Shown: piece after piece, positions 1 through 64,000 of the stretch
How positions within the stretch are numbered: the stretch's first letter is position 1
Layout: each line of letters starts with the position of its first letter
Source: Methanofollis formosanus
GTDB taxonomy: Archaea > Halobacteriota > Methanomicrobia > Methanomicrobiales > Methanofollaceae
Reading direction: 5' to 3'
Assembly (NCBI RefSeq): GCF_019633745.1
Contig: NZ_CP037968.1
Coordinates: forward strand, 62,001 to 126,000
DNA: 64,000 bases
Program-made: the position numbers and the translations under genes
Notes under the pieces: model-generated
Told to the model about the DNA's origin: nothing
Seen by the model: the letters and a program-made list of their open reading frames with translations, nothing else
The model's database searches: none

Positions 1-2
1 CC

Positions 3-614
3 CCAGAGGAGATCAGGGTTCTGGTGGGCAGGAACTTTGTCGAAGAGACGGCCGACGACCGGGTGGCCTTTGGGTTCGAGACCGGGGTCGGGCCTGCGGT
101 GAGCACGTACGGCGGGTTTGTGGTGATGGGCGACGACCTCGCCCTCGTCTACCACCACCCCTTTGGCGCGGAGAAGAACGTCTACGTGATCATCCCAGAG
201 AGCGGGATCTCCTCTGCCGGCAAGAGCGAGTTCGACCTCCTGATGAACCGGGCCCGCGACCTCGACTACCGCGACCGTCCGCTCAAGGCCTACATGGTCC
301 TGATGGACCTGATCCCGGCCCTCGAACGGGGCGACCTCGAGAAGGCCGGCGAGGTGATGTGGGAGATCGAGTTCCGCGGCTCCAAGCGGGCCGAGATCGA
401 GCACCACAGCTTTGCCATCTACGCCTATATGAGCAGGCTGCGGGAGGCCGGGCTCGAGTTCGTGGGGATGAGTTCGGTCGGCCCCTCCATCGCCGTCGTC
501 ACCAGGAAGCCCAGGGAAGAAGTGGAGGCGATCGCCGAAGGACTCGGCCTCACCGTCACTCTCGCCACGACGGTCGACAACGAAGGGCTGAAGGTCTGGA
601 AAGAAGAGGATTAG
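3..614 (+). CDS. beta-ribofuranosylaminobenzene 5'-phosphate synthase, C-terminal part (5' end outside window)
   Basis: The frame is open from the window edge, so only about the last 200 residues are present. The protein resembles the C-terminal half of the GHMP-kinase-like beta-RFAP synthase, which joins PRPP and 4-aminobenzoate early in tetrahydromethanopterin synthesis. Supporting features are a glycine-rich FETGVGPAVSTYGGF segment, a strand like NVYVIIPESG, an acidic helix, and a GMSSVGPS motif near residue 155 that matches the GMSSFGP-type motif of the family. A GTG at 24 could be read as a start but lies inside the conserved region. Another GHMP-family enzyme is possible because the ATP-binding N-terminal half is not visible. 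Confidence 0.7.
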   Translation, partial: PEEIRVLVGRNFVEETADDRVAFGFETGVGPAVSTYGGFVVMGDDLALVYHHPFGAEKNVYVIIPESGISSAGKSEFDLLMNRARDLDYRDRPLKAYMVLMDLIPALERGDLEKAGEVMWEIEFRGSKRAEIEHHSFAIYAYMSRLREAGLEFVGMSSVGPSIAVVTRKPREEVEAIAEGLGLTVTLATTVDNEGLKVWKEED

Positions 615-897
615 GGCTCTGTTGGGTTCAGGAGAGATCTGTTCTGGAACGCGGATAGCGATGGGTTGAATAGGTCAATTTTGCCCCATTTTTGGCGTTG
701 TGCGGTCTCGCACAATCTTCTCAATAAAGGGGGTACAGGGGCCGCTCGCCGGCGGATTGGCGAGCAGTTTGATCGGCGAGCAGGTTAGATCCCTTCTTCA
801 TCGGTGTGCGGCAGTCCCGACACCAAGAGTTGCACCCCCCCACGTTTCTTCCGATGACGATGGGTGGAGAGTCCGAGGAATTCTCCAGAGCCAAGAA
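615..897. terminator. convergent intergenic gap with two perfect hairpins
   Basis: The 283-bp gap separates two convergent genes. Two perfect stems are visible: TTGTGCG/CGCACAA at 698-715 with a 4-nt loop, and GCTCGCC/GGCGAGC at 744-765 with an 8-nt loop. They may act as a bidirectional transcription end, which is inference. Just after the stop at 614 there is GGCTCTGTTG (616-626), similar to the end of the dispersed repeat family found elsewhere in the window. No gene is visible here. Confidence 0.4.
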
Positions 898-2277
898 TTA
901 GAAGAACCTGATCTGGTCCTGCGGGATGGAGAGGACGAACCTCGCCCCGGTGCCGGGCTCTCCCTCCTCCTTGATCTTGATCCCGGTGACGGCCAGGATC
1001 CGGCGCGCGAGGTAGAGGCCGAAACCGGTGTTTTTTCCATACCCCAGCTCGAAGATCCTTTTTTTCTCCCTGACTGGTACCCCGCATCCGTTGTCCTCGT
1101 ACACTATCAGGGATCCCTCCACCCTGACCCTCACCTCGGTCACACCCTTCCCGTGCCGCAGCGAGTTTTCGAGGAGGATATAGAAGACGCGGTCAAAGAG
1201 CGTGTCGGCGAGAACCCGGACGCCCGCGGTCTCGGTTCGGATCGTAAGGTTCTGCACACCGTTCTCGAGATACGAGCGTGCCGAGCCGACGGCGGCATCG
1301 AGATCCTGCCATGTCGGTGCCGCCGTCCCGACCTGCTGGATCTCCCGGGAAAAATCAAGATGTTTCCTGAGCATTCCAGCCGCTTCCGTGGCTTTTTTGA
1401 GGTATCGATCGACGTCGGGTTCGGTCGTGACGCCGGCCGCAAGGTCGACCCACCCCGCGAGGGCGGTGAGGATGTTCATCAGTTCGTGGCGGGTGAGCGT
1501 GCTGACCAACTTGAGGGTCTGGTTCATCTGCTCCAGTTCCTCCTGGGCAGCCCTGATCTCGCTGATATCGATCACCAGGCCCCATGTCCCGGTCGCCTCC
1601 CCGTTCTTGGTCACGGCGACGGAGTGGACGATCACCGGGACGGTGCTCCCGTCTTTTCTGAGGAAGGTGTACTCGTGACATGCCGGGATCCTCCCGTCCA
1701 TCCGATAAGCCACATTCTGGTAGGCTCGCGTCCGGTCAGGGAGGGCGATCAGGTCGTAGGCGTTCAGGCCCCCTTCGAGATCCTCCGCGGTAAATCCGAA
1801 CTCCAGGAGGCCATGGTGATTCACGTAGGTGATAGTGCCGTGCTCGTCGAACTCGAAGAAGGTCTGGGGGAAGGTGTCCATGAAGGTGAGAAGGGTCTGG
1901 CGCATGTCGGGGGTGTGCCGGCCGGCGTCGGCGTCGATCTCGACGAGGTTGACCCAGAAGCCCTCTCCGGCGGGGGTGAAGACCGGCAGCACCCGGGCCG
2001 GACGTCTGTTCCGGTCGAGTACGGTGTACGGCGAGGGCGGCGATCCCGCGCCGTCCACTGTCCTGGCGCACTCTGCCACGAACCGTTCCCTTTCGGAGGG
2101 GGCGAAGAGATCGGAGATGTGCCACCCGGTGACGGACTCATCCGGACAGCAGAAGACATCCTGCCCCCTCCGGTTCATGGACAGAATCGTACCCCCCTTA
2201 TCGGTCAGACAGAGGATCTGCGGGAATCTGTCGGCCCGAGAGGATTCTATCCCGATGAAGAGGGGTTCACGGAGCAT
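898..2277 (-). CDS. PAS-domain sensor histidine kinase, soluble
   Basis: A 459-residue sensor kinase. Two PAS-like regions (about residues 20-110 and 130-245, the second beginning with a DTFPQTFFEFDEHG-type strand) precede a phosphoacceptor helix with the motif TLTRHELMN near residue 265. The C-terminal ATPase domain has the N box ILLENSLRHG, the G1 box YEDNGCGVP and the G2-type loop KNTGFGLYLARRIL. No membrane segment is visible, so a cytoplasmic signal is expected. No response regulator gene is adjacent, so the output partner must be encoded elsewhere. The architecture is typical of the many PAS kinases of Methanomicrobiales. Confidence 0.9.
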   Translation of the reverse strand: MLREPLFIGIESSRADRFPQILCLTDKGGTILSMNRRGQDVFCCPDESVTGWHISDLFAPSERERFVAECARTVDGAGSPPSPYTVLDRNRRPARVLPVFTPAGEGFWVNLVEIDADAGRHTPDMRQTLLTFMDTFPQTFFEFDEHGTITYVNHHGLLEFGFTAEDLEGGLNAYDLIALPDRTRAYQNVAYRMDGRIPACHEYTFLRKDGSTVPVIVHSVAVTKNGEATGTWGLVIDISEIRAAQEELEQMNQTLKLVSTLTRHELMNILTALAGWVDLAAGVTTEPDVDRYLKKATEAAGMLRKHLDFSREIQQVGTAAPTWQDLDAAVGSARSYLENGVQNLTIRTETAGVRVLADTLFDRVFYILLENSLRHGKGVTEVRVRVEGSLIVYEDNGCGVPVREKKRIFELGYGKNTGFGLYLARRILAVTGIKIKEEGEPGTGARFVLSIPQDQIRFF

Positions 2278-2398
2278 CGAAATTCAATGACCCGGAATAA
2301 TATATAACTGTTTCATATTTGTCATGGGTATTTATTTTCAAGATCAAAATTATTGATCTCAACAAATATTGTATGAGGCCACGTATTTCTGATAAAAT

Positions 2399-2782
2399 GG
2401 CTCTGTAGAATTTTTCATGAGGCGAGCGCCCGCCTCAAGCGTACGTGATGAAAATATCATCTCAGAACTGGATTGATTCTTGACCCTCATCCTTCCTTTC
2501 AAGGAGCGAATCGGAGTCGAGCATCATGCCGCCCCCCTATCTTCGCTGGCCGCCTTATCAGGGGCCGAGCGTATTTTGCAGTCCGGGCAGGATGAAGCCG
2601 GTTCGCCGAACGTCGCGAGGTCGTGGAATCTATCGGGCCGTTCAGGGCCTGTGTGGGGGGGGAGGAGGTCGTTCGAGTCAGGGGCCTCCCGGTACGGTGA
2701 TCTATGCCTGGGCGGCCACACCGGAAATCGGCGCGATTCAGATGAACCGTGCGATATTTTGATCGCAAAAGTCTACAGAGCC
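2399..2782 (+). mobile_element. MITE-like composite repeat with 10-bp terminal inverted repeats
   Basis: The element begins GGCTCTGTAG (2399-2408) and ends CTACAGAGCC (2773-2782), a perfect inverted pair. The left end is a full A module: a TTTTTCAT/ATGAAAA outer stem and a GAGGCG/CGCCTC inner stem, ending at about 2460. A linker (2461-2525) that is also found at 42450 and 54540 follows, then the start of a B module (GCCGCCCCCCTATCTTCG). The rest has diverged. No coding sequence is supported inside. It fills most of the 524-bp gap between the kinase and methyltransferase genes. Confidence 0.75.
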
Positions 2783-2801
2783 GAAAAAAAGAACGAAAAG
2801 T

Positions 2802-3326
2802 TCAGGCAGCCGTCTTCTCCACGACGAAGACGGTCACCTTCTCGAGGGGATGGACGACCGGACGGCCGAGGGCGGCGAGTTCTTCCTCAAGCCACGCGAG
2901 GTCGACGGGTTCGAGGTCGTCGTCGCCGTGGAGTTCGGCAAAACCCGTCTCGTTGAACTCGGCAACGACGAACTTCTCGTACGAGACCCGCGCCAGTTCG
3001 GAGAGGACGGCACCCCTGATAGCAGGCTCCATATGATGGAGGGCGCCGAAACAGATCCCGATATCGAAACTCTCGTCCTCGTACGGCAGGGCGGCGGCGT
3101 CGGCCTCCTCGAAACTGATCTTCTCGGCGACTCCCTCTTCCCCGGCAAGCCGCTCGGTCTCCTTCAACCGCCCGGTGTCGATATCGATGCTGGTGACAAA
3201 ACAGTCGTACTCACTGGCGGCGATGAGGGTGAGCGTGCCGGCCCCGATGTCCAGCACCTCTCTTCCCTCGACGCCGGCGAGACGGAGGAGGGCCCTCCGC
3301 TCTTCAAGATACCGCCCTTCGATCAT
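2802..3326 (-). CDS. class I SAM-dependent methyltransferase
   Basis: A 174-residue protein with a Rossmann SAM-binding fold: motif I VLDIGAGTLTL near residues 20-30, the acidic end of strand 2 (TSIDID), and a later DIGICFGALHH segment typical of the post-motif strand. It is shorter than most stand-alone methyltransferases and has no recognisable substrate domain. The stop of the upstream nfnB-like gene (3329) lies only 2 bp before its start (3326), so it is probably the last gene of the nfnA-nfnB-methyltransferase operon. The substrate cannot be told. Confidence 0.8.
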   Translation of the reverse strand: MIEGRYLEERRALLRLAGVEGREVLDIGAGTLTLIAASEYDCFVTSIDIDTGRLKETERLAGEEGVAEKISFEEADAAALPYEDESFDIGICFGALHHMEPAIRGAVLSELARVSYEKFVVAEFNETGFAELHGDDDLEPVDLAWLEEELAALGRPVVHPLEKVTVFVVEKTAA

Positions 3327-3328
3327 AT

Positions 3329-4657
3329 TTACTCCTCTTTCAGTGCCTTATCGATGGCCGCCGCGGCCGTCTTCGCCGAGCCCATCGCCCAGATGACCGT
3401 GGCCGCACCGGTCGCGGCGTCGCCGGCGGCGTAGACCCGCGCCACCGTCGTCCGCCCGTCCTCGTCCACGACCAGGTTGCCCCGACGAGCGCGTTCCAGG
3501 CCGGGGATCATCGAGACCAGGAGGGGGTTTGGCCCCTGCCCGATGGCCTCGATGAAGACGTCGGCCTCGAGGGTGAACTCGCTCCCCTCGATGCAGGTCG
3601 GCTTCGGCCTCCCGCTCGCGTCGACCTCGCACATCTCCATCCTGACACACTCGACGCCTTCGACAGCCGTCTCGCCGACGATCCGCACCGGGTTGGCGCA
3701 GCAGAGGAACTCCACGCCCTCCTCGTGGGCGTTCTTCACCTCGACCGCACGGGCCGGGAGGTCTTCCTCGCGCCGGCGGTAGACCAGCGTCACCGCCGCC
3801 CCGAGCCGCCTGGCCACGCGTGCGGCGTCCATCGCCACATTCCCGCCGCCGACCACGACGACCTTGCACCCGCGCTTGACGGGCGTGTCGAATTCGGGGA
3901 AGCAGTTGGCATGCATCAGGTTGACGCGGGTCAGGAACTCGTTTGCCGAGTAGACGCCGTTGAGGTTCTCGCCCTCGATCCCCATGAAGTACGGCAGCCC
4001 CGCACCGGTCCCGAGGAAGACGGCGTCGTACCCGAGGAGTTCCTCGACCGGGACACTCCGCCCGACGAGGTGGTTGAGCCTGATCTCCACGCCGAGGGCC
4101 TTCACCTGCTCGATCTCGGCCTTCACGATCGCTTTCGGGAGCCTGAACTCAGGGATCCCGTAGGTGAGCACGCCGCCGGCCTCGTGGAGCGACTCAAAGA
4201 CCGTGACCTCATGGCCGAAACGGGCCAGTTCAGCCGCGGCCGTCAGCCCGGCCGGGCCGGAACCCACGACCGCGACATGCTTGCCGGTCGGTTCCGCGAC
4301 CGCCGGGAGCTTCGTCCCGTGCTCGCGTTCCCAATCGGCGACGTATCGCTCCAGGGCCCCGACGGCCACCGGCTTCTCCTTCTTTGCAAGGATACACGCA
4401 CCCTCGCACTGGGACTCCTGCGGGCAGACCCGGCCGCAGATGGCCGGGAGCATGTTGTCGGCTTTGATGACCGCTGCAGCGCCCTCGAAGTCCTTCTCGG
4501 CAACCTTCTGGATGAAGGCCGGGATATCGATCCCGACCGGGCAGCCCTTCACGCAGGTCGGGCGGACGCAGCTCATGCACCGGAGGGCTTCAAGAACAGC
4601 GTTCTCCTCGGTAAGCCCCTTGTTGACCTCCGTGAAGTCCTTCACCTCTTTCGCCAT
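3329..4657 (-). CDS. gltA: NADPH-dependent glutamate synthase small-subunit-type oxidoreductase (NfnB/GltA-like)
   Basis: A 442-residue flavoprotein of the GltD/NfnB family. The N-terminal half carries the two cysteine clusters of the [4Fe-4S] domain (CMSCVRPTCVKGCP near residue 35 and CGRVCPQESQCEGAC near residue 80). Two dinucleotide-binding motifs follow: GSGPAGLTAAAEL for FAD and GGGNVAMDAARVARR for NAD(P). The ATG at 4657 overlaps the stop of the upstream gene in the pattern TGATG. An upstream in-frame start would add nine residues inside that gene and is less likely. Paired with an NfnA-like subunit, it probably forms a transhydrogenase-like ferredoxin:NAD(P) enzyme. A stand-alone glutamate synthase role is the alternative. 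Confidence 0.85.
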   Translation of the reverse strand: MAKEVKDFTEVNKGLTEENAVLEALRCMSCVRPTCVKGCPVGIDIPAFIQKVAEKDFEGAAAVIKADNMLPAICGRVCPQESQCEGACILAKKEKPVAVGALERYVADWEREHGTKLPAVAEPTGKHVAVVGSGPAGLTAAAELARFGHEVTVFESLHEAGGVLTYGIPEFRLPKAIVKAEIEQVKALGVEIRLNHLVGRSVPVEELLGYDAVFLGTGAGLPYFMGIEGENLNGVYSANEFLTRVNLMHANCFPEFDTPVKRGCKVVVVGGGNVAMDAARVARRLGAAVTLVYRRREEDLPARAVEVKNAHEEGVEFLCCANPVRIVGETAVEGVECVRMEMCEVDASGRPKPTCIEGSEFTLEADVFIEAIGQGPNPLLVSMIPGLERARRGNLVVDEDGRTTVARVYAAGDAATGAATVIWAMGSAKTAAAAIDKALKEE

Positions 4658-5511
4658 CAGTGCTTCCCCCCGCAGCACCCGCAACCGCCATGATGGTCAT
4701 GGTGGTGGAAGTGCTCACGCGCCTCCTTCTCCTCGTCGGTGTACATCCGCTGCCTCTGCATCAGGCTGTCGAAGTCGACCTGGTGGGCGTCGAACTCAGG
4801 GCCGTCGACGCAGGCGAACTTGGTCTCGCCGCCGACCGTCACCCGGCACGACCCGCACATCCCGGTCCCGTCGACCATGATCGGGTTGAGGGAGACAAAG
4901 GTCTTGACCTTGTACGGGATGGTCACCCGCGAGGTCACCTTCATCATGATGGCCGGGCCGACGATCCAGACACAGTCGATCGTCCGCTCCTTGAGAAGCC
5001 CTTCGAGGACCGTGCTCGCGAAGCCGTGGACCCCCTTGCTCCCGTCGTCGGTCGTGATGAAGAGTTCGTCGCAGACCTCTTCCATCTCGTCTTCGAGGAT
5101 GAGGAGATCTTTGTTCCTCGCCCCGATGATCCCGATGACATGGTTCCCGGCTTCCTTCGCCTCGCGGGCGATGATCGGGGTGCTCGCGATCCCGACGCCC
5201 CCGCCGATGACGACGACGGTGCCGTAATTCTTGATCTCGCTCGGCGTGCCGAGCGGCCCGACGATGTCGGCAAGGACGTCGCCTTTCTTCTTGGTCGCGA
5301 GCAGTTCGGTGGTCTTGCCGACCGCCATATAGATGACTCTGACCGAGTCACCCTTCGTCGCCGAGATGGTGAGCGGGATCCGCTCCCCGGTCTCGTCGAC
5401 CCTGATGATCAGAAACTGCCCGGCCCGGGCGTGGCGCGCCACCTGCGGCGCGTTGACCCAGATCTGATACACATTCTCCGAGAGCTGCGTAGCATCCTCA
5501 ACCTGATACAA
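4657..5511 (-). CDS. sulfide dehydrogenase/NfnA-type ferredoxin-NADP reductase subunit alpha
   Basis: A 284-residue FAD- and [2Fe-2S]-binding subunit. It has an N-terminal FAD-binding barrel (about 1-95, motif RIPLTIS), an NAD-binding domain with VVVIGGGVGIAS near residue 105, and a C-terminal iron-sulfur motif MCGSCRVTVGG plus a later FACVDGPEF cysteine. The order matches NfnA and sulfide dehydrogenase SudB. Translation is coupled to the downstream NfnB-like gene by a 1-nt overlap. The extreme C-terminus is a histidine- and cysteine-rich tail (HFHHHDHHGGCGCCGGKH) that is not part of the standard domain and could bind metal (inference). Confidence 0.85.
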   Translation of the reverse strand: MYQVEDATQLSENVYQIWVNAPQVARHARAGQFLIIRVDETGERIPLTISATKGDSVRVIYMAVGKTTELLATKKKGDVLADIVGPLGTPSEIKNYGTVVVIGGGVGIASTPIIAREAKEAGNHVIGIIGARNKDLLILEDEMEEVCDELFITTDDGSKGVHGFASTVLEGLLKERTIDCVWIVGPAIMMKVTSRVTIPYKVKTFVSLNPIMVDGTGMCGSCRVTVGGETKFACVDGPEFDAHQVDFDSLMQRQRMYTDEEKEAREHFHHHDHHGGCGCCGGKH

Positions 5512-5546
5512 ACTCTACCACTCCAGTTGCATGGTGCACTGTGCTT

Positions 5547-7193
5547 TCATGATTCGTGCTGCAAGGACTTTACTTTACGCACCTTCACCGCCACGCCGCG
5601 GCGTGCCCCGACCATCTCGGCCGCGCCCATCGCCGCCCGACCGGTCGCCATCGCCGAGGGGCCGACGACCAGCACCTCGTCGCCGGCCCGGATCCTGGGG
5701 TCGGCGCCGGTCACGCCGGGAGCGAGGACGTCGCCGCGCGGGACGAAGTCGTCGATCTCGACGCGGTAGCCGTGGAGATGTTCCCAGCCGTTGAAGGTCG
5801 GTTTGTACAGCCCGGTCTCGGGATCGATGTTGAAGAGGATGGTCTTGCCCTTGAAGACGGCACGCCGCCAGGGTTTGCCCTTCACCTGCATCCCCTTCGT
5901 CTCCACCTGCTCGTCGAACTGCCAAGCAAGCATCCCGGCGACCGGGGTGCTCCGTATCTTCCGCTCGCCGGCGAGCGCCTCGTCGAGGGCCGCAAGCGAG
6001 GCCGGCGCGGTCGGGCGGCCGGCGACGACGGTCTCCTGGAGTTCGATCCCGCAGGCCGCGGCGGCCGTCCTCGCGACCTCCAGCGCCCCACCCTCCAGGT
6101 GGGCGATGACCCGTCCGTACGGGTGGGCCTTCAGATAGTCGGTGAGGAACCCGGCGAGGAGTCCACACTCCTCGCGGTCCCAGTACCCGGTGACCGGGAC
6201 GTCGTAGTGGCCGGCCGGGTAGACGCCTTCGAGTTCTCTGGGCACGACGCCGAGCGGCGAGGTGATGATCACCTCGTGGGCCCGGCCGTCGACGGTCCGC
6301 ACGAACTTCTGGTGGCTCTGCGAGGTGGAGTACGGCTTTCTCGCGGAGCACGGGAGAAGGACGGCGACGTCGTCCCTCGGCGGGACATAGCGTTCCACGA
6401 CCCGCGCCGCAAACCGCTTCACCTCGGCCCGCTCCATCGACTCGCCGGCATTGGCCAGCAGCCGGCAGGGCCGCGCCGCCGGGGCGGCGGCCTCGGCCAT
6501 CGTATATTCCTGGTCGATAAGGCGCAGGGCGGTCACCTGGTTTGCGTCCAGTCTGCACCGCATCTCCACGAGTTCGCGGAGCTGTTCCTTGCCGACGAAC
6601 CGCCTGGCGGTCGCACAGGCGGAGAGGAGAGCGAGGCGGTTGTGGAGCCCGAGGTCGCCGGCCTCGCACCCGGCACACCGGCACGTCCCTTCCTCCACCT
6701 CGGCGACCGGGATCTCACCCTCGGGGGTGCAGAAGAGCCCGCGCGCGGTCATGAGGTCGACGCCGACGAAGTCGAAGAGGTCGAAGCCGGTGTAGACCAG
6801 GAAGGGGACGTTCGAGGGGAGGGCCGCCGCCGGCGCATACCAGGCGGCGTCCGGGGGCACAGCCTCCCTGAGGGCCGCGAGGGTGGCGACATAGTCCCTG
6901 GGGCGTTCGAGCATGGTCTGCCAGTTGGCGACGAGGGCGCATCCCCCGGCCCCTGCCTCCCCCCTCAGGGGGTGGACGATCCGCACCTCTTCCTCCTCGG
7001 GCTGGACGAGATACTCGTCCACGAACACCTGGTCGGCGGTGAGGGGGACGTTGGCATGGACCATCGCCGCCAGGGAGGAGTAGACCGCCTCGACGTCCAG
7101 GGCTGTCGGGGTCTGGCTGACAGCCTCGCCGACGGTGAACGTCCCGGCCCGCGCCATCCCGTCCCTGCTCTTCACCTCGAAGAACGCCGTCAC
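5547..7193 (-). CDS. arcS: archaeosine synthase subunit ArcS with C-terminal PUA domain
   Basis: A 548-residue TGT paralogue that acts after TgtA to convert preQ0 at position 15 of tRNA toward archaeosine. The N-terminal TGT-like domain keeps the zinc-type CRCAGC...H cluster near residue 170. The ArcS core motif [14 protein letters not shown] sits near residue 280. The last 75 residues form a PUA RNA-binding domain (AGDEVLVVG...ATGRAAMGA). The start is GTG at 7193, overlapping the tgtA stop as GTGA; the open frame continues upstream but is antisense-like low-complexity there. It is the third gene of the AMMECR1-tgtA-arcS operon. Confidence 0.9.
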
Positions 7194-8635
7194 TCCAGCA
7201 CCTCCACGCCGGGAAGGGCCTGCCGCACGAAGGCCGCCCAGTCGGCGGGTGCGAGGACGGTCACCGTGCTCTCGGGGTGGGTCTCTGCAAGCCGCGCGAT
7301 CCCCCGGCACCCGGCCTCCATCATCGCCTCGTCCCAGGCGGGGACCTCTGACTGGCCGATCGGGAAAGTCTCGGCAAGTCCGGTCGGGAACGGCCCGAAG
7401 GGAGGCTTGAAGGAGAGGACGTCGTCGTACTCTTCCATCTTGTCGCCGGTCATGGAGACGAGCACCTTTTCCCCAACGGTGAAGCGCTCGATCATCTCGT
7501 GATACCGGATCACCTCGGTCCGCCGGCAACTCTCGGTGCCCTGGTAGAAGAACCGCCGCTTGGAGACGCGGTCCTGCCGTTCGAGTTCTTCGGCATGGCG
7601 GAGGAACTCGCGGTAGCCCTCCAGGAGCCGCGGGTGGCTCCGGCACCTGATGTCCAGGAGTTCCCAGAGGGTGCCGTCGGTGATCGCCTGCCTGATCCTG
7701 GCGATCTCGGCGAGGGTGACGTAGAGGTTGTGGAGGGCGAGGAGCCTCTCTCTCTCCGGGCTCTTCTTCAGTTCCTCGGCGGTGTGATTCCGGCAGACCG
7801 CACAGGGACAGGCGAGTTCGGAGAGTTCGTCGATCTTCAGGCTCCCGTAGGTGGTGAGGTACCGGCCGTCCTTGGCGAAGAGGGCGTAGGCGGCCGAGTC
7901 GAAGATGTCGCAGCCCATCGCCGCACCCAGGGCGAGCATGGAGGGGTGGCCGGCCCCGAAGAGGTGGACACAGGTCGAGGGCGAGAGGCCGCGTTTGGCG
8001 GCCAGGACGACGTCGACCAGGTCCTTGTACCGGTAGTTCTCCATCAGCGGGACGACCGCCCCGACCGGACAGAAGTCGAAGCCGATCTCCTGGACGCGCC
8101 TGGCGGCGTATTCACGAAGGTCGGGGAAAGTCGCGCCCTGGACCGGCCCGGCGAGCGGGGCGTCGGGTCCGAGGAACTCACGGGCCTCCTTGATCCGGTC
8201 GAGGGTGACTTCGAGTTCCTCCTCGACCTGTTCACGCGGGTTGTCCGGGGTGGTCGGGATGTCGAGGGGCACGATGATGTCTGACCCGATCTCCTGCTGG
8301 AAGGTGATCGTCTCGGTGTTGGTGATCTCCACCTCGCCGTAGACCATCAACTGGAAGGAGCCCGAGTCGGTCATGATCACGCCGTCGAAGTCGAGAACCT
8401 TGTGAAGCCCTTCGGCCAGGGCGCGGTCCCGGTATTCGCTGCTCTTGGAGAAGATGTAGGCGTTGGTGATGATCGCCTCGACGCCCATCTCCTGCATCTC
8501 CCGCGGGGTGACGAGCGGGAGGTGCGGGTTGACGACCGGCAGGAGTGCCGGTGTCCGTATGGTCTTGTCGCCAACTTTGAGCCGCCCGTTTCTGGCGGCG
8601 ATGTCTTTTTGCAGGATCTCAAAACTGATTCCCAT
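7190..8635 (-). CDS. tgtA: archaeal tRNA-guanine(15) transglycosylase
   Basis: A 481-residue enzyme that exchanges guanine-15 in the tRNA D-loop for preQ0, the first step of archaeosine formation. Visible features are the catalytic-domain strand [12 protein letters not shown], the [11 protein letters not shown] region, and the zinc site CPCAVC followed by a histidine near residue 285. No PUA domain is seen at the C-terminus, while the downstream ArcS ends in one. The start codon at 8635 follows the AMMECR1 stop with no gap (TAAATG), and its stop overlaps the ArcS start by 4 nt, so all three genes should be co-translated. Confidence 0.92.
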
Positions 8636-9202
8636 TTATTCAACCTCTTCGGTGAAGACCTGCCCTTCGAAGACGGCGACCTCGAACTCGTCCCGTCGCC
8701 AGCACCCCTGCGGGAGCCCGGCCTTGAGGCAGGTGTGGTCCAGGAACTCCTCCGCGTTCCACTCGTATTCGGTTGCGACCTGCGGGAGGAGGAGCCCGCT
8801 GTGGCCCCGTCCGCTGACGACCAGTCCGTGCCTGCCGACCTCGACGTGCCCGGCCCGCCCGGCCGCCGGGCATGCGAGCGCTTCGGGGACCGAGAGCACG
8901 GTTACCTCCACCCTGATCCCGGCCAGTTCCCCGGGACGGACCGCGGGAAAACGCGGGTCTTCGAGGGCGGCCGAGAGGGCGGCGTGCACGATCCCCTCGG
9001 CGAGGGGCATCACCGGGTACGGGAGACCGATGCAGCCGCGCAGGTTTCCTCCGGCGGTGAGGGTGACAAAGACCCCTCGCTTCTCAGAGAAGGCCGGCGG
9101 AAGGTCGGGCATGGTAAATGCTTCGCCCCTGAGGTTCTTTTCGAGGGCGGCGCGTGCGATCCGGACCGCCGTTCTGCCCTCTTCACTGGTCAGCGCAAAC
9201 AT
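8636..9202 (-). CDS. AMMECR1 domain protein
   Basis: A 188-residue AMMECR1 family protein. The family hallmark LRGCIG is present near residue 50, followed by the conserved LSVPEAL and GLVVSGRGHSGLLLPQV strands. Its function is not established in archaea. The ATG at 9202 lies about 25 nt below the minus-strand TATA-like AATATTATGG (9225-9233), which suggests a leaderless mRNA. It is the first gene of an operon with tgtA and arcS, so a link to RNA modification is suggested by context only. An upstream in-frame extension would run into the RNase P RNA gene and is rejected. Confidence 0.88.
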   Translation of the reverse strand: MFALTSEEGRTAVRIARAALEKNLRGEAFTMPDLPPAFSEKRGVFVTLTAGGNLRGCIGLPYPVMPLAEGIVHAALSAALEDPRFPAVRPGELAGIRVEVTVLSVPEALACPAAGRAGHVEVGRHGLVVSGRGHSGLLLPQVATEYEWNAEEFLDHTCLKAGLPQGCWRRDEFEVAVFEGQVFTEEVE

Positions 9203-9235
9203 TAGCAATATATTCAGGGGTTCCCATATTATTAA
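9203..9235. promoter_or_regulatory. compact divergent promoter for AMMECR1-tgtA-arcS and RNase P RNA
   Basis: Only 33 bp separate the two divergent transcripts. A TATA-like AATATATTC at 9207-9215 is placed about 25 nt before the RNase P RNA 5' end. A second, AATATTATGG read on the minus strand (9225-9233), is placed about 25 nt before the AMMECR1 ATG. Both spacings fit archaeal basal promoters. Confidence 0.55.
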
Positions 9236-9575
9236 GAGGAGAGGGAGAGTGCGGCCGACGGTGGCTTGAGAGCTGCTGAGGAAAGTCCCCCCACCGACCA
9301 GGCACGCAGCCGCATGCAAGTGCGGGTGGCGAGAGTCATGGCAATGACACAGAAACGACACGCCCTGCCGCCAGTGATGATGCGGCCGAGCCTTCGGGCG
9401 AGAAGCGCACCCAGGTGCGTGAGTTAACCCGTTGAACGTAACGGCAGGAAACGCTGAAACGGTGAATCCCTGCGGGTGCAAGCCAGAACAGGGCATGTGG
9501 GCGCCTGGGCCCGCCCGGGTATGGCGCTAAGTCGAATGCCGCAATGAACAGAAGGGGGCTTACTCCTCCGACTCC
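9236..9575 (+). ncRNA. rnpB: RNase P RNA, archaeal type A
   Basis: The catalytic RNA that removes tRNA 5' leaders. The 5' conserved region GAGGAAAGTCCCCCCACC (9279-9296) and the 3' universal segment ACAGAAGGGGGCTTA (9548-9562) are in the right order and spacing, about 270 nt apart. The ends can pair as P1 (GGAG and GGGAG near 9238-9247 with CTCC and CTCC near 9563-9575). The internal GCGAGAGTCATGGCAATGACACAGAAACGACACGCC-like region fits the P7-P10 area. A T-run at 9591-9597 follows. The exact ends are estimated from the P1 pairing. Confidence 0.93.
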
Positions 9576-9587
9576 GTTCTTCGTGGG

Positions 9588-9600
9588 CTGGTTTTTTTCG
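9588..9600 (+). terminator. T-run downstream of RNase P RNA
   Basis: The 3' flank reads GGGCTGGTTTTTTTCG. A run of seven T residues is the usual archaeal termination signal and lies about 15 nt past the estimated RNA end. Confidence 0.5.
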
Positions 9601-9607
9601 AGTGGTC

Positions 9608-9770
9608 TGTTTTCAGCCTGTGAGCGAAAGGCGTGCCTCAGATATACTGCATGATAACTGTTCTGAGCGGATCTTCTGCATAGAGGGTTCAGAAGGAGTC
9701 CTCCCCTTTCCCCCACGATCATGAGCCGCCTGCCTTTCCTCATCAAACGCGCGGGGGCACCTTCGAAACA
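9608..9770 (+). repeat. degenerate copy of the dispersed A/C repeat modules
   Basis: The stretch 9612-9665 (GAGCGAAAGGCGTGCCTCAG, then ATACTGCATGATAA) aligns with the right half of the A module. The stretch near 9718-9760 (GATCATGAGCCGCCTGCCTT) resembles the junction of B and C modules. It is strongly diverged and no terminal repeats are found. Confidence 0.4.
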
Positions 9771-10348
9771 CTCCGTGTTTCTCAAGTTCGTTATCGCTCG
9801 CAGTCCCAGGATCACGGGGATGGCGATGGAGAAGCAGAGGAAAAGATCCTGAAGATGATGGTACCGTTCCTGGTTCTATTCTGACGCAAGGTGCGAAATG
9901 AGCGAACTTGAGAAGACCCGCAGGTCTTCGACTCTCCCTCCTGCCTGGGAAATATCGTTCAATCCGGAAGATGTTCACTGAATATGATATCTCCACGACC
10001 GGAATCATACACGATCATGAGTGATTCACAGCACCCCCGTGACATGGGTGTTGTTCGGTCACAAAATTATAGGGGTCATTGCATTGAGAAAAAGGCTTTC
10101 ATCTTTTCGAGATGGATAGAATCGACACATAATCGATATATGTCACCAAAAATATACTTCGGGTCGTGGATACCTTAACCGATGTCCTGTCGGGGCCGGA
10201 GAACTTAAAACGAGTACTTCCCGGCCCCAACAAATCGCCCGAAGGCTACGGAGTTGTAGGTCATCATCCTCGATAGCCATTGCCGTGCCTTTGGGAGGAA
10301 AAATGTGAGAAAAATGGAGAGAGAATGAAATGAAAAAAGGAGAGGAGA
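9771..10348 (+). other. non-coding gap with an inverted repeat and a GC-rich hairpin
   Basis: No convincing gene is seen. TTCTCAAGTTCG (about 9779-9790) and CGAACTTGAGAA (about 9903-9914) form a 12-bp inverted repeat. A perfect 8-bp stem, GGGGCCGG/CCGGCCCC, lies at about 10193-10228 with a 20-nt AT-rich loop region, some 35 nt past the TATA-like AAAAATATAC (10148-10157). The hairpin region could be a small RNA or the leader of the lipoprotein gene; neither is shown. An open minus-strand frame over 9613-10008 lacks composition or family support. Confidence 0.3.
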
Positions 10349-10903
10349 ATGTATAAAGAGAAAAAAATTCTGGCCCTTTTGTTCTCCCTCGCCATTCTCG
10401 GATGTACACTCTTCACGGTCGGGTGTACGACAAAGGAAGAACCTGAGACCACGACCCCTGTCCTGACCCCTCCTTCTTTCCAGCCGGATATTCTGGACAA
10501 ACCGATCATCAATGCTCCAGAGGGAGAGGGGGGGCTTTCTCCTTTCCTCTTCGAGTTTGATATGGTGAACGCGTCGGGATTCGAAGCGGTCAGGGCCGAT
10601 CTTCCAGGAGCGTCTACTCTGGTCCTGAAACCAAACGCATCGGCGACCCTCCCAATCATCGTTTCTTCAGAGGCCACCGTCAGCACAGAGATCAGGGTCG
10701 CCCGGACCGAGGGGTTACCAGAAGGAGTGCAGGTCTTCTATACTCCAGACACTTTCACTCTTGAGACCAGGGAAAAGACATGCCTGGAGATGAGTCTTAC
10801 CTCATCAGAAAATCTGAACATACCAGCAGAGACGGCAGTCGTCGTCTGGATAGAAGGTGCAGGATGGGAAATTGGGAGGGCTTTCTATCTTGAATCTGTC
10901 TAG
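10349..10903 (+). CDS. predicted lipoprotein of unknown function
   Basis: A 184-residue exported protein. Residues 1-25 form a signal peptide ending in the lipobox-like FTVGC, followed by a TTKEEPETTTP linker. The rest is a beta-rich soluble domain with no family recognised. A strong ribosome site GGAGAGGAG lies just before the ATG. The 5' flank is purine-rich (10305-10345). It is monocistronic, with repeat-filled gaps on both sides. A surface or pseudoperiplasmic location is expected. Function unknown. Confidence 0.65.
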   Translation: MYKEKKILALLFSLAILGCTLFTVGCTTKEEPETTTPVLTPPSFQPDILDKPIINAPEGEGGLSPFLFEFDMVNASGFEAVRADLPGASTLVLKPNASATLPIIVSSEATVSTEIRVARTEGLPEGVQVFYTPDTFTLETREKTCLEMSLTSSENLNIPAETAVVVWIEGAGWEIGRAFYLESV

Positions 10904-11059
10904 GGGAGGATACATGGAGATCATATCGCCTCTTCTACTATGGAAAGCGAGTGAAGAGTGGGTACCTCCCTCCCCCTGATCCACTCTCCAAGAAGATAGG
11001 ACAGAGATTGACATAACCAACTCCATCAAGGAAATTGACCCGTTAATCCAGGGAATTCT
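10904..11059 (+). other. non-coding gap downstream of the lipoprotein gene
   Basis: No gene or recognised module is visible between the lipoprotein stop and the repeat starting at 11060. An imperfect stem around 10985-11050 (CTCCAAG, AGGGAATTCTGG) is unremarkable. Confidence 0.3.
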
Positions 11060-11380
11060 GGCACTGTAGAATTGAGTATGAACCTCTGACTCAAGCATAC
11101 GGGATGAAAATTCCTGGTGGTCTCTGGTGAGTGGATCCTTGTTCTCTCTTCGGAGCAGGACACCACAGAGGGCGACCACTTCATTGCCGTCCGCGCCTAT
11201 CCTCGTCATGGGAGGTCCGAGGGGTGCAACCCCCGGCGCGAGATTCCTGGAAAGATTCTACGATGAGGGGGGCACGCCTGATCATCACGCAGGCGGCCTG
11301 GATTTTCTCCCACCGCCGCGAGATGACAGAGGAGGTTCTGCAAGAGGGGCGGCAGGGCTGATCATCACATCGAACTGTCA
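11060..11380 (+). repeat. composite dispersed repeat (A, linker hairpin, B, partial B)
   Basis: An A module opens with GGCACTGTAGAATTGAG (11060) and closes with CATACGGGATGAAAAT (11096-11111). The linker contains GTGGATCCTTGTTCTC and GGAGCAGGACACCACA, the same hairpin linker seen inverted at 55320-55360. A B module (about 11187-11285) carries GGGGTGCAACCCCC and GCGCGAG, followed by a second B-type right end GAGGGGCGGCAGGGCTGATC at about 11343-11362. The right terminal repeat is not obvious. Confidence 0.6.
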
Positions 11381-11539
11381 CCCTTCAACCCCGACACCGC
11401 CACTCTGAGGGTCGCCGGGTACATCAATCATCGCACCGAGAAGAACAATCCGATCTCCTTTCCCTCCCCATCCTGGGGGAGAAAAACCCCGACCTCCCGC
11501 CGGGCAGATTTCTGTATATTTTTATCTCATGGAATCACT

Positions 11540-12106
11540 ATGAGTAATACCATGTATATCCCTACGCCCGCCGAGATCAGGGCAAAACGGATCATGCTCG
11601 GCCTCAGGCAGGCCGACGTCGCCAGCAGGGCTGGCGTCTCCCAGTCGATGGTGGCCAGGATCGAGTCCGGCACCGTCGACCCCAGGGTGAGCACGCTCAA
11701 AAAGATCATCCAGGTGTTGAAGGTGGCAGAACACCCGGCGATCACCGCCTCGCAGGTGATGCACGCCCCCGTCCACGCCGTCACCCCCGACGACTCGATC
11801 ACGACCGCGGTCGAGATCATGGGCCGCGAGGACGTCTCGCAACTCCCGGTGATCCTGGACGGCGTCCCGATCGGGTGCATCTCAGAGTCTGCGATCGTCA
11901 ACACCGTCGAACAGGTCGGGTTGACACGGGCACACGCACGAAAAGTGAAGGACTTTATGGAGTCCAGTTTCCCGACCGTCCCGCCCGATGTCGGGATCGA
12001 GACGGTGGTCCACCTCCTCCAGCAGCATCACGCCGTTCTTGTCCTCGACGGAGGGAAGGTCAGGGGCGTGATCACCAAGCACGACCTGATCGCCCTCATC
12101 GCCTAG
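11540..12106 (+). CDS. XRE-family regulator with two CBS domains
   Basis: A 188-residue DNA-binding protein. The N-terminal helix-turn-helix (about residues 8-62; [20 protein letters not shown]) is followed by a CBS pair (about 75-125 and 130-188), a module that often binds adenosyl nucleotides. Archaeal XRE-CBS proteins are common, but their targets are mostly unknown. A TATA-like TGTATATTTTT at 11513-11523 lies about 25 nt before the ATG, so the transcript is probably leaderless. Its 3' end overlaps the convergent tpiA gene by 4 nt. Confidence 0.85.
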
Positions 12107-12771
12107 AGGAGCGAGACCAGGTCGCGCAGGGCCGCCGCGGGATCCTGTGCCTTCACGACGCCGGAGGCGAGGAGCACCCCGTCGGTCCCGAGGCCGAGGG
12201 CGATCTTCACGCATTCGCCGGTGCTGATCCCGGCGCCGGTGAGCACTTTTACCGCGGGGTTGACCCGCCGCACCGCCTCGACCGACCGCTCGATGATCCC
12301 CGGGTCGGCCTTGGAGACCGAGACGCCGGTCCCGATCAGTTCGGGCGGTTCGATGGCAACGTATTCAGGCCCGAGTGCCGCCGCCGCCGCGGTCGTCGCC
12401 ACATTGTTGGTGCAGATCACCGCCTGAAGCCCGCACCGTCTGGCGGCGGTGAGGCTTGCCTCGATCTCTGCAAGGGTCAGCCGCCGCTCCGAGTGGTTGA
12501 TCAGGGTGCCGAAGGCCCCGGCGGCCCTGACCTGTTCGGCGGTGACGTGCCCGGTGTGGGCGCCGGGCGTGACGCCGTCGATATGCTGGGCATAGACCGG
12601 GACATCATAGTCCCGGGCGATGATGCCCAGGTCCGTATATGCCGGAGCGACGCCGATGACGGCGCCGCTCTCTTCCGCGACCTCTCTGGCCGCGGCGGCG
12701 ATGCGAGTTGCCTGTTCCCCTGTGCCTTCGGCATATGCCTTGAGATTTACGATGATCAGGGGTCCGGTCAT
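12103..12771 (-). CDS. tpiA: triosephosphate isomerase, archaeal type
   Basis: A 222-residue enzyme interconverting dihydroxyacetone phosphate and glyceraldehyde 3-phosphate. Its length is typical of the short archaeal form. Catalytic residues are visible: Asn and Lys in IIVNLKAY (residues 8-12), His in LINHSERR near residue 93, and Glu in [11 protein letters not shown] near residue 140. The phosphate-binding GAGISTG motif is near residue 180. It serves gluconeogenesis in a methanogen. Its ATG lies 2 bp past the aMBF1 stop, so it is the second gene of an aMBF1-tpiA transcript. Confidence 0.95.
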
Positions 12772-12772
12772 T

Positions 12773-13267
12773 TCATTCCCTCTTGATCTTGATGATGTCG
12801 CCGACGGTCGTGGTGATCTTCCCGGTCCCCCGGCGTTCCAGGTCTTCGTCCGAGACGTCGAGGAGTTTGATCCCGAGCGCCTTCTCGATCTTGACCCTGA
12901 CGGCGTCCTCAGGAATGAGGTCGCCCTTCTCGATCTTCTTGATGAGGATCTCGCGTTCCTTGATCTCGTTTGCGAGGTCTTTCTGGGTCCAGTTCTTATC
13001 GAGACGGGCCTTCTTGATCCGGTCCCCGAAGTCGTCGACGATCTCCCCGACCATCATGTCGAAGACATCGCGGCCCCGCTGCGGCGGTCTGGCCGCGGCC
13101 CGGGGTTGTGTTCTCGCCTGTGTTCTCCGTCCTGTCGCGACCGGGCGGGGCGGTGCCAGTTCCACACCCAGACGCGCACATTTCTCGCACACCTGGAGCA
13201 CTGCCCCCTCGATCTGTACTTTCTTCGGGGCGCCGCGAATTGGAGCCCCACACAATTCACACTGCAT
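12773..13267 (-). CDS. archaeal multiprotein bridging factor aMBF1
   Basis: A 164-residue protein with an N-terminal zinc ribbon (CELCG at residues 3-7 and CEKC near 29-32), a flexible linker, and a C-terminal Cro-type HTH (about 95-150, [21 protein letters not shown]). This is the layout of archaeal MBF1, which associates with ribosomes and the transcription machinery. MQCELCG at 13267 is chosen as start because family members begin there and a TATA-like element lies about 20 nt upstream; a start five codons earlier is possible. It is divergent from PAN1 across 57 bp. Confidence 0.9.
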
Positions 13268-13324
13268 ACTACTCGCAAACACATTTAAGTCATTTTATAC
13301 TATATACCTATTCGAGGAGGGCTG
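13268..13324. promoter_or_regulatory. divergent promoter of aMBF1-tpiA and PAN1
   Basis: TTATACTATATA at 13295-13306 is a TATA candidate for PAN1, followed by the ribosome site GAGGAGG at 13314-13320 and the ATG at 13325. On the minus strand ACTTAAATG (13283-13291) serves as a TATA candidate for a nearly leaderless aMBF1 mRNA. Confidence 0.5.
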
Positions 13325-14563
13325 ATGGGGGACAGTGGCTGTGATCCAACCGATCTGCAGAATAACGAAGATCTCTGCAAGTGCCTGCTAGAGCGGATCT
13401 CCAATCTCGAGAACCGCAACCTGGAGCTCAGGGAGCGGATGCGTCAGATGGAGTCGGAGAAGCGCTATGTCGAGACGCAGAAGATCCGGTACGAGCGCGA
13501 GATGCGGAAGCTTCGGAGCGAGATCGAGCAGCTCAGGAGTCCCCCTCTTGTCGTCGGCGAGATCATCGATGTCATCGATAACAACCGGGTCATCGTCAGG
13601 AGCAGCGCAGGGCCCCGCTTCCTGGTCAGGGTCTCGCAGTTCATCGAGCCCAAGGACCTCAAGGCCGGGAGCCGGTGCACCCTGAACCAGCAGTCCCTGG
13701 CCCTGATCGAGGTGCTGCCGCAGAACTACGACCCGCAGGTCTACGGGATGGAACTGGAGGAGCGGCCCGACGCGGTCTATTCAGATATCGGCGGGCTCGA
13801 AAACGAGATTCGAGAGGTGAAGGAAGCGGTCGAACTCCCGCTCACCAGACCCGAGCTCTTCGAGAAGGTGGGGATCACCCCGCCCAAGGGCGTGCTCCTG
13901 TACGGCCCGCCGGGCACCGGCAAGACCCTGCTGGCGCGGGCGGTGGCGCACGAGACGAACGCCTACTTCCTCAGGGTGGTCGGCTCCGAACTGGTGCAGA
14001 AGTACATCGGCGAGGGGGCGCGGCTGGTCCGCGAGCTCTTCGAGCTGGCAAAGGACAAGGCGCCGACGATCATCTTCATCGACGAGATCGATGCGGTAGG
14101 CGCGCACCGGACCGAGTCGATCACCTCGGGCGACCGCGAGGTGCAGCGGACGCTGATGCAGCTCCTCGCCGGGATGGACGGATTCGACGCGCGCGGCGAC
14201 GTGAAGATCATCGGGGCGACGAACAGGATCGACATCCTCGACCCGGCCCTGCTGCGGCCCGGGCGGTTCGACCGGATCATCGAGATCCCCCTCCCCGATC
14301 TGGAGGGTCGTCTCTCGATCCTGAAGATCCATACGAAGGGGATGAACCTGAGTTCGGAGATCGATCTCAGGGCGGTTGCACGGGATACCGAGGGGCGGAA
14401 TGGCGCGGACCTCCACGCGATCTGCATGGAGGCCGGGATGTTCGCGATCCGGGACGAGCGCACCGAGATCACCCAGGAAGACTTTGTCCGGGCGATGCAG
14501 AAGGTCTCGAACGGGTTCGTGCGCCCGACGCTCAAGAACACCTTCGGCGAGATGTTCGCCTGA
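13325..14563 (+). CDS. proteasome-activating nucleotidase, paralogue 1
   Basis: A 412-residue AAA+ ATPase that unfolds substrates for the 20S proteasome. An N-terminal coiled coil (about 15-75), an OB-like domain (80-130) and the AAA domain follow in order, with Walker A GPPGTGKT near residue 197, Walker B IIFIDEID and the arginine-finger region LLRPGRFDR. The C-terminus is MFA, which lacks the tyrosine of the hydrophobic-Tyr-X motif used to open the proteasome gate; the second PAN in this window keeps it. A T-rich tract follows the stop at about 14565-14582. Confidence 0.93.
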
Positions 14564-14564
14564 A

Positions 14565-14582
14565 TATTTTCCTCTTTTTTTT
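14565..14582 (+). terminator. T-rich tract after PAN1
   Basis: The sequence right after the stop is ATATTTTCCTCTTTTTTTT. It is a likely archaeal terminator and abuts the left end of the next repeat element. Confidence 0.5.
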
Positions 14583-14950
14583 GGCTGTGTAAAATTTGGC
14601 ATGAACCCCGCAGTTCAAGCATACGCGGTTGAACATTTCTCTGAGCAGTGTTTCAGAGTTTGAAGGGATCCCTATCCTCACGCAGGGCATCAGGAAGATA
14701 CGGTTCAATCGCCGCCCCCTGGTTATCTCCGTCCGTAGGGGGGTCAGGGGTACGTCTGATCATCACGCCTTCCCACGCCCTCGCGCCGGGGGCTCTGCCC
14801 CCGGACCTCCGGGATGAAGATTGGGCCGGGAAGGCACCATTAATGAACCTGAAGATGGGGTTGCCGTCCCTGGCCCCATCCTGATACGGGGGGTTCGGGG
14901 GGCGGCCAGCACCCCGCAGAGATAGTCATCCAGAGCATTTTTACAAAGCC
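14583..14950 (+). mobile_element. MITE-like composite repeat with terminal inverted repeats
   Basis: The left end GGCTGTGTAAAA (14583) and the right end TTTTTACAAAGCC (14938-14950) are inverted copies with one mismatch. Inside are an A-type hairpin (GTTCAAGCATACGCGG), a linker with CTGAGCAGTGTTTCAG shared with the copy at 42766, a B left half (GCCGCCCCCTGGTTATCTCC) and a complete C module from GCCTTCCC (14768) to GGGAAGGC (14829-14836). A second A-like start, GTGCTGTTGAATTTTGATGC, follows at 14960. No coding sequence is supported. Confidence 0.7.
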
Positions 14951-15161
14951 TATTTTTCGGTGCTGTTGAATTTTGATGCCGGAGTGTGAGGAGCGGAGGG
15001 CTCGCACCCCGCGTCAGGATAGGCGGGGGCGGCAACAACTCCTTCATGATCGTTCCCTGACAATCGTACGATAGTGCATCCCCCGACAAGGTATATATTC
15101 AACCGCAGGCATTGGTCGGTCCGGCCATACATCCTGATTGGTATGGAACCGGGGGAGAAGC
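14951..15161 (+). promoter_or_regulatory. leader region of the sulfatase genes with TATA element
   Basis: GTATATATTC at 15091-15100 lies about 60 nt before the sulfatase start and is the best TATA candidate. GGGGGAG just before the ATG serves as ribosome site. Near 15030-15080 there is a GTTCCCTGACAATCGTACGATAGTG segment containing the palindrome CGTACG; its role is unknown. Confidence 0.4.
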
Positions 15162-16811
15162 ATGACGAAGACCGATAATGTAGTCCATGACGCGGAGTAC
15201 TACATTCTCTACGACCAGCACGGGGAAAAGTGGGAGGTAGAGGACAGAGAACTCGACGCCAGGCTCGAAGCACTGCGGAAAAAGTACGGCACCCCGCCGA
15301 ATATCGTCCACATCATGTGGGACGATATGCCCTTCGGCGACGCGGGGATCCCGGCCATCAACAAGATCCGGGGTTTTGAGACGCCGAACTGCAACCGGAT
15401 CGCCGAAGAAGGTATTCTGTTCACGCGTTTTTACACCGAACCGGCCTGCACGCCCAGCCGGGCGGCGGTGATCACGGGGCGCCATCCGGTGCGCCACGGC
15501 ATGCACACCGTCGCGTTCCCCATCGAGAACGGGGGCCTGAGGGGGGACGAGGTCACCACGGCCGAGGTGCTTTCCAGCGCGGGGTACGCCACGGCGTTCT
15601 ACGGCAAATGGCACCTCGGCGACCTTGAGGAGAGTTATCCCCACAACCACGGTTTTGACGAAGCGCTCTTCACGCCCTACAATCAGGTGATGAGCCTCTG
15701 GAACCCGCAGGGCGAGGGAGCGAACGCCGTCCTCGGCCTTGTCGAGGAGAATCTCAAAAAGGATCCCTACCAGATCGACGACAACTTCCTCCCCGACGGG
15801 TGGATCCTGACCATCGAGGGTAGAAAGGGCGAGACGGCGCGTGAATGGGGGGACACCGGCATCAATGACTACAAAGCGATCGACCCCGAGTGCGAGAAGC
15901 GCACCCTTGAGTTCATCAGGAAGAATGCAAGAGCCAGAACGCCCTTTTACGTGGCCTACTGGCCGCTGATGATAGGCCTCATCGCCGACCCGAAGAAGGA
16001 GACGGTTGCGAGAAGCCTCCTCTCCGAGGGATTCAGAAAGGTGGACGCGTTCCTCGGCACGGTGATGGAGGAATTGAAGAACCTGGGCATCGCCGAGAAC
16101 ACGTTGCTCGTCGCCCACGCCGACAACGGCCCCATGACCCACAACCCGCCGCCGGGAATGGGCATGGCAGAGACGATCTTTCGCGGCGGCAAGAGCGATT
16201 ACTGGGAAGGGGGCATTCGAGTGGCGGCATTTGCCTGGTGGCCGGGTATGATCCCTGCAGGAGAGATCGTCGGCGACATGATCCACGAGGTCGACCTCTA
16301 CACCACCTTTGCCAGACTCGGCGGCGCCATGGAGCAGATCCCCGGCGACCGCGTCGTCGACGGCCTTGACCAGACCGCCCTGCTCATCAACGGCGACACG
16401 CACGGGCGGCGCGACTACAACTTCGTCTACACCGGCCCCGTCCTCGCCGCCACCATCAAGGGACGGTGGAAACGCGTCTGGGTGGGCGACCACCCCGGAC
16501 TGGCCGGCGCCGCCTTTTATGATCTCTACCTCGACCACCGCGAGCAGTTCCCGGTCCTCATCCCGCTGCTCCACACCGACCTCGCCTTCAAACGGATGCG
16601 GGTCCGCCACGAAATCTGGAAGAAGAAGTACCCGGACAGGCCCGAGAAGCGCGGGGTGCCGTTCACGGGGCTTGAAAATCCGAGGCCCGAGACTGAACGG
16701 CTTGCAAAACCGCTGGTGCGTGATCGCAGCAGACTGCCCTTCGACCCGCTGGAGTTCATCGATTTCGAACCGCCCTGGGACGACTTCGACCGGGATATGC
16801 CGGGAGGATGA
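15162..16811 (+). CDS. Cys-type sulfatase, paralogue 1
   Basis: A 549-residue alkaline-phosphatase-superfamily sulfatase. The formylglycine signature CTPSR is at residues 96-100 and is followed by AAVITGRHPVRHGM. Metal-ligand candidates are the aspartates of IMWDD (residues 51-55) and Asp-Asn in AHADNGPMTHN. A GKWHLGD motif is also typical. There is no signal peptide, so it appears cytoplasmic. A Cys-type enzyme in an anaerobe needs a radical-SAM maturase, and one is encoded at 19215. The ATG at 15162 is preferred to an upstream start for its GGGGGAG ribosome site and because the two paralogues then align residue for residue. The substrate is unknown. Confidence 0.9.
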   Translation: MTKTDNVVHDAEYYILYDQHGEKWEVEDRELDARLEALRKKYGTPPNIVHIMWDDMPFGDAGIPAINKIRGFETPNCNRIAEEGILFTRFYTEPACTPSRAAVITGRHPVRHGMHTVAFPIENGGLRGDEVTTAEVLSSAGYATAFYGKWHLGDLEESYPHNHGFDEALFTPYNQVMSLWNPQGEGANAVLGLVEENLKKDPYQIDDNFLPDGWILTIEGRKGETAREWGDTGINDYKAIDPECEKRTLEFIRKNARARTPFYVAYWPLMIGLIADPKKETVARSLLSEGFRKVDAFLGTVMEELKNLGIAENTLLVAHADNGPMTHNPPPGMGMAETIFRGGKSDYWEGGIRVAAFAWWPGMIPAGEIVGDMIHEVDLYTTFARLGGAMEQIPGDRVVDGLDQTALLINGDTHGRRDYNFVYTGPVLAATIKGRWKRVWVGDHPGLAGAAFYDLYLDHREQFPVLIPLLHTDLAFKRMRVRHEIWKKKYPDRPEKRGVPFTGLENPRPETERLAKPLVRDRSRLPFDPLEFIDFEPPWDDFDRDMPGG

Positions 16812-16813
16812 GT

Positions 16814-18463
16814 ATGAAACAGAAGAACGAAATTGTCCATGACGCCGAGTACTACATCCTTGAGGCACGTCATGGAGAAGTGTGGGCCGCCGAAGATGAC
16901 GAACTCGACGCAAGGCTCGAAGCACTGCGGAAAAAGTACGGCACCCCGCCGAATATCGTCCACATCATGTGGGACGATACGGCCTTCGGCGAGGTCGGCA
17001 TTCCCCATCTCCAGAAGACACGCGGGTTTGAAACGCCCAACATCAACAGACTTGCAGCCGAAGGCATCTTCTTCTGCAGGATGTACACCGAACCCTCCTG
17101 CACACCCAGCAGGGCCGCGGTCATGACCGGCCGCCATGCGGTACGCAGCGGGATGTACAATGTCGCATTTCCCTATGAATACGGGGGTCTGGACGCAGAA
17201 GAGGTGACCATGGGCACAGTGCTCTCCAGCGTCGGGTACGCCACGGCGTTCTACGGCAAATGGCATCTCGGCGATACCGAAGAGAGTTATGCGACCAACC
17301 ATGGCTTCGACGAGGCGCTCTTCACACCCTACAACCAGGTGCCGAGCATCTACACCCCGGCGGCGGAGAACATGGGTGCGATCACCGGTATGTTCCCGGA
17401 AATGTTTCCCGCCGACCCGTACGACCTCGATCGCGGGTGGGAACCGCGCGGCTATGTATGGGCCCTTGAAGGCAGAAAAGAGGGCACAGTCCGTGAGTGG
17501 GGCCACCCGCCGGACCATGAGGACTACCTGAAGATCGATCCTGAATGTGAGAGAAGAACCCTGGCGTTCATCCGCACAAACGCCAAGGGCGGGAAGCCGT
17601 TTTATGTTGCGTACTGGCCGCAACTGGCATCGTTTGCCGGGTTCAAAGAGAAACAGACGGTTTCAAGGGCGCTCCTTCAGGAAGGGTTGGTCCGGCTTGA
17701 TCGGTTTATCGGGGAGTTGAGGGACGAACTTGAAACTCTCGGCATTGCCGAGAACACGCTCGTGGTGCTCATGGCCGACAATGGTCCGATGGTCCACAAC
17801 GGCCCGCCGGGGATGGTCGAGACCATCTATCGCGGCGGGAAGAGCGATTACTGGGAGGGCGGTGTGCGCGTGGCCGCGTTTGCCTGGTGGCCCGGCATGA
17901 TAGCACCGGGCCAGATCGTCGGCGACATGATCCACGAGACCGATCTCTTCACCACCTTCGCCCGCCTGGGAGGGGCGCTCGACCACGTCCCCACCGACCG
18001 CATCATCGACGGGGTGGACCAGACCTCCCTGTTGCTGAACGGGGACACCTTCAGCAGACGCGACTACAATTTCATCTATACCGGGCCGGTTCTCGCCGCC
18101 ACGGTAAAAGGCCGTTTCAAACGAGTCTGGGTTGGTGAATCGCCCGGACTCACGGGGGCGGCGTTTTATGATCTCTACAACGACCCGCGTGAGGTCCAGC
18201 CAAAGATGCTCCCGCTCTTCCCGACGAAGGGCATGTTCAACATCATGAAGGCACGCCACGAGATCTGGAAGCAGAAGTACCCTGACCGGAAACCTGCACG
18301 CGACTTCCCCCTGAAGGGGATCGAGAATGCCAGACCAGAGACTCTTGCCGCCTCGCAGATCAGGGTGGACCTGGAGAAGATACCATTCGACCCGCGTGAG
18401 TTCATCAGGAACCTCCCAGACTGGGAGAACATCGATGTGGGGTGGGGCGCGGGTGAGAAGTGA
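16814..18463 (+). CDS. Cys-type sulfatase, paralogue 2
   Basis: A 549-residue tandem paralogue of the preceding sulfatase, also with CTPSR at residues 96-100, IMWDD near 51 and GKWHLGD. The start at 16814 is chosen because GGGAGG sits at 16801-16806; an ATG at 16808 would overlap the upstream stop (ATGA) and leave no spacing. About 67 nt around 16914-16980 are identical to 15266-15332, which indicates recent duplication or gene conversion. Differences cluster outside the active site, so the substrates may differ. No signal peptide is seen. Confidence 0.9.
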   Translation: MKQKNEIVHDAEYYILEARHGEVWAAEDDELDARLEALRKKYGTPPNIVHIMWDDTAFGEVGIPHLQKTRGFETPNINRLAAEGIFFCRMYTEPSCTPSRAAVMTGRHAVRSGMYNVAFPYEYGGLDAEEVTMGTVLSSVGYATAFYGKWHLGDTEESYATNHGFDEALFTPYNQVPSIYTPAAENMGAITGMFPEMFPADPYDLDRGWEPRGYVWALEGRKEGTVREWGHPPDHEDYLKIDPECERRTLAFIRTNAKGGKPFYVAYWPQLASFAGFKEKQTVSRALLQEGLVRLDRFIGELRDELETLGIAENTLVVLMADNGPMVHNGPPGMVETIYRGGKSDYWEGGVRVAAFAWWPGMIAPGQIVGDMIHETDLFTTFARLGGALDHVPTDRIIDGVDQTSLLLNGDTFSRRDYNFIYTGPVLAATVKGRFKRVWVGESPGLTGAAFYDLYNDPREVQPKMLPLFPTKGMFNIMKARHEIWKQKYPDRKPARDFPLKGIENARPETLAASQIRVDLEKIPFDPREFIRNLPDWENIDVGWGAGEK

Positions 18464-18570
18464 CCGCCCGGAAGGACGAGGAATCCTGCGGTGCTCTCTC
18501 GTGCTTTGTGTAGAACCGCGGGCAACACCCCCGACGAAGGTGAGGAGGGAGGCATGAGATTCATCGATGG
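18464..18570 (+). other. short non-coding gap downstream of the sulfatases
   Basis: No gene is visible. The sequence contains an irregular GC-rich stretch before the repeat cluster at 18571. Confidence 0.3.
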
Positions 18571-19095
18571 GACCTGTGGAATTTTTCATGAGGCGAGAGC
18601 ACGCCTCAAGCATATGGGATGAAAATTTCTCGTCACGTGCTCTCTCTCTCTCTCTTTTCAAGAGAGGAGAATCAGTGGGGATCATGTTCACTTCGCCGCC
18701 CCCTGGCAATCTTCGGTCCGTGGGGGGTCAGGGGGGTGAAACCCCCCGGCGCGAGACGGCGGGGGAGATTCTCCAATTGAGGGCGGCACGCCGGATCATT
18801 CCATCGCGCTGGGTGCGCAACGAAAAGGGGAGGATATTTTCTCCACATCCACCGCTATCTTCTGGGAGGGGGAGGACTGAAGAGTCATGGGATGACCTCG
18901 ATGGAAAATTCTCGTTGGTCTCCGGCGTGTGGATCCTTGCTCCTCCTCTGGAGCAGGACACCACACGGGATCACCACTTCATTGCCGCCCCCGCCGATTC
19001 ATCGGTCCGTGGGGGGTTCCGGAGGGCAACGCCCCCCAGCGCGAGGCGGCGGTGAAGATGCTGCAATTGAGGGCGGATCGATAGGTGCGATGGGC
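18571..19095 (+). repeat. composite dispersed repeat cluster (A plus two B modules)
   Basis: An A module (18571-18629; TTTTTCATGAGGCGAG and CGCCTCAAGCATATGGG) is followed by a linker, a first B module (about 18695-18795; GCCGCCCCCTGGCAATCTTCG to GAGGGCGGCACGCCGGATC) and, after GTGGATCCTTGCTCC and GGAGCAGGACACCACA, a second B module (about 18983-19080). The cluster separates the sulfatases from the maturase gene by 750 bp. No protein is supported inside. Confidence 0.6.
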
Positions 19096-19214
19096 AGACG
19101 TTCCCCGTACGCTCTTCAGTCGCGATTGAACGTGATCGTGATCTCCAGCATGGCCTCCCTCCTAACCCCCCCACACCCGACACCTCTATCATCAAGAAAA
19201 GGCGATCCCCGCTC

Positions 19215-20468
19215 ATGAGTCCGGCACCGCCCGCCTTCCATGTGCTCGCCAAACCCGTCGGTGCGATCTGCAACCTCGCCTGCCGCTACTGCTTCTACCT
19301 CGAAAAAGAGAGACTCTATCCGGGCAGCAACTTCCAGATGAGCGAGGCGCTGCTGGGGGAGTTTCTCAGGCAGTACATCGAGGGCCAGCAGGTGCTGCGG
19401 GTGACTATCGCCTGGCAGGGGGGCGAACCGACGCTCATGGGGCTCGACTTCTTCCGCCGTTCGGTGGAACTGGCGGAGCGGTACAAAAAGCCCGGCATGC
19501 AGGTCTCCCATACCATCCAGACCAACGGCACGCTTCTTGACGACGATTGGTGCGCATTTTTCCGTGAGCACAATTTCCTCGTCGGCATCAGCATCGACGG
19601 CCCGAAGGAAGTGCACGATGCCTACCGGGTGGACCGGCGGGGGCGAGGATCCTTTGACCGGGTGATGGCCGGGCTCCGGTGCCTGCAGGAGCACAAGGTA
19701 GAGTACAACATCCTCTGCACGGTGCACGCCGCGAACGGCGACCACCCCCTTGAGACCTACCGCTTCTTCCGCGACGAGGCCAGGGCGCAGTATCTCCAGT
19801 TCATCCCCATCGTCGAACGGGAGGACGGGCCCACGGTCACCGACCGCTCGGTGGACCCGGTGCAATGGGGACGGTTCCTCTGCACCATCTTCGACGAGTG
19901 GGTGCGGCGGGACGTGGGGGAGGTCTTCGTGCAGCACTTCGACACGGCGCTCGCCGCATGGACGGGCCATCCCGCCGGCCTCTGCACCTTTGCACCGACC
20001 TGCGGGGCCGCGGTCGCACTGGAGCACAACGGCGACCTCTACTCCTGCGACCACTTCGTCGAACCGGCATATCTTCTCGGCAACATCACCAAGACACCCC
20101 TTGCCGTGCTCGTCGGTTCAGAGAACCAGCAACGGTTCGGGCGGGAGAAGCAGGACGGCCTTCCGCGGTGCTGCCGGGAATGCCCTGCCCTCTTCGCCTG
20201 CCGCGGCGGATGCCCGAAAAACCGTTTCATCACAACCCCGGACGCCGAACCCGGCCTCAACTACCTCTGCGAAGGGTACAGGATCTTTTTCTCCCATATC
20301 GACCGGCCGATGCGGCTGATGGCCGACCTCCTCAGGCGGGGACGCACCGCCGACGGCGTGATGAAGGTGCTCGCCGGAGAAGAACGAGCGAGAGTGGGGC
20401 GAAACGACCCCTGTCCGTGCGGGAGCGGGGTGAAATACAAGAAATGTCACGGGCGTCGTGATGGTTAA
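19215..20468 (+). CDS. anaerobic sulfatase maturase (radical SAM/SPASM) with SEC-C tail
   Basis: A 417-residue radical-SAM enzyme that converts the sulfatase cysteine to formylglycine. The radical-SAM cluster CNLACRYC is at residues 19-26. SPASM-type cysteines appear in CTFAPTCG, LYSCDHF, and CCRECPALFACRGGC (about 255-335). The C-terminus is a SEC-C zinc motif (NDPCPCGSGVKYKKCHG, about 393-412). Its presence next to two Cys-type sulfatases makes the maturase role very likely. Its stop overlaps the convergent gene at 20465 by 4 nt. Confidence 0.9.
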   Translation: MSPAPPAFHVLAKPVGAICNLACRYCFYLEKERLYPGSNFQMSEALLGEFLRQYIEGQQVLRVTIAWQGGEPTLMGLDFFRRSVELAERYKKPGMQVSHTIQTNGTLLDDDWCAFFREHNFLVGISIDGPKEVHDAYRVDRRGRGSFDRVMAGLRCLQEHKVEYNILCTVHAANGDHPLETYRFFRDEARAQYLQFIPIVEREDGPTVTDRSVDPVQWGRFLCTIFDEWVRRDVGEVFVQHFDTALAAWTGHPAGLCTFAPTCGAAVALEHNGDLYSCDHFVEPAYLLGNITKTPLAVLVGSENQQRFGREKQDGLPRCCRECPALFACRGGCPKNRFITTPDAEPGLNYLCEGYRIFFSHIDRPMRLMADLLRRGRTADGVMKVLAGEERARVGRNDPCPCGSGVKYKKCHGRRDG

Positions 20469-20863
20469 CTCACGATCCTCTCGCCCGGCAATGCCCAGAC
20501 CTCGACGACGCCCTCGTCGCCGGCCCCGGCCGACCTGACCCGTCCATCCCTGACGATGACGGAGAGACGGTTTTCAGGCGGACGGTCGGGGTCGACCTCG
20601 CGGTGGTCGATGGCCCTCGCGTACCCCAGGGTGCAGTATCGCCCGGCCTCGACCTCGAGGAGGGCAAGGGCGACGTAGCGCCGCAGGTACCAGCGGAGTT
20701 CGCTGGCGAGCGAGAGGGCGGCGCCAAGAGAGATCACGCCGATCACCACCCCGCACCCGCTCTTCTGCGGGCGGTAGAACCTGAGCACCTCTCTGCTGGT
20801 CTCGGAAGCAAAAAGAGTATGGAAGAGGTCGGTCCCCTCACGCGGGATGAGGAGGAGATGCAT
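20465..20863 (-). CDS. small protein resembling the DUF5804 family
   Basis: A 132-residue protein beginning MHLLLIPREGT. The segments ETSREVLRFY and GAALSLASELRWYLRRYV recall the archaeal DUF5804 family from memory; the function of that family is unknown. No catalytic motif is visible. The ATG at 20863 lies 4 nt past the PAN2 stop and the stop region provides GAGGAT as ribosome site, so it is translated together with PAN2. A role tied to the proteasome is only suggested by this linkage. The longer upstream frame overlaps PAN2 and is rejected. Confidence 0.6.
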   Translation of the reverse strand: MHLLLIPREGTDLFHTLFASETSREVLRFYRPQKSGCGVVIGVISLGAALSLASELRWYLRRYVALALLEVEAGRYCTLGYARAIDHREVDPDRPPENRLSVIVRDGRVRSAGAGDEGVVEVWALPGERIVS

Positions 20864-20867
20864 ATCC

Positions 20868-22028
20868 TCAGATGTACATCCTGGAGTCGGGGGCGTTCTT
20901 CTCGGCGTGCCCGACCTTCTCGATGGCCTCGAGGAAGTCGGCATGCTCCACCTTCCTGACGTTCCGGCGGACGGCACGCATCCCGGCCTCCCGGCAGATC
21001 GCCTGGATCTCGGCGCCGGTCATCCCCTCGGTCAGCGGGAGCAGACCTTCGAGGCTGACGCCAGAGAGGTTCATCCTCGCCGTGTGGATCTTGAAGATCT
21101 CGCGGCGGGAGTCGACGTCGGGCACCGGGATCTCGATGATCCGGTCGAACCGCCCGGGCCTGAGGATGGCGGGGTCGAGCATGTCGACGCGGTTGGTGGC
21201 CGCCATGATCCGCACGTTGCCGCGGTTGTCGAAGCCGTCCATCTCGGCCAGGAGTTGCATCAAGGTCCGCTGGACCTCGGCGCTGCCCGACGTCCCGTCG
21301 TTGGTCCGCATGCTCGCCACCGCATCGATCTCGTCGATGAAGACGATTGAGGGAGCGTGCTCGCGGGCGAAGGTGAAGAGTTCCCGCACGAGTTGGGCGC
21401 CCTCGCCGATGAACTTGTGGACCAGTTCGGAGCCCGACATCCTGATGAATTCGGCCTCGGCATTGTGCGCCACGGCCTTGGCGATGAGCGTCTTCCCGGT
21501 GCCCGGCGGGCCGTACAGGAGGATGCCCTTGGGGGGTTCGACGCCGACGTCTTCAAAGACTTCCGGCCTGGTGAGCGGGTACTCGACCGCCTCACGCACC
21601 TCCTCGATCTCCTCTTTCAGTCCTCCGATCTGCTCGAAGGTGATGTCAGGCACGGCCTCGAGTTCCATCACCCGCACGCGTGCGTCATAGACAGTACCGA
21701 CCGTCTTGACGATGGAGAGGGCATTGTTCACCGCCACTTTCATTCCGGTCTTCAACTCGGCATAGAGCTCGGGGTTGACCCTGGTGATATATTCCTGGTT
21801 GTTGCCCTGCTGCCTGAGGTAGACCTCGCCGTCGCCGAGTTTGTCGACGACTGCGGCAACAAAAAGGGGCACGCGCTTGAGCTGGTTGTTCTCCCGGCGC
21901 AGCTGGTTGACCTCTTTCTGGAGCAACTCGTTTTGCATCTTCAGATCCAGGATCTTTGCTTTCATCTCCTGGAGCTGAAGTTTGTACAGGTCATTGTCAC
22001 TGCTGACGTTAACCACTGAGTCTTCCAT
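20868..22028 (-). CDS. proteasome-activating nucleotidase, paralogue 2
   Basis: A 386-residue AAA+ ATPase. A coiled coil (about 10-55) and an OB domain (60-105) precede the AAA module with Walker A GPPGTGKT near residue 174, Walker B IVFIDEID and ILRPGRFDR. The last three residues, MYI, satisfy the hydrophobic-Tyr-X motif that docks into the 20S proteasome. Many archaea with two PANs use them differently or as mixed rings. It heads a two-gene transcript with the DUF5804-like gene and is divergent from the AcnX small-subunit gene across 39 bp. Confidence 0.94.
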   Translation of the reverse strand: MEDSVVNVSSDNDLYKLQLQEMKAKILDLKMQNELLQKEVNQLRRENNQLKRVPLFVAAVVDKLGDGEVYLRQQGNNQEYITRVNPELYAELKTGMKVAVNNALSIVKTVGTVYDARVRVMELEAVPDITFEQIGGLKEEIEEVREAVEYPLTRPEVFEDVGVEPPKGILLYGPPGTGKTLIAKAVAHNAEAEFIRMSGSELVHKFIGEGAQLVRELFTFAREHAPSIVFIDEIDAVASMRTNDGTSGSAEVQRTLMQLLAEMDGFDNRGNVRIMAATNRVDMLDPAILRPGRFDRIIEIPVPDVDSRREIFKIHTARMNLSGVSLEGLLPLTEGMTGAEIQAICREAGMRAVRRNVRKVEHADFLEAIEKVGHAEKNAPDSRMYI

Positions 22029-22067
22029 GTCTCTAATATAGTGGAGTCTTTATACCATTTATTAGGT

Positions 22068-22472
22068 GTGGAAGTGATAGTCAAAGGAAGAGGTATTGCA
22101 AAGGGATCGGCATCAGGGAGATTGCTGGTCTCGGACGCACCGCTCTCGTTCTTGTCGGGCGTCGACCCGGAGAGCGGCGTGATCATCGAGGAGGGCCACC
22201 CCCTGCAGGGGCAGTCCATCGTCGGGACGGTCTTTGCCTTCCCGTACGGCAAAGGCTCGACGGTCGGTTCGTACGTGATGTATGCCCTCAGCAGAAACGA
22301 GAAGGCCCCGGCGGCCATCATCAACACCGAGGCCGAACCGATCATCGCCACCGGTGCGATCATGAGTGGGATCCCGATGGTCGACCACCTCGAGGTCGGA
22401 CTCGCCGACCTGCCCGACGGGGCCGAGGTGACGGTCGACGGCGACGAGGGGACGGTCGCCTGGGACGCATGA
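22068..22472 (+). CDS. mevalonate 5-phosphate dehydratase small subunit (AcnX-S, DUF126)
   Basis: A 134-residue swivelling domain of the aconitase X family. In archaea the two-subunit AcnX dehydrates mevalonate 5-phosphate in the modified mevalonate route to isoprenoid lipids. The pattern VKGRGIAKGSASGRLLVSD, a PLSFLSGVDP strand, HPLQGQS and GIPMVDHL fit the family. GTG at 22068 is chosen as start because homologues begin just before the VIVKGRG strand; an ATG nine codons upstream would run into the divergent promoter. The large subunit is not in the window. Confidence 0.85.
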   Translation: MEVIVKGRGIAKGSASGRLLVSDAPLSFLSGVDPESGVIIEEGHPLQGQSIVGTVFAFPYGKGSTVGSYVMYALSRNEKAPAAIINTEAEPIIATGAIMSGIPMVDHLEVGLADLPDGAEVTVDGDEGTVAWDA

Positions 22473-22482
22473 GGGCCGCTTG

Positions 22483-23610
22483 ATGCAGGTGAACTGGCGG
22501 GAGATCACCCACGCGAGGAACTCGTTCGCCGCCCTGTACGCCGCCTGCGAGAGCGAGGGGTTCGAGCTCGAACCGGTGAAGGCCCCGGTGGGCGATGTCA
22601 CCTGTTACAGCCTCAACTCGCTCAACGCCCCCTATCTCAGGGAAGAGATCGCCGCGGCCCCCTGCACCACCGTCGTCGGCGGCCCGCATGCCACGGCCTG
22701 CCCGATGGAGACGGCGGCGTACGCCGACTATGTGGTGGTCGGCGAGGGGGAACGGACCCTCCCGCGTCTGCTGCACGCGATCGAGGCCGGGGAGGCAGGC
22801 GGCCGGATCCCGGGCGTGGCCACCCGCGAGGGAGGACTCTGCCCCCCCGACCATACGGTTTTTCTCCCGGCGTACCCGCCGTTCTCGCAGTTCAAAGGGT
22901 ATCTCGAGATCTCGCGGGGGTGCCCCTTCGGGTGCGCCTACTGCCAGACGCCGAGGATCTTCGGCCGTCGGATGCGCCACCGGCCCATCGACGAGATCGC
23001 GCGCGCGGCCACGGCGTTCAGGGACGCCCGGTTCGTCACCCCCAACGCCCTGGCCTATGGTTCGGACGGTGTCCACCCGCGGCTCGATAAAGTGGAGAAA
23101 CTCTTCCAGGCCCTTCACACGAACAGGATCTATTTCGGGACCTTCCCTTCGGAGGTGCGCCCGGAGTTCGTCTCAGAGGAGGCGCTCGACCTGATCACCA
23201 CGTACTGTGCGAACCGGCGCCTTCACTTCGGGGCGCAGTCGGGCTCGGACCGGGTGCTCAAGGCGCTCAGGCGCGGCCACACCGTCGCCGACGTCGAGCA
23301 GGCCCTCGATCTCTGCCGGGACCACGGCATCCTCCCGGTGGTGGACTTCATCGTCGGCCTCCCCTGCGACGAGGACGAAGACGAAGCGGCGACGCTCTCG
23401 CTCGTCCGTGAGGTCGTCAGGAAAGGCAAGGCCCATGTCCACCGGTTCATCCCGCTTCCCGGGACGCCGATGGCCGGGATGGAGCCGCGGCCCCTCCTCC
23501 CGGAGACGCAGCGGGCCCTCGGCCAGCTCGCCCTGGCAGGCAGGATCACGGGATCCTGGGACGATCCTGAGAGAAGGTTTTTTAGGAACCATTCAGATGT
23601 TCTATCATGA
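22483..23610 (+). CDS. B12-binding/radical SAM protein (MJ1487-type)
   Basis: A 375-residue protein with an N-terminal cobalamin-binding-like Rossmann domain (about 1-120, TTVVGGPHATACP and VVGEGE motifs) and a radical-SAM domain whose cluster motif is CPFGCAYC near residue 155. The C-terminal half includes GAQSGSDRVLK and FIVGLPCDEDED, typical of methylthio- and methyltransferase-like radical SAM enzymes. A conserved methanogen family of this type is known, but its substrate is not. The start is ATG at 22483, 10 nt after the AcnX-S stop; the 3' end overlaps the next gene by 4 nt. Confidence 0.82.
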   Translation: MQVNWREITHARNSFAALYAACESEGFELEPVKAPVGDVTCYSLNSLNAPYLREEIAAAPCTTVVGGPHATACPMETAAYADYVVVGEGERTLPRLLHAIEAGEAGGRIPGVATREGGLCPPDHTVFLPAYPPFSQFKGYLEISRGCPFGCAYCQTPRIFGRRMRHRPIDEIARAATAFRDARFVTPNALAYGSDGVHPRLDKVEKLFQALHTNRIYFGTFPSEVRPEFVSEEALDLITTYCANRRLHFGAQSGSDRVLKALRRGHTVADVEQALDLCRDHGILPVVDFIVGLPCDEDEDEAATLSLVREVVRKGKAHVHRFIPLPGTPMAGMEPRPLLPETQRALGQLALAGRITGSWDDPERRFFRNHSDVLS

Positions 23611-24248
23611 TGAATGTGTTATTGCTGGCTGATATCCATGGCCAGTTGGGCAAAATGGACGCGTTCCTGAACTTGAAGCCCGACTTTGTCATTATTGCCG
23701 GCGATCTCACGCAGTTCGGGCCGTGCGACCTGGTCGGCAAGATCGGGTCGTTCATCGACGTCCCCTGCTTTGCGGTCCCCGGCAACTGCGACCCTCGCGA
23801 GATCTGCGATGCAATCGAGCGTTCGGAGTGCGTCAACCTTCATGGGGCGAGTTTCACGATCGGAAACGTCTCGATGGCCGGGATCGGGGGGTCCAACCCG
23901 ACACCCTTCGACACACCTTTCGAACTTCAGGAAGAAGAGATCGAGCGGCTGATAAAACGGGCCACCGCCCAGATGGACCGGAACGTCCACAACGTGCTCA
24001 TCTCCCATGCCCCGCCGCACGGCGCCCTCGACCTGGCGGGCGAGAACCATGTCGGGAGCACGAGCGTCAGGGACCACCTCAAGGAGTTCGACCTGGTCTG
24101 CTGCGCCCACATGCACGAGCACAAGGGCGTCGTCGAGGTGGACGGGGTCAGGGTCGTCAACCCGGGCCCGGCCTCGGAGGGCAATTGCGCCATGCTCACC
24201 TTCGGCGACGAACCCGGCGAGATCACGATCGAACTGCTCACCGTGTGA
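23607..24248 (+). CDS. metallophosphoesterase of the YfcE/MJ0936-like family
   Basis: A 213-residue calcineurin-like phosphoesterase. Metal-binding motifs are in order: ADIHG (D8, H10), GDLTQFG, PGNCD, HAPPHG and CCAHMHEH. A two-metal phosphodiesterase activity is expected, with unknown natural substrate. ATG overlaps the radical-SAM stop by 4 nt (ATGA), so the two are co-translated. The 3' end overlaps the convergent CYTH gene by 11 nt. Confidence 0.85.
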   Translation: MMNVLLLADIHGQLGKMDAFLNLKPDFVIIAGDLTQFGPCDLVGKIGSFIDVPCFAVPGNCDPREICDAIERSECVNLHGASFTIGNVSMAGIGGSNPTPFDTPFELQEEEIERLIKRATAQMDRNVHNVLISHAPPHGALDLAGENHVGSTSVRDHLKEFDLVCCAHMHEHKGVVEVDGVRVVNPGPASEGNCAMLTFGDEPGEITIELLTV

Positions 24249-24759
24249 GGAGTTCGAGATAGGACTGCGGGACGTGGTCGCCCTCGATCCCCAGTTCTCC
24301 TTTTATGCGGGCGATCTCGTCTTCGGCCCCGGCGTTCAGGTCATGGACCATCACCTCGATCTCCACGAACCTGCCAAGTCCCTCCACCTCGTCGAGGGCG
24401 ACGGCCGCCGTGCCGAGGGCGAACTCTTCCCGGTGTTTCCTGACTTCGGCACTCTTCCTGAAGCCCAGGCGGACGAAGACTTCTTCCATGACCGCACCCG
24501 ACTCGACGGTGACATTGAACTCTTCCCGCGCCTTGGCGCTCTCCGAGATGCACTTGGGACCTTTGTAGGTGACCGTACACCGCTCACCCTCGTACCTGAG
24601 ACGGAGGGCTTCGTCGGTCTCCCTGAAGTCCCGGTCGGGGTGGTTGTAGTAGACGTCCTGTTGTTCGCTGGATGTCGGCGTTGCAGCGCCTATTCTGACG
24701 AGCCGCGCCCGTATTTCTTCGAGATCCGAAACCGGTATCTTTGCTTCGACTTCAAACAT
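24238..24759 (-). CDS. CYTH-domain protein (class IV adenylate cyclase-like)
   Basis: A 173-residue CYTH tunnel protein. The N-terminal EVEAKIPV carries the ExExK motif; RLRYEG, TYKGPK and the acidic strand VEIEVMV supply further charged positions. Family members bind triphosphates as thiamine triphosphatase, adenylate cyclase or polyphosphatase; which one applies cannot be told. It is single-gene and divergent from the FKBP gene, with a TATA-like ACTTAAATT on the minus strand at 24771-24779. Confidence 0.85.
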   Translation of the reverse strand: MFEVEAKIPVSDLEEIRARLVRIGAATPTSSEQQDVYYNHPDRDFRETDEALRLRYEGERCTVTYKGPKCISESAKAREEFNVTVESGAVMEEVFVRLGFRKSAEVRKHREEFALGTAAVALDEVEGLGRFVEIEVMVHDLNAGAEDEIARIKGELGIEGDHVPQSYLELLTR

Positions 24760-24816
24760 CCGATGGCACCAATTTAAGTATCTTCGTCATGACTTAATAT
24801 AGACAAGGTGTATCCC

Positions 24817-25542
24817 ATGGCAATCCAGGAAGGAGACGTCATCAGACTCAATTATATCGGTCGTATCGAGGGCGAGGTCTTTGACACCACCATCGAGGCC
24901 GAAGCTGAAGAAGCAGGCATCAAGAGCCAGCAGAAGGACTATGCCCCGATCGTCGTGCGTGTCGGGAGCAACCACGTGATCCCCGGCCTCGACGAGGCGC
25001 TCGTCGGCAAGGAGGTCGGCGAGGAGAACGAGGTCGAGGTGCCGGCCGAGAAGGGCTTTGGGCCGCATGACCCCAAGCTCGTCGAGTCGGTGAGCACCAA
25101 CAACTTCAGAGAGAAGCCCAAGGCCGGCATGCGTGTCCAGACCGGCGAGCGCGAGGGTGTCGTCGTCAACGTCGTCGGCAAGCGTGCCGTCATCGACTTC
25201 AACCACCCGCTCGCGGGCCAGACCCTCTCGTACACCTACACGATCGAGGGTATCGTCGAGGACGTTGTGGAGAAGGCACAGGGCTTCATCAAGCTCTTCT
25301 CGGGCCGCGACATGGACCTCGCCTTCGACGAAGGCGTCCTGACCGTGACCCTGCCGGCCGGCATCAACTACGACAAGCGCTGGACCATGGCCCGCGGCGT
25401 CGTCGTCTACCAGATCTTCGAGTACATCGAAGAGGTCAAGGAAGTCGTCTTTGTCGAGTCCTTCAAGCGCCCCGAGCTCCCGAAGGAGGAGCCCGTCGAG
25501 GCCGCTGCAGAAGAGCCCGCCGAAGAGCAGGCCGAGGAATAA
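24817..25542 (+). CDS. FKBP-type peptidyl-prolyl isomerase, SlyD-like
   Basis: A 241-residue prolyl isomerase and chaperone. An N-terminal FKBP fold (DVIRLNYIGRIEG) is interrupted by the insert-in-flap domain (EKGFGPHDPKLV), and a C-terminal extension ends in an acidic tail rich in Glu and Ala. The ATG at 24817 with AAGGTG upstream is preferred to an upstream in-frame start three codons earlier. A T-run (25551-25558) closes the transcript. TTAATATA at 24794-24801 and AATTTAAGTA at 24771-24780 are TATA candidates. Confidence 0.9.
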   Translation: MAIQEGDVIRLNYIGRIEGEVFDTTIEAEAEEAGIKSQQKDYAPIVVRVGSNHVIPGLDEALVGKEVGEENEVEVPAEKGFGPHDPKLVESVSTNNFREKPKAGMRVQTGEREGVVVNVVGKRAVIDFNHPLAGQTLSYTYTIEGIVEDVVEKAQGFIKLFSGRDMDLAFDEGVLTVTLPAGINYDKRWTMARGVVVYQIFEYIEEVKEVVFVESFKRPELPKEEPVEAAAEEPAEEQAEE

Positions 25543-25545
25543 TCC

Positions 25546-26856
25546 TCAATACCTTTTTTTCTTTCCTCTCAGGACGTCGTCGAGAAATGCCCCGGCCCGG
25601 GCATCGAGGCGGTACCTGATCGTGCGTCCGTCCTCTCCAACCTCCACCGTCCCGTCGTCACAGAGGTGTTTCAGGTGTCTGGAGACTGCCGGCCCTGAGA
25701 TACCGAGGCGTGCCGCGATCTCTTTCCGACTGAGCCCGGGTTCTCTGAAGAGTATAGAAATGATCGTGCTCTTCGCCTCGTTCCTGAGAGAGCCGAGGAT
25801 CTTCATCTCGTTCTCGTCGTACCTGCCGCTGTTCTCGTAGTAGCGTACATACCCGCCGGTGCGTGCGGCGACGATCTTGCCGGCGTCCTGGAGAAGTGCA
25901 AGGTGGTAGCGGAGCGTCCCGATGTTTGTCCCGGTGAGTCTGGAGAGCATGTGCATGTGGGCGCCCGGCATCGAACGGATCGCTTCGTAGATCCGCCGCC
26001 GCGTTCTGTTCTCAAGGATATTCTCCCTGGAGACCTGCCGGTACCCGAGATAGGGCCAGGCATGGAAGACGACGGCAAGATCAGAAGCAAAGAAGAGGAG
26101 GTGAGAAAGGAAGAAGGCCAGGTTCAGGAGCGGGGCGCCTGTCACCGGGGGAACCCTCTGCCAGATGCCCTTCGGGAGACAGAAGGCGAAGATGTCCTCG
26201 GGGAGGGAGACGCCGGTCGTCATCTCCCCGAACTCCGCGGTCAGAAGAACCGCCCCGTCCCGGTCGATCCCCTCGACCTGCACAATCTCCATGCTCCCGG
26301 CGTCGACCAGGATCCTGAGAGATTCAGTCTCTACGGGAAACGGCCAGGGGTCTGCCGGTGCTGCGGTCCGGAGCAGATAGACGGGACGGCCGTCATGCTC
26401 TGCCGTCCATGCCGCTCCGACCGTCATACTCCTGAGCGCGCTGACGGCGGTCTCAAGATATGTGCCCGGAACGTTCGAGAGGTTGTCTGTTGTGGCGCCT
26501 CTCGTCGCCGGGAAATCTGCGGTCGGCGGCCAGTACTTCCACAGGAGTCCGTCACGTACGACGACGACCCCGACGCCGTCATGATATTCAGGGTGCAGGA
26601 GATCGGCCCTGAAACAGTCGGGCGGTTCTGCCCTGATCAGGATCTCTTCCTCTCGATCTCCCGGTCCGTGCACCGCCACTGTCGCCGAGATCGATCCCGC
26701 CTGCTCGTAGGCCGCCACCGTCCGGAGGGCGACCTCATCGGCGTCGGCGACCGGGCCTGCCGCACCGGCCGCCACAGGGTCGGCCGCAAGAACCAGCACA
26801 GCAAGCGTAAAAAGTATTTTTTCTCTCAGTAGCACGGATCCGCATCCTCTGGTCAA
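25546..26856 (-). CDS. membrane-bound one-component regulator: LolA-like sensor, TM, two winged-helix domains
   Basis: A 436-residue protein. Residues about 12-32 form an N-terminal signal or membrane segment, and 35-235 form a LolA-like beta-rich extracytoplasmic domain (VRDGLLWKYWPP, VYLLRT...). A membrane span is at about 243-268. The cytoplasmic part holds two winged-helix HTH domains (about 290-345, THMHMLSRLTG-type; 360-425, LSRKEIAARLGISGPAVSRHLKHL). The layout allows an outside signal to act directly on DNA. The ligand and target genes are not known. It is divergent from the multi-span membrane protein at 26983, a possible target. Confidence 0.8.
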   Translation of the reverse strand: MTRGCGSVLLREKILFTLAVLVLAADPVAAGAAGPVADADEVALRTVAAYEQAGSISATVAVHGPGDREEEILIRAEPPDCFRADLLHPEYHDGVGVVVVRDGLLWKYWPPTADFPATRGATTDNLSNVPGTYLETAVSALRSMTVGAAWTAEHDGRPVYLLRTAAPADPWPFPVETESLRILVDAGSMEIVQVEGIDRDGAVLLTAEFGEMTTGVSLPEDIFAFCLPKGIWQRVPPVTGAPLLNLAFFLSHLLFFASDLAVVFHAWPYLGYRQVSRENILENRTRRRIYEAIRSMPGAHMHMLSRLTGTNIGTLRYHLALLQDAGKIVAARTGGYVRYYENSGRYDENEMKILGSLRNEAKSTIISILFREPGLSRKEIAARLGISGPAVSRHLKHLCDDGTVEVGEDGRTIRYRLDARAGAFLDDVLRGKKKRY

Positions 26857-26982
26857 AACAGAGGATGGGAGTCTGCATAGAAAGATGTTCTCTCACAGAA
26901 TGTTTCAGGTCGGTCTTCTGGATCGCAGTGAAGCTGATCATGAGAGAAAAAATATATTCTGGGTTTGCATGAGGATCAATCA
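26857..26982. promoter_or_regulatory. divergent promoter of the LolA/wHTH regulator and membrane protein
   Basis: AAAATATATTC at 26949-26959 is a TATA candidate about 25 nt before the membrane-protein ATG at 26983, which also has GAGGA at 26969-26973. The 126-bp gap would be the natural operator region for autoregulation (inference). Confidence 0.4.
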
Positions 26983-27972
26983 ATGCACAATCCCTCCCAT
27001 CCCGACAGCACCGTTGAGATCACGTCGGTCAGGTTCCGGCCGACGATGAAGGCCCTGACACCGATCTTCCTCTATCTCGGAGTGTTCATCCTGGTCTTCG
27101 CCGCGATTGCCCTCCTCACCTATGAGCCGTATTCCGAGATGATCTCAAAAACTCCTTCGGGAACGTTCACCGTGGCGAAGATGAACCCGCCTCCTGACCC
27201 CGCCATCCTCCTCAACGCCCCCATATTTGTAGCAGTCGGAATGGTGGCCGCGGCGGTCGCCATCGCGATGTACAACCTGGTCGCCGGCCGTTTCAGAGGG
27301 ATCATGGTCAGGACCAGGGGATCGCCGGGGGTCGAGGAGAGAGGGATCGCCATCAGGGACTTGGATGTCTGTGCTGCCGGCGGGATCGGCGGCGTGATCT
27401 TCTTCGGACTGGGTGCCTGCACCTGCCTCCTCTATTGGGGTCTTGGGTGGCTGAGTTCCATCTGGTGGCCGCACTCCGGAGCGATCTACGGATTTTACAC
27501 GAATGAGATGACTATCATCACCGTCCTCTGGATTATCTCCCAGGTCGCGGTCGGCTTTGTCGTCTTCGGAGGTGCCGCACTCCTGTACAATCTCTTTCTG
27601 CCGTGGACTCGCGGTGCGGTGGTGACCGTCAGGGGGACGGCCGGGGGTGACGGGGAAGAGTTTACGGACAGGATGTACGCAATCAGAGCCTTCGCCACAC
27701 CGACGGTCGCCAGGGCCGCGGCGGCGATCGGGTTCGGATTTGGGTGCCTCCTTGTTGCAACCATGCTCCTCGGCGCGATCACCGGCTTTCCGTTCCTGCC
27801 CGGCCTCCCGGAGACCGAGACCTTCGCCTTCGACCTCCTCGTCTGCCCCTTCATCTACGCGGGAGGGGCCTTCCTCATCGGTGCGATCGCCTCCATCATC
27901 TACAACGCGGCCGCCCGCGTCCTGCGGGGGTTTGTATTTCGTGCTGAAAGAGAGGAGAATACAACTTCGTAG
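26983..27972 (+). CDS. multi-span membrane protein with internal repeats
   Basis: A 329-residue protein with about six hydrophobic spans. The segments AIAMYNLVAGRFRGIMVRTRG, ALLYNLFLPWTRGAVVTVRG and SIIYNAAARVLRGFVF are copies of one motif (small-Tyr-Asn, Arg-Gly, hydrophobic strand), each after a membrane span, so the protein looks built from three degenerate units. No family is recognised. ATG at 26983 with GAGGA upstream is chosen over an upstream TTG. The stop codon lies inside the left end of a repeat A module (CTTCGTAGAATTGC), so the last codons may come from the element. Confidence 0.65.
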   Translation: MHNPSHPDSTVEITSVRFRPTMKALTPIFLYLGVFILVFAAIALLTYEPYSEMISKTPSGTFTVAKMNPPPDPAILLNAPIFVAVGMVAAAVAIAMYNLVAGRFRGIMVRTRGSPGVEERGIAIRDLDVCAAGGIGGVIFFGLGACTCLLYWGLGWLSSIWWPHSGAIYGFYTNEMTIITVLWIISQVAVGFVVFGGAALLYNLFLPWTRGAVVTVRGTAGGDGEEFTDRMYAIRAFATPTVARAAAAIGFGFGCLLVATMLLGAITGFPFLPGLPETETFAFDLLVCPFIYAGGAFLIGAIASIIYNAAARVLRGFVFRAEREENTTS

Positions 27973-28440
27973 AATTGCTTATGAAGCGAACGCACGCCTC
28001 AGGCATACCGCATGAAAAGTTATTCATGGTATTGGTCATGATCCCTGGGCTCAAGCATACAGGATGAAAATTGTTCGGAGGCGATCTTCCTGAGTGTGAA
28101 AGGGTTCTTGATTACGCCCATGCTAAAGTGCGGCGGGCGAGGACACCGTTCTATCGCCGCCCCCTGGCTATCTTCGTTCGTGAGGGGTTCCGGGGGGCAA
28201 AGCCCTCCGGCGAGGATAGGCGGGGGCGGCAATTCAAGGGTGATCCTGCGTGGTGTCTTGCTCCGAAGAACGCCGGGAACCGCTTCGTAGAATTGCTCTG
28301 GATAACTCTCTCTGCGGAGGGCTGGCCGGCCCCCTCTTCATAATCATTGATTGTGCCTTCCCAGCCCTATCTTCGTCCCTGGGGTCTCGGGGGCGGAGCC
28401 CCCGGGCGTGAGCATGAGTGAAGGCGACGGATTCAGTTCA
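27965..28440 (+). repeat. composite dispersed repeat (A, A variant, B, C)
   Basis: A first A module spans 27965-28020 (GAAGCGAACGCACGCCTC), a second shorter A variant 28036-28072 (GGGCTCAAGCATACAGGATG), then a B module about 28145-28232, a second left-end fragment CTTCGTAGAATTGC at about 28283, and a C module about 28352-28427 (GCCTTCCCAGCCC, GGGGGCGGAGCCCCC). The gap between the membrane-protein gene and pelota is otherwise empty. Confidence 0.6.
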
Positions 28441-28519
28441 CAGGGGGAGTTGAGGTGATGAAAAGAGGATGTTTTCTGCAGAGCCCGGTTTCCGGATCTA
28501 TCCTGACAGGTACACAGAC

Positions 28520-29545
28520 CTATCCGATCTTAAACCGCAGCAGCGCCGCCACCCCGCCCAGGGCTTCGAGTTGCTGGCCGGGTTCGAACTCCGAACTGAG
28601 GACGACGACCTTTGCGTTCATCTGCTCGGCGGTCTCGAGGAGTCTGTTCACCCAGGGTTTCCTGAGGTCTTCGTCCAGCACGAGCACCTCCTCCACCGCC
28701 CCGAAGTTGACGGCGTCGGCCACCTCCGCCCGGCCGTAGGCGACCGGGTCGCCGCTCCCGATCCGCCTGAGCACCTCCTCCATCCTGGTCACCTCACGGG
28801 AGAGCTGGAGGTCGCCGACCAGGCGCTCGAGCACGCCCTGGCCGATCACGTCCTGGACCGCCCCCCTCCCGGTACGCCTCGTCTCGACGGTGACGACCCG
28901 TTCGCCGAGGTCGGCGTCCTTTGCCTTGAGGAACTTGACGAAGTCGTCCTTCACAAACCCCGGCCCGGCGACGACCACCGGCCCGGTCACTTCCGAGAGG
29001 GTGGCGAGGGCGTCGGCGAAGAAGACGGACCTTTTGTCGGTGTCGACCCGCTTCCCGCTCCCGCCGGTGACGGTCACCACCCGCTCGGGCCCGTACTGCC
29101 TGATGCGGAAGAGTTCGGCCTCACCTTCCTCGACGGTGAGGACATGGATGACGTCATGGAGCGTCGCCTCCACCGCCCGCTCCACCCGTTCGAGGTCAAC
29201 GGCCCGCCAGCGCTTGACGACCGAGACCTCGTGGCCGGGATCGAGGTTGAAGGTGTGGTACGAGGCGACGTCCACCCCGTACTCGATCGTGCCCCCGACC
29301 CTCAGGCGGGTGGCATACTCGTGGAACTCCACCTTCTCGACCCTGACACCCAGGCGGACCGGCCGCTTCTCGACCTTCTCAGGTCTGAGTTTGTCGGTCG
29401 CCCCGTCGAGGCTGCGCAACGTCGTCGCGAAGACCAGGTCGCCGGGCGCGATGAGGTGCTTGAGGTGCCAGAGGTCGTCGACGTTCTCAGGGAAGAGTTT
29501 CGCCTCGCCGTACGACCGCTTCAGTTCTCCGAACTCGACTTTCAT
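28520..29545 (-). CDS. pelA: archaeal pelota (Dom34), ribosome rescue factor
   Basis: A 341-residue eRF1-like protein that binds the empty A site of stalled ribosomes and, with ABCE1, splits them. All three domains are present: an Sm-like N-terminal domain (1-130, MKVEFGELKR...GTIEYG), a central domain (135-250, GPVVVAGPGFVKDDF) and a C-terminal L7Ae-like domain (255-341). There is no GGQ motif, as expected for pelota. The start overlaps the stop of the upstream RqcH gene by 4 nt. ABCE1, its partner, is encoded 2.3 kb away on the other strand. Confidence 0.93.
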   Translation of the reverse strand: MKVEFGELKRSYGEAKLFPENVDDLWHLKHLIAPGDLVFATTLRSLDGATDKLRPEKVEKRPVRLGVRVEKVEFHEYATRLRVGGTIEYGVDVASYHTFNLDPGHEVSVVKRWRAVDLERVERAVEATLHDVIHVLTVEEGEAELFRIRQYGPERVVTVTGGSGKRVDTDKRSVFFADALATLSEVTGPVVVAGPGFVKDDFVKFLKAKDADLGERVVTVETRRTGRGAVQDVIGQGVLERLVGDLQLSREVTRMEEVLRRIGSGDPVAYGRAEVADAVNFGAVEEVLVLDEDLRKPWVNRLLETAEQMNAKVVVLSSEFEPGQQLEALGGVAALLRFKIG

Positions 29546-31443
29546 TCCTCTCCCACGATGTCGGTGCCGCCCGGCGGGACGAAGGCGGCGATCGCCTCGG
29601 TGTTCAGGGCGACCCGCAGATTCTTCCAGGTATCTTCGCCGACCTGCTCTTTCAGGATCCGCTGGGCCTTCTTCGCGACGTCGTTGGGGCCGAAGGTGCC
29701 GGGCGTCAGTTCGAGGACATGCTCGGCCCGCTCCTTCACCGCTGCGATCGGCCCGCCGATCACCGCCACGCTCGGTTTGAACTGCACCCCGATGGCCGCC
29801 CCCAGGGTGACGTTACGGACATACCGCCGCTCGCCCCTGATGATGAACGCACCCCGCGCCACGTACTCGCCGGACTCGGGCGTCTTGCTCACCTGGTCGG
29901 GCCGTGCCATATAGACATCGGCGGTGAAGTGCCCGGCCTTCCAGGCATTCGAGTACGAGGCGGCAAACTGGGCCACCTCGTCTTCCAGATGGGCGGTCTC
30001 GCCCTTGACGATGACCACCGACCCGCCGTGCACGTCGGCATGCACGAAGGTGTCCTTCCCTTCCATGTAACGCTTCACCAGTTCCTCGTTCTGGGAGGCG
30101 TCCCTCCCGCCGAGGACCAGGACGCCGTCTGAGGTGTAGAACCACCTGAACCGGTGGAACCACTTCGCCTTCAGGATCGTGAAGGTCTCTTTGGGCTTCT
30201 CCTTCTTCTTCGGCACGCCGCGTGCCATCGCGTCGAGGGCGCCCTGCTTCTTCTTCTTGAACTTCTTGATCTGGTCGTAGTAGTGTTCCAGGTTTGTCTC
30301 CACGCCCTCGTGGACGTAGATCTTCACCCGCACCCCCTCCAGGTCGAGGTCAACGGCCGCATCGGCCGGGTGGACGGCCGCGATCACCCGGGCCGCCGGG
30401 AGGTCGCTCCCCTTCAGCACCGCCTCGATCTCCTGCCAGGAGCGCTCGCGGCTCGCCGGGTCCAGGACGGCGATCACCTCCTGCACCACGGTGTAGTTGG
30501 TGTAGACGGCCTCGATCGCCTTCTCGGCCCTGGCGACCTTCCCGTCGAACTTCTTGATCGCCGCCTCCTGCTGCTGGCGGATCACCTCCTCCCTGGAGAG
30601 TTTCGGCTTCTTCTTCTCGGCCTTCTTCTCGGCCGCCGTCATCGGGTAGAAGGCTTCCAGCGCCTCGTTGTAGGTCGAAAACGCCTTCTGCTCCTCGCCG
30701 ATCCCCCCGACCGGCCAGCACCCCTTATCGGTGATCACCGGGTGGCGGTCCCCCTCGATCGTCGCAAGGGTCCGGTGGAAGGCCGCATAGACCGCCCCGG
30801 CATCGGCCTCAGGGGCGGGCATGTTCTTGTCGAGTCCGGCGTCGGCACAGATCACCTCGGCATATTTCCCGCCGAGGAGACAGCTGACGGCCAGCGTCCT
30901 GACCAGGTCGCGATCCGATGCCGCGAGCATCGCGGCAAACCCCTCCTCGTCGTACCCGCTGCAGTCGGTCCCCTCGGGAAGGGCGTAGGGCTCGCCGGGC
31001 ACGACCGCCCGGTCCTTGAACCGGTGGTGCCAGAGCGGTTTGATGATCATGCCGTCATCGCCGATGAGGACGATGTTGCCGTCGTCGAAGAGTTCGAAGA
31101 CGAGCCTGAGCGTCCCCCCCTTCTTTCCGACATCGATATAGAAGATCCGCTGGAGGCCGTACTGCCCGACCTCCACCACCTTCCCCCCATCCAGGTGCTT
31201 GCGCAGCAGCATCGCGTAACTGAGGGGAAACTTCGGGGCCTCGGGGAGGGAACCGACGAGGTGGGCCCGCCGGCCGACCTCGACGAAGAAATGATATTTG
31301 GCTCCCTCCTCGCCATTGAGCCTGATGCCCAGGGTCCTGGTGTCGTACTGGTAGATCTTGCCCACCCAGAGCGGAAGCATCGCCGAAAGCTCGGCCGTCA
31401 TCGCCCTGACGTCGATCCCGCTCATCCCCTTCTGGTCTGCCAT
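29542..31443 (-). CDS. rqcH: Rqc2/NEMF/RqcH homologue (NFACT family)
   Basis: A 633-residue protein of the ribosome-associated quality control family, which binds peptidyl-tRNA on split 50S subunits. The NFACT-N domain (about 5-200; GIDVRAMTAEL, RLVFELFDDGNIVLIG), a central Lys-Glu-rich coiled-coil region (about 280-400) and the NFACT-R domain (about 440-560; FVHADVHGGSVVIVKG) are in the usual order. Co-translation with pelota by a 4-nt overlap ties rescue and quality control together. Start is ATG at 31443; MSGIDV six residues later is also possible. Confidence 0.92.
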   Translation of the reverse strand: MADQKGMSGIDVRAMTAELSAMLPLWVGKIYQYDTRTLGIRLNGEEGAKYHFFVEVGRRAHLVGSLPEAPKFPLSYAMLLRKHLDGGKVVEVGQYGLQRIFYIDVGKKGGTLRLVFELFDDGNIVLIGDDGMIIKPLWHHRFKDRAVVPGEPYALPEGTDCSGYDEEGFAAMLAASDRDLVRTLAVSCLLGGKYAEVICADAGLDKNMPAPEADAGAVYAAFHRTLATIEGDRHPVITDKGCWPVGGIGEEQKAFSTYNEALEAFYPMTAAEKKAEKKKPKLSREEVIRQQQEAAIKKFDGKVARAEKAIEAVYTNYTVVQEVIAVLDPASRERSWQEIEAVLKGSDLPAARVIAAVHPADAAVDLDLEGVRVKIYVHEGVETNLEHYYDQIKKFKKKKQGALDAMARGVPKKKEKPKETFTILKAKWFHRFRWFYTSDGVLVLGGRDASQNEELVKRYMEGKDTFVHADVHGGSVVIVKGETAHLEDEVAQFAASYSNAWKAGHFTADVYMARPDQVSKTPESGEYVARGAFIIRGERRYVRNVTLGAAIGVQFKPSVAVIGGPIAAVKERAEHVLELTPGTFGPNDVAKKAQRILKEQVGEDTWKNLRVALNTEAIAAFVPPGGTDIVGEE

Positions 31444-31499
31444 GAATTATACCAAATTAAATATGGCTTTGGCACCAAGAAATAGTCTACTGATGCGTG
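31444..31499. promoter_or_regulatory. divergent promoter between rqcH-pelA and the EMC6-like/ABCE1 pair
   Basis: AAATTAAATATGG around 31454-31466 is the only AT-rich core in this 56-bp gap and could direct both transcripts. It couples the two ribosome-rescue units physically. Confidence 0.4.
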
Positions 31500-31874
31500 A
31501 TGAGCGAGGAGGAACAGTTGGAAATAACGCCTGAAGCGCCGAAAGGGAAGGGCGCGGACGAAACGGCGCAGAAACAGGCTGCGCATATGCAGCGGATCAA
31601 ACGGACTCTGGTGGCCTGTTTTATGGGTATCGCCATGGGTCTGGTCTCGTTCTATGTCTCCGGTGCGGTAGACCCCGCGACCGGGCTGCAGCCAAACGCG
31701 ATCATCGGCGTCCTCTTCCTCATGGCGGGCGTAGTCTTCCAGAAGCATATCTTTATGCTGATGCGGATCGACTACACCGAGCTCGGCGGGAAAGACTGGT
31801 TCTATCAGGCGTTCATGACCTTTGCATTCTGGTTTATCTCCTGGTCCACCATGCTCACCACCGTCCTGATGTGA
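31500..31874 (+). CDS. EMC6-like small membrane protein
   Basis: A 124-residue protein with a charged N-terminal tail (1-38) and three hydrophobic spans (about 40-62, 70-90, 103-122). The segment VFQKHIFMLMRIDYTELGGKDW matches my memory of archaeal proteins annotated as EMC6-like. EMC6 is a core subunit of the eukaryotic ER membrane insertase; the archaeal role is unproven. ATG at 31500 is preferred to the GTG just before it. It lies 6 nt upstream of ABCE1 and is probably co-transcribed with it. Confidence 0.65.
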   Translation: MSEEEQLEITPEAPKGKGADETAQKQAAHMQRIKRTLVACFMGIAMGLVSFYVSGAVDPATGLQPNAIIGVLFLMAGVVFQKHIFMLMRIDYTELGGKDWFYQAFMTFAFWFISWSTMLTTVLM

Positions 31875-31880
31875 TCAGCC

Positions 31881-33653
31881 ATGCGCATAGCGGTCGTCCA
31901 CAAAGACAAGTGTCATTCCAAGAAGTGCGGAAAAGAGTGCATCATCTACTGCCCCAGAGTGCGGTCCGGCGACGAGACCGTCCTCCTCGACGAGGACGGC
32001 AAGGCCGTGATCTCCGAGGAACTCTGTGTCGGGTGCGGCATATGCGTGAAGAAGTGTCCGTTTGAAGCGATCGATATCGTGAACCTCCCCGAGGAACTCG
32101 AATACCCGACCCACCGGTACGGGCCGAACACCTTCGTGCTGTACGGCCTGCCCATCCCGGTGGAGGGGAAGGTGACCGGGATCCTGGGACCCAACGGTAT
32201 CGGGAAGTCCACCTCTCTCCAGATCCTCTCCGGCCAGATCCGGCCGAACCTGGGGATCTTCGAGGAGACGGTTGCCTGGGACGAGATCCTGAAGCGGTTT
32301 GCCGGGACCGAACTCTTCGACTATCTCAAGCATATCTCGGGCAAGGAGATCAAGGTCGCGGTCAAGCCCCAATACGTCACCTATATCCCGAAGGCCTTCT
32401 CGGGGACGGTGCGGGAACTGCTCGCCTCCACCGACGAGCGAGGGGCGCTCGACCACCTGGTCGAGGATCTCACCCTCGGCTCGATCCTGGACCGGGAGAT
32501 CAAGAACCTCTCGGGCGGCGAACTGCAGCGGGTGGCCATCGCCGCCTGTCTGGCCAGGGAGGCCGACTTCTACTTCCTCGACGAGATCACGCCGTACCTG
32601 GATATCTACCAGCGGATGGCGGCGGCGAACCTGATCCGGGAAGTGGCCGGGAACCGGCCGGTGGTGATCGTGGAGCACGACCTCGCGATCCTGGACATGC
32701 TCGCCGATACGGTGCATGTGGCGTACGGCAAACCGGCGGTCTTCGGCGTGATCACCGGGCCGAAGGGCGTGCGGGTCGGGATCAACGAGTACCTCGAAGG
32801 TTACCTGCCCGAGGAGAACGTGCGGTTCAGGGACTCGGCGGTGGTCTTCGAGAAGCGGGCCCATGCCGAGGAGACGATCCGGGAAGATCTCTTCTCCTTC
32901 CCCGAGATGACGAAGTCGTACGACCGGTTCACCCTCACGGTGAAGGGCGGCGAGGTGAAGAAGGGCGAGGTGCTCGGCCTCGTCGGGCCGAACGGGATCG
33001 GGAAGTCGACCTTCGCCAAACTTCTCGCCGGGGTGGAAGAGCCCGACGGCGGCCCGGTCGAGGGGAAGGTCACGATCTCGTACAAACCCCAGTACGTGAA
33101 GGCCGACTCGGCCGACACCGTGGAGTTCATGCTCAGGCAGATCACCCGGCGCTTCGACACCTCCTTCTACCAGCACGAGGTGATCGAGCCCCTCGGCCTC
33201 AAGCAGATCCTCCAGTCGCCGGTCAACACGCTCTCAGGCGGCGAACTGCAGCGGGTGGCCATCGCCGCCTGTCTCTCCAGGGACGCCGACCTCTACATCC
33301 TCGACGAACCGAGCGCCCACCTCGACGTGGAGCAGCGGATGGGCCTGACGAAGGTGCTCAAGCACCATGCCGAAGGGAAGGAGTGCGGGGTGATCGTCAT
33401 CGATCACGACATCTATCTCATCGACATGATCTCTGAGCGTCTCGTGGTCTTCGACGGCAAGCCCGGTGTGGCGGGCGAGGCGAAGGGGCCGTTCTCGATG
33501 CGGGACGGCATGAACCTCTTCCTCTCCGAACTCGGCGTCACCTTCAGGCGGGACAAGACCGGGAGGCCCAGGATCAACAAGCCGGGCTCGTATCTCGACC
33601 GCGAGCAGCGCTCGCATGGCGAGTATTACTACGCCCTGCCTGATAGTGAGTGA
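31881..33653 (+). CDS. ribosome recycling ATPase ABCE1
   Basis: A 590-residue iron-sulfur ABC protein that splits 70S ribosomes after termination or rescue. The N-terminal domain has two [4Fe-4S] motifs (CHSKKCGKECIIYCP and CVGCGICVKKCP). Both nucleotide-binding domains carry GPNGIGKST Walker A motifs (near residues 102 and 373), LSGGELQRV signatures and acidic Walker B strands (FYFLDEIT, LYILDEPS). Length and order are canonical. T-run CTTTTTTT at 33680-33687 follows. Confidence 0.96.
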   Translation: MRIAVVHKDKCHSKKCGKECIIYCPRVRSGDETVLLDEDGKAVISEELCVGCGICVKKCPFEAIDIVNLPEELEYPTHRYGPNTFVLYGLPIPVEGKVTGILGPNGIGKSTSLQILSGQIRPNLGIFEETVAWDEILKRFAGTELFDYLKHISGKEIKVAVKPQYVTYIPKAFSGTVRELLASTDERGALDHLVEDLTLGSILDREIKNLSGGELQRVAIAACLAREADFYFLDEITPYLDIYQRMAAANLIREVAGNRPVVIVEHDLAILDMLADTVHVAYGKPAVFGVITGPKGVRVGINEYLEGYLPEENVRFRDSAVVFEKRAHAEETIREDLFSFPEMTKSYDRFTLTVKGGEVKKGEVLGLVGPNGIGKSTFAKLLAGVEEPDGGPVEGKVTISYKPQYVKADSADTVEFMLRQITRRFDTSFYQHEVIEPLGLKQILQSPVNTLSGGELQRVAIAACLSRDADLYILDEPSAHLDVEQRMGLTKVLKHHAEGKECGVIVIDHDIYLIDMISERLVVFDGKPGVAGEAKGPFSMRDGMNLFLSELGVTFRRDKTGRPRINKPGSYLDREQRSHGEYYYALPDSE

Positions 33654-33688
33654 ACAGAGTGGTTCCAGAGAACGCTCATACTTTTTTT

Positions 33689-34136
33689 GGCATTGTAGAA
33701 TTTTTCATGAGGGGAAAGCACGCCTCAAGCATACGTGATGAAAATATCATAGTGCAAGTCTCTGGGTGTGAGAGGATCCTTCTCCTCGTGACAGGGGAAC
33801 GGCCAGAAATCAAGCATCGTGCCGCCCCTCGGCTATCTTCGTCCGTGGGGGGTCCGGGGGGTGCAACCCCCCGGCGCGAGACGACAGGGAAGTTTCTGCA
33901 ATTGAGGGCGGCATGCCTGATCATTCCATCACACCTTCCCAAACATCGGTGCCGGGGGCGCTGCCCCCGGAACTCCCGGGATTGCAATTGAAGCGGGGAA
34001 GGCAGAGGAATGGCCGAGAAGGGTCTCGATCCGATTGATCGAGCACAGGATACTTCTGGAATATGCTTCATGGAAAAAATTTTTCATGCGGCATGCTTGA
34101 GGCGTGCGTTCGCTTCATGCCCGATTCAACAGAGCC
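33689..34136 (+). mobile_element. MITE-like composite repeat bounded by inverted A modules
   Basis: The left A module starts GGCATTGTAGAATTTTTCAT (33689) and the right one, inverted, ends ATTCAACAGAGCC (34124-34136). Between them lie a linker with GTGAGAGGATCC, a B module (about 33821-33921: GCCGCCCCTCGGCTATCTTCG to GAGGGCGGCATGCCTGATC) and a C module (about 33929-34011: CCTTCCCAAACATCG, GGGGGCGCTGCCCCC, GGGGAAGGC). The order A-B-C-A' is the fullest form of the family. No protein is supported. It abuts the methyltransferase stop at 34144. Confidence 0.72.
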
Positions 34137-34143
34137 GCCTCCC

Positions 34144-34842
34144 TTAGATTTTCTTCAGCCTGACAATAATAACGACCGGCTTCTCAGTGTCATCATCCGT
34201 TTCCTCGTAAAAACCATCCAGTACAAACCCGGCATCAAAGCATTGATGGAAGATATCCTGCAATGACCGGTGATAATAAAGCTGGAGAACCGGCTGTCCC
34301 CGGATTGCCACACCCTCGTGGGTGCAGGCGGTGCGGTACTGTTCTTCCGGCCTGACAAAACACGGGTGGTGAGTGGAGAAGACAAAGATACCGCCGGGCT
34401 TCAGCATATCATACATCCCGTGAAGCAACGGACCTATATCTGCTATATCCATGACCGCCATATTTGCGACCGCCTTGTCAAACGAGCGTTCCTGTGCCAG
34501 GGAAAGGATCTGGTTTTTATCCGTGGCGTCACAGGTATGAAATGAGATCTGCGCCGGATATGCAGAACGGCGGCGTTTTGCGTGTGCGACAAGTTTTTCG
34601 CTGTAATCGAATGCAACAACCTGTGCTCCTTTTTCTGCAAGCCTCTGGGAAAAATTACCGTTCCCGCAGGCAACGTCGAGAACCAGATCTCCTTCCCGAA
34701 TATCAAGCAGGACTTCGGTATGCGGGCGTACTATAGAACAATGGAAAAAGTTGGAATCATCTCCCATCCGGGCATCCCAGTAGTCTGCATTTGTTTCCCA
34801 GCGATGCCTGCTTTCTTCTGTAGTATCAGGAAAGTTCTTCAT
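34144..34842 (-). CDS. class I SAM-dependent methyltransferase
   Basis: A 232-residue methyltransferase. Motif I is LVLDVACGNGNFSQRLAE, followed by VVAFDYSEKL and a GGIFVFSTHHPCF segment typical of ubiquinone/menaquinone-type C-methyltransferases. The substrate is unknown. The gene is visibly more AT-rich than its neighbours, as is the flavoprotein gene upstream, which fits acquisition by transfer. ATG at 34842 is chosen; a GTG at 34851 is the alternative. It overlaps the end of the flavoprotein gene by 17 bp. Confidence 0.8.
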   Translation of the reverse strand: MKNFPDTTEESRHRWETNADYWDARMGDDSNFFHCSIVRPHTEVLLDIREGDLVLDVACGNGNFSQRLAEKGAQVVAFDYSEKLVAHAKRRRSAYPAQISFHTCDATDKNQILSLAQERSFDKAVANMAVMDIADIGPLLHGMYDMLKPGGIFVFSTHHPCFVRPEEQYRTACTHEGVAIRGQPVLQLYYHRSLQDIFHQCFDAGFVLDGFYEETDDDTEKPVVIIVRLKKI

Positions 34843-35413
34843 TATTCTCACATTTTTTCAGGAGCCATGCCATGTTCTTCCCTGCGTCTTTTGCCCGCAT
34901 CAGGCCTTCCTCATCTTCAAGAACCTCCCCGATCTCTCTTCCGACACCGACAACCGGGAATCCCGGCACTGTCATCCCGCCTATGAGCAGGAAATGCAGA
35001 AGGGTGTCAAGGGTATGGAACGTCCCGCTCCGCCGCACCGCGACCGCGGCCTGCGCCACCTTGCGCCGGTAGAGTCCACCGTTTGCCATGGACACCAGGC
35101 CTGCCCGGTCGATCAGGGCCTTCATCTCGGCGGTGACATCGGTGAAGTAGACCGGCGAACCGAGAATAATGCCGTCCGCTTCAACCATCCTGTCGATGCA
35201 GTCGTTGACACAATCATCATCAAAGACGCAATGCCCGTCCTTCTTCTCAAAGCATTTCATGCAGGCAGTGCATCCCCGTGCGACGCGTCCGCTGAGAGAG
35301 ATCTCCTCGGTCTCGATCCCTTCTTTCCTGAGTTCTTCGAGCATCAGCCCGATAAGGATAGAGGTGTTCCCATTTTTTCGGGGGCTGCCGTTAAATGCAA
35401 CGACTTTTGTCAT
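34826..35413 (-). CDS. flavodoxin-family NADPH-dependent FMN reductase / iron-sulfur flavoprotein
   Basis: A 195-residue flavodoxin-like protein. The FMN phosphate loop FNGSPRKNGNTS (residues 7-18) and LGSPVYFTDVTAEMKALIDR are typical. A cysteine cluster GCTACMKC...C near residues 47-62 recalls the iron-sulfur flavoprotein (Isf) family of methanogens, though full cluster ligation is not certain. It may handle electrons under redox stress. It is translationally linked to the methyltransferase. Start ATG at 35413; a TTG two codons earlier is possible. Confidence 0.8.
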   Translation of the reverse strand: MTKVVAFNGSPRKNGNTSILIGLMLEELRKEGIETEEISLSGRVARGCTACMKCFEKKDGHCVFDDDCVNDCIDRMVEADGIILGSPVYFTDVTAEMKALIDRAGLVSMANGGLYRRKVAQAAVAVRRSGTFHTLDTLLHFLLIGGMTVPGFPVVGVGREIGEVLEDEEGLMRAKDAGKNMAWLLKKCENNEELS

Positions 35414-35504
35414 CGTCAATTACCGTTTTCATTTTTGGAGTATCAGTTCTAATACATTGAGGCCGATTAAAGATTTAAATACAATTTTTTGGTGTAGTAT
35501 CCCG

Positions 35505-35974
35505 CAATCATTTGACATCAGAGTTATATGCCGATGTGAGCAAACTCTCCGACCGGGATATCCGGGGTATCATTCGTCAATGGAAGGGGGGAAAACCTGT
35601 TCGTGATCTTGCCGATTACCATCACGTAAATCGGCAACGGATTTACCCGATTGTTTCATTTTATCGTGAGCATGGTTTTCCTCCCTGCAACCCCCCGGGA
35701 AAAATCCACCTCAATCCCGTCTGAGACTGAAGCCCTCGTGCTTACCGCCCACGAGATGTACTCTCTCGGACCAAACCACCTTGAAAAGAAAATTGAGAAA
35801 GAATATGGCGTCAATATTCCGCAAAATACGATCTATCGAATTCTTCTCACCCATGGGAGAGTGGTGATCTGTATGAGGAAGATGATTGCCCTGAACGGCC
35901 AGGACAGATGGCTCATCGCATTCATGGACAATTCTTCTCGTCTCATTACCTGTTTTCAAGGTTCCAAAGGGTAG
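35505..35974 (+). pseudogene. decayed IS481-like transposase fragment
   Basis: Three remnants of one protein can be read. Frame 1 gives an HTH part (LSDRDIRGIIRQWKGGKPV, then VNRQRIYPIVSFYREHG, 35539-35690). A frameshift near 35695-35715 moves to a second frame with SETEALVLTAHEMYSLGP and an HTH (VNIPQNTIYRILLTHGRV, to about 35868). There the reading continues directly into QDRWLIAFMDNSSRLITC, the first strand of the DDE catalytic core, so the linker between them is deleted. The rest of the catalytic domain is missing. The element is inactive. It lies in the AT-rich accessory stretch. Confidence 0.75.
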
Positions 35975-35998
35975 CACCAAGAAGTTTAAATTAATAAA

Positions 35999-36373
35999 AT
36001 GAGCACACATATTATACGTAGGATATTTCTCTACATTTCAACTGTATCAATTGCATTCGTTCTCATTTTAGCTTCGCTCTCAAGCGGTTGTACTGATACA
36101 GGAAAAACCGAGGAAGAAACCGTTATTGGAACGATCTTACATGACGATAACGGGACATATATCATACAGGTGGAAAACGGAACACGCTATGTTCCTGTGA
36201 ATCTGGACGAAGAGTATCAGATCGATGGCATGGTGGTGGGCTTTCGAGGGATCACTCTGGAAAATGATAGCGTGGCAGAATCACCAGGTATTCCTATCGA
36301 AATTCACTATATAGGTACATATGTTCCGCCCGGAGCAAATGCCACACTCAAACTTGAGAAAAAGTTGCCGTGA
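35999..36373 (+). CDS. small predicted lipoprotein
   Basis: A 124-residue exported protein. The signal peptide (about 10-30) ends in LSSGC, a lipobox, followed by an acidic TDTGKTEEET linker. The remainder is a small beta-rich domain (VIGTILHDDNG...YVPVNLDEEY). It resembles OB-like exported domains but no family is recognised. It follows the transposase remnant by 25 bp and is AT-rich. Function unknown. Confidence 0.55.
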   Translation: MSTHIIRRIFLYISTVSIAFVLILASLSSGCTDTGKTEEETVIGTILHDDNGTYIIQVENGTRYVPVNLDEEYQIDGMVVGFRGITLENDSVAESPGIPIEIHYIGTYVPPGANATLKLEKKLP

Positions 36374-36390
36374 GACAATCTCGTATCGTA

Positions 36391-36681
36391 CTGCAGAACT
36401 CAACCGGCTGCCTGAAGAAACCATGGGAACGGGTGCATCCCTTTCCCTAACAAACAGTCTGCATCGGTCCCGATCGTGAGGGAAATGATCAGACATGCCG
36501 CCCTCAATCGTAGAATCTTCCCAACCGTCTCGCGCCGGGGGGCGGCACGATGCTCGATTTCTGTTCGCTCATCGAACGCAAGAAGAAGGATCAAGGATCG
36601 ATCCATCCTCACAACGGAGAGCCACAAGAATTTTCATCACGGATGCTTGAGCCCGAGGCTCATGCCCGATTCAACAAAGCC
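36391..36681 (-). repeat. composite dispersed repeat, minus orientation (B then A)
   Basis: Read on the minus strand, the A module starts GGCTTTGTTGAATCGGGCAT (36681 downwards) and ends near 36628. The linker with TCGAACGC and GATGCTCGATTTC follows, and then a B module (about 36485-36555, ends GGCGGCATGTCTG). The left boundary is unclear; a weak inverted-end candidate CTGCAGAACTCAACCGG lies at 36394. No gene is supported in 36374-36912. Confidence 0.55.
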
Positions 36682-36912
36682 CATATTTCCAGGAAGGGGG
36701 ATCAGTATATCTGTGCAGGAGTATGAATCGAATTATATTGGTGTGTTGATATCATCATATCCACCAGAAGGGCGTCTGCAACCTTGAACAGTTCACCCTC
36801 AGGTAAGGTTTTGATGATGCGTTCCGCCTGATCGGGGGCACGGCCCGGTGAACTTCGCATGAGTATCCGGCTCCGCCTCTGCAATCTCAGAGAATAGGAG
36901 GTATGAAGATCC

Positions 36913-37527
36913 ATGAAGGCCCAGAAATTGATCGTCCTTCTGCTTGCAATGCTCATCGCCGTGACGACGATGGTGTCGATGCTGGGCGCGGCGGGAGAAG
37001 GATTCGATGAACACGATCATGATGAGATGAACAAATCCACGGATGTTCCCGATCATTTCATCCCTCCGGAATATTTCAAGGACGCAAGACCTGCAACACC
37101 CCTGCCAGAATCAGAAATGATCTCTTTCATTCTCTCAGAAAAAACGCTCAACACATCGGCGCAGGATAAAAGAAACGGGATCATTGAACTCCCTGGTTCA
37201 TCTCCATGTCAAGATCCCCGGTTCATGAAATACAGAGAACACCAGACTATATTCATCGAAACAAACATCAATCCCGATGATGCGGTAGTTCTGGTACGGA
37301 TGCCAGAGAGCATGTACGAAAGATTCCTTGCCGATGCACAGAATAACACGATAACTTTACCCGCATCGCACTTCTGCATGTTTTACGATAACCTCACTGA
37401 TCTCGATACCCATATCGCATGCAATGGGAGTGTTTTAACGGTACTTCCCGGGGAATCGGATGCGAACAAAAATACTACGATTCCCCCACCAATAGAAACC
37501 CCCTCCCAGTCAGGAGTTCTGGGATGA
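36913..37527 (+). CDS. predicted exported protein of unknown function
   Basis: A 204-residue protein with a signal peptide (residues 1-27, ending MLGAAGE), a His/Asp-rich segment EHDHDEMN after it, and several NNT/NKNTT glycosylation-type sequons. A cysteine pair (SPCQDP and HFCMF, plus IACNG) could form disulfides. No family is recognised. A likely ribosome site GGAGG is at 36897-36901. It is AT-richer than the window average. Function unknown. Confidence 0.55.
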   Translation: MKAQKLIVLLLAMLIAVTTMVSMLGAAGEGFDEHDHDEMNKSTDVPDHFIPPEYFKDARPATPLPESEMISFILSEKTLNTSAQDKRNGIIELPGSSPCQDPRFMKYREHQTIFIETNINPDDAVVLVRMPESMYERFLADAQNNTITLPASHFCMFYDNLTDLDTHIACNGSVLTVLPGESDANKNTTIPPPIETPSQSGVLG

Positions 37528-37711
37528 CCTCTATGACTGGTATCACCCTGGCAGAAGGGACGATACTTTGAGATACGGTGCATCCCCTCACTCATGAGAA
37601 ACCGGTGAGACCAATCCTACGCCTTCGCTCATCTCCACCTCACGACAATAAGAGGATCGTCACAGAAAGCACAAGTACTGTGGGTGCCATAGCCGGAACT
37701 GTGGATGACCT

Positions 37712-38578
37712 ATGGCACCCCCTCACAAATCCCCACGTGTGATCTATCTCCTCGTCACCGCCCTCCTTGCAGGATGCGTCCTGCTGGGGGCGGCAATGCT
37801 CCTCTCACCGACTGAAGAAAAACAGGCGAGCGCAGAGATCGATATGAACGAGAGCGCGGCACGCTCGATCGTACGCGCCGAGATCCCTGCCGCAGAGATG
37901 CCAGTGGAAGGAAACCTCATGGACGACGCTCCTGAAGACCCGGTCTGGGAGTTTCAAGTCCGCTCGAAAGATCAGGGATCAGGAGTGATCGGGATCGACG
38001 CAAAAACCGGAGAAGTGTCGTACGCCTACGGCGAGATCGCGGATCGTGCGGGGGTGAATACCGGCATCAGTATGGAGAAGGCAGGAGAGATCGCTGGAAA
38101 TCATCTCAGGGGCGAAGAGATCGAAGGCACCCTCACCGATCCCGATGTGTCGTACGAACCCCCGCACTTTGCCGGGGATATCGGACGCTACCGGGTCACC
38201 TATGTGCGGATGATCGACGGGATCCCCTCCTTTGACGGCGTCCGGATATTCATCGATCCAGAGGACGGCACGGTCCTGAAATATCATATCAATTGGGACC
38301 TCCCTGCGACGATCGAGACCGACCCGACCCCCACCCTCTCCGCCGCAGAGGCTACCGTGATCCTGACGACCGCCATGGAAGAGAAACGCGGGTCGAAGGG
38401 GATGACGATCCTCTCGACCGAATTATACTGGTATGAAGGGGACAGCGAGCAGATCTCTCTGGCCTGGAAGATCGAGTTCGAAGACGATTATGTCAGGCCT
38501 TATGACGCGGGCCCGGCGAGCGCCTGGCTCGACGCGCATACCGGCGAGGAACTCCTCCTCTGCTACTACTTAGACTGA
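37712..38578 (+). CDS. PepSY-like exported protein
   Basis: A 288-residue protein with an N-terminal membrane anchor (about 10-32), then repeated alpha/beta units of PepSY/YcdB type: VIGIDAKTGEVSYAYGE, VRIFIDPEDGTVLKYHI, and AWLDAHTGEELLLCYY. Such domains are thought to inhibit or chaperone exported peptidases, but no peptidase is adjacent. An ATG at 37712 is the only sensible start before the hydrophobic segment. It is monocistronic. Confidence 0.65.
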   Translation: MAPPHKSPRVIYLLVTALLAGCVLLGAAMLLSPTEEKQASAEIDMNESAARSIVRAEIPAAEMPVEGNLMDDAPEDPVWEFQVRSKDQGSGVIGIDAKTGEVSYAYGEIADRAGVNTGISMEKAGEIAGNHLRGEEIEGTLTDPDVSYEPPHFAGDIGRYRVTYVRMIDGIPSFDGVRIFIDPEDGTVLKYHINWDLPATIETDPTPTLSAAEATVILTTAMEEKRGSKGMTILSTELYWYEGDSEQISLAWKIEFEDDYVRPYDAGPASAWLDAHTGEELLLCYYLD

Positions 38579-38596
38579 AGAAATGAAGAGAGGGGC

Positions 38597-39463
38597 TCAG
38601 AGTCCCTCTTTCCCCGCCCAGTTCCAGGCGATGAACTCTCTGATCAGTTTTGCGGCGACGGCCGCCGTCTGACCGGCGTCGACCGGGCAGACCTCGACAT
38701 AGTCGAAGCCCGACGCCCGTGCGGCAAAGGCGCGCACCACACTGCGGAGATCCCAGGTGGTGATCCCGAAGGGTTCGGGCGTCCCCAGGCCCGGGGTAAG
38801 ACAGCAGTCGACGGCGTCGGCGTCGACGGAGAGGTACAGGCTCCGGTCGCCGATGATCTCCTTGATCTCCTCGATCACCGACGCAATCCCCCGTGCCCGC
38901 ACCTCGTCGGCCGTATACATATGAAGCCGCTCCGACTCCTCGACGAGCTCGAACTCCTCGGCAGGTCCGCTCCGCGCCCCGATGACAAAGATGTCCTCGA
39001 CGTCCAGGTCCATCACCCGGCGGGTCGCGCAGGCATGGTTCCATTTCGTCCCGCCGAACTCGTCGCGCAGGTCCAGGTGGGCGTCGCAGACGACATAGCA
39101 CTGAGGCTTCACCGCCTTCACCGCACCGGGCGTGATCGTGTGCTCGCCGCCGATCATGACCGGGATCTTCCCGTCGGCGGCGATCATCGCCGCCGTCTCC
39201 TCCACCTGCCCGACCACCAGATCGGGGAGGGAGAGCGGTTCGAGATCGCCGAGATCGGTGACCGGCACCTCCCAGAGGTCGACGCCGACGCTCGGAAGAT
39301 AGGTCTCGAAGTTGTACGACACGGCCCTAATCGCCCCGGGCGCCTCGCGCGATCCCGCGCGATATGACGACGTACCGTCATAAGGCACGCCGAAGACCAC
39401 ATACCGCGCATCGGTATATTCGGCCTCGGCGTCCGCAAAAAGGTTATTTAAGAATGCTTCCAT
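38597..39463 (-). CDS. speB: agmatinase (SpeB/ureohydrolase family)
   Basis: A 288-residue binuclear manganese ureohydrolase that cleaves agmatine to putrescine and urea. Metal motifs are visible: GGEHTIT (His), DAHLDLRD (two Asp and a His) and SVDADAVDCCLTPG (two Asp). ATG at 39463 (MEAFLNNLF) is the start; the open frame upstream is antisense-like. The gene follows aIF5A by 49 bp on the same strand, fitting a shared role in polyamine supply for hypusine formation on aIF5A. Confidence 0.9.
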   Translation of the reverse strand: MEAFLNNLFADAEAEYTDARYVVFGVPYDGTSSYRAGSREAPGAIRAVSYNFETYLPSVGVDLWEVPVTDLGDLEPLSLPDLVVGQVEETAAMIAADGKIPVMIGGEHTITPGAVKAVKPQCYVVCDAHLDLRDEFGGTKWNHACATRRVMDLDVEDIFVIGARSGPAEEFELVEESERLHMYTADEVRARGIASVIEEIKEIIGDRSLYLSVDADAVDCCLTPGLGTPEPFGITTWDLRSVVRAFAARASGFDYVEVCPVDAGQTAAVAAKLIREFIAWNWAGKEGL

Positions 39464-39512
39464 GGGTATGCACCCCTGGTTCAGCCACAGGCCGCGAGGG
39501 CCGGCGGCAGGC

Positions 39513-39893
39513 TCAGAGGTCCAGTTTCCGCTTGTTGAGCGCCTCGATATACTGGATCTCCTGCCCGGCCTCAAGCTTGGAGACGACGTCCTCGGAGAGT
39601 TCGAGTTCGAACATCTCGAAGTCCTTGACGTCCATCAGCTGGACGGTGTTGCCGGCGACCGAGATGATCTGGGCCATCTTGCGCTCGACGATCGGCACAT
39701 AGACCTTTGCCGAGACCGGCTGTACGATGGAGCGCTTCTGCCCGTCGAAGATCCCGACTACGTCGATACGTGCCTTTGCCGCACCGTGCTTCCCCGGCTT
39801 GGAGGTGGCGATCGTGAGAATCTTGCAGGGCTCATCATCGACCACAACGTACCTGCCTTCCTTTAATTTTCCAGTTTCAGTCTGTTCCTTCAT
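39513..39893 (-). CDS. translation factor aIF5A
   Basis: A 126-residue factor with an N-terminal SH3-like domain and a C-terminal OB fold. The hypusination loop TSKPGKHGAAKAR places the modified lysine (KPGKHG) near residue 34. It promotes peptide-bond formation at difficult sequences. MKEQTE at 39893 is preferred over an ATG three codons earlier because TAAATTA on the minus strand (about 39914-39920) gives leaderless spacing. Agmatinase is downstream in the same transcript. Confidence 0.95.
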   Translation of the reverse strand: MKEQTETGKLKEGRYVVVDDEPCKILTIATSKPGKHGAAKARIDVVGIFDGQKRSIVQPVSAKVYVPIVERKMAQIISVAGNTVQLMDVKDFEMFELELSEDVVSKLEAGQEIQYIEALNKRKLDL

Positions 39894-39960
39894 TGAGTTC
39901 ACGCTCGCAGTAGTAATTTATCTGAAAGGCAGTAAATAAATACAACGCACGAGCGTTTCC
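39894..39960. promoter_or_regulatory. divergent leaderless promoters of aIF5A and the IMPase/FBPase gene
   Basis: AGTAAATAAATAC (39931-39943) lies about 25 nt before the IMPase ATG, and AGTAATTTA (39911-39919, minus-strand TATA) about 22-25 nt before the aIF5A ATG. Neither gene has a clear ribosome site, which fits leaderless mRNAs. Confidence 0.45.
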
Positions 39961-40737
39961 ATGGACTTTATACGATGGTGCGAAGACCTGGCCGACAGGG
40001 TGGAGGATGCGGTCAGGGAGATCGCAGGCACGCCGGAAGGTGGAAGATATATCAAGATGGGCGCCGACGGCACCCCGACCGAGCGGATCGACCAGGTCGC
40101 GGAGGACTGCGTCGTGGCGGCCCTGCAGGAGGAACCGGTCTGTAAACGCCTGATATCCGAGGAACTCGGGCGCATGGAGGTCGGCGGAGAGAAGGGCACC
40201 ATCTATCTCGATCCGGTCGACGGGACCTACAACGCGGTGCACGGGATCCCCTTCTACACCCTCTCGATCGGGTACGGCGAGGAGGGCGTCCTGAAGAAAG
40301 GGTTTATCAGAGACCTCTGCACTCACGAGACTTTCTGGGGTGAGATCGGCAAGGGCGCATATGTCAACGGTCGACCGTGCCGGGTCTCGAAGACCGCCTA
40401 TCTCAAAGAAAGCGCGCTTTCGGTCTACGGACGCAAGTTCGACCCGAGCAGCGTCCTCCGCCTCGGCCAGCAGGTCCGGCGGTGGCGGCTCCTCGGGGCG
40501 TCCTCGCTCGAACTCGCCTACGTCGCCTGCGGACGGCTCGACGGGTTCGTGGACGTCAGGAACACCCTGCGGATCACCGACGCCGCCGCCGGGATCGTCC
40601 TCTGCCACGCGGCGGGCGGCACGGTCACTGACCTGGACGGCCAACCGATCACCTTCCCCGACGAGGTGAGCATGGGGCGTTGCCTCATCGCCACCAACGG
40701 CATCATCCATAACAAGGTCATCGAATATCTGAGGTAA
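39961..40737 (+). CDS. inositol monophosphatase/fructose-1,6-bisphosphatase family phosphatase
   Basis: A 258-residue Mg-dependent phosphatase of the archaeal IMPase/FBPase class. Motifs are EELGRM, DPVDGTYNAVHG (near residue 83), and GSLELAYVACGRLDGFVD-like ASSLELAY...DVRN with the third metal Asp in RITDAAAG. It could act on fructose bisphosphate, inositol phosphate or NADP. The gene lies 5 nt upstream of NAD kinase, and in Methanocaldococcus the two activities are fused in one protein (MJ0917), which favours an NADP(H) phosphatase role in addition. Confidence 0.88.
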   Translation: MDFIRWCEDLADRVEDAVREIAGTPEGGRYIKMGADGTPTERIDQVAEDCVVAALQEEPVCKRLISEELGRMEVGGEKGTIYLDPVDGTYNAVHGIPFYTLSIGYGEEGVLKKGFIRDLCTHETFWGEIGKGAYVNGRPCRVSKTAYLKESALSVYGRKFDPSSVLRLGQQVRRWRLLGASSLELAYVACGRLDGFVDVRNTLRITDAAAGIVLCHAAGGTVTDLDGQPITFPDEVSMGRCLIATNGIIHNKVIEYLR

Positions 40738-40742
40738 AATAC

Positions 40743-41561
40743 GTGAAAACACTCCTGATATCGCGGATCGATAAGCCCGAGGTGCTGGCCTACGCCGGCG
40801 AGGTGGAGCGTCTCCTCCTCTCGTACGGGTATCATGTGGCCCTCGAAGGGAGCACGGCCATCGCCATGGGGCGTGAAGAAGACGGGGAATGGCTCGACGA
40901 GACCGATGCCGATATCGTCGTCGCCATCGGCGGGGACGGGACGGTGCTCCTCGCGGTCCAGAAGATGAGACGGCAGATCCCGGTGATCGGGATCAACAAG
41001 GGGCATGTGGGCTTTCTCGCCGAACTCGAGTCCGGAGAGGTGCCGGCGTTCTTCCGCAACCTCCAGAGGCGGATGCGCCTGGAACTGCGGATGCGGATCG
41101 CCCTCAGCACCGATTCAGAGCATCTCGGCGAGGCTCTCAACGAGGCGGTGATCGTCACCGCACGCCCGGCCAAGATGCTCAGGTTCACCATCGTCATCGA
41201 CGGCGTGGAGGTGGAGGAGTTCAGGGCCGACGGCCTCATCGTCGCCACGCCGACCGGTTCGACGGCCTATGCGATGAGCGGCGGCGGACCGATTGTCGAC
41301 CCCAAATTCGACGGCTTCCTCCTGGTCCCCCTCGCCCCGTACATGCTCTCCTCCCGCCCGCACCTCATCGACAGCAGCCGCGACCTGAAGATCAGGCTGG
41401 AGAGCGCGAAACCGGCCCAGATCGTACTCGACGGCCGCGGCAGTGTCCCGATCGGCACCAACGTCGAACTCACGGTCAGGCGGGCCGAGAACCCGGCGGT
41501 CTTCATCGATGCCGGGAAAAATTTCTTCCTGAAGGTGCGTGAGAAACTCCATTCTCTCTAA
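40743..41561 (+). CDS. nadK: NAD kinase
   Basis: A 272-residue ATP-NAD kinase. The glycine-rich motif AIGGDGTVLLA (near residue 62) and the second conserved region TPTGSTAYAMSGGGPIVDP (near 168) are both present. It makes NADP, needed for biosynthesis and by the NfnAB-like enzyme. Start is GTG at 40743, 5 nt after the phosphatase stop, so the two genes are an operon. Confidence 0.93.
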   Translation: MKTLLISRIDKPEVLAYAGEVERLLLSYGYHVALEGSTAIAMGREEDGEWLDETDADIVVAIGGDGTVLLAVQKMRRQIPVIGINKGHVGFLAELESGEVPAFFRNLQRRMRLELRMRIALSTDSEHLGEALNEAVIVTARPAKMLRFTIVIDGVEVEEFRADGLIVATPTGSTAYAMSGGGPIVDPKFDGFLLVPLAPYMLSSRPHLIDSSRDLKIRLESAKPAQIVLDGRGSVPIGTNVELTVRRAENPAVFIDAGKNFFLKVREKLHSL

Positions 41562-41630
41562 GCCCATATTTTTCCTCCATACCCACATTTTTTATCTCCT
41601 GGATCAGAGTAGAAAGTGGAGGTAAACCCG

Positions 41631-42347
41631 ATGGAAGACATAAGAACCACGATTGATTATGCCGCAGTCTCTGAGAGCCTGAAAACAAACCTTGGCCTCT
41701 CAGGTTCGCCGGTTGCGGTCAAGTTCGTCCGGACGGAGGAAGAGATCCCGGAGGGCGTCGGAGCGCTCGACGAAACCACCCGCCACTGCCAGATGGTCAG
41801 TCTGGCCAGGAAGGAAGGGAAGATCTTCTATGCAACCGTCGACAAGCACTCGTGCTCGGGCGGCGCCTGGGCCCTGGGGCTCAAGGACCTCACCCCGAGC
41901 CTGAAGAGCGGCGAGTTCTACTTCAAACTCGGCAAGTTCGACACCTGGGCGGCGTGCAAGCGGACCATCGACCAGATCCCGCACCTCGAGTCAGGGACGA
42001 CCTATGCCACGATGTACGCCCCGCTCGAGAAGACGCCCTTCACCCCGACGGTCGTCCTCATCGTCGCCGAGGCCAGGGTAATGCTCAAACTCGCCCAGGC
42101 AGTGCTGTACAAACTCGGCGGCAGGGTCGAGGCGAACTTCTCCGGCATCCAGTCGGTCTGCGCCGACACCGCCGCCCAGACCTACCTTAACGGGAAGGTG
42201 AACTTCTCGCTCGGGTGCGACGGGTCCAGGAAGTTCTCCGGGATCGAGGACGGCGAGATGGTCATGGGCATCCCGGTCGAACTCCTGCCCGAGATCGCCG
42301 AGGCGCTCCCGATCGTCACCGGCGCACCTGGCTCGGTGAAGAAGTAA
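41631..42347 (+). CDS. DUF169 family protein
   Basis: A 238-residue protein of the DUF169 family, common in methanogens and other anaerobes. Conserved cysteines are seen in TRHCQMV, KHSCSGGAWALG, WAACKR and QSVCADT, and SLGCDGSRKF closes the domain, so metal or cluster binding is plausible but not shown. ATG at 41631 follows GGAGGT (41617-41622). It has its own leader and a T-run terminator downstream (42377-42388). Function unknown. Confidence 0.8.
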   Translation: MEDIRTTIDYAAVSESLKTNLGLSGSPVAVKFVRTEEEIPEGVGALDETTRHCQMVSLARKEGKIFYATVDKHSCSGGAWALGLKDLTPSLKSGEFYFKLGKFDTWAACKRTIDQIPHLESGTTYATMYAPLEKTPFTPTVVLIVAEARVMLKLAQAVLYKLGGRVEANFSGIQSVCADTAAQTYLNGKVNFSLGCDGSRKFSGIEDGEMVMGIPVELLPEIAEALPIVTGAPGSVKK

Positions 42348-42376
42348 GGGGCCGGGGTTTTCCCGGTTTTAGAACT

Positions 42377-42388
42377 CTTTTTTTTTTT
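42377..42388 (+). terminator. T-run after the DUF169 gene
   Basis: An uninterrupted T tract (11-12 residues) about 30 nt past the stop is a strong archaeal terminator candidate. The repeat element begins directly after it. Confidence 0.55.
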
Positions 42389-42945
42389 GGCTCTGTAGAA
42401 TATTTCATGAGGCGAGATCACGCCTCAAGCATACGGGATGAAAATATCAGATCAGATCTGGATTGATTCTTGACCCTCATCCTTGCGTTCGAGGAGTGAA
42501 TCGAAGTCGAGCATCATGCCGCCCCTCGGCTATCTTCGTAGTGGGGGGTCCGGGGGGCAGCCCCCCGGCGCGAGATGGCGAGGAAATCTCGACGATTGGG
42601 GGCGGCCGATCCATCAGAAGAATTTTTTTATCCTCTGCATATTGGCTTCAACGGGATATGGCGAGTTCAAACTCTCATGCAAACCTGAAGAGAGGATCGT
42701 CTGGATCATTTTCATAGTAATCAGGCATGAAACAGGGGCTCAAGCATATGCGATGAAAATATTCTGAGCAGCGTTTCAGCGTGTGGGCGGATCCCCATCC
42801 TTGCGACAGGGCATCTGGAAGATCTGGTTCCATCGCCGCCCCCCTCCCATCCTCGCCGTGGGGGGTTCCGGGGGGCAAAGCCCCCCGGCGCGAGATTCCA
42901 GGAAAGATTCTGCGATGAGGGCGGCACGCCTGATCATCATGCCTC
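42389..42945 (+). repeat. two consecutive composite dispersed repeats
   Basis: The first unit (42389-42715) starts GGCTCTGTAGAAT, contains a full A hairpin, the AGATCAGATCTGG linker, a B module (42520-42613) and a tail ending GGATCATTTTCAT. It is homologous end to end with 54482-54802. A second A variant follows (42724-42763), then CTGAGCAGCGTTTCAG and another B module (about 42832-42933, GCCGCCCCCCTCCCATCC to GAGGGCGGCACGCCTGATC). The gap 42348-42996 has no supported gene. Confidence 0.68.
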
Positions 42946-42996
42946 CCTCCATGAATCGCGCCAGAACAGGAACCCCACCGGGCCGAAGTATCCCCC

Positions 42997-43437
42997 TTAC
43001 TTCCTCCCCACCTCTTCAAGCACCCGGCGGCACGCCTCGGGGACGGCCGCCCGCACCTCGGGACTCAACTCGTCTGAGAACGCCTCGATCTCGCCGCCCT
43101 CGATCCCGACGACGACCACCCCGGCCGTCACCCCGACCTCGCGGGCGAGGGCAAGGGTCTCGGCGATCCCGAGGTCGTGGAGGGACATCGGGAAGGCCGA
43201 CGACGACGGCACCTCATCGAAGACCTGCACCTCGCCGGGCGCGCCCATCCCGGTCGTGGCGTCGACGATGACGACGCGGTCACACCCCTCCATCAGAGGG
43301 ATGAGCCCGAACCCGCCGAGTCCTCCGTCGACGATATCGAGTTCGGGGTGTTCTCGAGAGAGCGCTTCCATCACGGCATGGCCGACGCCGTCATTGCCCA
43401 TATAGGGGTTGCCGCAGGCGATGACCCTGACCTTCAT
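42997..43437 (-). CDS. hydrogenase maturation protease (HycI-type, peptidase M52)
   Basis: A 146-residue nickel-dependent endopeptidase that trims the C-terminus of NiFe-hydrogenase large subunits. The hallmark GNPYMGNDGVG is at residues 9-19. The three metal ligands are visible: Asp in GNDG, Asp in IVDATTG near residue 62, and His in SLHDLGI near residue 91. No hydrogenase gene is nearby. It lies 25 nt after the third binding-protein gene of the betaine transporter. Broken copies of its 5' end lie after the other two binding-protein genes. Confidence 0.88.
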   Translation of the reverse strand: MKVRVIACGNPYMGNDGVGHAVMEALSREHPELDIVDGGLGGFGLIPLMEGCDRVVIVDATTGMGAPGEVQVFDEVPSSSAFPMSLHDLGIAETLALAREVGVTAGVVVVGIEGGEIEAFSDELSPEVRAAVPEACRRVLEEVGRK

Positions 43438-43462
43438 CAGAAAAAAGGGGTGTTCGGTATAA

Positions 43463-44371
43463 TTATGCCTTCCCGAACCAGGCGTCGACCTGGTCTGGGT
43501 GGTCGTCGAGCCACTTCTTCGCGGCCTCGGTCTCCGACATGCCGTCGTCGATATCGAGCATCACCGCCTGCATGTCCTCAGGGGTCCAGAAGAAGCGCTG
43601 GAGGATCGCATAGGCCTCGGGGTCGTCCTCTGCCAGGCCCGTCCTGGCCAGGGTGGCGACGTACTCCTCGCCGCCATAGACCCCCTTCGGGTCCTCGAGG
43701 TACTTCAAGTCCCAGCGGGCGAACTTCCAGTGCGGGGTCCACCCGGTGACCACGATCCACTCCTCGTTCTGCACCGCCTTCCTGAGGGCCGAGGCCATCC
43801 CGGCGCTCGAACTGTAGACGAGTTCAGAGTCGAGGCCGTACTCCTCGATCGCCTCCTCGGTCGCGGCCATGATCCCGGCACCCGGTTCGATACCGGTGAT
43901 TGTGCCGTCGAACTTGTCCTTGACACCGTTCATCTCCTCGATGGAGTCGATGGTCACATAGGTCGGGACGACCAGGCCGATCCTGGTGCCGTTCATGTTT
44001 CTCCCGACCTCGTCGATCCGGTCACCGAACTTCTCCATATAACTCCCGTGCGTCCGTGGCAGCCACGAAGAGACGGTGAAGTCGAACTCGCCTTTCGAGA
44101 GCCCCTGGTACAGGGGGGCGGCATCGACCGCGATGAGTCTGACATCGTAGCCCGCCTTCTCAAAGACCTGCTTGATCACATTGGTGCTCGCGATCTCGGA
44201 GTCCCAGAGGACGTAGCCGATGGCGATCGATTTCGGTTCGGAAGGCTGCAGAGTCCCGGCAGGGGGAGGCCCGTCCTCGCCGTCCTGGGTGCCGGTGCAC
44301 CCGGCGGCGAAAAGACATGCAACGGCCAGGAGCGTGACAAGGATACATGAAATTTTTCCGGATTGTGTCAT
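43463..44371 (-). CDS. glycine betaine/choline-type ABC transporter binding lipoprotein, copy 1
   Basis: A 302-residue OpuAC/ProX-type periplasmic-binding lipoprotein with lipobox FAAGC at about residue 25 and a Gly/Pro-rich linker. Ligand-pocket signatures are IGYVLWDSEIASTNV, FTVSSWLPRTHGSY and VVTGWTPHWKFARWDL, rich in the tryptophans that form an aromatic cage around quaternary amines. It is the last of three tandem copies and closest to copy 3 in sequence. Confidence 0.92.
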   Translation of the reverse strand: MTQSGKISCILVTLLAVACLFAAGCTGTQDGEDGPPPAGTLQPSEPKSIAIGYVLWDSEIASTNVIKQVFEKAGYDVRLIAVDAAPLYQGLSKGEFDFTVSSWLPRTHGSYMEKFGDRIDEVGRNMNGTRIGLVVPTYVTIDSIEEMNGVKDKFDGTITGIEPGAGIMAATEEAIEEYGLDSELVYSSSAGMASALRKAVQNEEWIVVTGWTPHWKFARWDLKYLEDPKGVYGGEEYVATLARTGLAEDDPEAYAILQRFFWTPEDMQAVMLDIDDGMSETEAAKKWLDDHPDQVDAWFGKA

Positions 44372-44502
44372 ACTTACACCTGAATTCTGTCGGTGGTGGC
44401 TCTGGGCAGAGGGCCCGGGCCCTCCGGTCGGAAGAGATCATCAAAACCCGCCGAATCTGCTCACAACGATCATCGGCTCAAAGATATGAGCAGGGAAAAC
44501 CG

Positions 44503-44575
44503 TCCCTCACAACAGCGCGTCCGACACCGTCGTTGCCCAGAAGCAGGTGCAGCAGGCGATGACCCGGACCTTCAC
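44503..44575 (-). pseudogene. 5' fragment of the hydrogenase maturation protease gene, remnant 1
   Basis: On the minus strand from GTG at 44575 the frame reads VKVRVIACCT. After a 1-nt shift it continues LLLGNDGVGRAVVR, matching residues 1-22 of the intact protease at 43437 (MKVRVIACGNPYMGNDGVGH). The similarity ends there. It sits 38 nt after the stop of binding-protein copy 2, the same position the intact gene holds after copy 1. Confidence 0.8.
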
Positions 44576-44613
44576 CAGAAAAAAGGAAGTCGGAATTATT
44601 ATATCTTTATATT

Positions 44614-45501
44614 TCAGGCCGCCGACCCGATCCAGGCCTCGACCTGCTCGGGATGGGCGTCGATCCATGTATGAGCGGCGTCTTCGGCCGTCATGTCGTT
44701 CTCTTCCATGTCGTACATCACCGAGGCCATATCTTCGGGCGTCCAGGTGAAGCGCTCCAGGACGGCATAGAGATCGGGCATCTCGTCCTTGAGTCCTTTC
44801 CGGGTATAGGTGACGATATACTCCTCGCCGCCATAGACATTCTCGGGATCGTCGAGGTACTTCAGGTCCCATCTGATGAACTTCCAGTGCGGCGACCATG
44901 CGGTGACCACGATCCACTCGTCCCGGTCGATCGCGGACTTCAGCGACGCAAGCATCCCCACCTCGCTGCCAGACTGGAGCGTATAATCAAGACCGTACTT
45001 CTCGATCGCCTCGTCGGTGCCCTGCATGATCCCGGCGCCGGGTTCGACGCCGATGATCTTCCCGCCGAATTTGTCTCTGGCGGCATTCAGTTCATCGATG
45101 GAGTCGATGGCGACATACTCGGGGACGGCCAGACCGCACCGTGTCCCGACGAGATTTTTCCGTACAAAATCGAGTTTGTCCTCATACTTTTCCAGATAAT
45201 TGCCGTGGCACGTCGGGAGCCATGCCCCGACAAAGAAATCCGCATCGCCGTTTGCGACGCCGGACCACGCGATACCGACATCGACCTCTTTGAGCGTGAT
45301 GTCGTATCCGGCCTCTCCGAGCACCTCTTTGAGCACACAGGCACTCGACTGTTCGGTCCCGTAGGGGGTGCTGACAAGGGTCGCTTTTTTCTCGACGGTA
45401 CTTCCGTCCCCTCCGCCGCCGGTACATCCGGCAGTAAGGACACAGGCAACGGCCAGGAGGCCGACAACAAGAATCGTGCTGGTTTTTCTCATGGTTATCA
45501 T
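44614..45501 (-). CDS. glycine betaine/choline-type ABC transporter binding lipoprotein, copy 2 (divergent)
   Basis: A 295-residue binding lipoprotein (lipobox LTAGC near residue 25). It keeps FFVGAWLPTCHGNY and VVTAWSPHWKFIRWDL, but the first pocket segment reads LVSTPYGTEQSSACV instead of the YVLWDSEIASTNV of copies 1 and 3, so one pocket tryptophan is lost and the ligand may differ. It is the middle gene of the tandem array and the most diverged. Confidence 0.9.
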   Translation of the reverse strand: MITMRKTSTILVVGLLAVACVLTAGCTGGGGDGSTVEKKATLVSTPYGTEQSSACVLKEVLGEAGYDITLKEVDVGIAWSGVANGDADFFVGAWLPTCHGNYLEKYEDKLDFVRKNLVGTRCGLAVPEYVAIDSIDELNAARDKFGGKIIGVEPGAGIMQGTDEAIEKYGLDYTLQSGSEVGMLASLKSAIDRDEWIVVTAWSPHWKFIRWDLKYLDDPENVYGGEEYIVTYTRKGLKDEMPDLYAVLERFTWTPEDMASVMYDMEENDMTAEDAAHTWIDAHPEQVEAWIGSAA

Positions 45502-45604
45502 ACAAAGGATCTGTTCATCGGTCGGTACAGGAGAGCGCTATGGCTCAGGTTCATCCGGTCGAGAACATTCGCCGGTCTTCAGCAGCTGCCGGTGTCTCAG
45601 GGAA

Positions 45605-45668
45605 AGAGATGTCCGACGTCGTCGTTGCTCGTTACAAGCGTGCAGCAGGCGATGGTCAGGACCTTCAT
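45605..45668 (-). pseudogene. 5' fragment of the hydrogenase maturation protease gene, remnant 2
   Basis: From ATG at 45668 the minus strand reads MKVLTIACCTLVTSNDDVGH, aligning in frame with the first 20 residues of the intact protease, then ends in unrelated sequence and a stop. It lies 20 nt after the stop of binding-protein copy 3. Both remnants share IACCT where the intact gene has IACGN, suggesting they derive from each other. Confidence 0.78.
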
Positions 45669-45688
45669 CTGGGAAAGAAAATGGGGGT

Positions 45689-46582
45689 TCATGCCCTCCC
45701 GAGCCAGGCATCGACCTGCTCGGGGTGGGCGTCGATCCACTTCTTCGCGGCGTCCTCATGGGACATACCGTCCTCGATATCGAGCATCACCGACTCCATG
45801 TCCTCGGGAGTCCAGGAGAAGCGTTTGAGGATCCCGTAGGCCTCGGGGTCGTCCTCTGCCAGGCCTGTCCGGGCCAGGGTGCCGATGTACTCCTCGCCGC
45901 CGAAGACGCCCTTCGGGTCGTCGAGGTACTTCAGGTCCCAGCGGGCGAACTTCCAGTGCGGGGTCCACCCGGTGACCACGATCCACTCGGCACGGTCGAC
46001 CGACTTCTTCAGGGCTGAGGCCATGCCGGCGCTCGAACTGTAGACGAGATCATACTCGAGGCCATATGCCTCGATCGCGTCCTCGGTGTTCTTCATGACC
46101 CCGGCACCCGCGTCGATGCCGACGATCTTCCCGCTGAACTTGTCCTCGACCTCGTTCATCTCCTCGATGGAGTCGATGGTCACATAGGACGGGACGACCA
46201 GACCGATCTTCGCGCCTTCGAGGTTCTTCCCGACAAAGTCGAGGCGGTCCCCGAATTCGTCCATATAGGCCTCCTGCGTCTTCGGGAGCCAGGCCGAGAC
46301 GGTGCAGTCCACGTCGCCGCTGGCGATCGCCTGGTAGAGCGGGGCGGCGTCGACGGCGGTGATGGTGACGTCATACCCGGCCTTCTCGAAGACCTGCTTG
46401 ATCACGTTGGTGCTCGCGATCTCGGAGTCCCAGAGGACGTAGCCGATGGAGATTGATTTCTGTTCCGAAGGCTGTGCGTCTGCGTTCCCGGTACCGGTGC
46501 ACCCGGCGCTGAGGACGAGTGCAACGGCGAGGAGGCCGCAGAGGAGGAATTTGAGTGTGCTGTGCTGTTTCATGGCAATCAC
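45689..46582 (-). CDS. glycine betaine/choline-type ABC transporter binding lipoprotein, copy 3
   Basis: A 297-residue binding lipoprotein (lipobox LSAGC near residue 27). It shares long identical segments with copy 1 (YVLWDSEIASTNVIKQVFE), plus CTVSAWLPKTQEAY and VVTGWTPHWKFARWDL. It lies directly after the permease gene (6-nt gap) and is probably the ancestral binding protein of this operon. Confidence 0.92.
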   Translation of the reverse strand: MIAMKQHSTLKFLLCGLLAVALVLSAGCTGTGNADAQPSEQKSISIGYVLWDSEIASTNVIKQVFEKAGYDVTITAVDAAPLYQAIASGDVDCTVSAWLPKTQEAYMDEFGDRLDFVGKNLEGAKIGLVVPSYVTIDSIEEMNEVEDKFSGKIVGIDAGAGVMKNTEDAIEAYGLEYDLVYSSSAGMASALKKSVDRAEWIVVTGWTPHWKFARWDLKYLDDPKGVFGGEEYIGTLARTGLAEDDPEAYGILKRFSWTPEDMESVMLDIEDGMSHEDAAKKWIDAHPEQVDAWLGRA

Positions 46583-46588
46583 TGGTTG

Positions 46589-47440
46589 TTATCGTTCGGT
46601 GCGCGTGGGCGCCAGGCTCTGGGTGACGCGGTCGAGGATGATCGCGATGATCACGATCGCAAGACCGCCCTCGAACCCGAGGCCGATGTCGAGACGCTGG
46701 ATCCCTTCCAGCACCTTGTACCCGAGACCCTGGGCCCCGATCATGGCGGCGATGACCACCATCGAGAGGGCCATCATGATGCACTGGTTGATGCCGGCCA
46801 TGATCGTGGGCAGGGCGACCGGGAGCTGGACCTTGATCAACTTCTGTCTCTCGGTGGTCCCGAAGGCGTCGGCGAGTTCGGTCAGTTCTTTGGGCACCTG
46901 CTGGATCCCGAGGGCGGTGAGCCTGACCACCGGCGGCATCGCAAAGACGACGGTGGCGATCATGCCGGGGACGTTGCCCAGGCCGAAGAAGACCACCGCG
47001 GGGATGAGGTAGACGAAGGCAGGCATCGTCTGCATGAAGTCGAGACACGGCTTGACGAGTTTATGCACGGTCTCCGAGCGCGCCGCAAAGATCCCGGTCG
47101 GGATCCCGATGATGAGCGCAAAGAGCGTGGACGCCAGGACCAGCGCGAGCGTCTCCATCGCCAGGGACCAGAGTTGCAGGTCCCAGATGAGCAGAAGCCC
47201 GAGCGCCGAACCGATCGCGAGTTTGGTGTCGCGTCTGGTGACCACCCAGACGAGCACCGCCGCGAGGGCGATGAAGACCGGCGGCGGCAGGAGGAGGAGG
47301 AGGTCCTTGATCCCTTCGATGATCCAGTCCAGGCCGTCGCTGATCATGTCCAGGACGACAGCGAAGTTGATCTCGATCCACTCGACGAGGGCCTCGACGG
47401 CGTCGCCGAGCGGGATTTTGGGGAGTTCGAAGCCGTTCAT
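46589..47440 (-). CDS. glycine betaine-type ABC transporter permease
   Basis: A 283-residue ProW/OpuAB-type permease with about six membrane spans. The EAA loop that contacts the ATPase is visible as KELTELADAFGTTERQKLIKV (about residues 180-200), followed by LPVALPTIMAGIN. It overlaps the ATPase stop by 4 nt, and the binding protein gene follows after 6 nt. It imports compatible solutes for osmotic balance, or possibly methylamine-type substrates (inference). Confidence 0.92.
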   Translation of the reverse strand: MNGFELPKIPLGDAVEALVEWIEINFAVVLDMISDGLDWIIEGIKDLLLLLPPPVFIALAAVLVWVVTRRDTKLAIGSALGLLLIWDLQLWSLAMETLALVLASTLFALIIGIPTGIFAARSETVHKLVKPCLDFMQTMPAFVYLIPAVVFFGLGNVPGMIATVVFAMPPVVRLTALGIQQVPKELTELADAFGTTERQKLIKVQLPVALPTIMAGINQCIMMALSMVVIAAMIGAQGLGYKVLEGIQRLDIGLGFEGGLAIVIIAIILDRVTQSLAPTRTER

Positions 47441-48657
47441 GCCGCTTCCTCCTCACCGTTGCCGGTGACGTCCAGGGCGCCGAGGAGCGAGCCCCTGACG
47501 ATGACGCCCTTGAGCCGGTTGCACCCGTCGACGACCGCGACCGGGTACTGACTCGTGGCCACCAGGCCCATCAGGTCGCGGACCGGGGTGTCGGGGCTCG
47601 TGACCGGGGTTTCGGTGAGCAGGATCTCCTCGATGTTCGTCTTCTTCGCGCGGGCCGCCGCGACGGCGTCCTCGACGGTCACCAGGCCCTTCAGGACCCG
47701 TCCCTTCCCGACCGCGAAGATCGTCGAGATCCCGTGGTCTTCCATCAGTTTCAGGGCGACCCTGGGACCGGAGACGATCGAGACCACCGGGTCGGGGGGC
47801 TTCATGACCCCTTCCGCGGTGAGCACCTTGGTCATGTCGACCCCGGCGACGAAACTTGCCACGTACTCGTCGGCCGGCGAGGTGAGGATATCCTCGGGCG
47901 TGCCGACCTGGACGACGGCGCCGTCCTTCATCAGGGCGATCCGGTTCCCGAGTTTGAGGGCCTCGTCGAGGTCGTGGGTGACGAAGATGATCGTCTTGTT
48001 CAGGTCGTTCTGGAGGTCGAGGAGTTCGTCCTGCATCCCGGTCCTGATAATGGGGTCGAGAGCGCTGAAGGCCTCGTCCATCAGGAGGATGTCGGGGTCG
48101 CTCGCCAGGGCACGGGCCAGGCCGACCCGCTGTTTCATCCCGCCGGAGAGTTGGTCGGGCATGCTCTCCTCGTAGCCGGCAAGCCCGACCATCTCGATGG
48201 TCTTCTTCGCCTTCTCGCGCCGTGCATCTTCGGGCATCCCCTGGACTTCCAGGCCGAAGGCGACGTTCTCGATGACGCTGCGGTGGGGGAGCAGGGCGAA
48301 GTTCTGGAAGACCATACCGAGTTTCTTCCGCCGCACGTCTCTGAGGGCGTCCTCGTCAAGCGAGGCGATGTCGGTGCCGTCGATGAGGATCTCACCCGAC
48401 GTCGGGTCGATGAGCCGGTTTGCACACCTGAGAAGAGTGGACTTGCCTGAGCCCGAGAGGCCCATGATCACAAATATTTCGCCTTCTTCGACCGAGAGGT
48501 TCACGTCCCTGAGGCCGACGGTCTGCCCGGTCTTTTCCAGGATCTCTTCTTTGGACCGTCCTTCCTTGATGAGAGGGGTGGCGTCGAGGGGGTGTTTTCC
48601 AAAAATTTTATACAGTGACTTGATGATGAGTTTGGGTTTTACCATCTCCTGATCCAT
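47437..48657 (-). CDS. glycine betaine-type ABC transporter ATPase with CBS domains
   Basis: A 406-residue ProV/OpuAA-type ATPase. Walker A is GLSGSGKST near residue 70, the signature LSGGMKQRV near 166, and Walker B ILLMDEAFSALD near 186. Two CBS domains at about 280-400 resemble the ionic-strength sensors of OpuA transporters. The first gene of the operon; GGAGG lies 6 nt before its ATG. Its upstream region holds a long AT-rich promoter zone shared with the divergent ACT-domain gene. Confidence 0.94.
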   Translation of the reverse strand: MDQEMVKPKLIIKSLYKIFGKHPLDATPLIKEGRSKEEILEKTGQTVGLRDVNLSVEEGEIFVIMGLSGSGKSTLLRCANRLIDPTSGEILIDGTDIASLDEDALRDVRRKKLGMVFQNFALLPHRSVIENVAFGLEVQGMPEDARREKAKKTIEMVGLAGYEESMPDQLSGGMKQRVGLARALASDPDILLMDEAFSALDPIIRTGMQDELLDLQNDLNKTIIFVTHDLDEALKLGNRIALMKDGAVVQVGTPEDILTSPADEYVASFVAGVDMTKVLTAEGVMKPPDPVVSIVSGPRVALKLMEDHGISTIFAVGKGRVLKGLVTVEDAVAAARAKKTNIEEILLTETPVTSPDTPVRDLMGLVATSQYPVAVVDGCNRLKGVIVRGSLLGALDVTGNGEEEAA

Positions 48658-48979
48658 GAAAACCTCCGCTGAGCGGTTTCAGGATCCCCGCGACAGGTGC
48701 ATTACAGGTGTACCCGGACAATGCAGGTGTTCTGCCAAACTCTGTCAGGACCCATATTGAACATCCTCAAGAAGATGCACAAAACGAGGTATTTTTCGTG
48801 TTCTGACAGTGAGCAGGGACCTTTTGTTCTGGTTGTTCATAACTTTGGAGTAAGATTATAAATATATTTTTCATTCGAATTATATAGGATCAGTTCGCGG
48901 GGTGCCCGGCCGGCGTGCTTATGGAAGGCTTATTTTGCCGGGATGTAAATATTAGAACGGTGGTTTGTTGCAGGTTTCC
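48658..48979. promoter_or_regulatory. divergent intergenic region of the betaine operon and the ACT/homoserine dehydrogenase genes
   Basis: The 322-bp gap has an AT-rich core ATTATAAATATATTTTT (48855-48871) and a second, GAATTATATAGG (48876-48887). The spaced pentamers CAGGTG at 48697 and 48710-48727 (TACAGGTGTACC, GCAGGTGTTC) are repeated near the betaine operon start and could be operator sites. No gene or repeat module is visible. Confidence 0.4.
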
Positions 48980-49471
48980 ATGAAGATCGAGGTAAAAGAT
49001 GCCCCCGGGCAACTTGTGGGCGCCTTGCAGCCGATCTCTGAGGTCGGCGGGAACATCATGGCGGTGATCCATGAGTGGGATCCCACCCTGAGGCCGAAGA
49101 CGCGGGTCGTCCAGGTGGTCCTGGAGATCACGGACGAGCGTCTCGACGACCTTGTCAGGACGCTCAAGGAACGGGGTGTCTCGATCCTGGGGATCGGGGA
49201 GGAACGGCTCCTGATGAAGCGGAGCGTCATCATGATCGGGCATATCATGCATACCGACCTCTCCGATACGGTCGGGTCGATCGACCGGACCGGGTATGCC
49301 GAGGTGGTGGAGATGCATGTGACCATGCCGGGCATCAACCAGCGTTCCTCGGCCCTCCTCACGATATCTGCAACCAACGAGGACAATATGGAACGCGCGA
49401 TGGAGATCCTCAGGGCGGTGGCCAGGGAGAAGGATCTGCTCCTGGTCGAGACGATGGGGGAGGCCGCATGA
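48980..49471 (+). CDS. ACT-domain regulatory protein upstream of homoserine dehydrogenase
   Basis: A 163-residue protein with two ACT-like units: an N-terminal KIEVKDAPGQLVGALQPI (1-80) and a C-terminal segment (80-160) with VTMPGINQRSSALLTISA. ACT domains bind amino acids and control enzymes of their pathway; the adjacent homoserine dehydrogenase lacks one of its own, so this is a likely separate regulatory subunit. The 4-nt overlap with hom (ATGA) supports it. ATG at 48980 is the start. Confidence 0.82.
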   Translation: MKIEVKDAPGQLVGALQPISEVGGNIMAVIHEWDPTLRPKTRVVQVVLEITDERLDDLVRTLKERGVSILGIGEERLLMKRSVIMIGHIMHTDLSDTVGSIDRTGYAEVVEMHVTMPGINQRSSALLTISATNEDNMERAMEILRAVAREKDLLLVETMGEAA

Positions 49472-50454
49472 GAGTCGCGGTCCTTGGGATGGGGTCGGTC
49501 GGCCGCGGCGTCGTCGCGGTGATCGCCGAGAAAGGGCTCGGGCTCACGGTCACCGGGCTTGCCGATTCGAAGAGCGGGCTGATCGAGCCCGAGGGTATCG
49601 ACCTTGCGGCCGCCCTCGAGCGGAAGAGGGTGTCCGGGCGCTGCGGTGACCCGGCGATCTCGGCGATGGAGATCGTAAAACGCGGCGATTACGACGTCCT
49701 GGTGGAGGTGACCCCCACCGATATCGAGAGCGGGGAGCCCGGCTTCACCGCGATCAGGACGGCCCTCTCGATGGGGAAGCATGTGGTCACTTCGAACAAG
49801 GGGCCGCTCGCGCTCAGGTTCAGGGAACTGATGGGCCTTGCCGGGGAGCACGGGGTGCAGCTGCGGTACGAGGCGACGGTCTGCGGGGCGATCCCGATCA
49901 TCCAGACGCTCCAGCACGGGCTTGCCGGGAACACGGTCCAGGCGGTCTACGGGGTCATGAACGGCACCTGCAACTATATTCTCACCAGGATGGCCGACGA
50001 GGGGCTCACCTACGAGCAGGCCCTCGACGAGGCGCGGGAGATGGGGTATGCCGAGGCCGACCCGACCTTCGACGTGAAGGGGATCGACGCCGCCTTGAAA
50101 CTGGTCATCCTGGCCAATACGATCTGGAAGAACGGCGCCACCCTGGCCGACGTCGACTGCACGGGCATCGACCTCCTGACGGTGGAGGCCCTCTCCCTTG
50201 CTGATAAGAAGAACTGCACCATCAGGCTCATCGGCGAGGTGGTGCCCGAGAAGGGGCTGCTCAGGGTCTCCCCCAGGATCCTCCCGAAGAAACACCCGCT
50301 GGTCGTCCGCGACAACCTCAACGCGGTGACCGTGGTCACCGACCTGGCCGGGGCGGTCACCGAGGTCGGGAAGGGGGCGGGGTCGGTCGAGACGGCGAGT
50401 GCGGTCATCGGCGATCTGCTCTTCATCAAGAACTGTCATGTCGAGGGTCATTGA
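49468..50454 (+). CDS. hom: homoserine dehydrogenase
   Basis: A 328-residue NAD(P)-dependent enzyme making homoserine for threonine and methionine. The nucleotide-binding motif VLGMGSVGRGVV is at residues 4-15. The conserved VTSNKGPLA and GVMNGTCNYILTRM segments, and the catalytic region EADPTFDVKGIDAALKL, are present. It is short because it lacks a C-terminal ACT domain, supplied by the upstream gene. The start is ATG at 49468; a long open frame upstream is a shadow. Confidence 0.95.
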   Translation: MRVAVLGMGSVGRGVVAVIAEKGLGLTVTGLADSKSGLIEPEGIDLAAALERKRVSGRCGDPAISAMEIVKRGDYDVLVEVTPTDIESGEPGFTAIRTALSMGKHVVTSNKGPLALRFRELMGLAGEHGVQLRYEATVCGAIPIIQTLQHGLAGNTVQAVYGVMNGTCNYILTRMADEGLTYEQALDEAREMGYAEADPTFDVKGIDAALKLVILANTIWKNGATLADVDCTGIDLLTVEALSLADKKNCTIRLIGEVVPEKGLLRVSPRILPKKHPLVVRDNLNAVTVVTDLAGAVTEVGKGAGSVETASAVIGDLLFIKNCHVEGH

Positions 50455-51559
50455 GAGGCGGCGGGAACTTCTCGCCGTGATGCGCAGGCTGACACTGGAA
50501 CGGGGACACTTCACGGTCCCCGAGGTGATGGAACTCTGCACGCTCCCGCGGAGCACGGTCCAGGACTGGGTGACCAGGCTCCTCGAGGAGGGATGTCTCG
50601 TGCAAAAGGAGGAGCGGCGCGGCCGGCACCCGGCGGTCTATGCGGCGGCGTCGGCCCTACCGGCGAGTGCGTGCCGCCGGATCTTCACGACGGTCGACGG
50701 CGACCTGGTGGAGTGCTATCACGAGTGCATGAGCAGCGGGTGTGCGGCCTTCTGTGCGTATCATCATGCCCTGGCCGGCGGGCCGCTGGTGCATGTGCAG
50801 CGGGACGGGACGTTGCTGCGCGAGTGCGGGGTCATCTCAGAGCACGACGACGTCGAGATCGGGCTTGCCCCGCTGTCGGCGGTCGGGGTGGTCGGGATCA
50901 GGCGCGAGGGCGACGAGATCGTGCAGCGGATCCGGTGCGTCGGCGGCCCGGCCTACTCGCTCACCGACCAGATGGCCGAGGCCGAGGGAGTCTGCGGAGT
51001 CGAGGCGCGGCAGCGCGGCCGGACGATCGAGGGCGAGGTGCGGACGCGGGCCCTGGTCCATCTCGGGATCGGGGTCGACGATACCGACGCACCCGGGGGG
51101 GGCGCGACCTTCGCCCTGGCCCTCGCTCTCCTCCAGCACCTGAGCACCATCAGGGGGGTGATCCCGATCGGTCACCAGGTAGCGATGCTCAAGCCCGACC
51201 TGCCCGAGCGGACGGCCGGGAACTCGTGCAGTTACATCGAACTCGCGGTGGAGCCCGGCAGGGTCGAGGAGGTCACGGATCGGGCGGTCCGTTTTGTCTC
51301 GGCCGAGGCGCTCTCCCCTGAGTGGGGGATCGCGGTCAGGGAGGGGTTCAGGCTCCTCCCGGCCCTCCGAGGCTTTGGGGTGCGGGCACGCAAAGAGCGG
51401 GTCACCCCTGACGAGGCGAGGGACCTCGCGGCCGAGAGCGGCATCCTCCTCCAGGGCGGACGGGGGGTCGTCGGCGCCCTGGCGGCGGTGGCGCTGCGGG
51501 GGGTGCCGGTTGGGGCGTTGCTGGACCCATTCGCGGGGATTGATGAAGGGCTGAAATAA
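50438..51559 (+). CDS. HTH protein fused to a DDTD (TiaS/methanogenesis-marker-11-like) domain
   Basis: A 373-residue protein. Residues about 1-65 form a winged helix (PEVMELCTLPRSTVQDWVTRLL). A cysteine-rich segment CYHECMSSGCAAFC (about 90-105) follows. From about 205 a LGIGVDDTDAPGGGATFALA motif matches the nucleotide-binding core of tRNA-Ile2 agmatinylcytidine synthetase and of methanogenesis marker protein 11. The rest of TiaS (zinc and OB domains) is absent, so it is not TiaS. A methanogen-specific regulator or kinase-like enzyme is possible. It overlaps the hom stop by 17 nt. Confidence 0.6.
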   Translation: MSRVIERRRELLAVMRRLTLERGHFTVPEVMELCTLPRSTVQDWVTRLLEEGCLVQKEERRGRHPAVYAAASALPASACRRIFTTVDGDLVECYHECMSSGCAAFCAYHHALAGGPLVHVQRDGTLLRECGVISEHDDVEIGLAPLSAVGVVGIRREGDEIVQRIRCVGGPAYSLTDQMAEAEGVCGVEARQRGRTIEGEVRTRALVHLGIGVDDTDAPGGGATFALALALLQHLSTIRGVIPIGHQVAMLKPDLPERTAGNSCSYIELAVEPGRVEEVTDRAVRFVSAEALSPEWGIAVREGFRLLPALRGFGVRARKERVTPDEARDLAAESGILLQGGRGVVGALAAVALRGVPVGALLDPFAGIDEGLK

Positions 51560-51796
51560 TATTCTGACATCCTGAATCAACTCAAACCAGAAAAACCATC
51601 CTCTTTCTTCAGATCCGATTTTTACGACACTCCCCGGGAACTCCGCGGATGAACGACGATCAGTGAGCAAAGGCGATGATTTCGCCCACACACCATATTT
51701 AGTCAATTATTTTTATAATTCAAAGGATTAAGGATGAAATAAAAAGAGTTTTATTTATAAGGGACTACTTCAGGATGTATCCATTCCGGTGAAACC
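51560..51796 (+). promoter_or_regulatory. AT-rich leader and promoter of the exported deiminase gene
   Basis: TTTTATTTATAAGG around 51749-51762 is a good TATA candidate about 40 nt before the ATG at 51797. The region 51690-51760 is very AT-rich. No gene is visible. Confidence 0.45.
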
Positions 51797-53122
51797 ATGA
51801 GACACGACCAAACACGAATTATACGAGGGATTGGACTCCTCTTGGTGGTTGCATTGCTGATACCGTCAGGAAGCGCCCGTCTCGATCCCCCGAACCCGGA
51901 AGAGGCCGCAGATCCCCCCTCCTGGAGGTTCCCTGGCGAATTCGAGGAGCAGAGTGCGGTCTGGCTCGGATGGCTGACCAAGGAGTACATCCGCGGGTAT
52001 CATACCGACGACGTGATGGTGGAGATCGTCCAGGCCCTCCATCCGCATGTGCATCTCCGCATCTGTGTACCTGATGCGGCGCAGCAGGAACACGTGCTCG
52101 CCGTCCTTGCCGAACACAACATCCCGACCGAGAACATCTCATTCTACGAGAAGAATTTCACCATGCTCTACTGGCGCGACTTCGGCCCGATCTTCACGGT
52201 GAACGAGAAGGGGGAGAAGCGCATCGTCGATTGTGCATTCAACTGCTGGGGCTATTTCGCCCAGAGTGACGTCCAGTCGCGCATGATGGAGCGGATCGAC
52301 CGGGATGTGGCGGCCGACATGGGACTGGAGAGCGTCATGACGCGGCTGGTCAGCGAGGGGGGAGACCGCGAGTTCAATGGAAAAGGTACGCTGATCGTCA
52401 CCGAGTCCTGCGAGTTCCAGCGGAACCCGAACCTCGCGCGCGAAGAGATCGAAGACGAGTTCAAGCGTCTCTTCGGGGTACGCAATATCATCTGGCTGAA
52501 GCAGGGCCTCGTCGATGACGACCGCTACGACACGACGACTATTCCGGGCCCGAACGGCGTCGGCGTCGCCTACCGCACCGCCTCGGCCAACAACCACGTG
52601 GACGAGTATTGCCGCTTCGTCTCGCCCGACACCGTCCTGCTCGCCGAGGTGCCCGCGGAGGAGGCGGCAAACGATCCGGTGGCCGCCGAGAACCGGCGCC
52701 GGATGGAGGCGAACTACCAGATCCTGAAGAACGCCGTCGATCAGGACGGGAACCCGTTCAAGATCGTCCGCATGCCGGTGCCCGACATGGTCTACTTCAC
52801 CGCCACGCCCGAGGACGAGGCATATGCCAGTCTTGTGGCGTACGCGAACTATGCCGACGGCACGGCCTTCCCGTACGGCCGGCCCGTAACGGTCGTGCCC
52901 GCACAGAGTTACTGCAACTTCCTCATCTCCAACGGGGTTGTCCTCGGCCAGAAGTACTGGATGCCCGATATGGGGATGCCTGAGTCGCTCAAAAAGAAAG
53001 ACCAGGAGGCGGAACGCATTCTCCAGTCACTCTTCCCTGACCGCGAAGTGGTCATGATCAACACCATCCCGATCAATTTCGGCGGCGGGGGCATCCACTG
53101 CTCCACGCAACAGGAACCCTGA
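51797..53122 (+). CDS. exported agmatine deiminase/peptidylarginine deiminase-family enzyme
   Basis: A 441-residue guanidine-modifying enzyme of the PAD_porph family with a signal peptide at residues 8-27 (IGLLLVVALLIPSGSA). Catalytic elements are visible: the Asp of LYWRDFGPIF (near 134), the SEGGDREFNGKG substrate loop (near 192), His-Val-Asp in NNHVDEYCRF (near 265), and the nucleophile Cys in GGGGIHCSTQQEP (last 10 residues). Agmatine deiminases are usually cytoplasmic, so export is unusual. The substrate may be agmatine or peptidyl-arginine. Confidence 0.85.
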   Translation: MRHDQTRIIRGIGLLLVVALLIPSGSARLDPPNPEEAADPPSWRFPGEFEEQSAVWLGWLTKEYIRGYHTDDVMVEIVQALHPHVHLRICVPDAAQQEHVLAVLAEHNIPTENISFYEKNFTMLYWRDFGPIFTVNEKGEKRIVDCAFNCWGYFAQSDVQSRMMERIDRDVAADMGLESVMTRLVSEGGDREFNGKGTLIVTESCEFQRNPNLAREEIEDEFKRLFGVRNIIWLKQGLVDDDRYDTTTIPGPNGVGVAYRTASANNHVDEYCRFVSPDTVLLAEVPAEEAANDPVAAENRRRMEANYQILKNAVDQDGNPFKIVRMPVPDMVYFTATPEDEAYASLVAYANYADGTAFPYGRPVTVVPAQSYCNFLISNGVVLGQKYWMPDMGMPESLKKKDQEAERILQSLFPDREVVMINTIPINFGGGGIHCSTQQEP

Positions 53123-53154
53123 GGGTTCCTCTCTTTTCTGTGGTGAGCGTGAAC

Positions 53155-53765
53155 ACCACTCTATCGCTGCCCCTCGGCTATCTTCATCCGTGGGGGGTCC
53201 GGGGGGCACTCGCCCCCCCGGCGCGAGGCAGCGGTGACGATCCTGTGATAGGGGCGGCATATCCGATCATCACGCTCGCACCACGAGAAGAGGATGATTT
53301 ACCATGAAACGGGATGAGGCAAGAGCCTCATGTTGAACCAATGAAAACCGACACATTGAATCCTATTCCAGATTTCAATGGGGTTTTCAGGGAAAAATGA
53401 TCCAGACGTTCAATTCTGGAGTTATGGATGAGAATTCGAAGACACAAATTTCCCTCATACCCGATATACGGAGAACAAAACCACCCTCAGAACGATCAGG
53501 CGCTCAGCATTCACGGCCCTATTGTCATCCTGGGAGTCCGGGGGCAGAGCCCCCGGCACGAGGGTATTTGAAGGCGCGATGATCAGGCGTGCCGCCCTCA
53601 TCGCACGATCTTTCCTGCCGTCTCGCGAGAAGATAGCCGAGGGGCGGCGATGGAGCGAGGCCCCCAATGATTCTCCTGTCTGAATATGGGAGATCAAGCG
53701 ACGAGCAATTTTCATCCCGCATGCTTGAGGCGTGCTTTCGCCCAATGCCCAATTCTACAGAGCCT
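53155..53765. repeat. composite dispersed repeat cluster (B, C, inverted B, inverted A)
   Basis: A B module in plus orientation spans about 53165-53255 (CGGCTATCTTCATCC, GCCCCCCCGGCGCGAGG). A C-like stem is at 53520-53572 (GGGGGCAGAGCCCCCGG). An inverted B runs from about 53575 to 53655 (GGCGTGCCGCCCTCATCG to AGATAGCCGAGGGGCGGC). An inverted A module ends AATTCTACAGAGCC (53752-53765). No plus-oriented partner A is found, so one end is lost. No gene is supported in 53123-53777. Confidence 0.6.
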
Positions 53766-53777
53766 GAAGATCCCGGG

Positions 53778-54334
53778 TTATTGATCTATCGAATCAGACT
53801 GTTTTAACCCGCCCACCACACCCTTGACCCTGTATGCAACGAGAAGTATCCCATAGACCACCACCGCAACAAGAATTGCTTCAAGAAATTGCATCAGCCT
53901 GTACACGACCTTGAAGAGATAGTCACTCTGGAAAGAATCGAGATATGGCTGGATTGAATCGAAAAATAACGGCCCCACACTATTATCAGGCCCTGAATAA
54001 CTCATGACGGTCGCAAACCCGGTTATGAACACATAGAGCATCGTCAGAGTTGCACAGATAAAGACCGGGACTCCTTTTCTCTTTGCCTGCAGATGGCCTT
54101 CGACGAGCGGAAACGGCAGGAGGACGGCCAGCGCTTGAAGGATAAAAATGGATTGTCCAGTTCGACAAAGAGAAACAGAAGGGCGATGCCGAGGGGTGCA
54201 AGAATACGGACGGCGGGATTCGGGATCTTCCGGATGAGATAAGAGAGCACGGTGGTGTATGCCGCGAAGAGCAGCAAAGGCACGCCGAATATAAGAAAAA
54301 TTCCCACGAGAACAGGAATGGATTCCATATTCAT
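53778..54334 (-). pseudogene. membrane protein gene with a frameshift (or sequence error)
   Basis: The N-terminal part (MNMESIPVLVGIFLIFGVPLL, frame starting 54334) is a membrane protein with two spans to ELDNPFLS. The frame then runs off into non-membrane sequence. The other frame picks up IFILQALAVLLPFPLVEGHL and continues with three more spans to the stop at 53778. A single 1-nt change in the ATTTTTA run near 54148 would join them into one ~185-residue, five-span protein. No family is recognised. Confidence 0.6.
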
Positions 54335-54481
54335 GTTTTTCTTGCTCCGGCATCATCGGCGGTTTCCTGCGCTTGTGGGGGATTGATCTGGGCATTCATC
54401 ACCAAGAATAGATCGATTGAAATATTTAGCCATTCTGTGCGAATTCTCTGCAGGTCGGGGGAGTGAGGATGATGAAAGATC

Positions 54482-55424
54482 GGCTCTGTAGAATTTTTCA
54501 TGAGGCGAGCGCTCGCCTCAACATACGGGATGAAAATATCAGATCAGATCTGGATCGGTTCTTGACCCCCACCCTTACGAACGAGGAGCGAATCGAAGTC
54601 GAACATCATGCCGACCCGCGGCTATCTTCGTCGTGGGGGTCCGGGGGTTTCCCCCGGCGCGAGATGGCAGGGGAATCTCGACGATAGGGGGCGGCCGATC
54701 ACGCTGAAGAATTTTCGATCCTCCGCGTATCGATTTCAACGGGATCTGGCGAGTTCAAACACTCATACAAACCTGAAGAGATGATCAGGATCATTTTCAT
54801 GGAGATCATCCCAAAACTTCTCTGGCCTTGATAGGTGAGTAAAAGAAGTTTCTGAAGCACGGTATCTTTCAAGAGATTGTTGCCGCCCCACTCCTATCTT
54901 CGTCGTGGGGGGGTCCGGGGGGTCTCCCCCCGGCAGGAAAGAGCAAGGAAACATCCTTTATGCTTTCTGTGGGCGGCACCTCTGATCGGTCTGCCTTCCT
55001 TCGTCACTCTCGCCGGGGGCGTTGCCTCTGGATAGCAATTGAAGCAGAGAAGGCAGATGAACGGCCGAAAAGAGTCTTGATCCAGATGATGGATCGAACT
55101 CTGGATACTTTTGGGATATGCTCATGCTAAACCCTCACTTCTCCTGGTTCGAGTATGATTGAACTGCCTTCCCCCATGCTCCCGCAGGGGGCAGGGCCCC
55201 CGGTACAAGGGTGGAGGAAGGCGTGATGATCGATCATGCGGGCCGCCCGCATCGGAGAACTGTCCTGCCATCTCGCGAGAGGATGGGCGGGGGCGGCAAC
55301 GAAGTGGTAGTCCTATGGTGTGTCCTGTGCTCCGAAGAGGAGCAAGGATCCACTCACCAGAGACCGCCAGGAATTTTCACCCCGTATGCTTGAACCCAAA
55401 GTTCATGCCTGATTCTACAGAGCC
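54482..55424 (+). mobile_element. 943-bp composite mobile element with terminal inverted repeats and 7-bp target duplication
   Basis: The ends are GGCTCTGTAG (54482-54491) and CTACAGAGCC (55415-55424). AAAGATC occurs immediately outside both ends (54475-54481 and 55425-55431), a direct target-site duplication. Inside are A, the AGATCAGATCTGG linker, B (54605-54700), a second B (54882-54980), C (54990-55055), another C (55166-55222), an inverted B (55225-55298), the GGATCC/GGAGC hairpin linker and an inverted A. No transposase is encoded. It looks like a nested array that moved as one unit. Confidence 0.78.
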
Positions 55425-55533
55425 AAAGATCGAGACAGGAACTTTGTTGGAAAAACTCCAGGCTGATCATTATAGAGGGAGTGAAGATCTCGGCAAGAGA
55501 TCATGAGAAGGCAATGAATCCGCCACTTCCCCC

Positions 55534-56133
55534 CTACTTCTTCCTAACCTTCCTCCGCCGCCATCGCTTCACCACAAACGCCCCCACAACCACGACAAAG
55601 GCACCGTTCACCACCACCCGGACAACCGGATCACCAAGGTCGGTGCCGATGAGGTTCGCGTGGACGACGATGAGAAAGAGGGCGGCGTACATCAGCATAT
55701 GAAACGGCCGCCATGAGGTGGGGTAGCGCCGCCTGAGGAAGACGGCCGCCAGGGCGACAAGGATGAGGATGAGGGCCACTCGCCCGCCATAGGTCCAGAA
55801 GAGGGTCCACGAGGCGAAGGAGGGGACGAGGACCGAGAGGTCGCCGGCCCCGATCGCGACGAGCGCCGGGTGGAGGAGAGCGGCGACGAGGCCGACGGCG
55901 GCGAAGAGGTGGTGGACGGCGAGAAAGGGGCGGCCGAAGACAGCCCTGATCCCGGCGAGGAAGGGGGTCATCGCCGCCGCGATCGAGAGGGCGAGGACGC
56001 CGTTGAGGGCGACGAGGCGGATGGCAAGCCCGAGCGGAGGCCCGCCCTGCATGACGGCCCTGAGGCTGACGATGAGGAAGAGGGCGGTGATCCCGCCGGC
56101 AAGGGCGACTCCGGGCCATCGCATGGTGCTCAT
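55534..56133 (-). CDS. ferric-reductase-like transmembrane protein
   Basis: A 199-residue membrane protein with five to six spans. Two heme-type histidine pairs are visible: His in AVHHLFAAVGLVAALLHP (about 14 apart) and His in FHMLMYAALFLIVVHAN (about 14 apart), as in the ferric reductase/YedZ-MsrQ domain. It lacks a flavin domain, so it could relay electrons to an unidentified partner. Start ATG at 56133 (MSTMRW) or 56124. It is the third gene after tex and the glycosylase on the minus strand. Confidence 0.75.
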   Translation of the reverse strand: MSTMRWPGVALAGGITALFLIVSLRAVMQGGPPLGLAIRLVALNGVLALSIAAAMTPFLAGIRAVFGRPFLAVHHLFAAVGLVAALLHPALVAIGAGDLSVLVPSFASWTLFWTYGGRVALILILVALAAVFLRRRYPTSWRPFHMLMYAALFLIVVHANLIGTDLGDPVVRVVVNGAFVVVVGAFVVKRWRRRKVRKK

Positions 56134-56153
56134 CTGGAGTGAGCCGCATCGGT

Positions 56154-56657
56154 TTAAACCTTCGTGCCTGCGCCCGTCCGCACCACCGCCCGCCATGCCT
56201 CGGTCTTCTCTTCGATGGTGAGACGGGCGTTCGCCGGACTGGTCGAGGGGAGGGCGAGCACCCGCACGCCCGGGCGCTCCCATACGGTGGGGTGGACGCG
56301 CCGGAGCCAGTGTTCCGCCGCCCGGCCGTTGAGGGCGATGATGCAGACGGTCGGGTGGCGGTCGAGGAACCCGGGGATGTCGTTTGCCGCCACCTCCCGG
56401 ATCGAGGCGTCGCTGCTCCCGTCCCGCGTGCACGCCCCGACGACGTCCCAGAGCGCGATCCCGGCCGCCTTCAGCCCTTCCAGCCGTTCGGCATAGGAGC
56501 GGTCGGCCGGCACCCCGAAGAGCGCCTCCATCACCCGCCAGAACCCGTTGCGCGGGTTGCCGTAGTATTCCCGGACGCGGAGCGAGACGACGCTCGGGAA
56601 ACTGCCGAGCACGAGAATGATCGGCGACGGACCGACGACCGGGGGGAGGCCGCTCAT
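56154..56657 (-). CDS. hypoxanthine/uracil-DNA glycosylase, UDG family 6
   Basis: A 167-residue glycosylase. Motif GSFPSVVSL then YYGNPRNGFWRVM (residues 15-40) is the family 6 (HDG) active-site pattern, and ALPSTSPAN near 140 is the second conserved motif. Family 6 enzymes remove hypoxanthine from deaminated adenine. ATG at 56657 overlaps the Tex stop (ATGA), so it is co-translated with tex. A mug-type uracil glycosylase is the alternative. Confidence 0.9.
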   Translation of the reverse strand: MSGLPPVVGPSPIILVLGSFPSVVSLRVREYYGNPRNGFWRVMEALFGVPADRSYAERLEGLKAAGIALWDVVGACTRDGSSDASIREVAANDIPGFLDRHPTVCIIALNGRAAEHWLRRVHPTVWERPGVRVLALPSTSPANARLTIEEKTEAWRAVVRTGAGTKV

Positions 56658-58801
56658 CCCCGCCGACGCTCCCGCATCGAGAGGGCGATCCGCCGGCGGA
56701 TCAGGTCCACCGAGAGGACGGTGACCGCGACGCGGTCGTGCACCCCGACGACGTCGAGGGGGCGGGCGACATAGGCGTCGGCGAGTTCGCTCACATGGAC
56801 CAGGCCGTCGGTCCCGACTCCGACGTCCACGAAGGCCCCGAAGGCCGTCACGTTGGTCACGGTGCCCTGCAGGGCCATGCCTGGCGCGAGGTCGTCGATC
56901 GAGGCCGGGGTGCCCTCGTAGGCGCTCAGGTCGAAGGGCGGCCGCGGGTCGCGGCCCGGGGCAGCGAGCTCGGCGCAGATGTCGTGCACCGTCGGGAGAC
57001 CGACGGCACCGTGCACATAGCGTTCCGGTTCGACCTGCCCGAGGAGGGCCGGGTTGCCGACGAGGTCGCCGACCCCGACCCCCAGGTCGTCGGCCATCGC
57101 CCTGACGACCGGAGTGTGCATCGGGTGGACGGCGGTGGCGTCCAGCGGGTCGGCGCCGCCGACGACCCTGAGGAACCCGGCCGCCTGTTCGAAGGTCTTT
57201 GGCCCGATGCCGGGGACTTTGAGGAGGGCCCGCCGCGAACCGAAGGGCCCGTGCTCCTCCCTGAAGCCGACGATCCGTGCGGCCTGCGCCTGCCCGATCC
57301 CGGAGACCCTCGCGAGGAGCGGGGCGCTCGCCGTGTTCACCTCCACCCCGACGGCATTGACGGCGCTGACCACCGTGTCGTCGAGGGCCGCGGCCAGGAG
57401 TCGGCCGTCGACGTCGTGCTGGTACTGCCCGACGCCCAGGGCCTGCGGGTCGATCTTCACCAGTTCGGCGAGCGGGTCCTGGAGGCGCCGGCCGATGGAG
57501 ACCGCACTCCTGAGGGTGAGGTCGAGGTCGGGGAACTCCCGGCGGGCCTCCGCCGAGGCCGAGTAGACCGAGGCCCCGCACTCGCTCACCGTGATCACCG
57601 GCACCCCCAGGCCGAGGCCCAGCAGGAAGGCCCGCGCCTCCCGGCCGCCGTGGCCGTTCCCGACGGCGACCACCTCGACGCCGTACCTCCGGCAGAGGTC
57701 GGCGAGCACCGCCCCGGCCTTCCCCTCCTGCCGGTGCGGCGGGAGGGGACGGACGACCGTCGCGTGGAGGAGCGTCCCCTGCCGGTCCAGGCAGGCGACC
57801 TTGCACCCGGCCGCGAAACCGGGGTCGACGGCGAGCACCGTCTTTCTCCCGAGCGGGGGCGCGAGGAGGAGGCGTCTGAGGTTGGCGGCAAAGACCTGCA
57901 CCGCCTCCTCGTCGGCCCGCGCCTTCGCGGCCGCGAGGCTCTCGCGCTCCATCGCCGGGGCAAGGAGGCGGCGGTACCCGTCCTGCACCGCCGCGGCCAC
58001 CACCTCGCTCGCCGGCCCGCGGCCCCGCACTCCCATGAGGCCGAGCGCCCGCCTCTCAGGCGGGGCGACGGTGACCGAGAGCAGCCCTTCCCGCGCCCCG
58101 CGCAGCACCGCGTGGACGCGGTGACCTGGCATCGCCCTGAGCCGCCCGGTATATCCTGCATAGTCGGCGTACGGGGTGGCGGCGAGATCCTTCCCGCGGG
58201 CCGCCCGCACCGTGAGCACCCCCGCCTCCATGAAGAGCCGGCGCATCGACGCCCTGACGCCGGCGTCCTCCGAGACGGTGGCGGCGACGATGTCGCTCGC
58301 GCCGGCAAGCGCCGCCGCGGCGTCGGCCGGGCCGTCGGGCCTGACATACCTCTGCGCCGCGGCGAGCGGATCGGCGCACTCGCCCCCGAGCAGGGCCGCG
58401 GCCAGGGGGGCCAGCCCCAGTTCACGCGCCGCCGAGGCGCGGGTCCGGCGTCCGGGCCTGAACGGAAGATAGAGATCTTCGAGGACGGCCAGACTCTCCG
58501 CCCCCATCACCCGTGCCGCCAGGTCCGGGGTGAGCACGCCCTGCTCCCTGAGCGACGCGAGCACCGTCTCCCTCCGCTCTTCGAGCCGCTCCATCGCCGC
58601 AAGCCGATCCCTGACCGCCGCGATGGCCACCTCGTCCAGGCACCCGGTCGCCTCCTTCCGGTACCTCGCGATGAAGGGGACCGTCGCACCGCCCGCGAGG
58701 AGCGTCGCCGTCCCTGCCACCTGCTCTTCCCTCACCCCGAGGGCCGCCGCAATCCAGGCGGCGAACCGACATGCCCGTTCCCCGGCCGTTCCTGTCTCCA
58801 T
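56654..58801 (-). CDS. tex: Tex-family transcription accessory protein with S1 domain
   Basis: A 715-residue protein. An N-terminal helical region (ATVPFIARYRKEATG, about 45-60), a YqgF-type RNase H-like domain (LAVDPGFAAGCKVACLD, about 320-440), helix-hairpin-helix (SGIGQAQAARIVG, KVPGIGPKTFEQAAG, about 495-545) and a C-terminal S1 domain (QGTVTNVTAFGAFVDVGVG, about 640-710) match Tex. Tex is mostly bacterial; in methanogens it is probably acquired. ATG at 58801 is the start. It heads the tex-glycosylase-ferric-reductase-like operon. Confidence 0.93.
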   Translation of the reverse strand: METGTAGERACRFAAWIAAALGVREEQVAGTATLLAGGATVPFIARYRKEATGCLDEVAIAAVRDRLAAMERLEERRETVLASLREQGVLTPDLAARVMGAESLAVLEDLYLPFRPGRRTRASAARELGLAPLAAALLGGECADPLAAAQRYVRPDGPADAAAALAGASDIVAATVSEDAGVRASMRRLFMEAGVLTVRAARGKDLAATPYADYAGYTGRLRAMPGHRVHAVLRGAREGLLSVTVAPPERRALGLMGVRGRGPASEVVAAAVQDGYRRLLAPAMERESLAAAKARADEEAVQVFAANLRRLLLAPPLGRKTVLAVDPGFAAGCKVACLDRQGTLLHATVVRPLPPHRQEGKAGAVLADLCRRYGVEVVAVGNGHGGREARAFLLGLGLGVPVITVSECGASVYSASAEARREFPDLDLTLRSAVSIGRRLQDPLAELVKIDPQALGVGQYQHDVDGRLLAAALDDTVVSAVNAVGVEVNTASAPLLARVSGIGQAQAARIVGFREEHGPFGSRRALLKVPGIGPKTFEQAAGFLRVVGGADPLDATAVHPMHTPVVRAMADDLGVGVGDLVGNPALLGQVEPERYVHGAVGLPTVHDICAELAAPGRDPRPPFDLSAYEGTPASIDDLAPGMALQGTVTNVTAFGAFVDVGVGTDGLVHVSELADAYVARPLDVVGVHDRVAVTVLSVDLIRRRIALSMRERRRG

Positions 58802-58884
58802 CCTCTCAACTCTTGGACCCTCCGGGCATAAAGGCACCTCGGGAGCATGCGATCGCGAGTTTTGTCTGGGGAAAAAATCCTCAC

Positions 58885-59045
58885 GTGGTGTGCCTTCCCT
58901 CCACTCGCGCCGGGGGCGCTGCCCCCGGAACCCCGGGGACGAAGATAGGGCGGGAAGGCAGAGAGAGATGGACACGAAGAGGATGGTGCCGCCCCCCGGC
59001 GCGAGACGGCGAAAAAGATCCTGCGATTGGGGGCGGCACTCTCTG
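58885..59045 (+). repeat. dispersed C and B repeat modules in the tex-uvrA promoter gap
   Basis: A C module spans 58890-58962 (GCCTTCCCTCCACTCGCGCC, GGGGGCGCTGCCCCC, GGGAAGGC). A short B fragment follows (58989-59038: GCCGCCCCCCGGCGCGAGACG to GGGGGCGGCAC). It lies between the divergent tex and uvrA genes, an exception to the usual convergent or downstream location. No A module is found. Confidence 0.6.
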
Positions 59046-59185
59046 CGTCACGCTCTCCTCCCGGCAATCGTTATGTTCGTGCACCCGGACGCGAGAACAA
59101 AAGCACCAGACACCTGATCGATCCGTTCACTTTCACTGCCCGCTCCCACCCTTCTATTAGGGTCAGGGACAAGACGATCCTGAAG

Positions 59186-61995
<2,810 letters not shown>

Positions 61996-61999
<4 letters not shown>

Positions 62000-63542
62000 T
62001 CGACCTCGCGCTCGTCCCCGAAGAGCCCGGCTGCTACCTGTACCGCGACGCCGACGGGACGGTGATCTATGTCGGCAAGGCGAAGCACCTGAAGCGACGG
62101 GTGTCGAGTTATTTCCAGAAGCACGACCACGACGCGAAGACGCAGAAACTCATCGGGCAGATCGCCTCGGCCGAGTTCATCGTGACCGGAACCGAGGTCG
62201 AGGCACTGATCCTGGAGAACACCCTCATCAAGCGGCACCAGCCGAAGTACAACATCGACCTCAAGGACGCCCGGCGGTACGCTTACATCCACCTCAGCGC
62301 GGACGCGTTCCCGCGGATCGCGATCGCCCGCGAGGTCGGTGACGACGGCGAGTACTTCGGGCCCTTCGTCTCCGCGAAGGAACGTGACGAGGTGCTCGAA
62401 GTGGTGAAGAGGGCCTTCGGTCTCCGCTCGTGCCGGCGCCTCCCGAAGCGCCCCTGTCTCCGCCGTCACCTCGGCATCTGTGCGGCGCCGTGTACCGGGA
62501 CGATGCCCGAGGAGGAGTACGCCGCACGGGTGAACCGAGCACGGGCCGTGCTGCGGGGCCGGGGAAACGATCTCATCGAAGAGATGGAGGCCGAGATGGC
62601 CGAGCGGTCGGAGCGCCTTGAGTTCGAACGGGCCCTCGAACTCCGCGACGAGATCGCGGCGGTGCGGCACCTGGCCGAACGGCAGCGGATGGAGCGGCGG
62701 ACCGACCACGACGAGGACATCATCGCCTACCAGGAGCAGGACGGCAATCTTTTCCTCCTCCTCTTCCATGTCGAGAAGGGCACCCTCACCGGAAAACAGG
62801 AGTACGTCTTCGAGGCCTCGGACGACGCCGTCGAGGAGTTCCTGGTCCAGTACTATGGGGAGCACGCCCCGCCGAAAGAGGTGGTCCTCCCGACCGGGGT
62901 CGGCGAACCGGTCGCGGACTACCTCGCCGACCGCCGGGGGGGGAAGGTGCGGGTGACGGTCCCGCAGCGGGGCGACAAGAGACGGCTCCTCGACCTCGCG
63001 GGCAAAAACCTGGACCTCACCTTCTTCGCCGACCGGATGAAGGTCGAGGCCCTCAGGGAAGACCTCCGTCTCCCCGACCCCCCGAATGTCATCGAGTGTT
63101 TCGACATCTCCCACCTCGCCGGCACGGCGATGGTCGGGTCGATGGTGCAGTTCAGGGGCGGGCGGCCGGACAAACGGAACTACCGGCGTTTCAAGATCAG
63201 GACGGTCGAGGGGATCGACGACTTCGCGGCGATCGCCGAGGTGGTCGGCCGCCGGTACGCCCGTCTCCTCTGGGAGGGGAAGTCGATGCCCGACCTGGTG
63301 ATCGTCGACGGCGGCAAGGGGCAGTTGAAGGCGGCGACCGACGCGATCGCCGCCCTCGGCCTGCGTCTCCCGATCATCTCGATCGCCAAGCGCGAGGAGG
63401 AGATCTATGTGCCCGGTTTCCCGCACCCCCTCCCGATCAAAAACGACGCCCGCTCTTCCCTCTTCGTGCAGGAGATCAGGGACGAGGCGCACCGCTTTGC
63501 GATCACCTACAACCGCTTCCTGCGGAGGAAGGCGATGAGAGG

Positions 63543-63546
<4 letters not shown>
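61996..63546 (+). CDS. uvrC: excinuclease ABC subunit C, lacking the C-terminal helix-hairpin-helix domain
   Basis: A 516-residue dual-incision nuclease. The GIY-YIG domain (GCYLYR...[12 protein letters not shown], 1-85), the cysteine cluster CRRLPKRPC...CAAPC, the UVR motif (about 210-245) and the RNase H-like nuclease with its Asp in FDISH, Asp in IVDGGKGQL and His in RDEAHR are present. The protein ends about 15 residues after the last motif; bacterial UvrC usually has a further ~80-residue tandem HhH domain. 4-nt overlaps join it to uvrA and uvrB. Confidence 0.95.

Positions 63547-64000
<454 letters not shown>

What the first reader, a model, noticed from the sequence alone, without database searches (positions are those of the whole stretch)
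54475..55431. A 943-bp mosaic repeat moved as a unit: inverted ends plus a 7-bp target duplication
GGCTCTGTAG at 54482 and CTACAGAGCC at 55415-55424 are perfect inverted ends, and AAAGATC flanks both sides directly (54475-54481, 55425-55431). Inverted ends and a short target duplication are standard marks of DNA transposition. No transposase lies inside; the interior is built from A, B and C modules. This suggests a non-autonomous element mobilised by an enzyme encoded elsewhere.
Basis: partly seen in the sequence, partly recalled or inferred. Interest (0 to 1): 0.82.

Follow-up and report, generated by a model that had tools for sequence, protein, structure and literature searches.

The report
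Three mobile elements nested in one
This 943-base stretch of a methanogen genome is a small gene-less transposon whose end was invaded by a second gene-less element (apparently steered by a guide RNA) and then by a third, and intact or relic copies of the enzyme genes that would move each of the three were found.

Summary
The 13-bp inverted ends and the AAAGATC repeats are there, and a sister species has the precise empty site (89% identity across it). The element is one of many: 102 exact GGCTCTGTAGAA ends in the genome, 0 in the reversed control. The enzyme "encoded elsewhere" exists: an intact 1008-bp IS5-family IS with the same ends and an 8-bp duplication. The family's duplication is 8 bp, so the 7-bp one here has probably lost one base.
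The "mosaic" is nested insertion. (1) The host is a 306-bp IS5-type MITE. (2) U, about 312 bp, sits exactly between GTAG and AA of the host's left inverted repeat; deleting U from a sister copy gives a known 241-bp MITE (237/241 identical, gapless). U's ends match an IS110-family IS, intact in another genus and a relic here. Its non-coding left end has two guide loops, one matching U's right end and one the host repeat. Across ten relatives the loops track each element's own target and donor (permutation p 5e-5 each). (3) B, 322 bp, is a MITE of a second IS5-type IS (ATG duplication), inserted independently at a hot spot in U.
Transposition and a separate enzyme are supported; A-B-C moving as one ready-made unit is not.

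The parts
54474..54481 (.). Left copy of target duplication; GAAAGATC if 8 bp, AAAGATC (54475-54481) if 7 bp
   Evidence: Sequence; single copy at the empty site in G001: ATGATGAAAGACAGG; 8-bp norm in the family
54482..54491 (+). Tip of the host MITE's left terminal inverted repeat, GGCTCTGTAG
   Evidence: shared exactly with the autonomous IS5-family IS
54492..54801 (+). U element (IS110-type MITE), left end AATTTTTCATGAGGCGAGCGCTCGCCTCAA... up to its B-split right end GGATCATTTTCATG; U resumes at 55127-55128.
   Evidence: Insertion between GTAG and AA shown by removal test on sister copies; ends match intact IS110 in L195
54799..54801 (.). ATG, left copy of B's 3-bp target duplication
54802..55123 (+). 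B element: 322-bp MITE, ends GAGATCATCCCAAAAC / GAGCATATCCCAAAAG (reverse strand), inserted in U's right end
   Evidence: same ends as the 870-bp two-ORF IS5-type IS at genome 1048108-1048977 and 1547101-1547970
55124..55126 (.). ATG, right copy of B's target duplication
55127..55128 (+). Last two bases of U (CT; GT in most copies)
   Evidence: consensus CATGGT|AA
55129..55424 (+). Body and right end of the host MITE (module C), AAACCCTCAC...; removing U and B gives a 306-bp MITE with both inverted repeats
   Evidence: aligns with the C-type monomer at genome 162731-162959
55383..55414 (-). U-type left end (AATCAGGCATGAACTTTGGGTTCAAGCATACG) in reverse, next to the right inverted-repeat tip: a second, partial U
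55415..55424 (-). Tip of the right terminal inverted repeat, CTACAGAGCC
55425..55431 (.). Right copy of target duplication, AAAGATC

Best explanation
The 943 bp are three nested non-autonomous elements. (1) A 306-bp IS5-type MITE with 13-bp GGCTCTGTAGAAT inverted repeats was inserted by the DDE transposase of a resident IS5-family IS. It duplicated about 8 bp (now 7) at a site that is empty in the closest relative. (2) U, an IS110-type MITE, was recombined without target duplication between GTAG and AA of the host's left inverted repeat. Its movers would be an IS110 DEDD recombinase and the LE-encoded bridge RNA, acting in trans. The RNA's target loop (UGUAGAA) reads the inverted repeat and its donor loop (AUGGUAA) reads U's right end, with core dinucleotide AA. 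Because U itself begins AAT, the host repeat GGCTCTGTAG+AAT is restored, so the IS5-type transposase can still move host plus U. (3) B, a MITE of a second IS5-type IS, then inserted at CATG in U's right end with an ATG duplication. Shown by sequence: the empty site, the shared ends, the exact insertion junctions, the independent B insertions and the guide/target matching in relatives. Inferred: enzymatic activity, trans action of the bridge RNA, whether host and U arrived together, and present-day mobility.
For: Empty site in G001 over the joined flanks, 89% identity, one copy of the target. Autonomous IS 642014-643021: 305-aa IS5 transposase (PF01609 E 2.6e-21; NF033579 237 bits, cut-off 140), same ends over 13-14 bp, TSD GAACAATC. 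Eight of nine homologues in other methanogens with a readable end keep an exact GGCTCTGTAGAA end (six of these at both ends), the ninth has one mismatch, and two have perfect 8-bp TSDs. U: composite 2090690 minus U = 241 bp, 237/241 identical to S monomer 2010722; four more composites behave alike. 85 exact U right ends genome-wide, 0 in control, nearly all followed by GTAA plus the start of another unit or by a B-type end. Inverted-repeat tip outside U matches the tip native to the host end it abuts (p 0.011). Intact IS110 in G065 with U's left end after GGCTCTGTTG and U's right end TTTTTCATGGT before AAACCCT. G000 IS110 relic with matching guides. Loops covary with own target and donor, p 5e-5 each. 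B: ATG duplication; A and B have different closest relatives in other A-B loci.
Against: The outer duplication is 7 bp, not the family's 8 bp. The intact IS110 is in another genus at a contig end; G000 has only a relic, and no bridge RNA has been measured. Loop windows were placed by hand from the aligned non-coding regions, and one relative (L200) matches poorly. The host MITE shares only its inverted repeats with the IS, not interior sequence.
Confidence: 0.85

Rival explanations
1. A single IS5-type MITE family whose internal arms were shuffled by ordinary recombination (mosaic), with no second mobile element at the A/C junction.
For: Arms do recombine at a G+C-rich core shared by many units (e.g. 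composite 500871 joins a U left half to an S right half).
Against: All junctions at U's right end fall on the same base. Deleting U restores an intact known MITE without a gap. An IS110 element with U's two ends exists.
Confidence: 0.08
2. A-B-C was assembled once and transposed as one unit.
For: Outer inverted repeats and duplication enclose all three; two other loci share an A-B junction.
Against: No second A-B-C copy exists in the genome. B at 572304 is closest to a B outside A (95.5%), while its A is 98.2% identical to an A without B; B at 582712 is 97.6% identical to a free B. B also sits at the same site in opposite orientation. Whether this particular B entered before or after the last jump of the host is not resolved.
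Confidence: 0.12
3. U is an IS200/IS605-type (Y1, HUH) or REP-like element: insertion 3' of GTAG, no duplication, subterminal hairpin.
For: GTAG precedes U and a hairpin lies near its left end.
Against: No Y1 transposase gene in this genome; those in relatives have unrelated ends. U's ends match an IS110 element instead.
Confidence: 0.03
4. Chance inverted repeat or a functional RNA/regulatory repeat rather than a mobile element.
For: Stable hairpins in several units.
Against: 102 ends against 0 in control, 8-bp duplications, an empty site, and no Rfam match.
Confidence: 0.01

Closest known systems
IS5-family MITEs of archaea and bacteria (archaeal MITE surveys, PMC3852290)
   Same: Short, no transposase, inverted repeats shared with a resident IS, target duplication; similarity to the partner IS confined mainly to the ends, as that survey reports for prokaryotic MITEs
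   Different: Most copies carry a second element inside the inverted repeat itself; several interchangeable internal arms
IS4321 and IS5075 (IS1111 group of IS110 family) inserting into Tn21-family terminal inverted repeats (Partridge and Hall 2003, cited in PMC11208160)
   Same: An IS110-family element that targets the inverted repeat of another transposon
   Different: Here the targets are MITEs of an IS5-type IS in a methanogen; the invader is mostly a non-autonomous MITE, in dozens of copies; it is IS110-group (RNA region at the left end); and it restores the host repeat (GGCTCTGTAG+AAT)
IS621 / IS110 bridge RNA systems (PMC11208160)
   Same: DEDD recombinase, non-coding RNA region in a long left end, two loops matching target and donor, shared core dinucleotide, no target duplication
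   Different: Core AA rather than CT; target is a repeat family; guidance would have to act in trans on MITEs that lack the RNA
BOX elements of Streptococcus pneumoniae (PMC3049150)
   Same: Modular intergenic repeats with inverted ends and target duplications, proposed to be moved by a resident IS; repeats inserted into one another
   Different: Modules here are identifiable as separate mobile elements with their own enzymes; module content is unrelated

Membership tests
IS5-family MITE (host and outer unit) | Terminal inverted repeats shared with an autonomous IS of the family | tested here: met
   14/13 bp exact with IS 642014-643021; homologues in other methanogens have GGCTCTGTAGAA ends
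IS5-family MITE (host and outer unit) | Target duplication of the same length as the partner IS (8 bp) | tested here: inconclusive
   7 bp exact here; 8 bp in 22 other pairs and in the IS
IS5-family MITE (host and outer unit) | No transposase gene, below 1 kb | tested here: met
   943 bp, no Pfam match in inner ORFs
IS5-family MITE (host and outer unit) | Insertion shown by an empty orthologous site | tested here: met
   G001
IS5-family MITE (host and outer unit) | Interior derived from the IS by deletion | tested here: not met
   Only the inverted repeats match; this is a common but not a defining feature of prokaryotic MITEs
IS110 family (U) | Ends shared with an element encoding a DEDD_Tnp_IS110 / Transposase_20 recombinase | tested here: met
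   L195, PF01548 and PF02371; relic in G000
IS110 family (U) | No target duplication beyond a shared core dinucleotide | tested here: met
   GTAG|AA...CATGGT|AA junctions, exact removal
IS110 family (U) | Bridge RNA with target and donor loops matching target and donor | tested here: met
   For the autonomous relatives and the G000 relic, by sequence only; U itself was not seen to carry the RNA region. Expression not testable here
IS110 group versus IS1111 group (U's partner) | Long left end holding the RNA, short right end | tested here: met
   G065 copy: left end 218 nt, about 30 nt after the stop codon
IS200/IS605 (considered for U) | Y1 transposase partner with the same ends | tested here: not met
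   None in G000; unrelated ends in relatives
IS5-family MITE (B) | Ends and duplication length shared with an autonomous IS | tested here: met
   17 and 13 bp exact with the 870-bp IS; 3-bp duplications ATG and TCT for the IS, ATG for B

The most novel reading that the evidence does not exclude
A bridge-RNA-guided IS110 element evolved a target loop that reads the terminal inverted repeat of an abundant IS5-type MITE family. It spawned its own MITEs, which fill those repeats (about 85 right ends with an exact motif) while restoring them. Two unrelated transposition systems thus share one composite element, and the RNA acts in trans on non-autonomous copies.
Probability: 0.7. Interest if true: 0.75.

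Novelty: new variant of a known kind. Interest (0 to 1): 0.62.

Why it matters
It turns an odd mosaic repeat into a readable stack of three transposons with identified partner enzymes. It also gives a natural, high-copy case of apparent RNA-guided insertion into another transposon's ends. If the guide acts in trans on short copies that lack it, IS110-type elements have a MITE lifestyle that, as far as I know, has not been described (my library searches found none, but they were limited). It also offers a second set of natural guide/target/donor triplets, with core AA, from methanogens.

Tried and rejected
Rfam gave nothing. Y1/IS605 as U's driver was rejected. A deletion-derived origin from the IS was rejected (only ends match). 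A 'tandem MITE dimer with deleted palindrome' model for the A/C junction was dropped once removal of U restored a known monomer. Single-strand folding of U's ends was mixed: two of four sequences folded better than shuffles. Paper searches for MITEs in Methanomicrobiales, for the end sequence and for IS110 MITEs found no prior description. The organism could not be named: genome handles are anonymous.

Full report
1. Observation. In the whole genome (2,965,921 bp, one contig; window = 62001-126000) GGCTCTGTAGAA occurs 102 times, the reversed control 0. Among 87 convergent end pairs, 22 have an exact 8-bp and 2 an exact 7-bp flanking repeat; random pairing of the same ends gave 10 (8 bp) and 9 (7 bp) in 11,847. 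The 8-bp targets are A+T-rich inside with G, C or A often at the first position. The left flank of the finding reads GAAAGATC and the right AAAGATCG, so an 8-bp duplication that lost one G is likely; a true 7-bp duplication cannot be excluded.

2. Empty site. The joined flanks match one stretch of the closest relative (G001) from end to end, 850/960 identical, with one copy of the target (ATGATGAAAGACAGG).

3. The enzyme. A 1008-bp element at 642014-643021 has GGCTCTGTAGAATT... and ...TTCTACAGGGCC ends, an 8-bp duplication GAACAATC, and one 305-aa ORF. The ORF matches DDE_Tnp_1 and NCBIfam IS5 family model NF033579 above the cut-off. Of the nine homologues from Methanoregula, Methanolobus and other MAGs with a readable end, eight keep an exact GGCTCTGTAGAA end (six of these at both ends), the ninth (L138) has one mismatch, and two (L132, L135) have perfect 8-bp duplications. 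Between this IS and the finding only the ends match (14 and 13 bp). Broken copies lie in G001 and G002, the G002 one still flanked by CGAAAATC twice. G006 and G007 hold 265 and 356 exact ends but no detectable NF033579 match, so the MITEs seem to have outlived the enzyme there; G007 is only 81% complete.

4. B is a separate element. It has its own asymmetric ends (GAGRTCATCCCAAAAC, GAGCATATCCCAAAAG) and an ATG duplication. An 870-bp IS with the same ends and a two-ORF IS5-type transposase is at 1048108-1048977 (ATG duplication) and 1547101-1547970 (TCT). B-type ends occupy the same point, CATG of U's right end, at about ten of 85 exact right ends in the genome, in both orientations. A and B do not share history: A at 571976 is 98.2% identical to an A without B, while its B is 95.5% identical to a B elsewhere; B at 582712 is 97.6% identical to a free B. 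So the A-B association arises by repeated insertion at a hot spot.

5. The A/C junction. A (here U) ends in GGATCATTTTCATGGT and is followed in nearly all of its 85 exact genome copies by AA plus the start of another unit, or by B. In the stretches read, no U right end carries an inverted-repeat tip. Every U left end used in the test follows GGCNNTGTAG. Cutting U out of composite 2090690 leaves 241 bp that match the free monomer 2010722 at 237 of 241 positions without a gap; four other composites give 239-245 bp likewise. The repeat tip left outside U is the one native to the host end that U abuts (GGCTTTG for one end, GGCTCTG for the other; Fisher p 0.011; a need for unlike ends could produce the same pattern). 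U was therefore inserted between GTAG and AA of the host's inverted repeat. Repeated insertion at the same point explains chains such as U-U-S. For the finding, removing U and B leaves a 306-bp MITE with both inverted repeats, akin to the monomer at 162731. Its right end is a second U-type left end in reverse (55383-55414).

6. U's partner. No Y1 transposase exists in this genome. An IS110 DEDD pseudogene lies at 648739-648999, joined to a U-type left end that sits in GGCCCTGTAG|AA. In G065, another genus and family of the same order, an intact IS110 (415-425 aa, PF01548 and PF02371) begins AATCGGGCATGAATGTGGATTCAAGCATACCTGATGAAAAA after GGCTCTGTTG and ends GGATCAGTTTTTCATGGT before AAACCCT. 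These are U's ends in the same kind of target; the contig stops seven bases after the right junction.

7. Guide loops. Published bridge RNAs of the IS110 group lie in the left end; the left target guide has the sequence of the left target plus core, and the left donor guide that of the left donor (element right end) plus core (PMC11208160). The left ends aligned here contain, after a GGGATC..ATCCC hairpin, TGTAGAATC in one G000 copy (target CTGTAG|AA) and TGTTGAATC in G065 (target CTGTTG|AA), then ATGGTAAA (right end CATGGT|AA) in all three. The other G000 copy reads TGTAAAATC. In ten relatives the donor loop shares on average 8.1 nt with the element's own right end against 4.3 with others' ends, and the target loop 7.3 against 4.3 with the left junctions; no permutation in 20,000 reached the observed sum. 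Windows were set by hand from aligned positions and L200 is a weak case. For G000 the right end used was that of U, since the relic has lost its own; that match ties U to this RNA.

8. Mechanism. Because U begins AAT, GGCTCTGTAG|AAT regenerates the 13-bp host repeat, which explains why the composite still looks like, and probably still moves as, an IS5-type MITE. Shown: junctions, empty site, shared ends, covariation. Inferred: activity, trans guidance, order of the host and U insertions here.

9. Standing. The outer element is a new member of a known kind. The combination with an IS110-type MITE aimed at its inverted repeats is a new variant, closest to IS4321/IS5075 in Tn21-family repeats.

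Noticed in passing
window 51560-53764: G001 lacks the gene at 51797-53122 (PAD_porph family, PF04371) together with the repeat ending at 53764; alignment resumes exactly at the GGCTCTGTAGAAT end. No left partner end was found.
   Followed up: partly
window 2399-2782, 33689-34136, 42389 and 53752-53764: Further members or single ends of the same MITE family in the window.
   Followed up: partly
L195-L207 (non-coding region upstream of the IS110 gene): A clade of methanogen IS110 elements with readable guide loops and core AA; target loops differ between elements.
   Followed up: partly
G006 and G007 (same genus): 265 and 356 exact GGCTCTGTAGAA ends but no detectable IS5 transposase of this model.
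   Followed up: no
G000:C1:2308225-2309287 (L126): A second IS5-family transposase (70% identical) between GGCTCTGTTGAA ends, without a matching 8-bp duplication.
   Followed up: no
G000:C1:648304-648600 (L068:3405-3712): Two mini-U elements of roughly 80-90 bp that keep only U's left end and right end, suggesting the minimum length for U.
   Followed up: no
G000:C1:882623-882686: A 64-bp pair of inverted repeats holding little more than a U-type left end.
   Followed up: no
units across the genome: A G+C-rich core (GGGGGTCCGGGGG...CCCCCGG) is shared by the U, S and C units, with related sequence in B, and looks like a point of recombination between them.
   Followed up: partly
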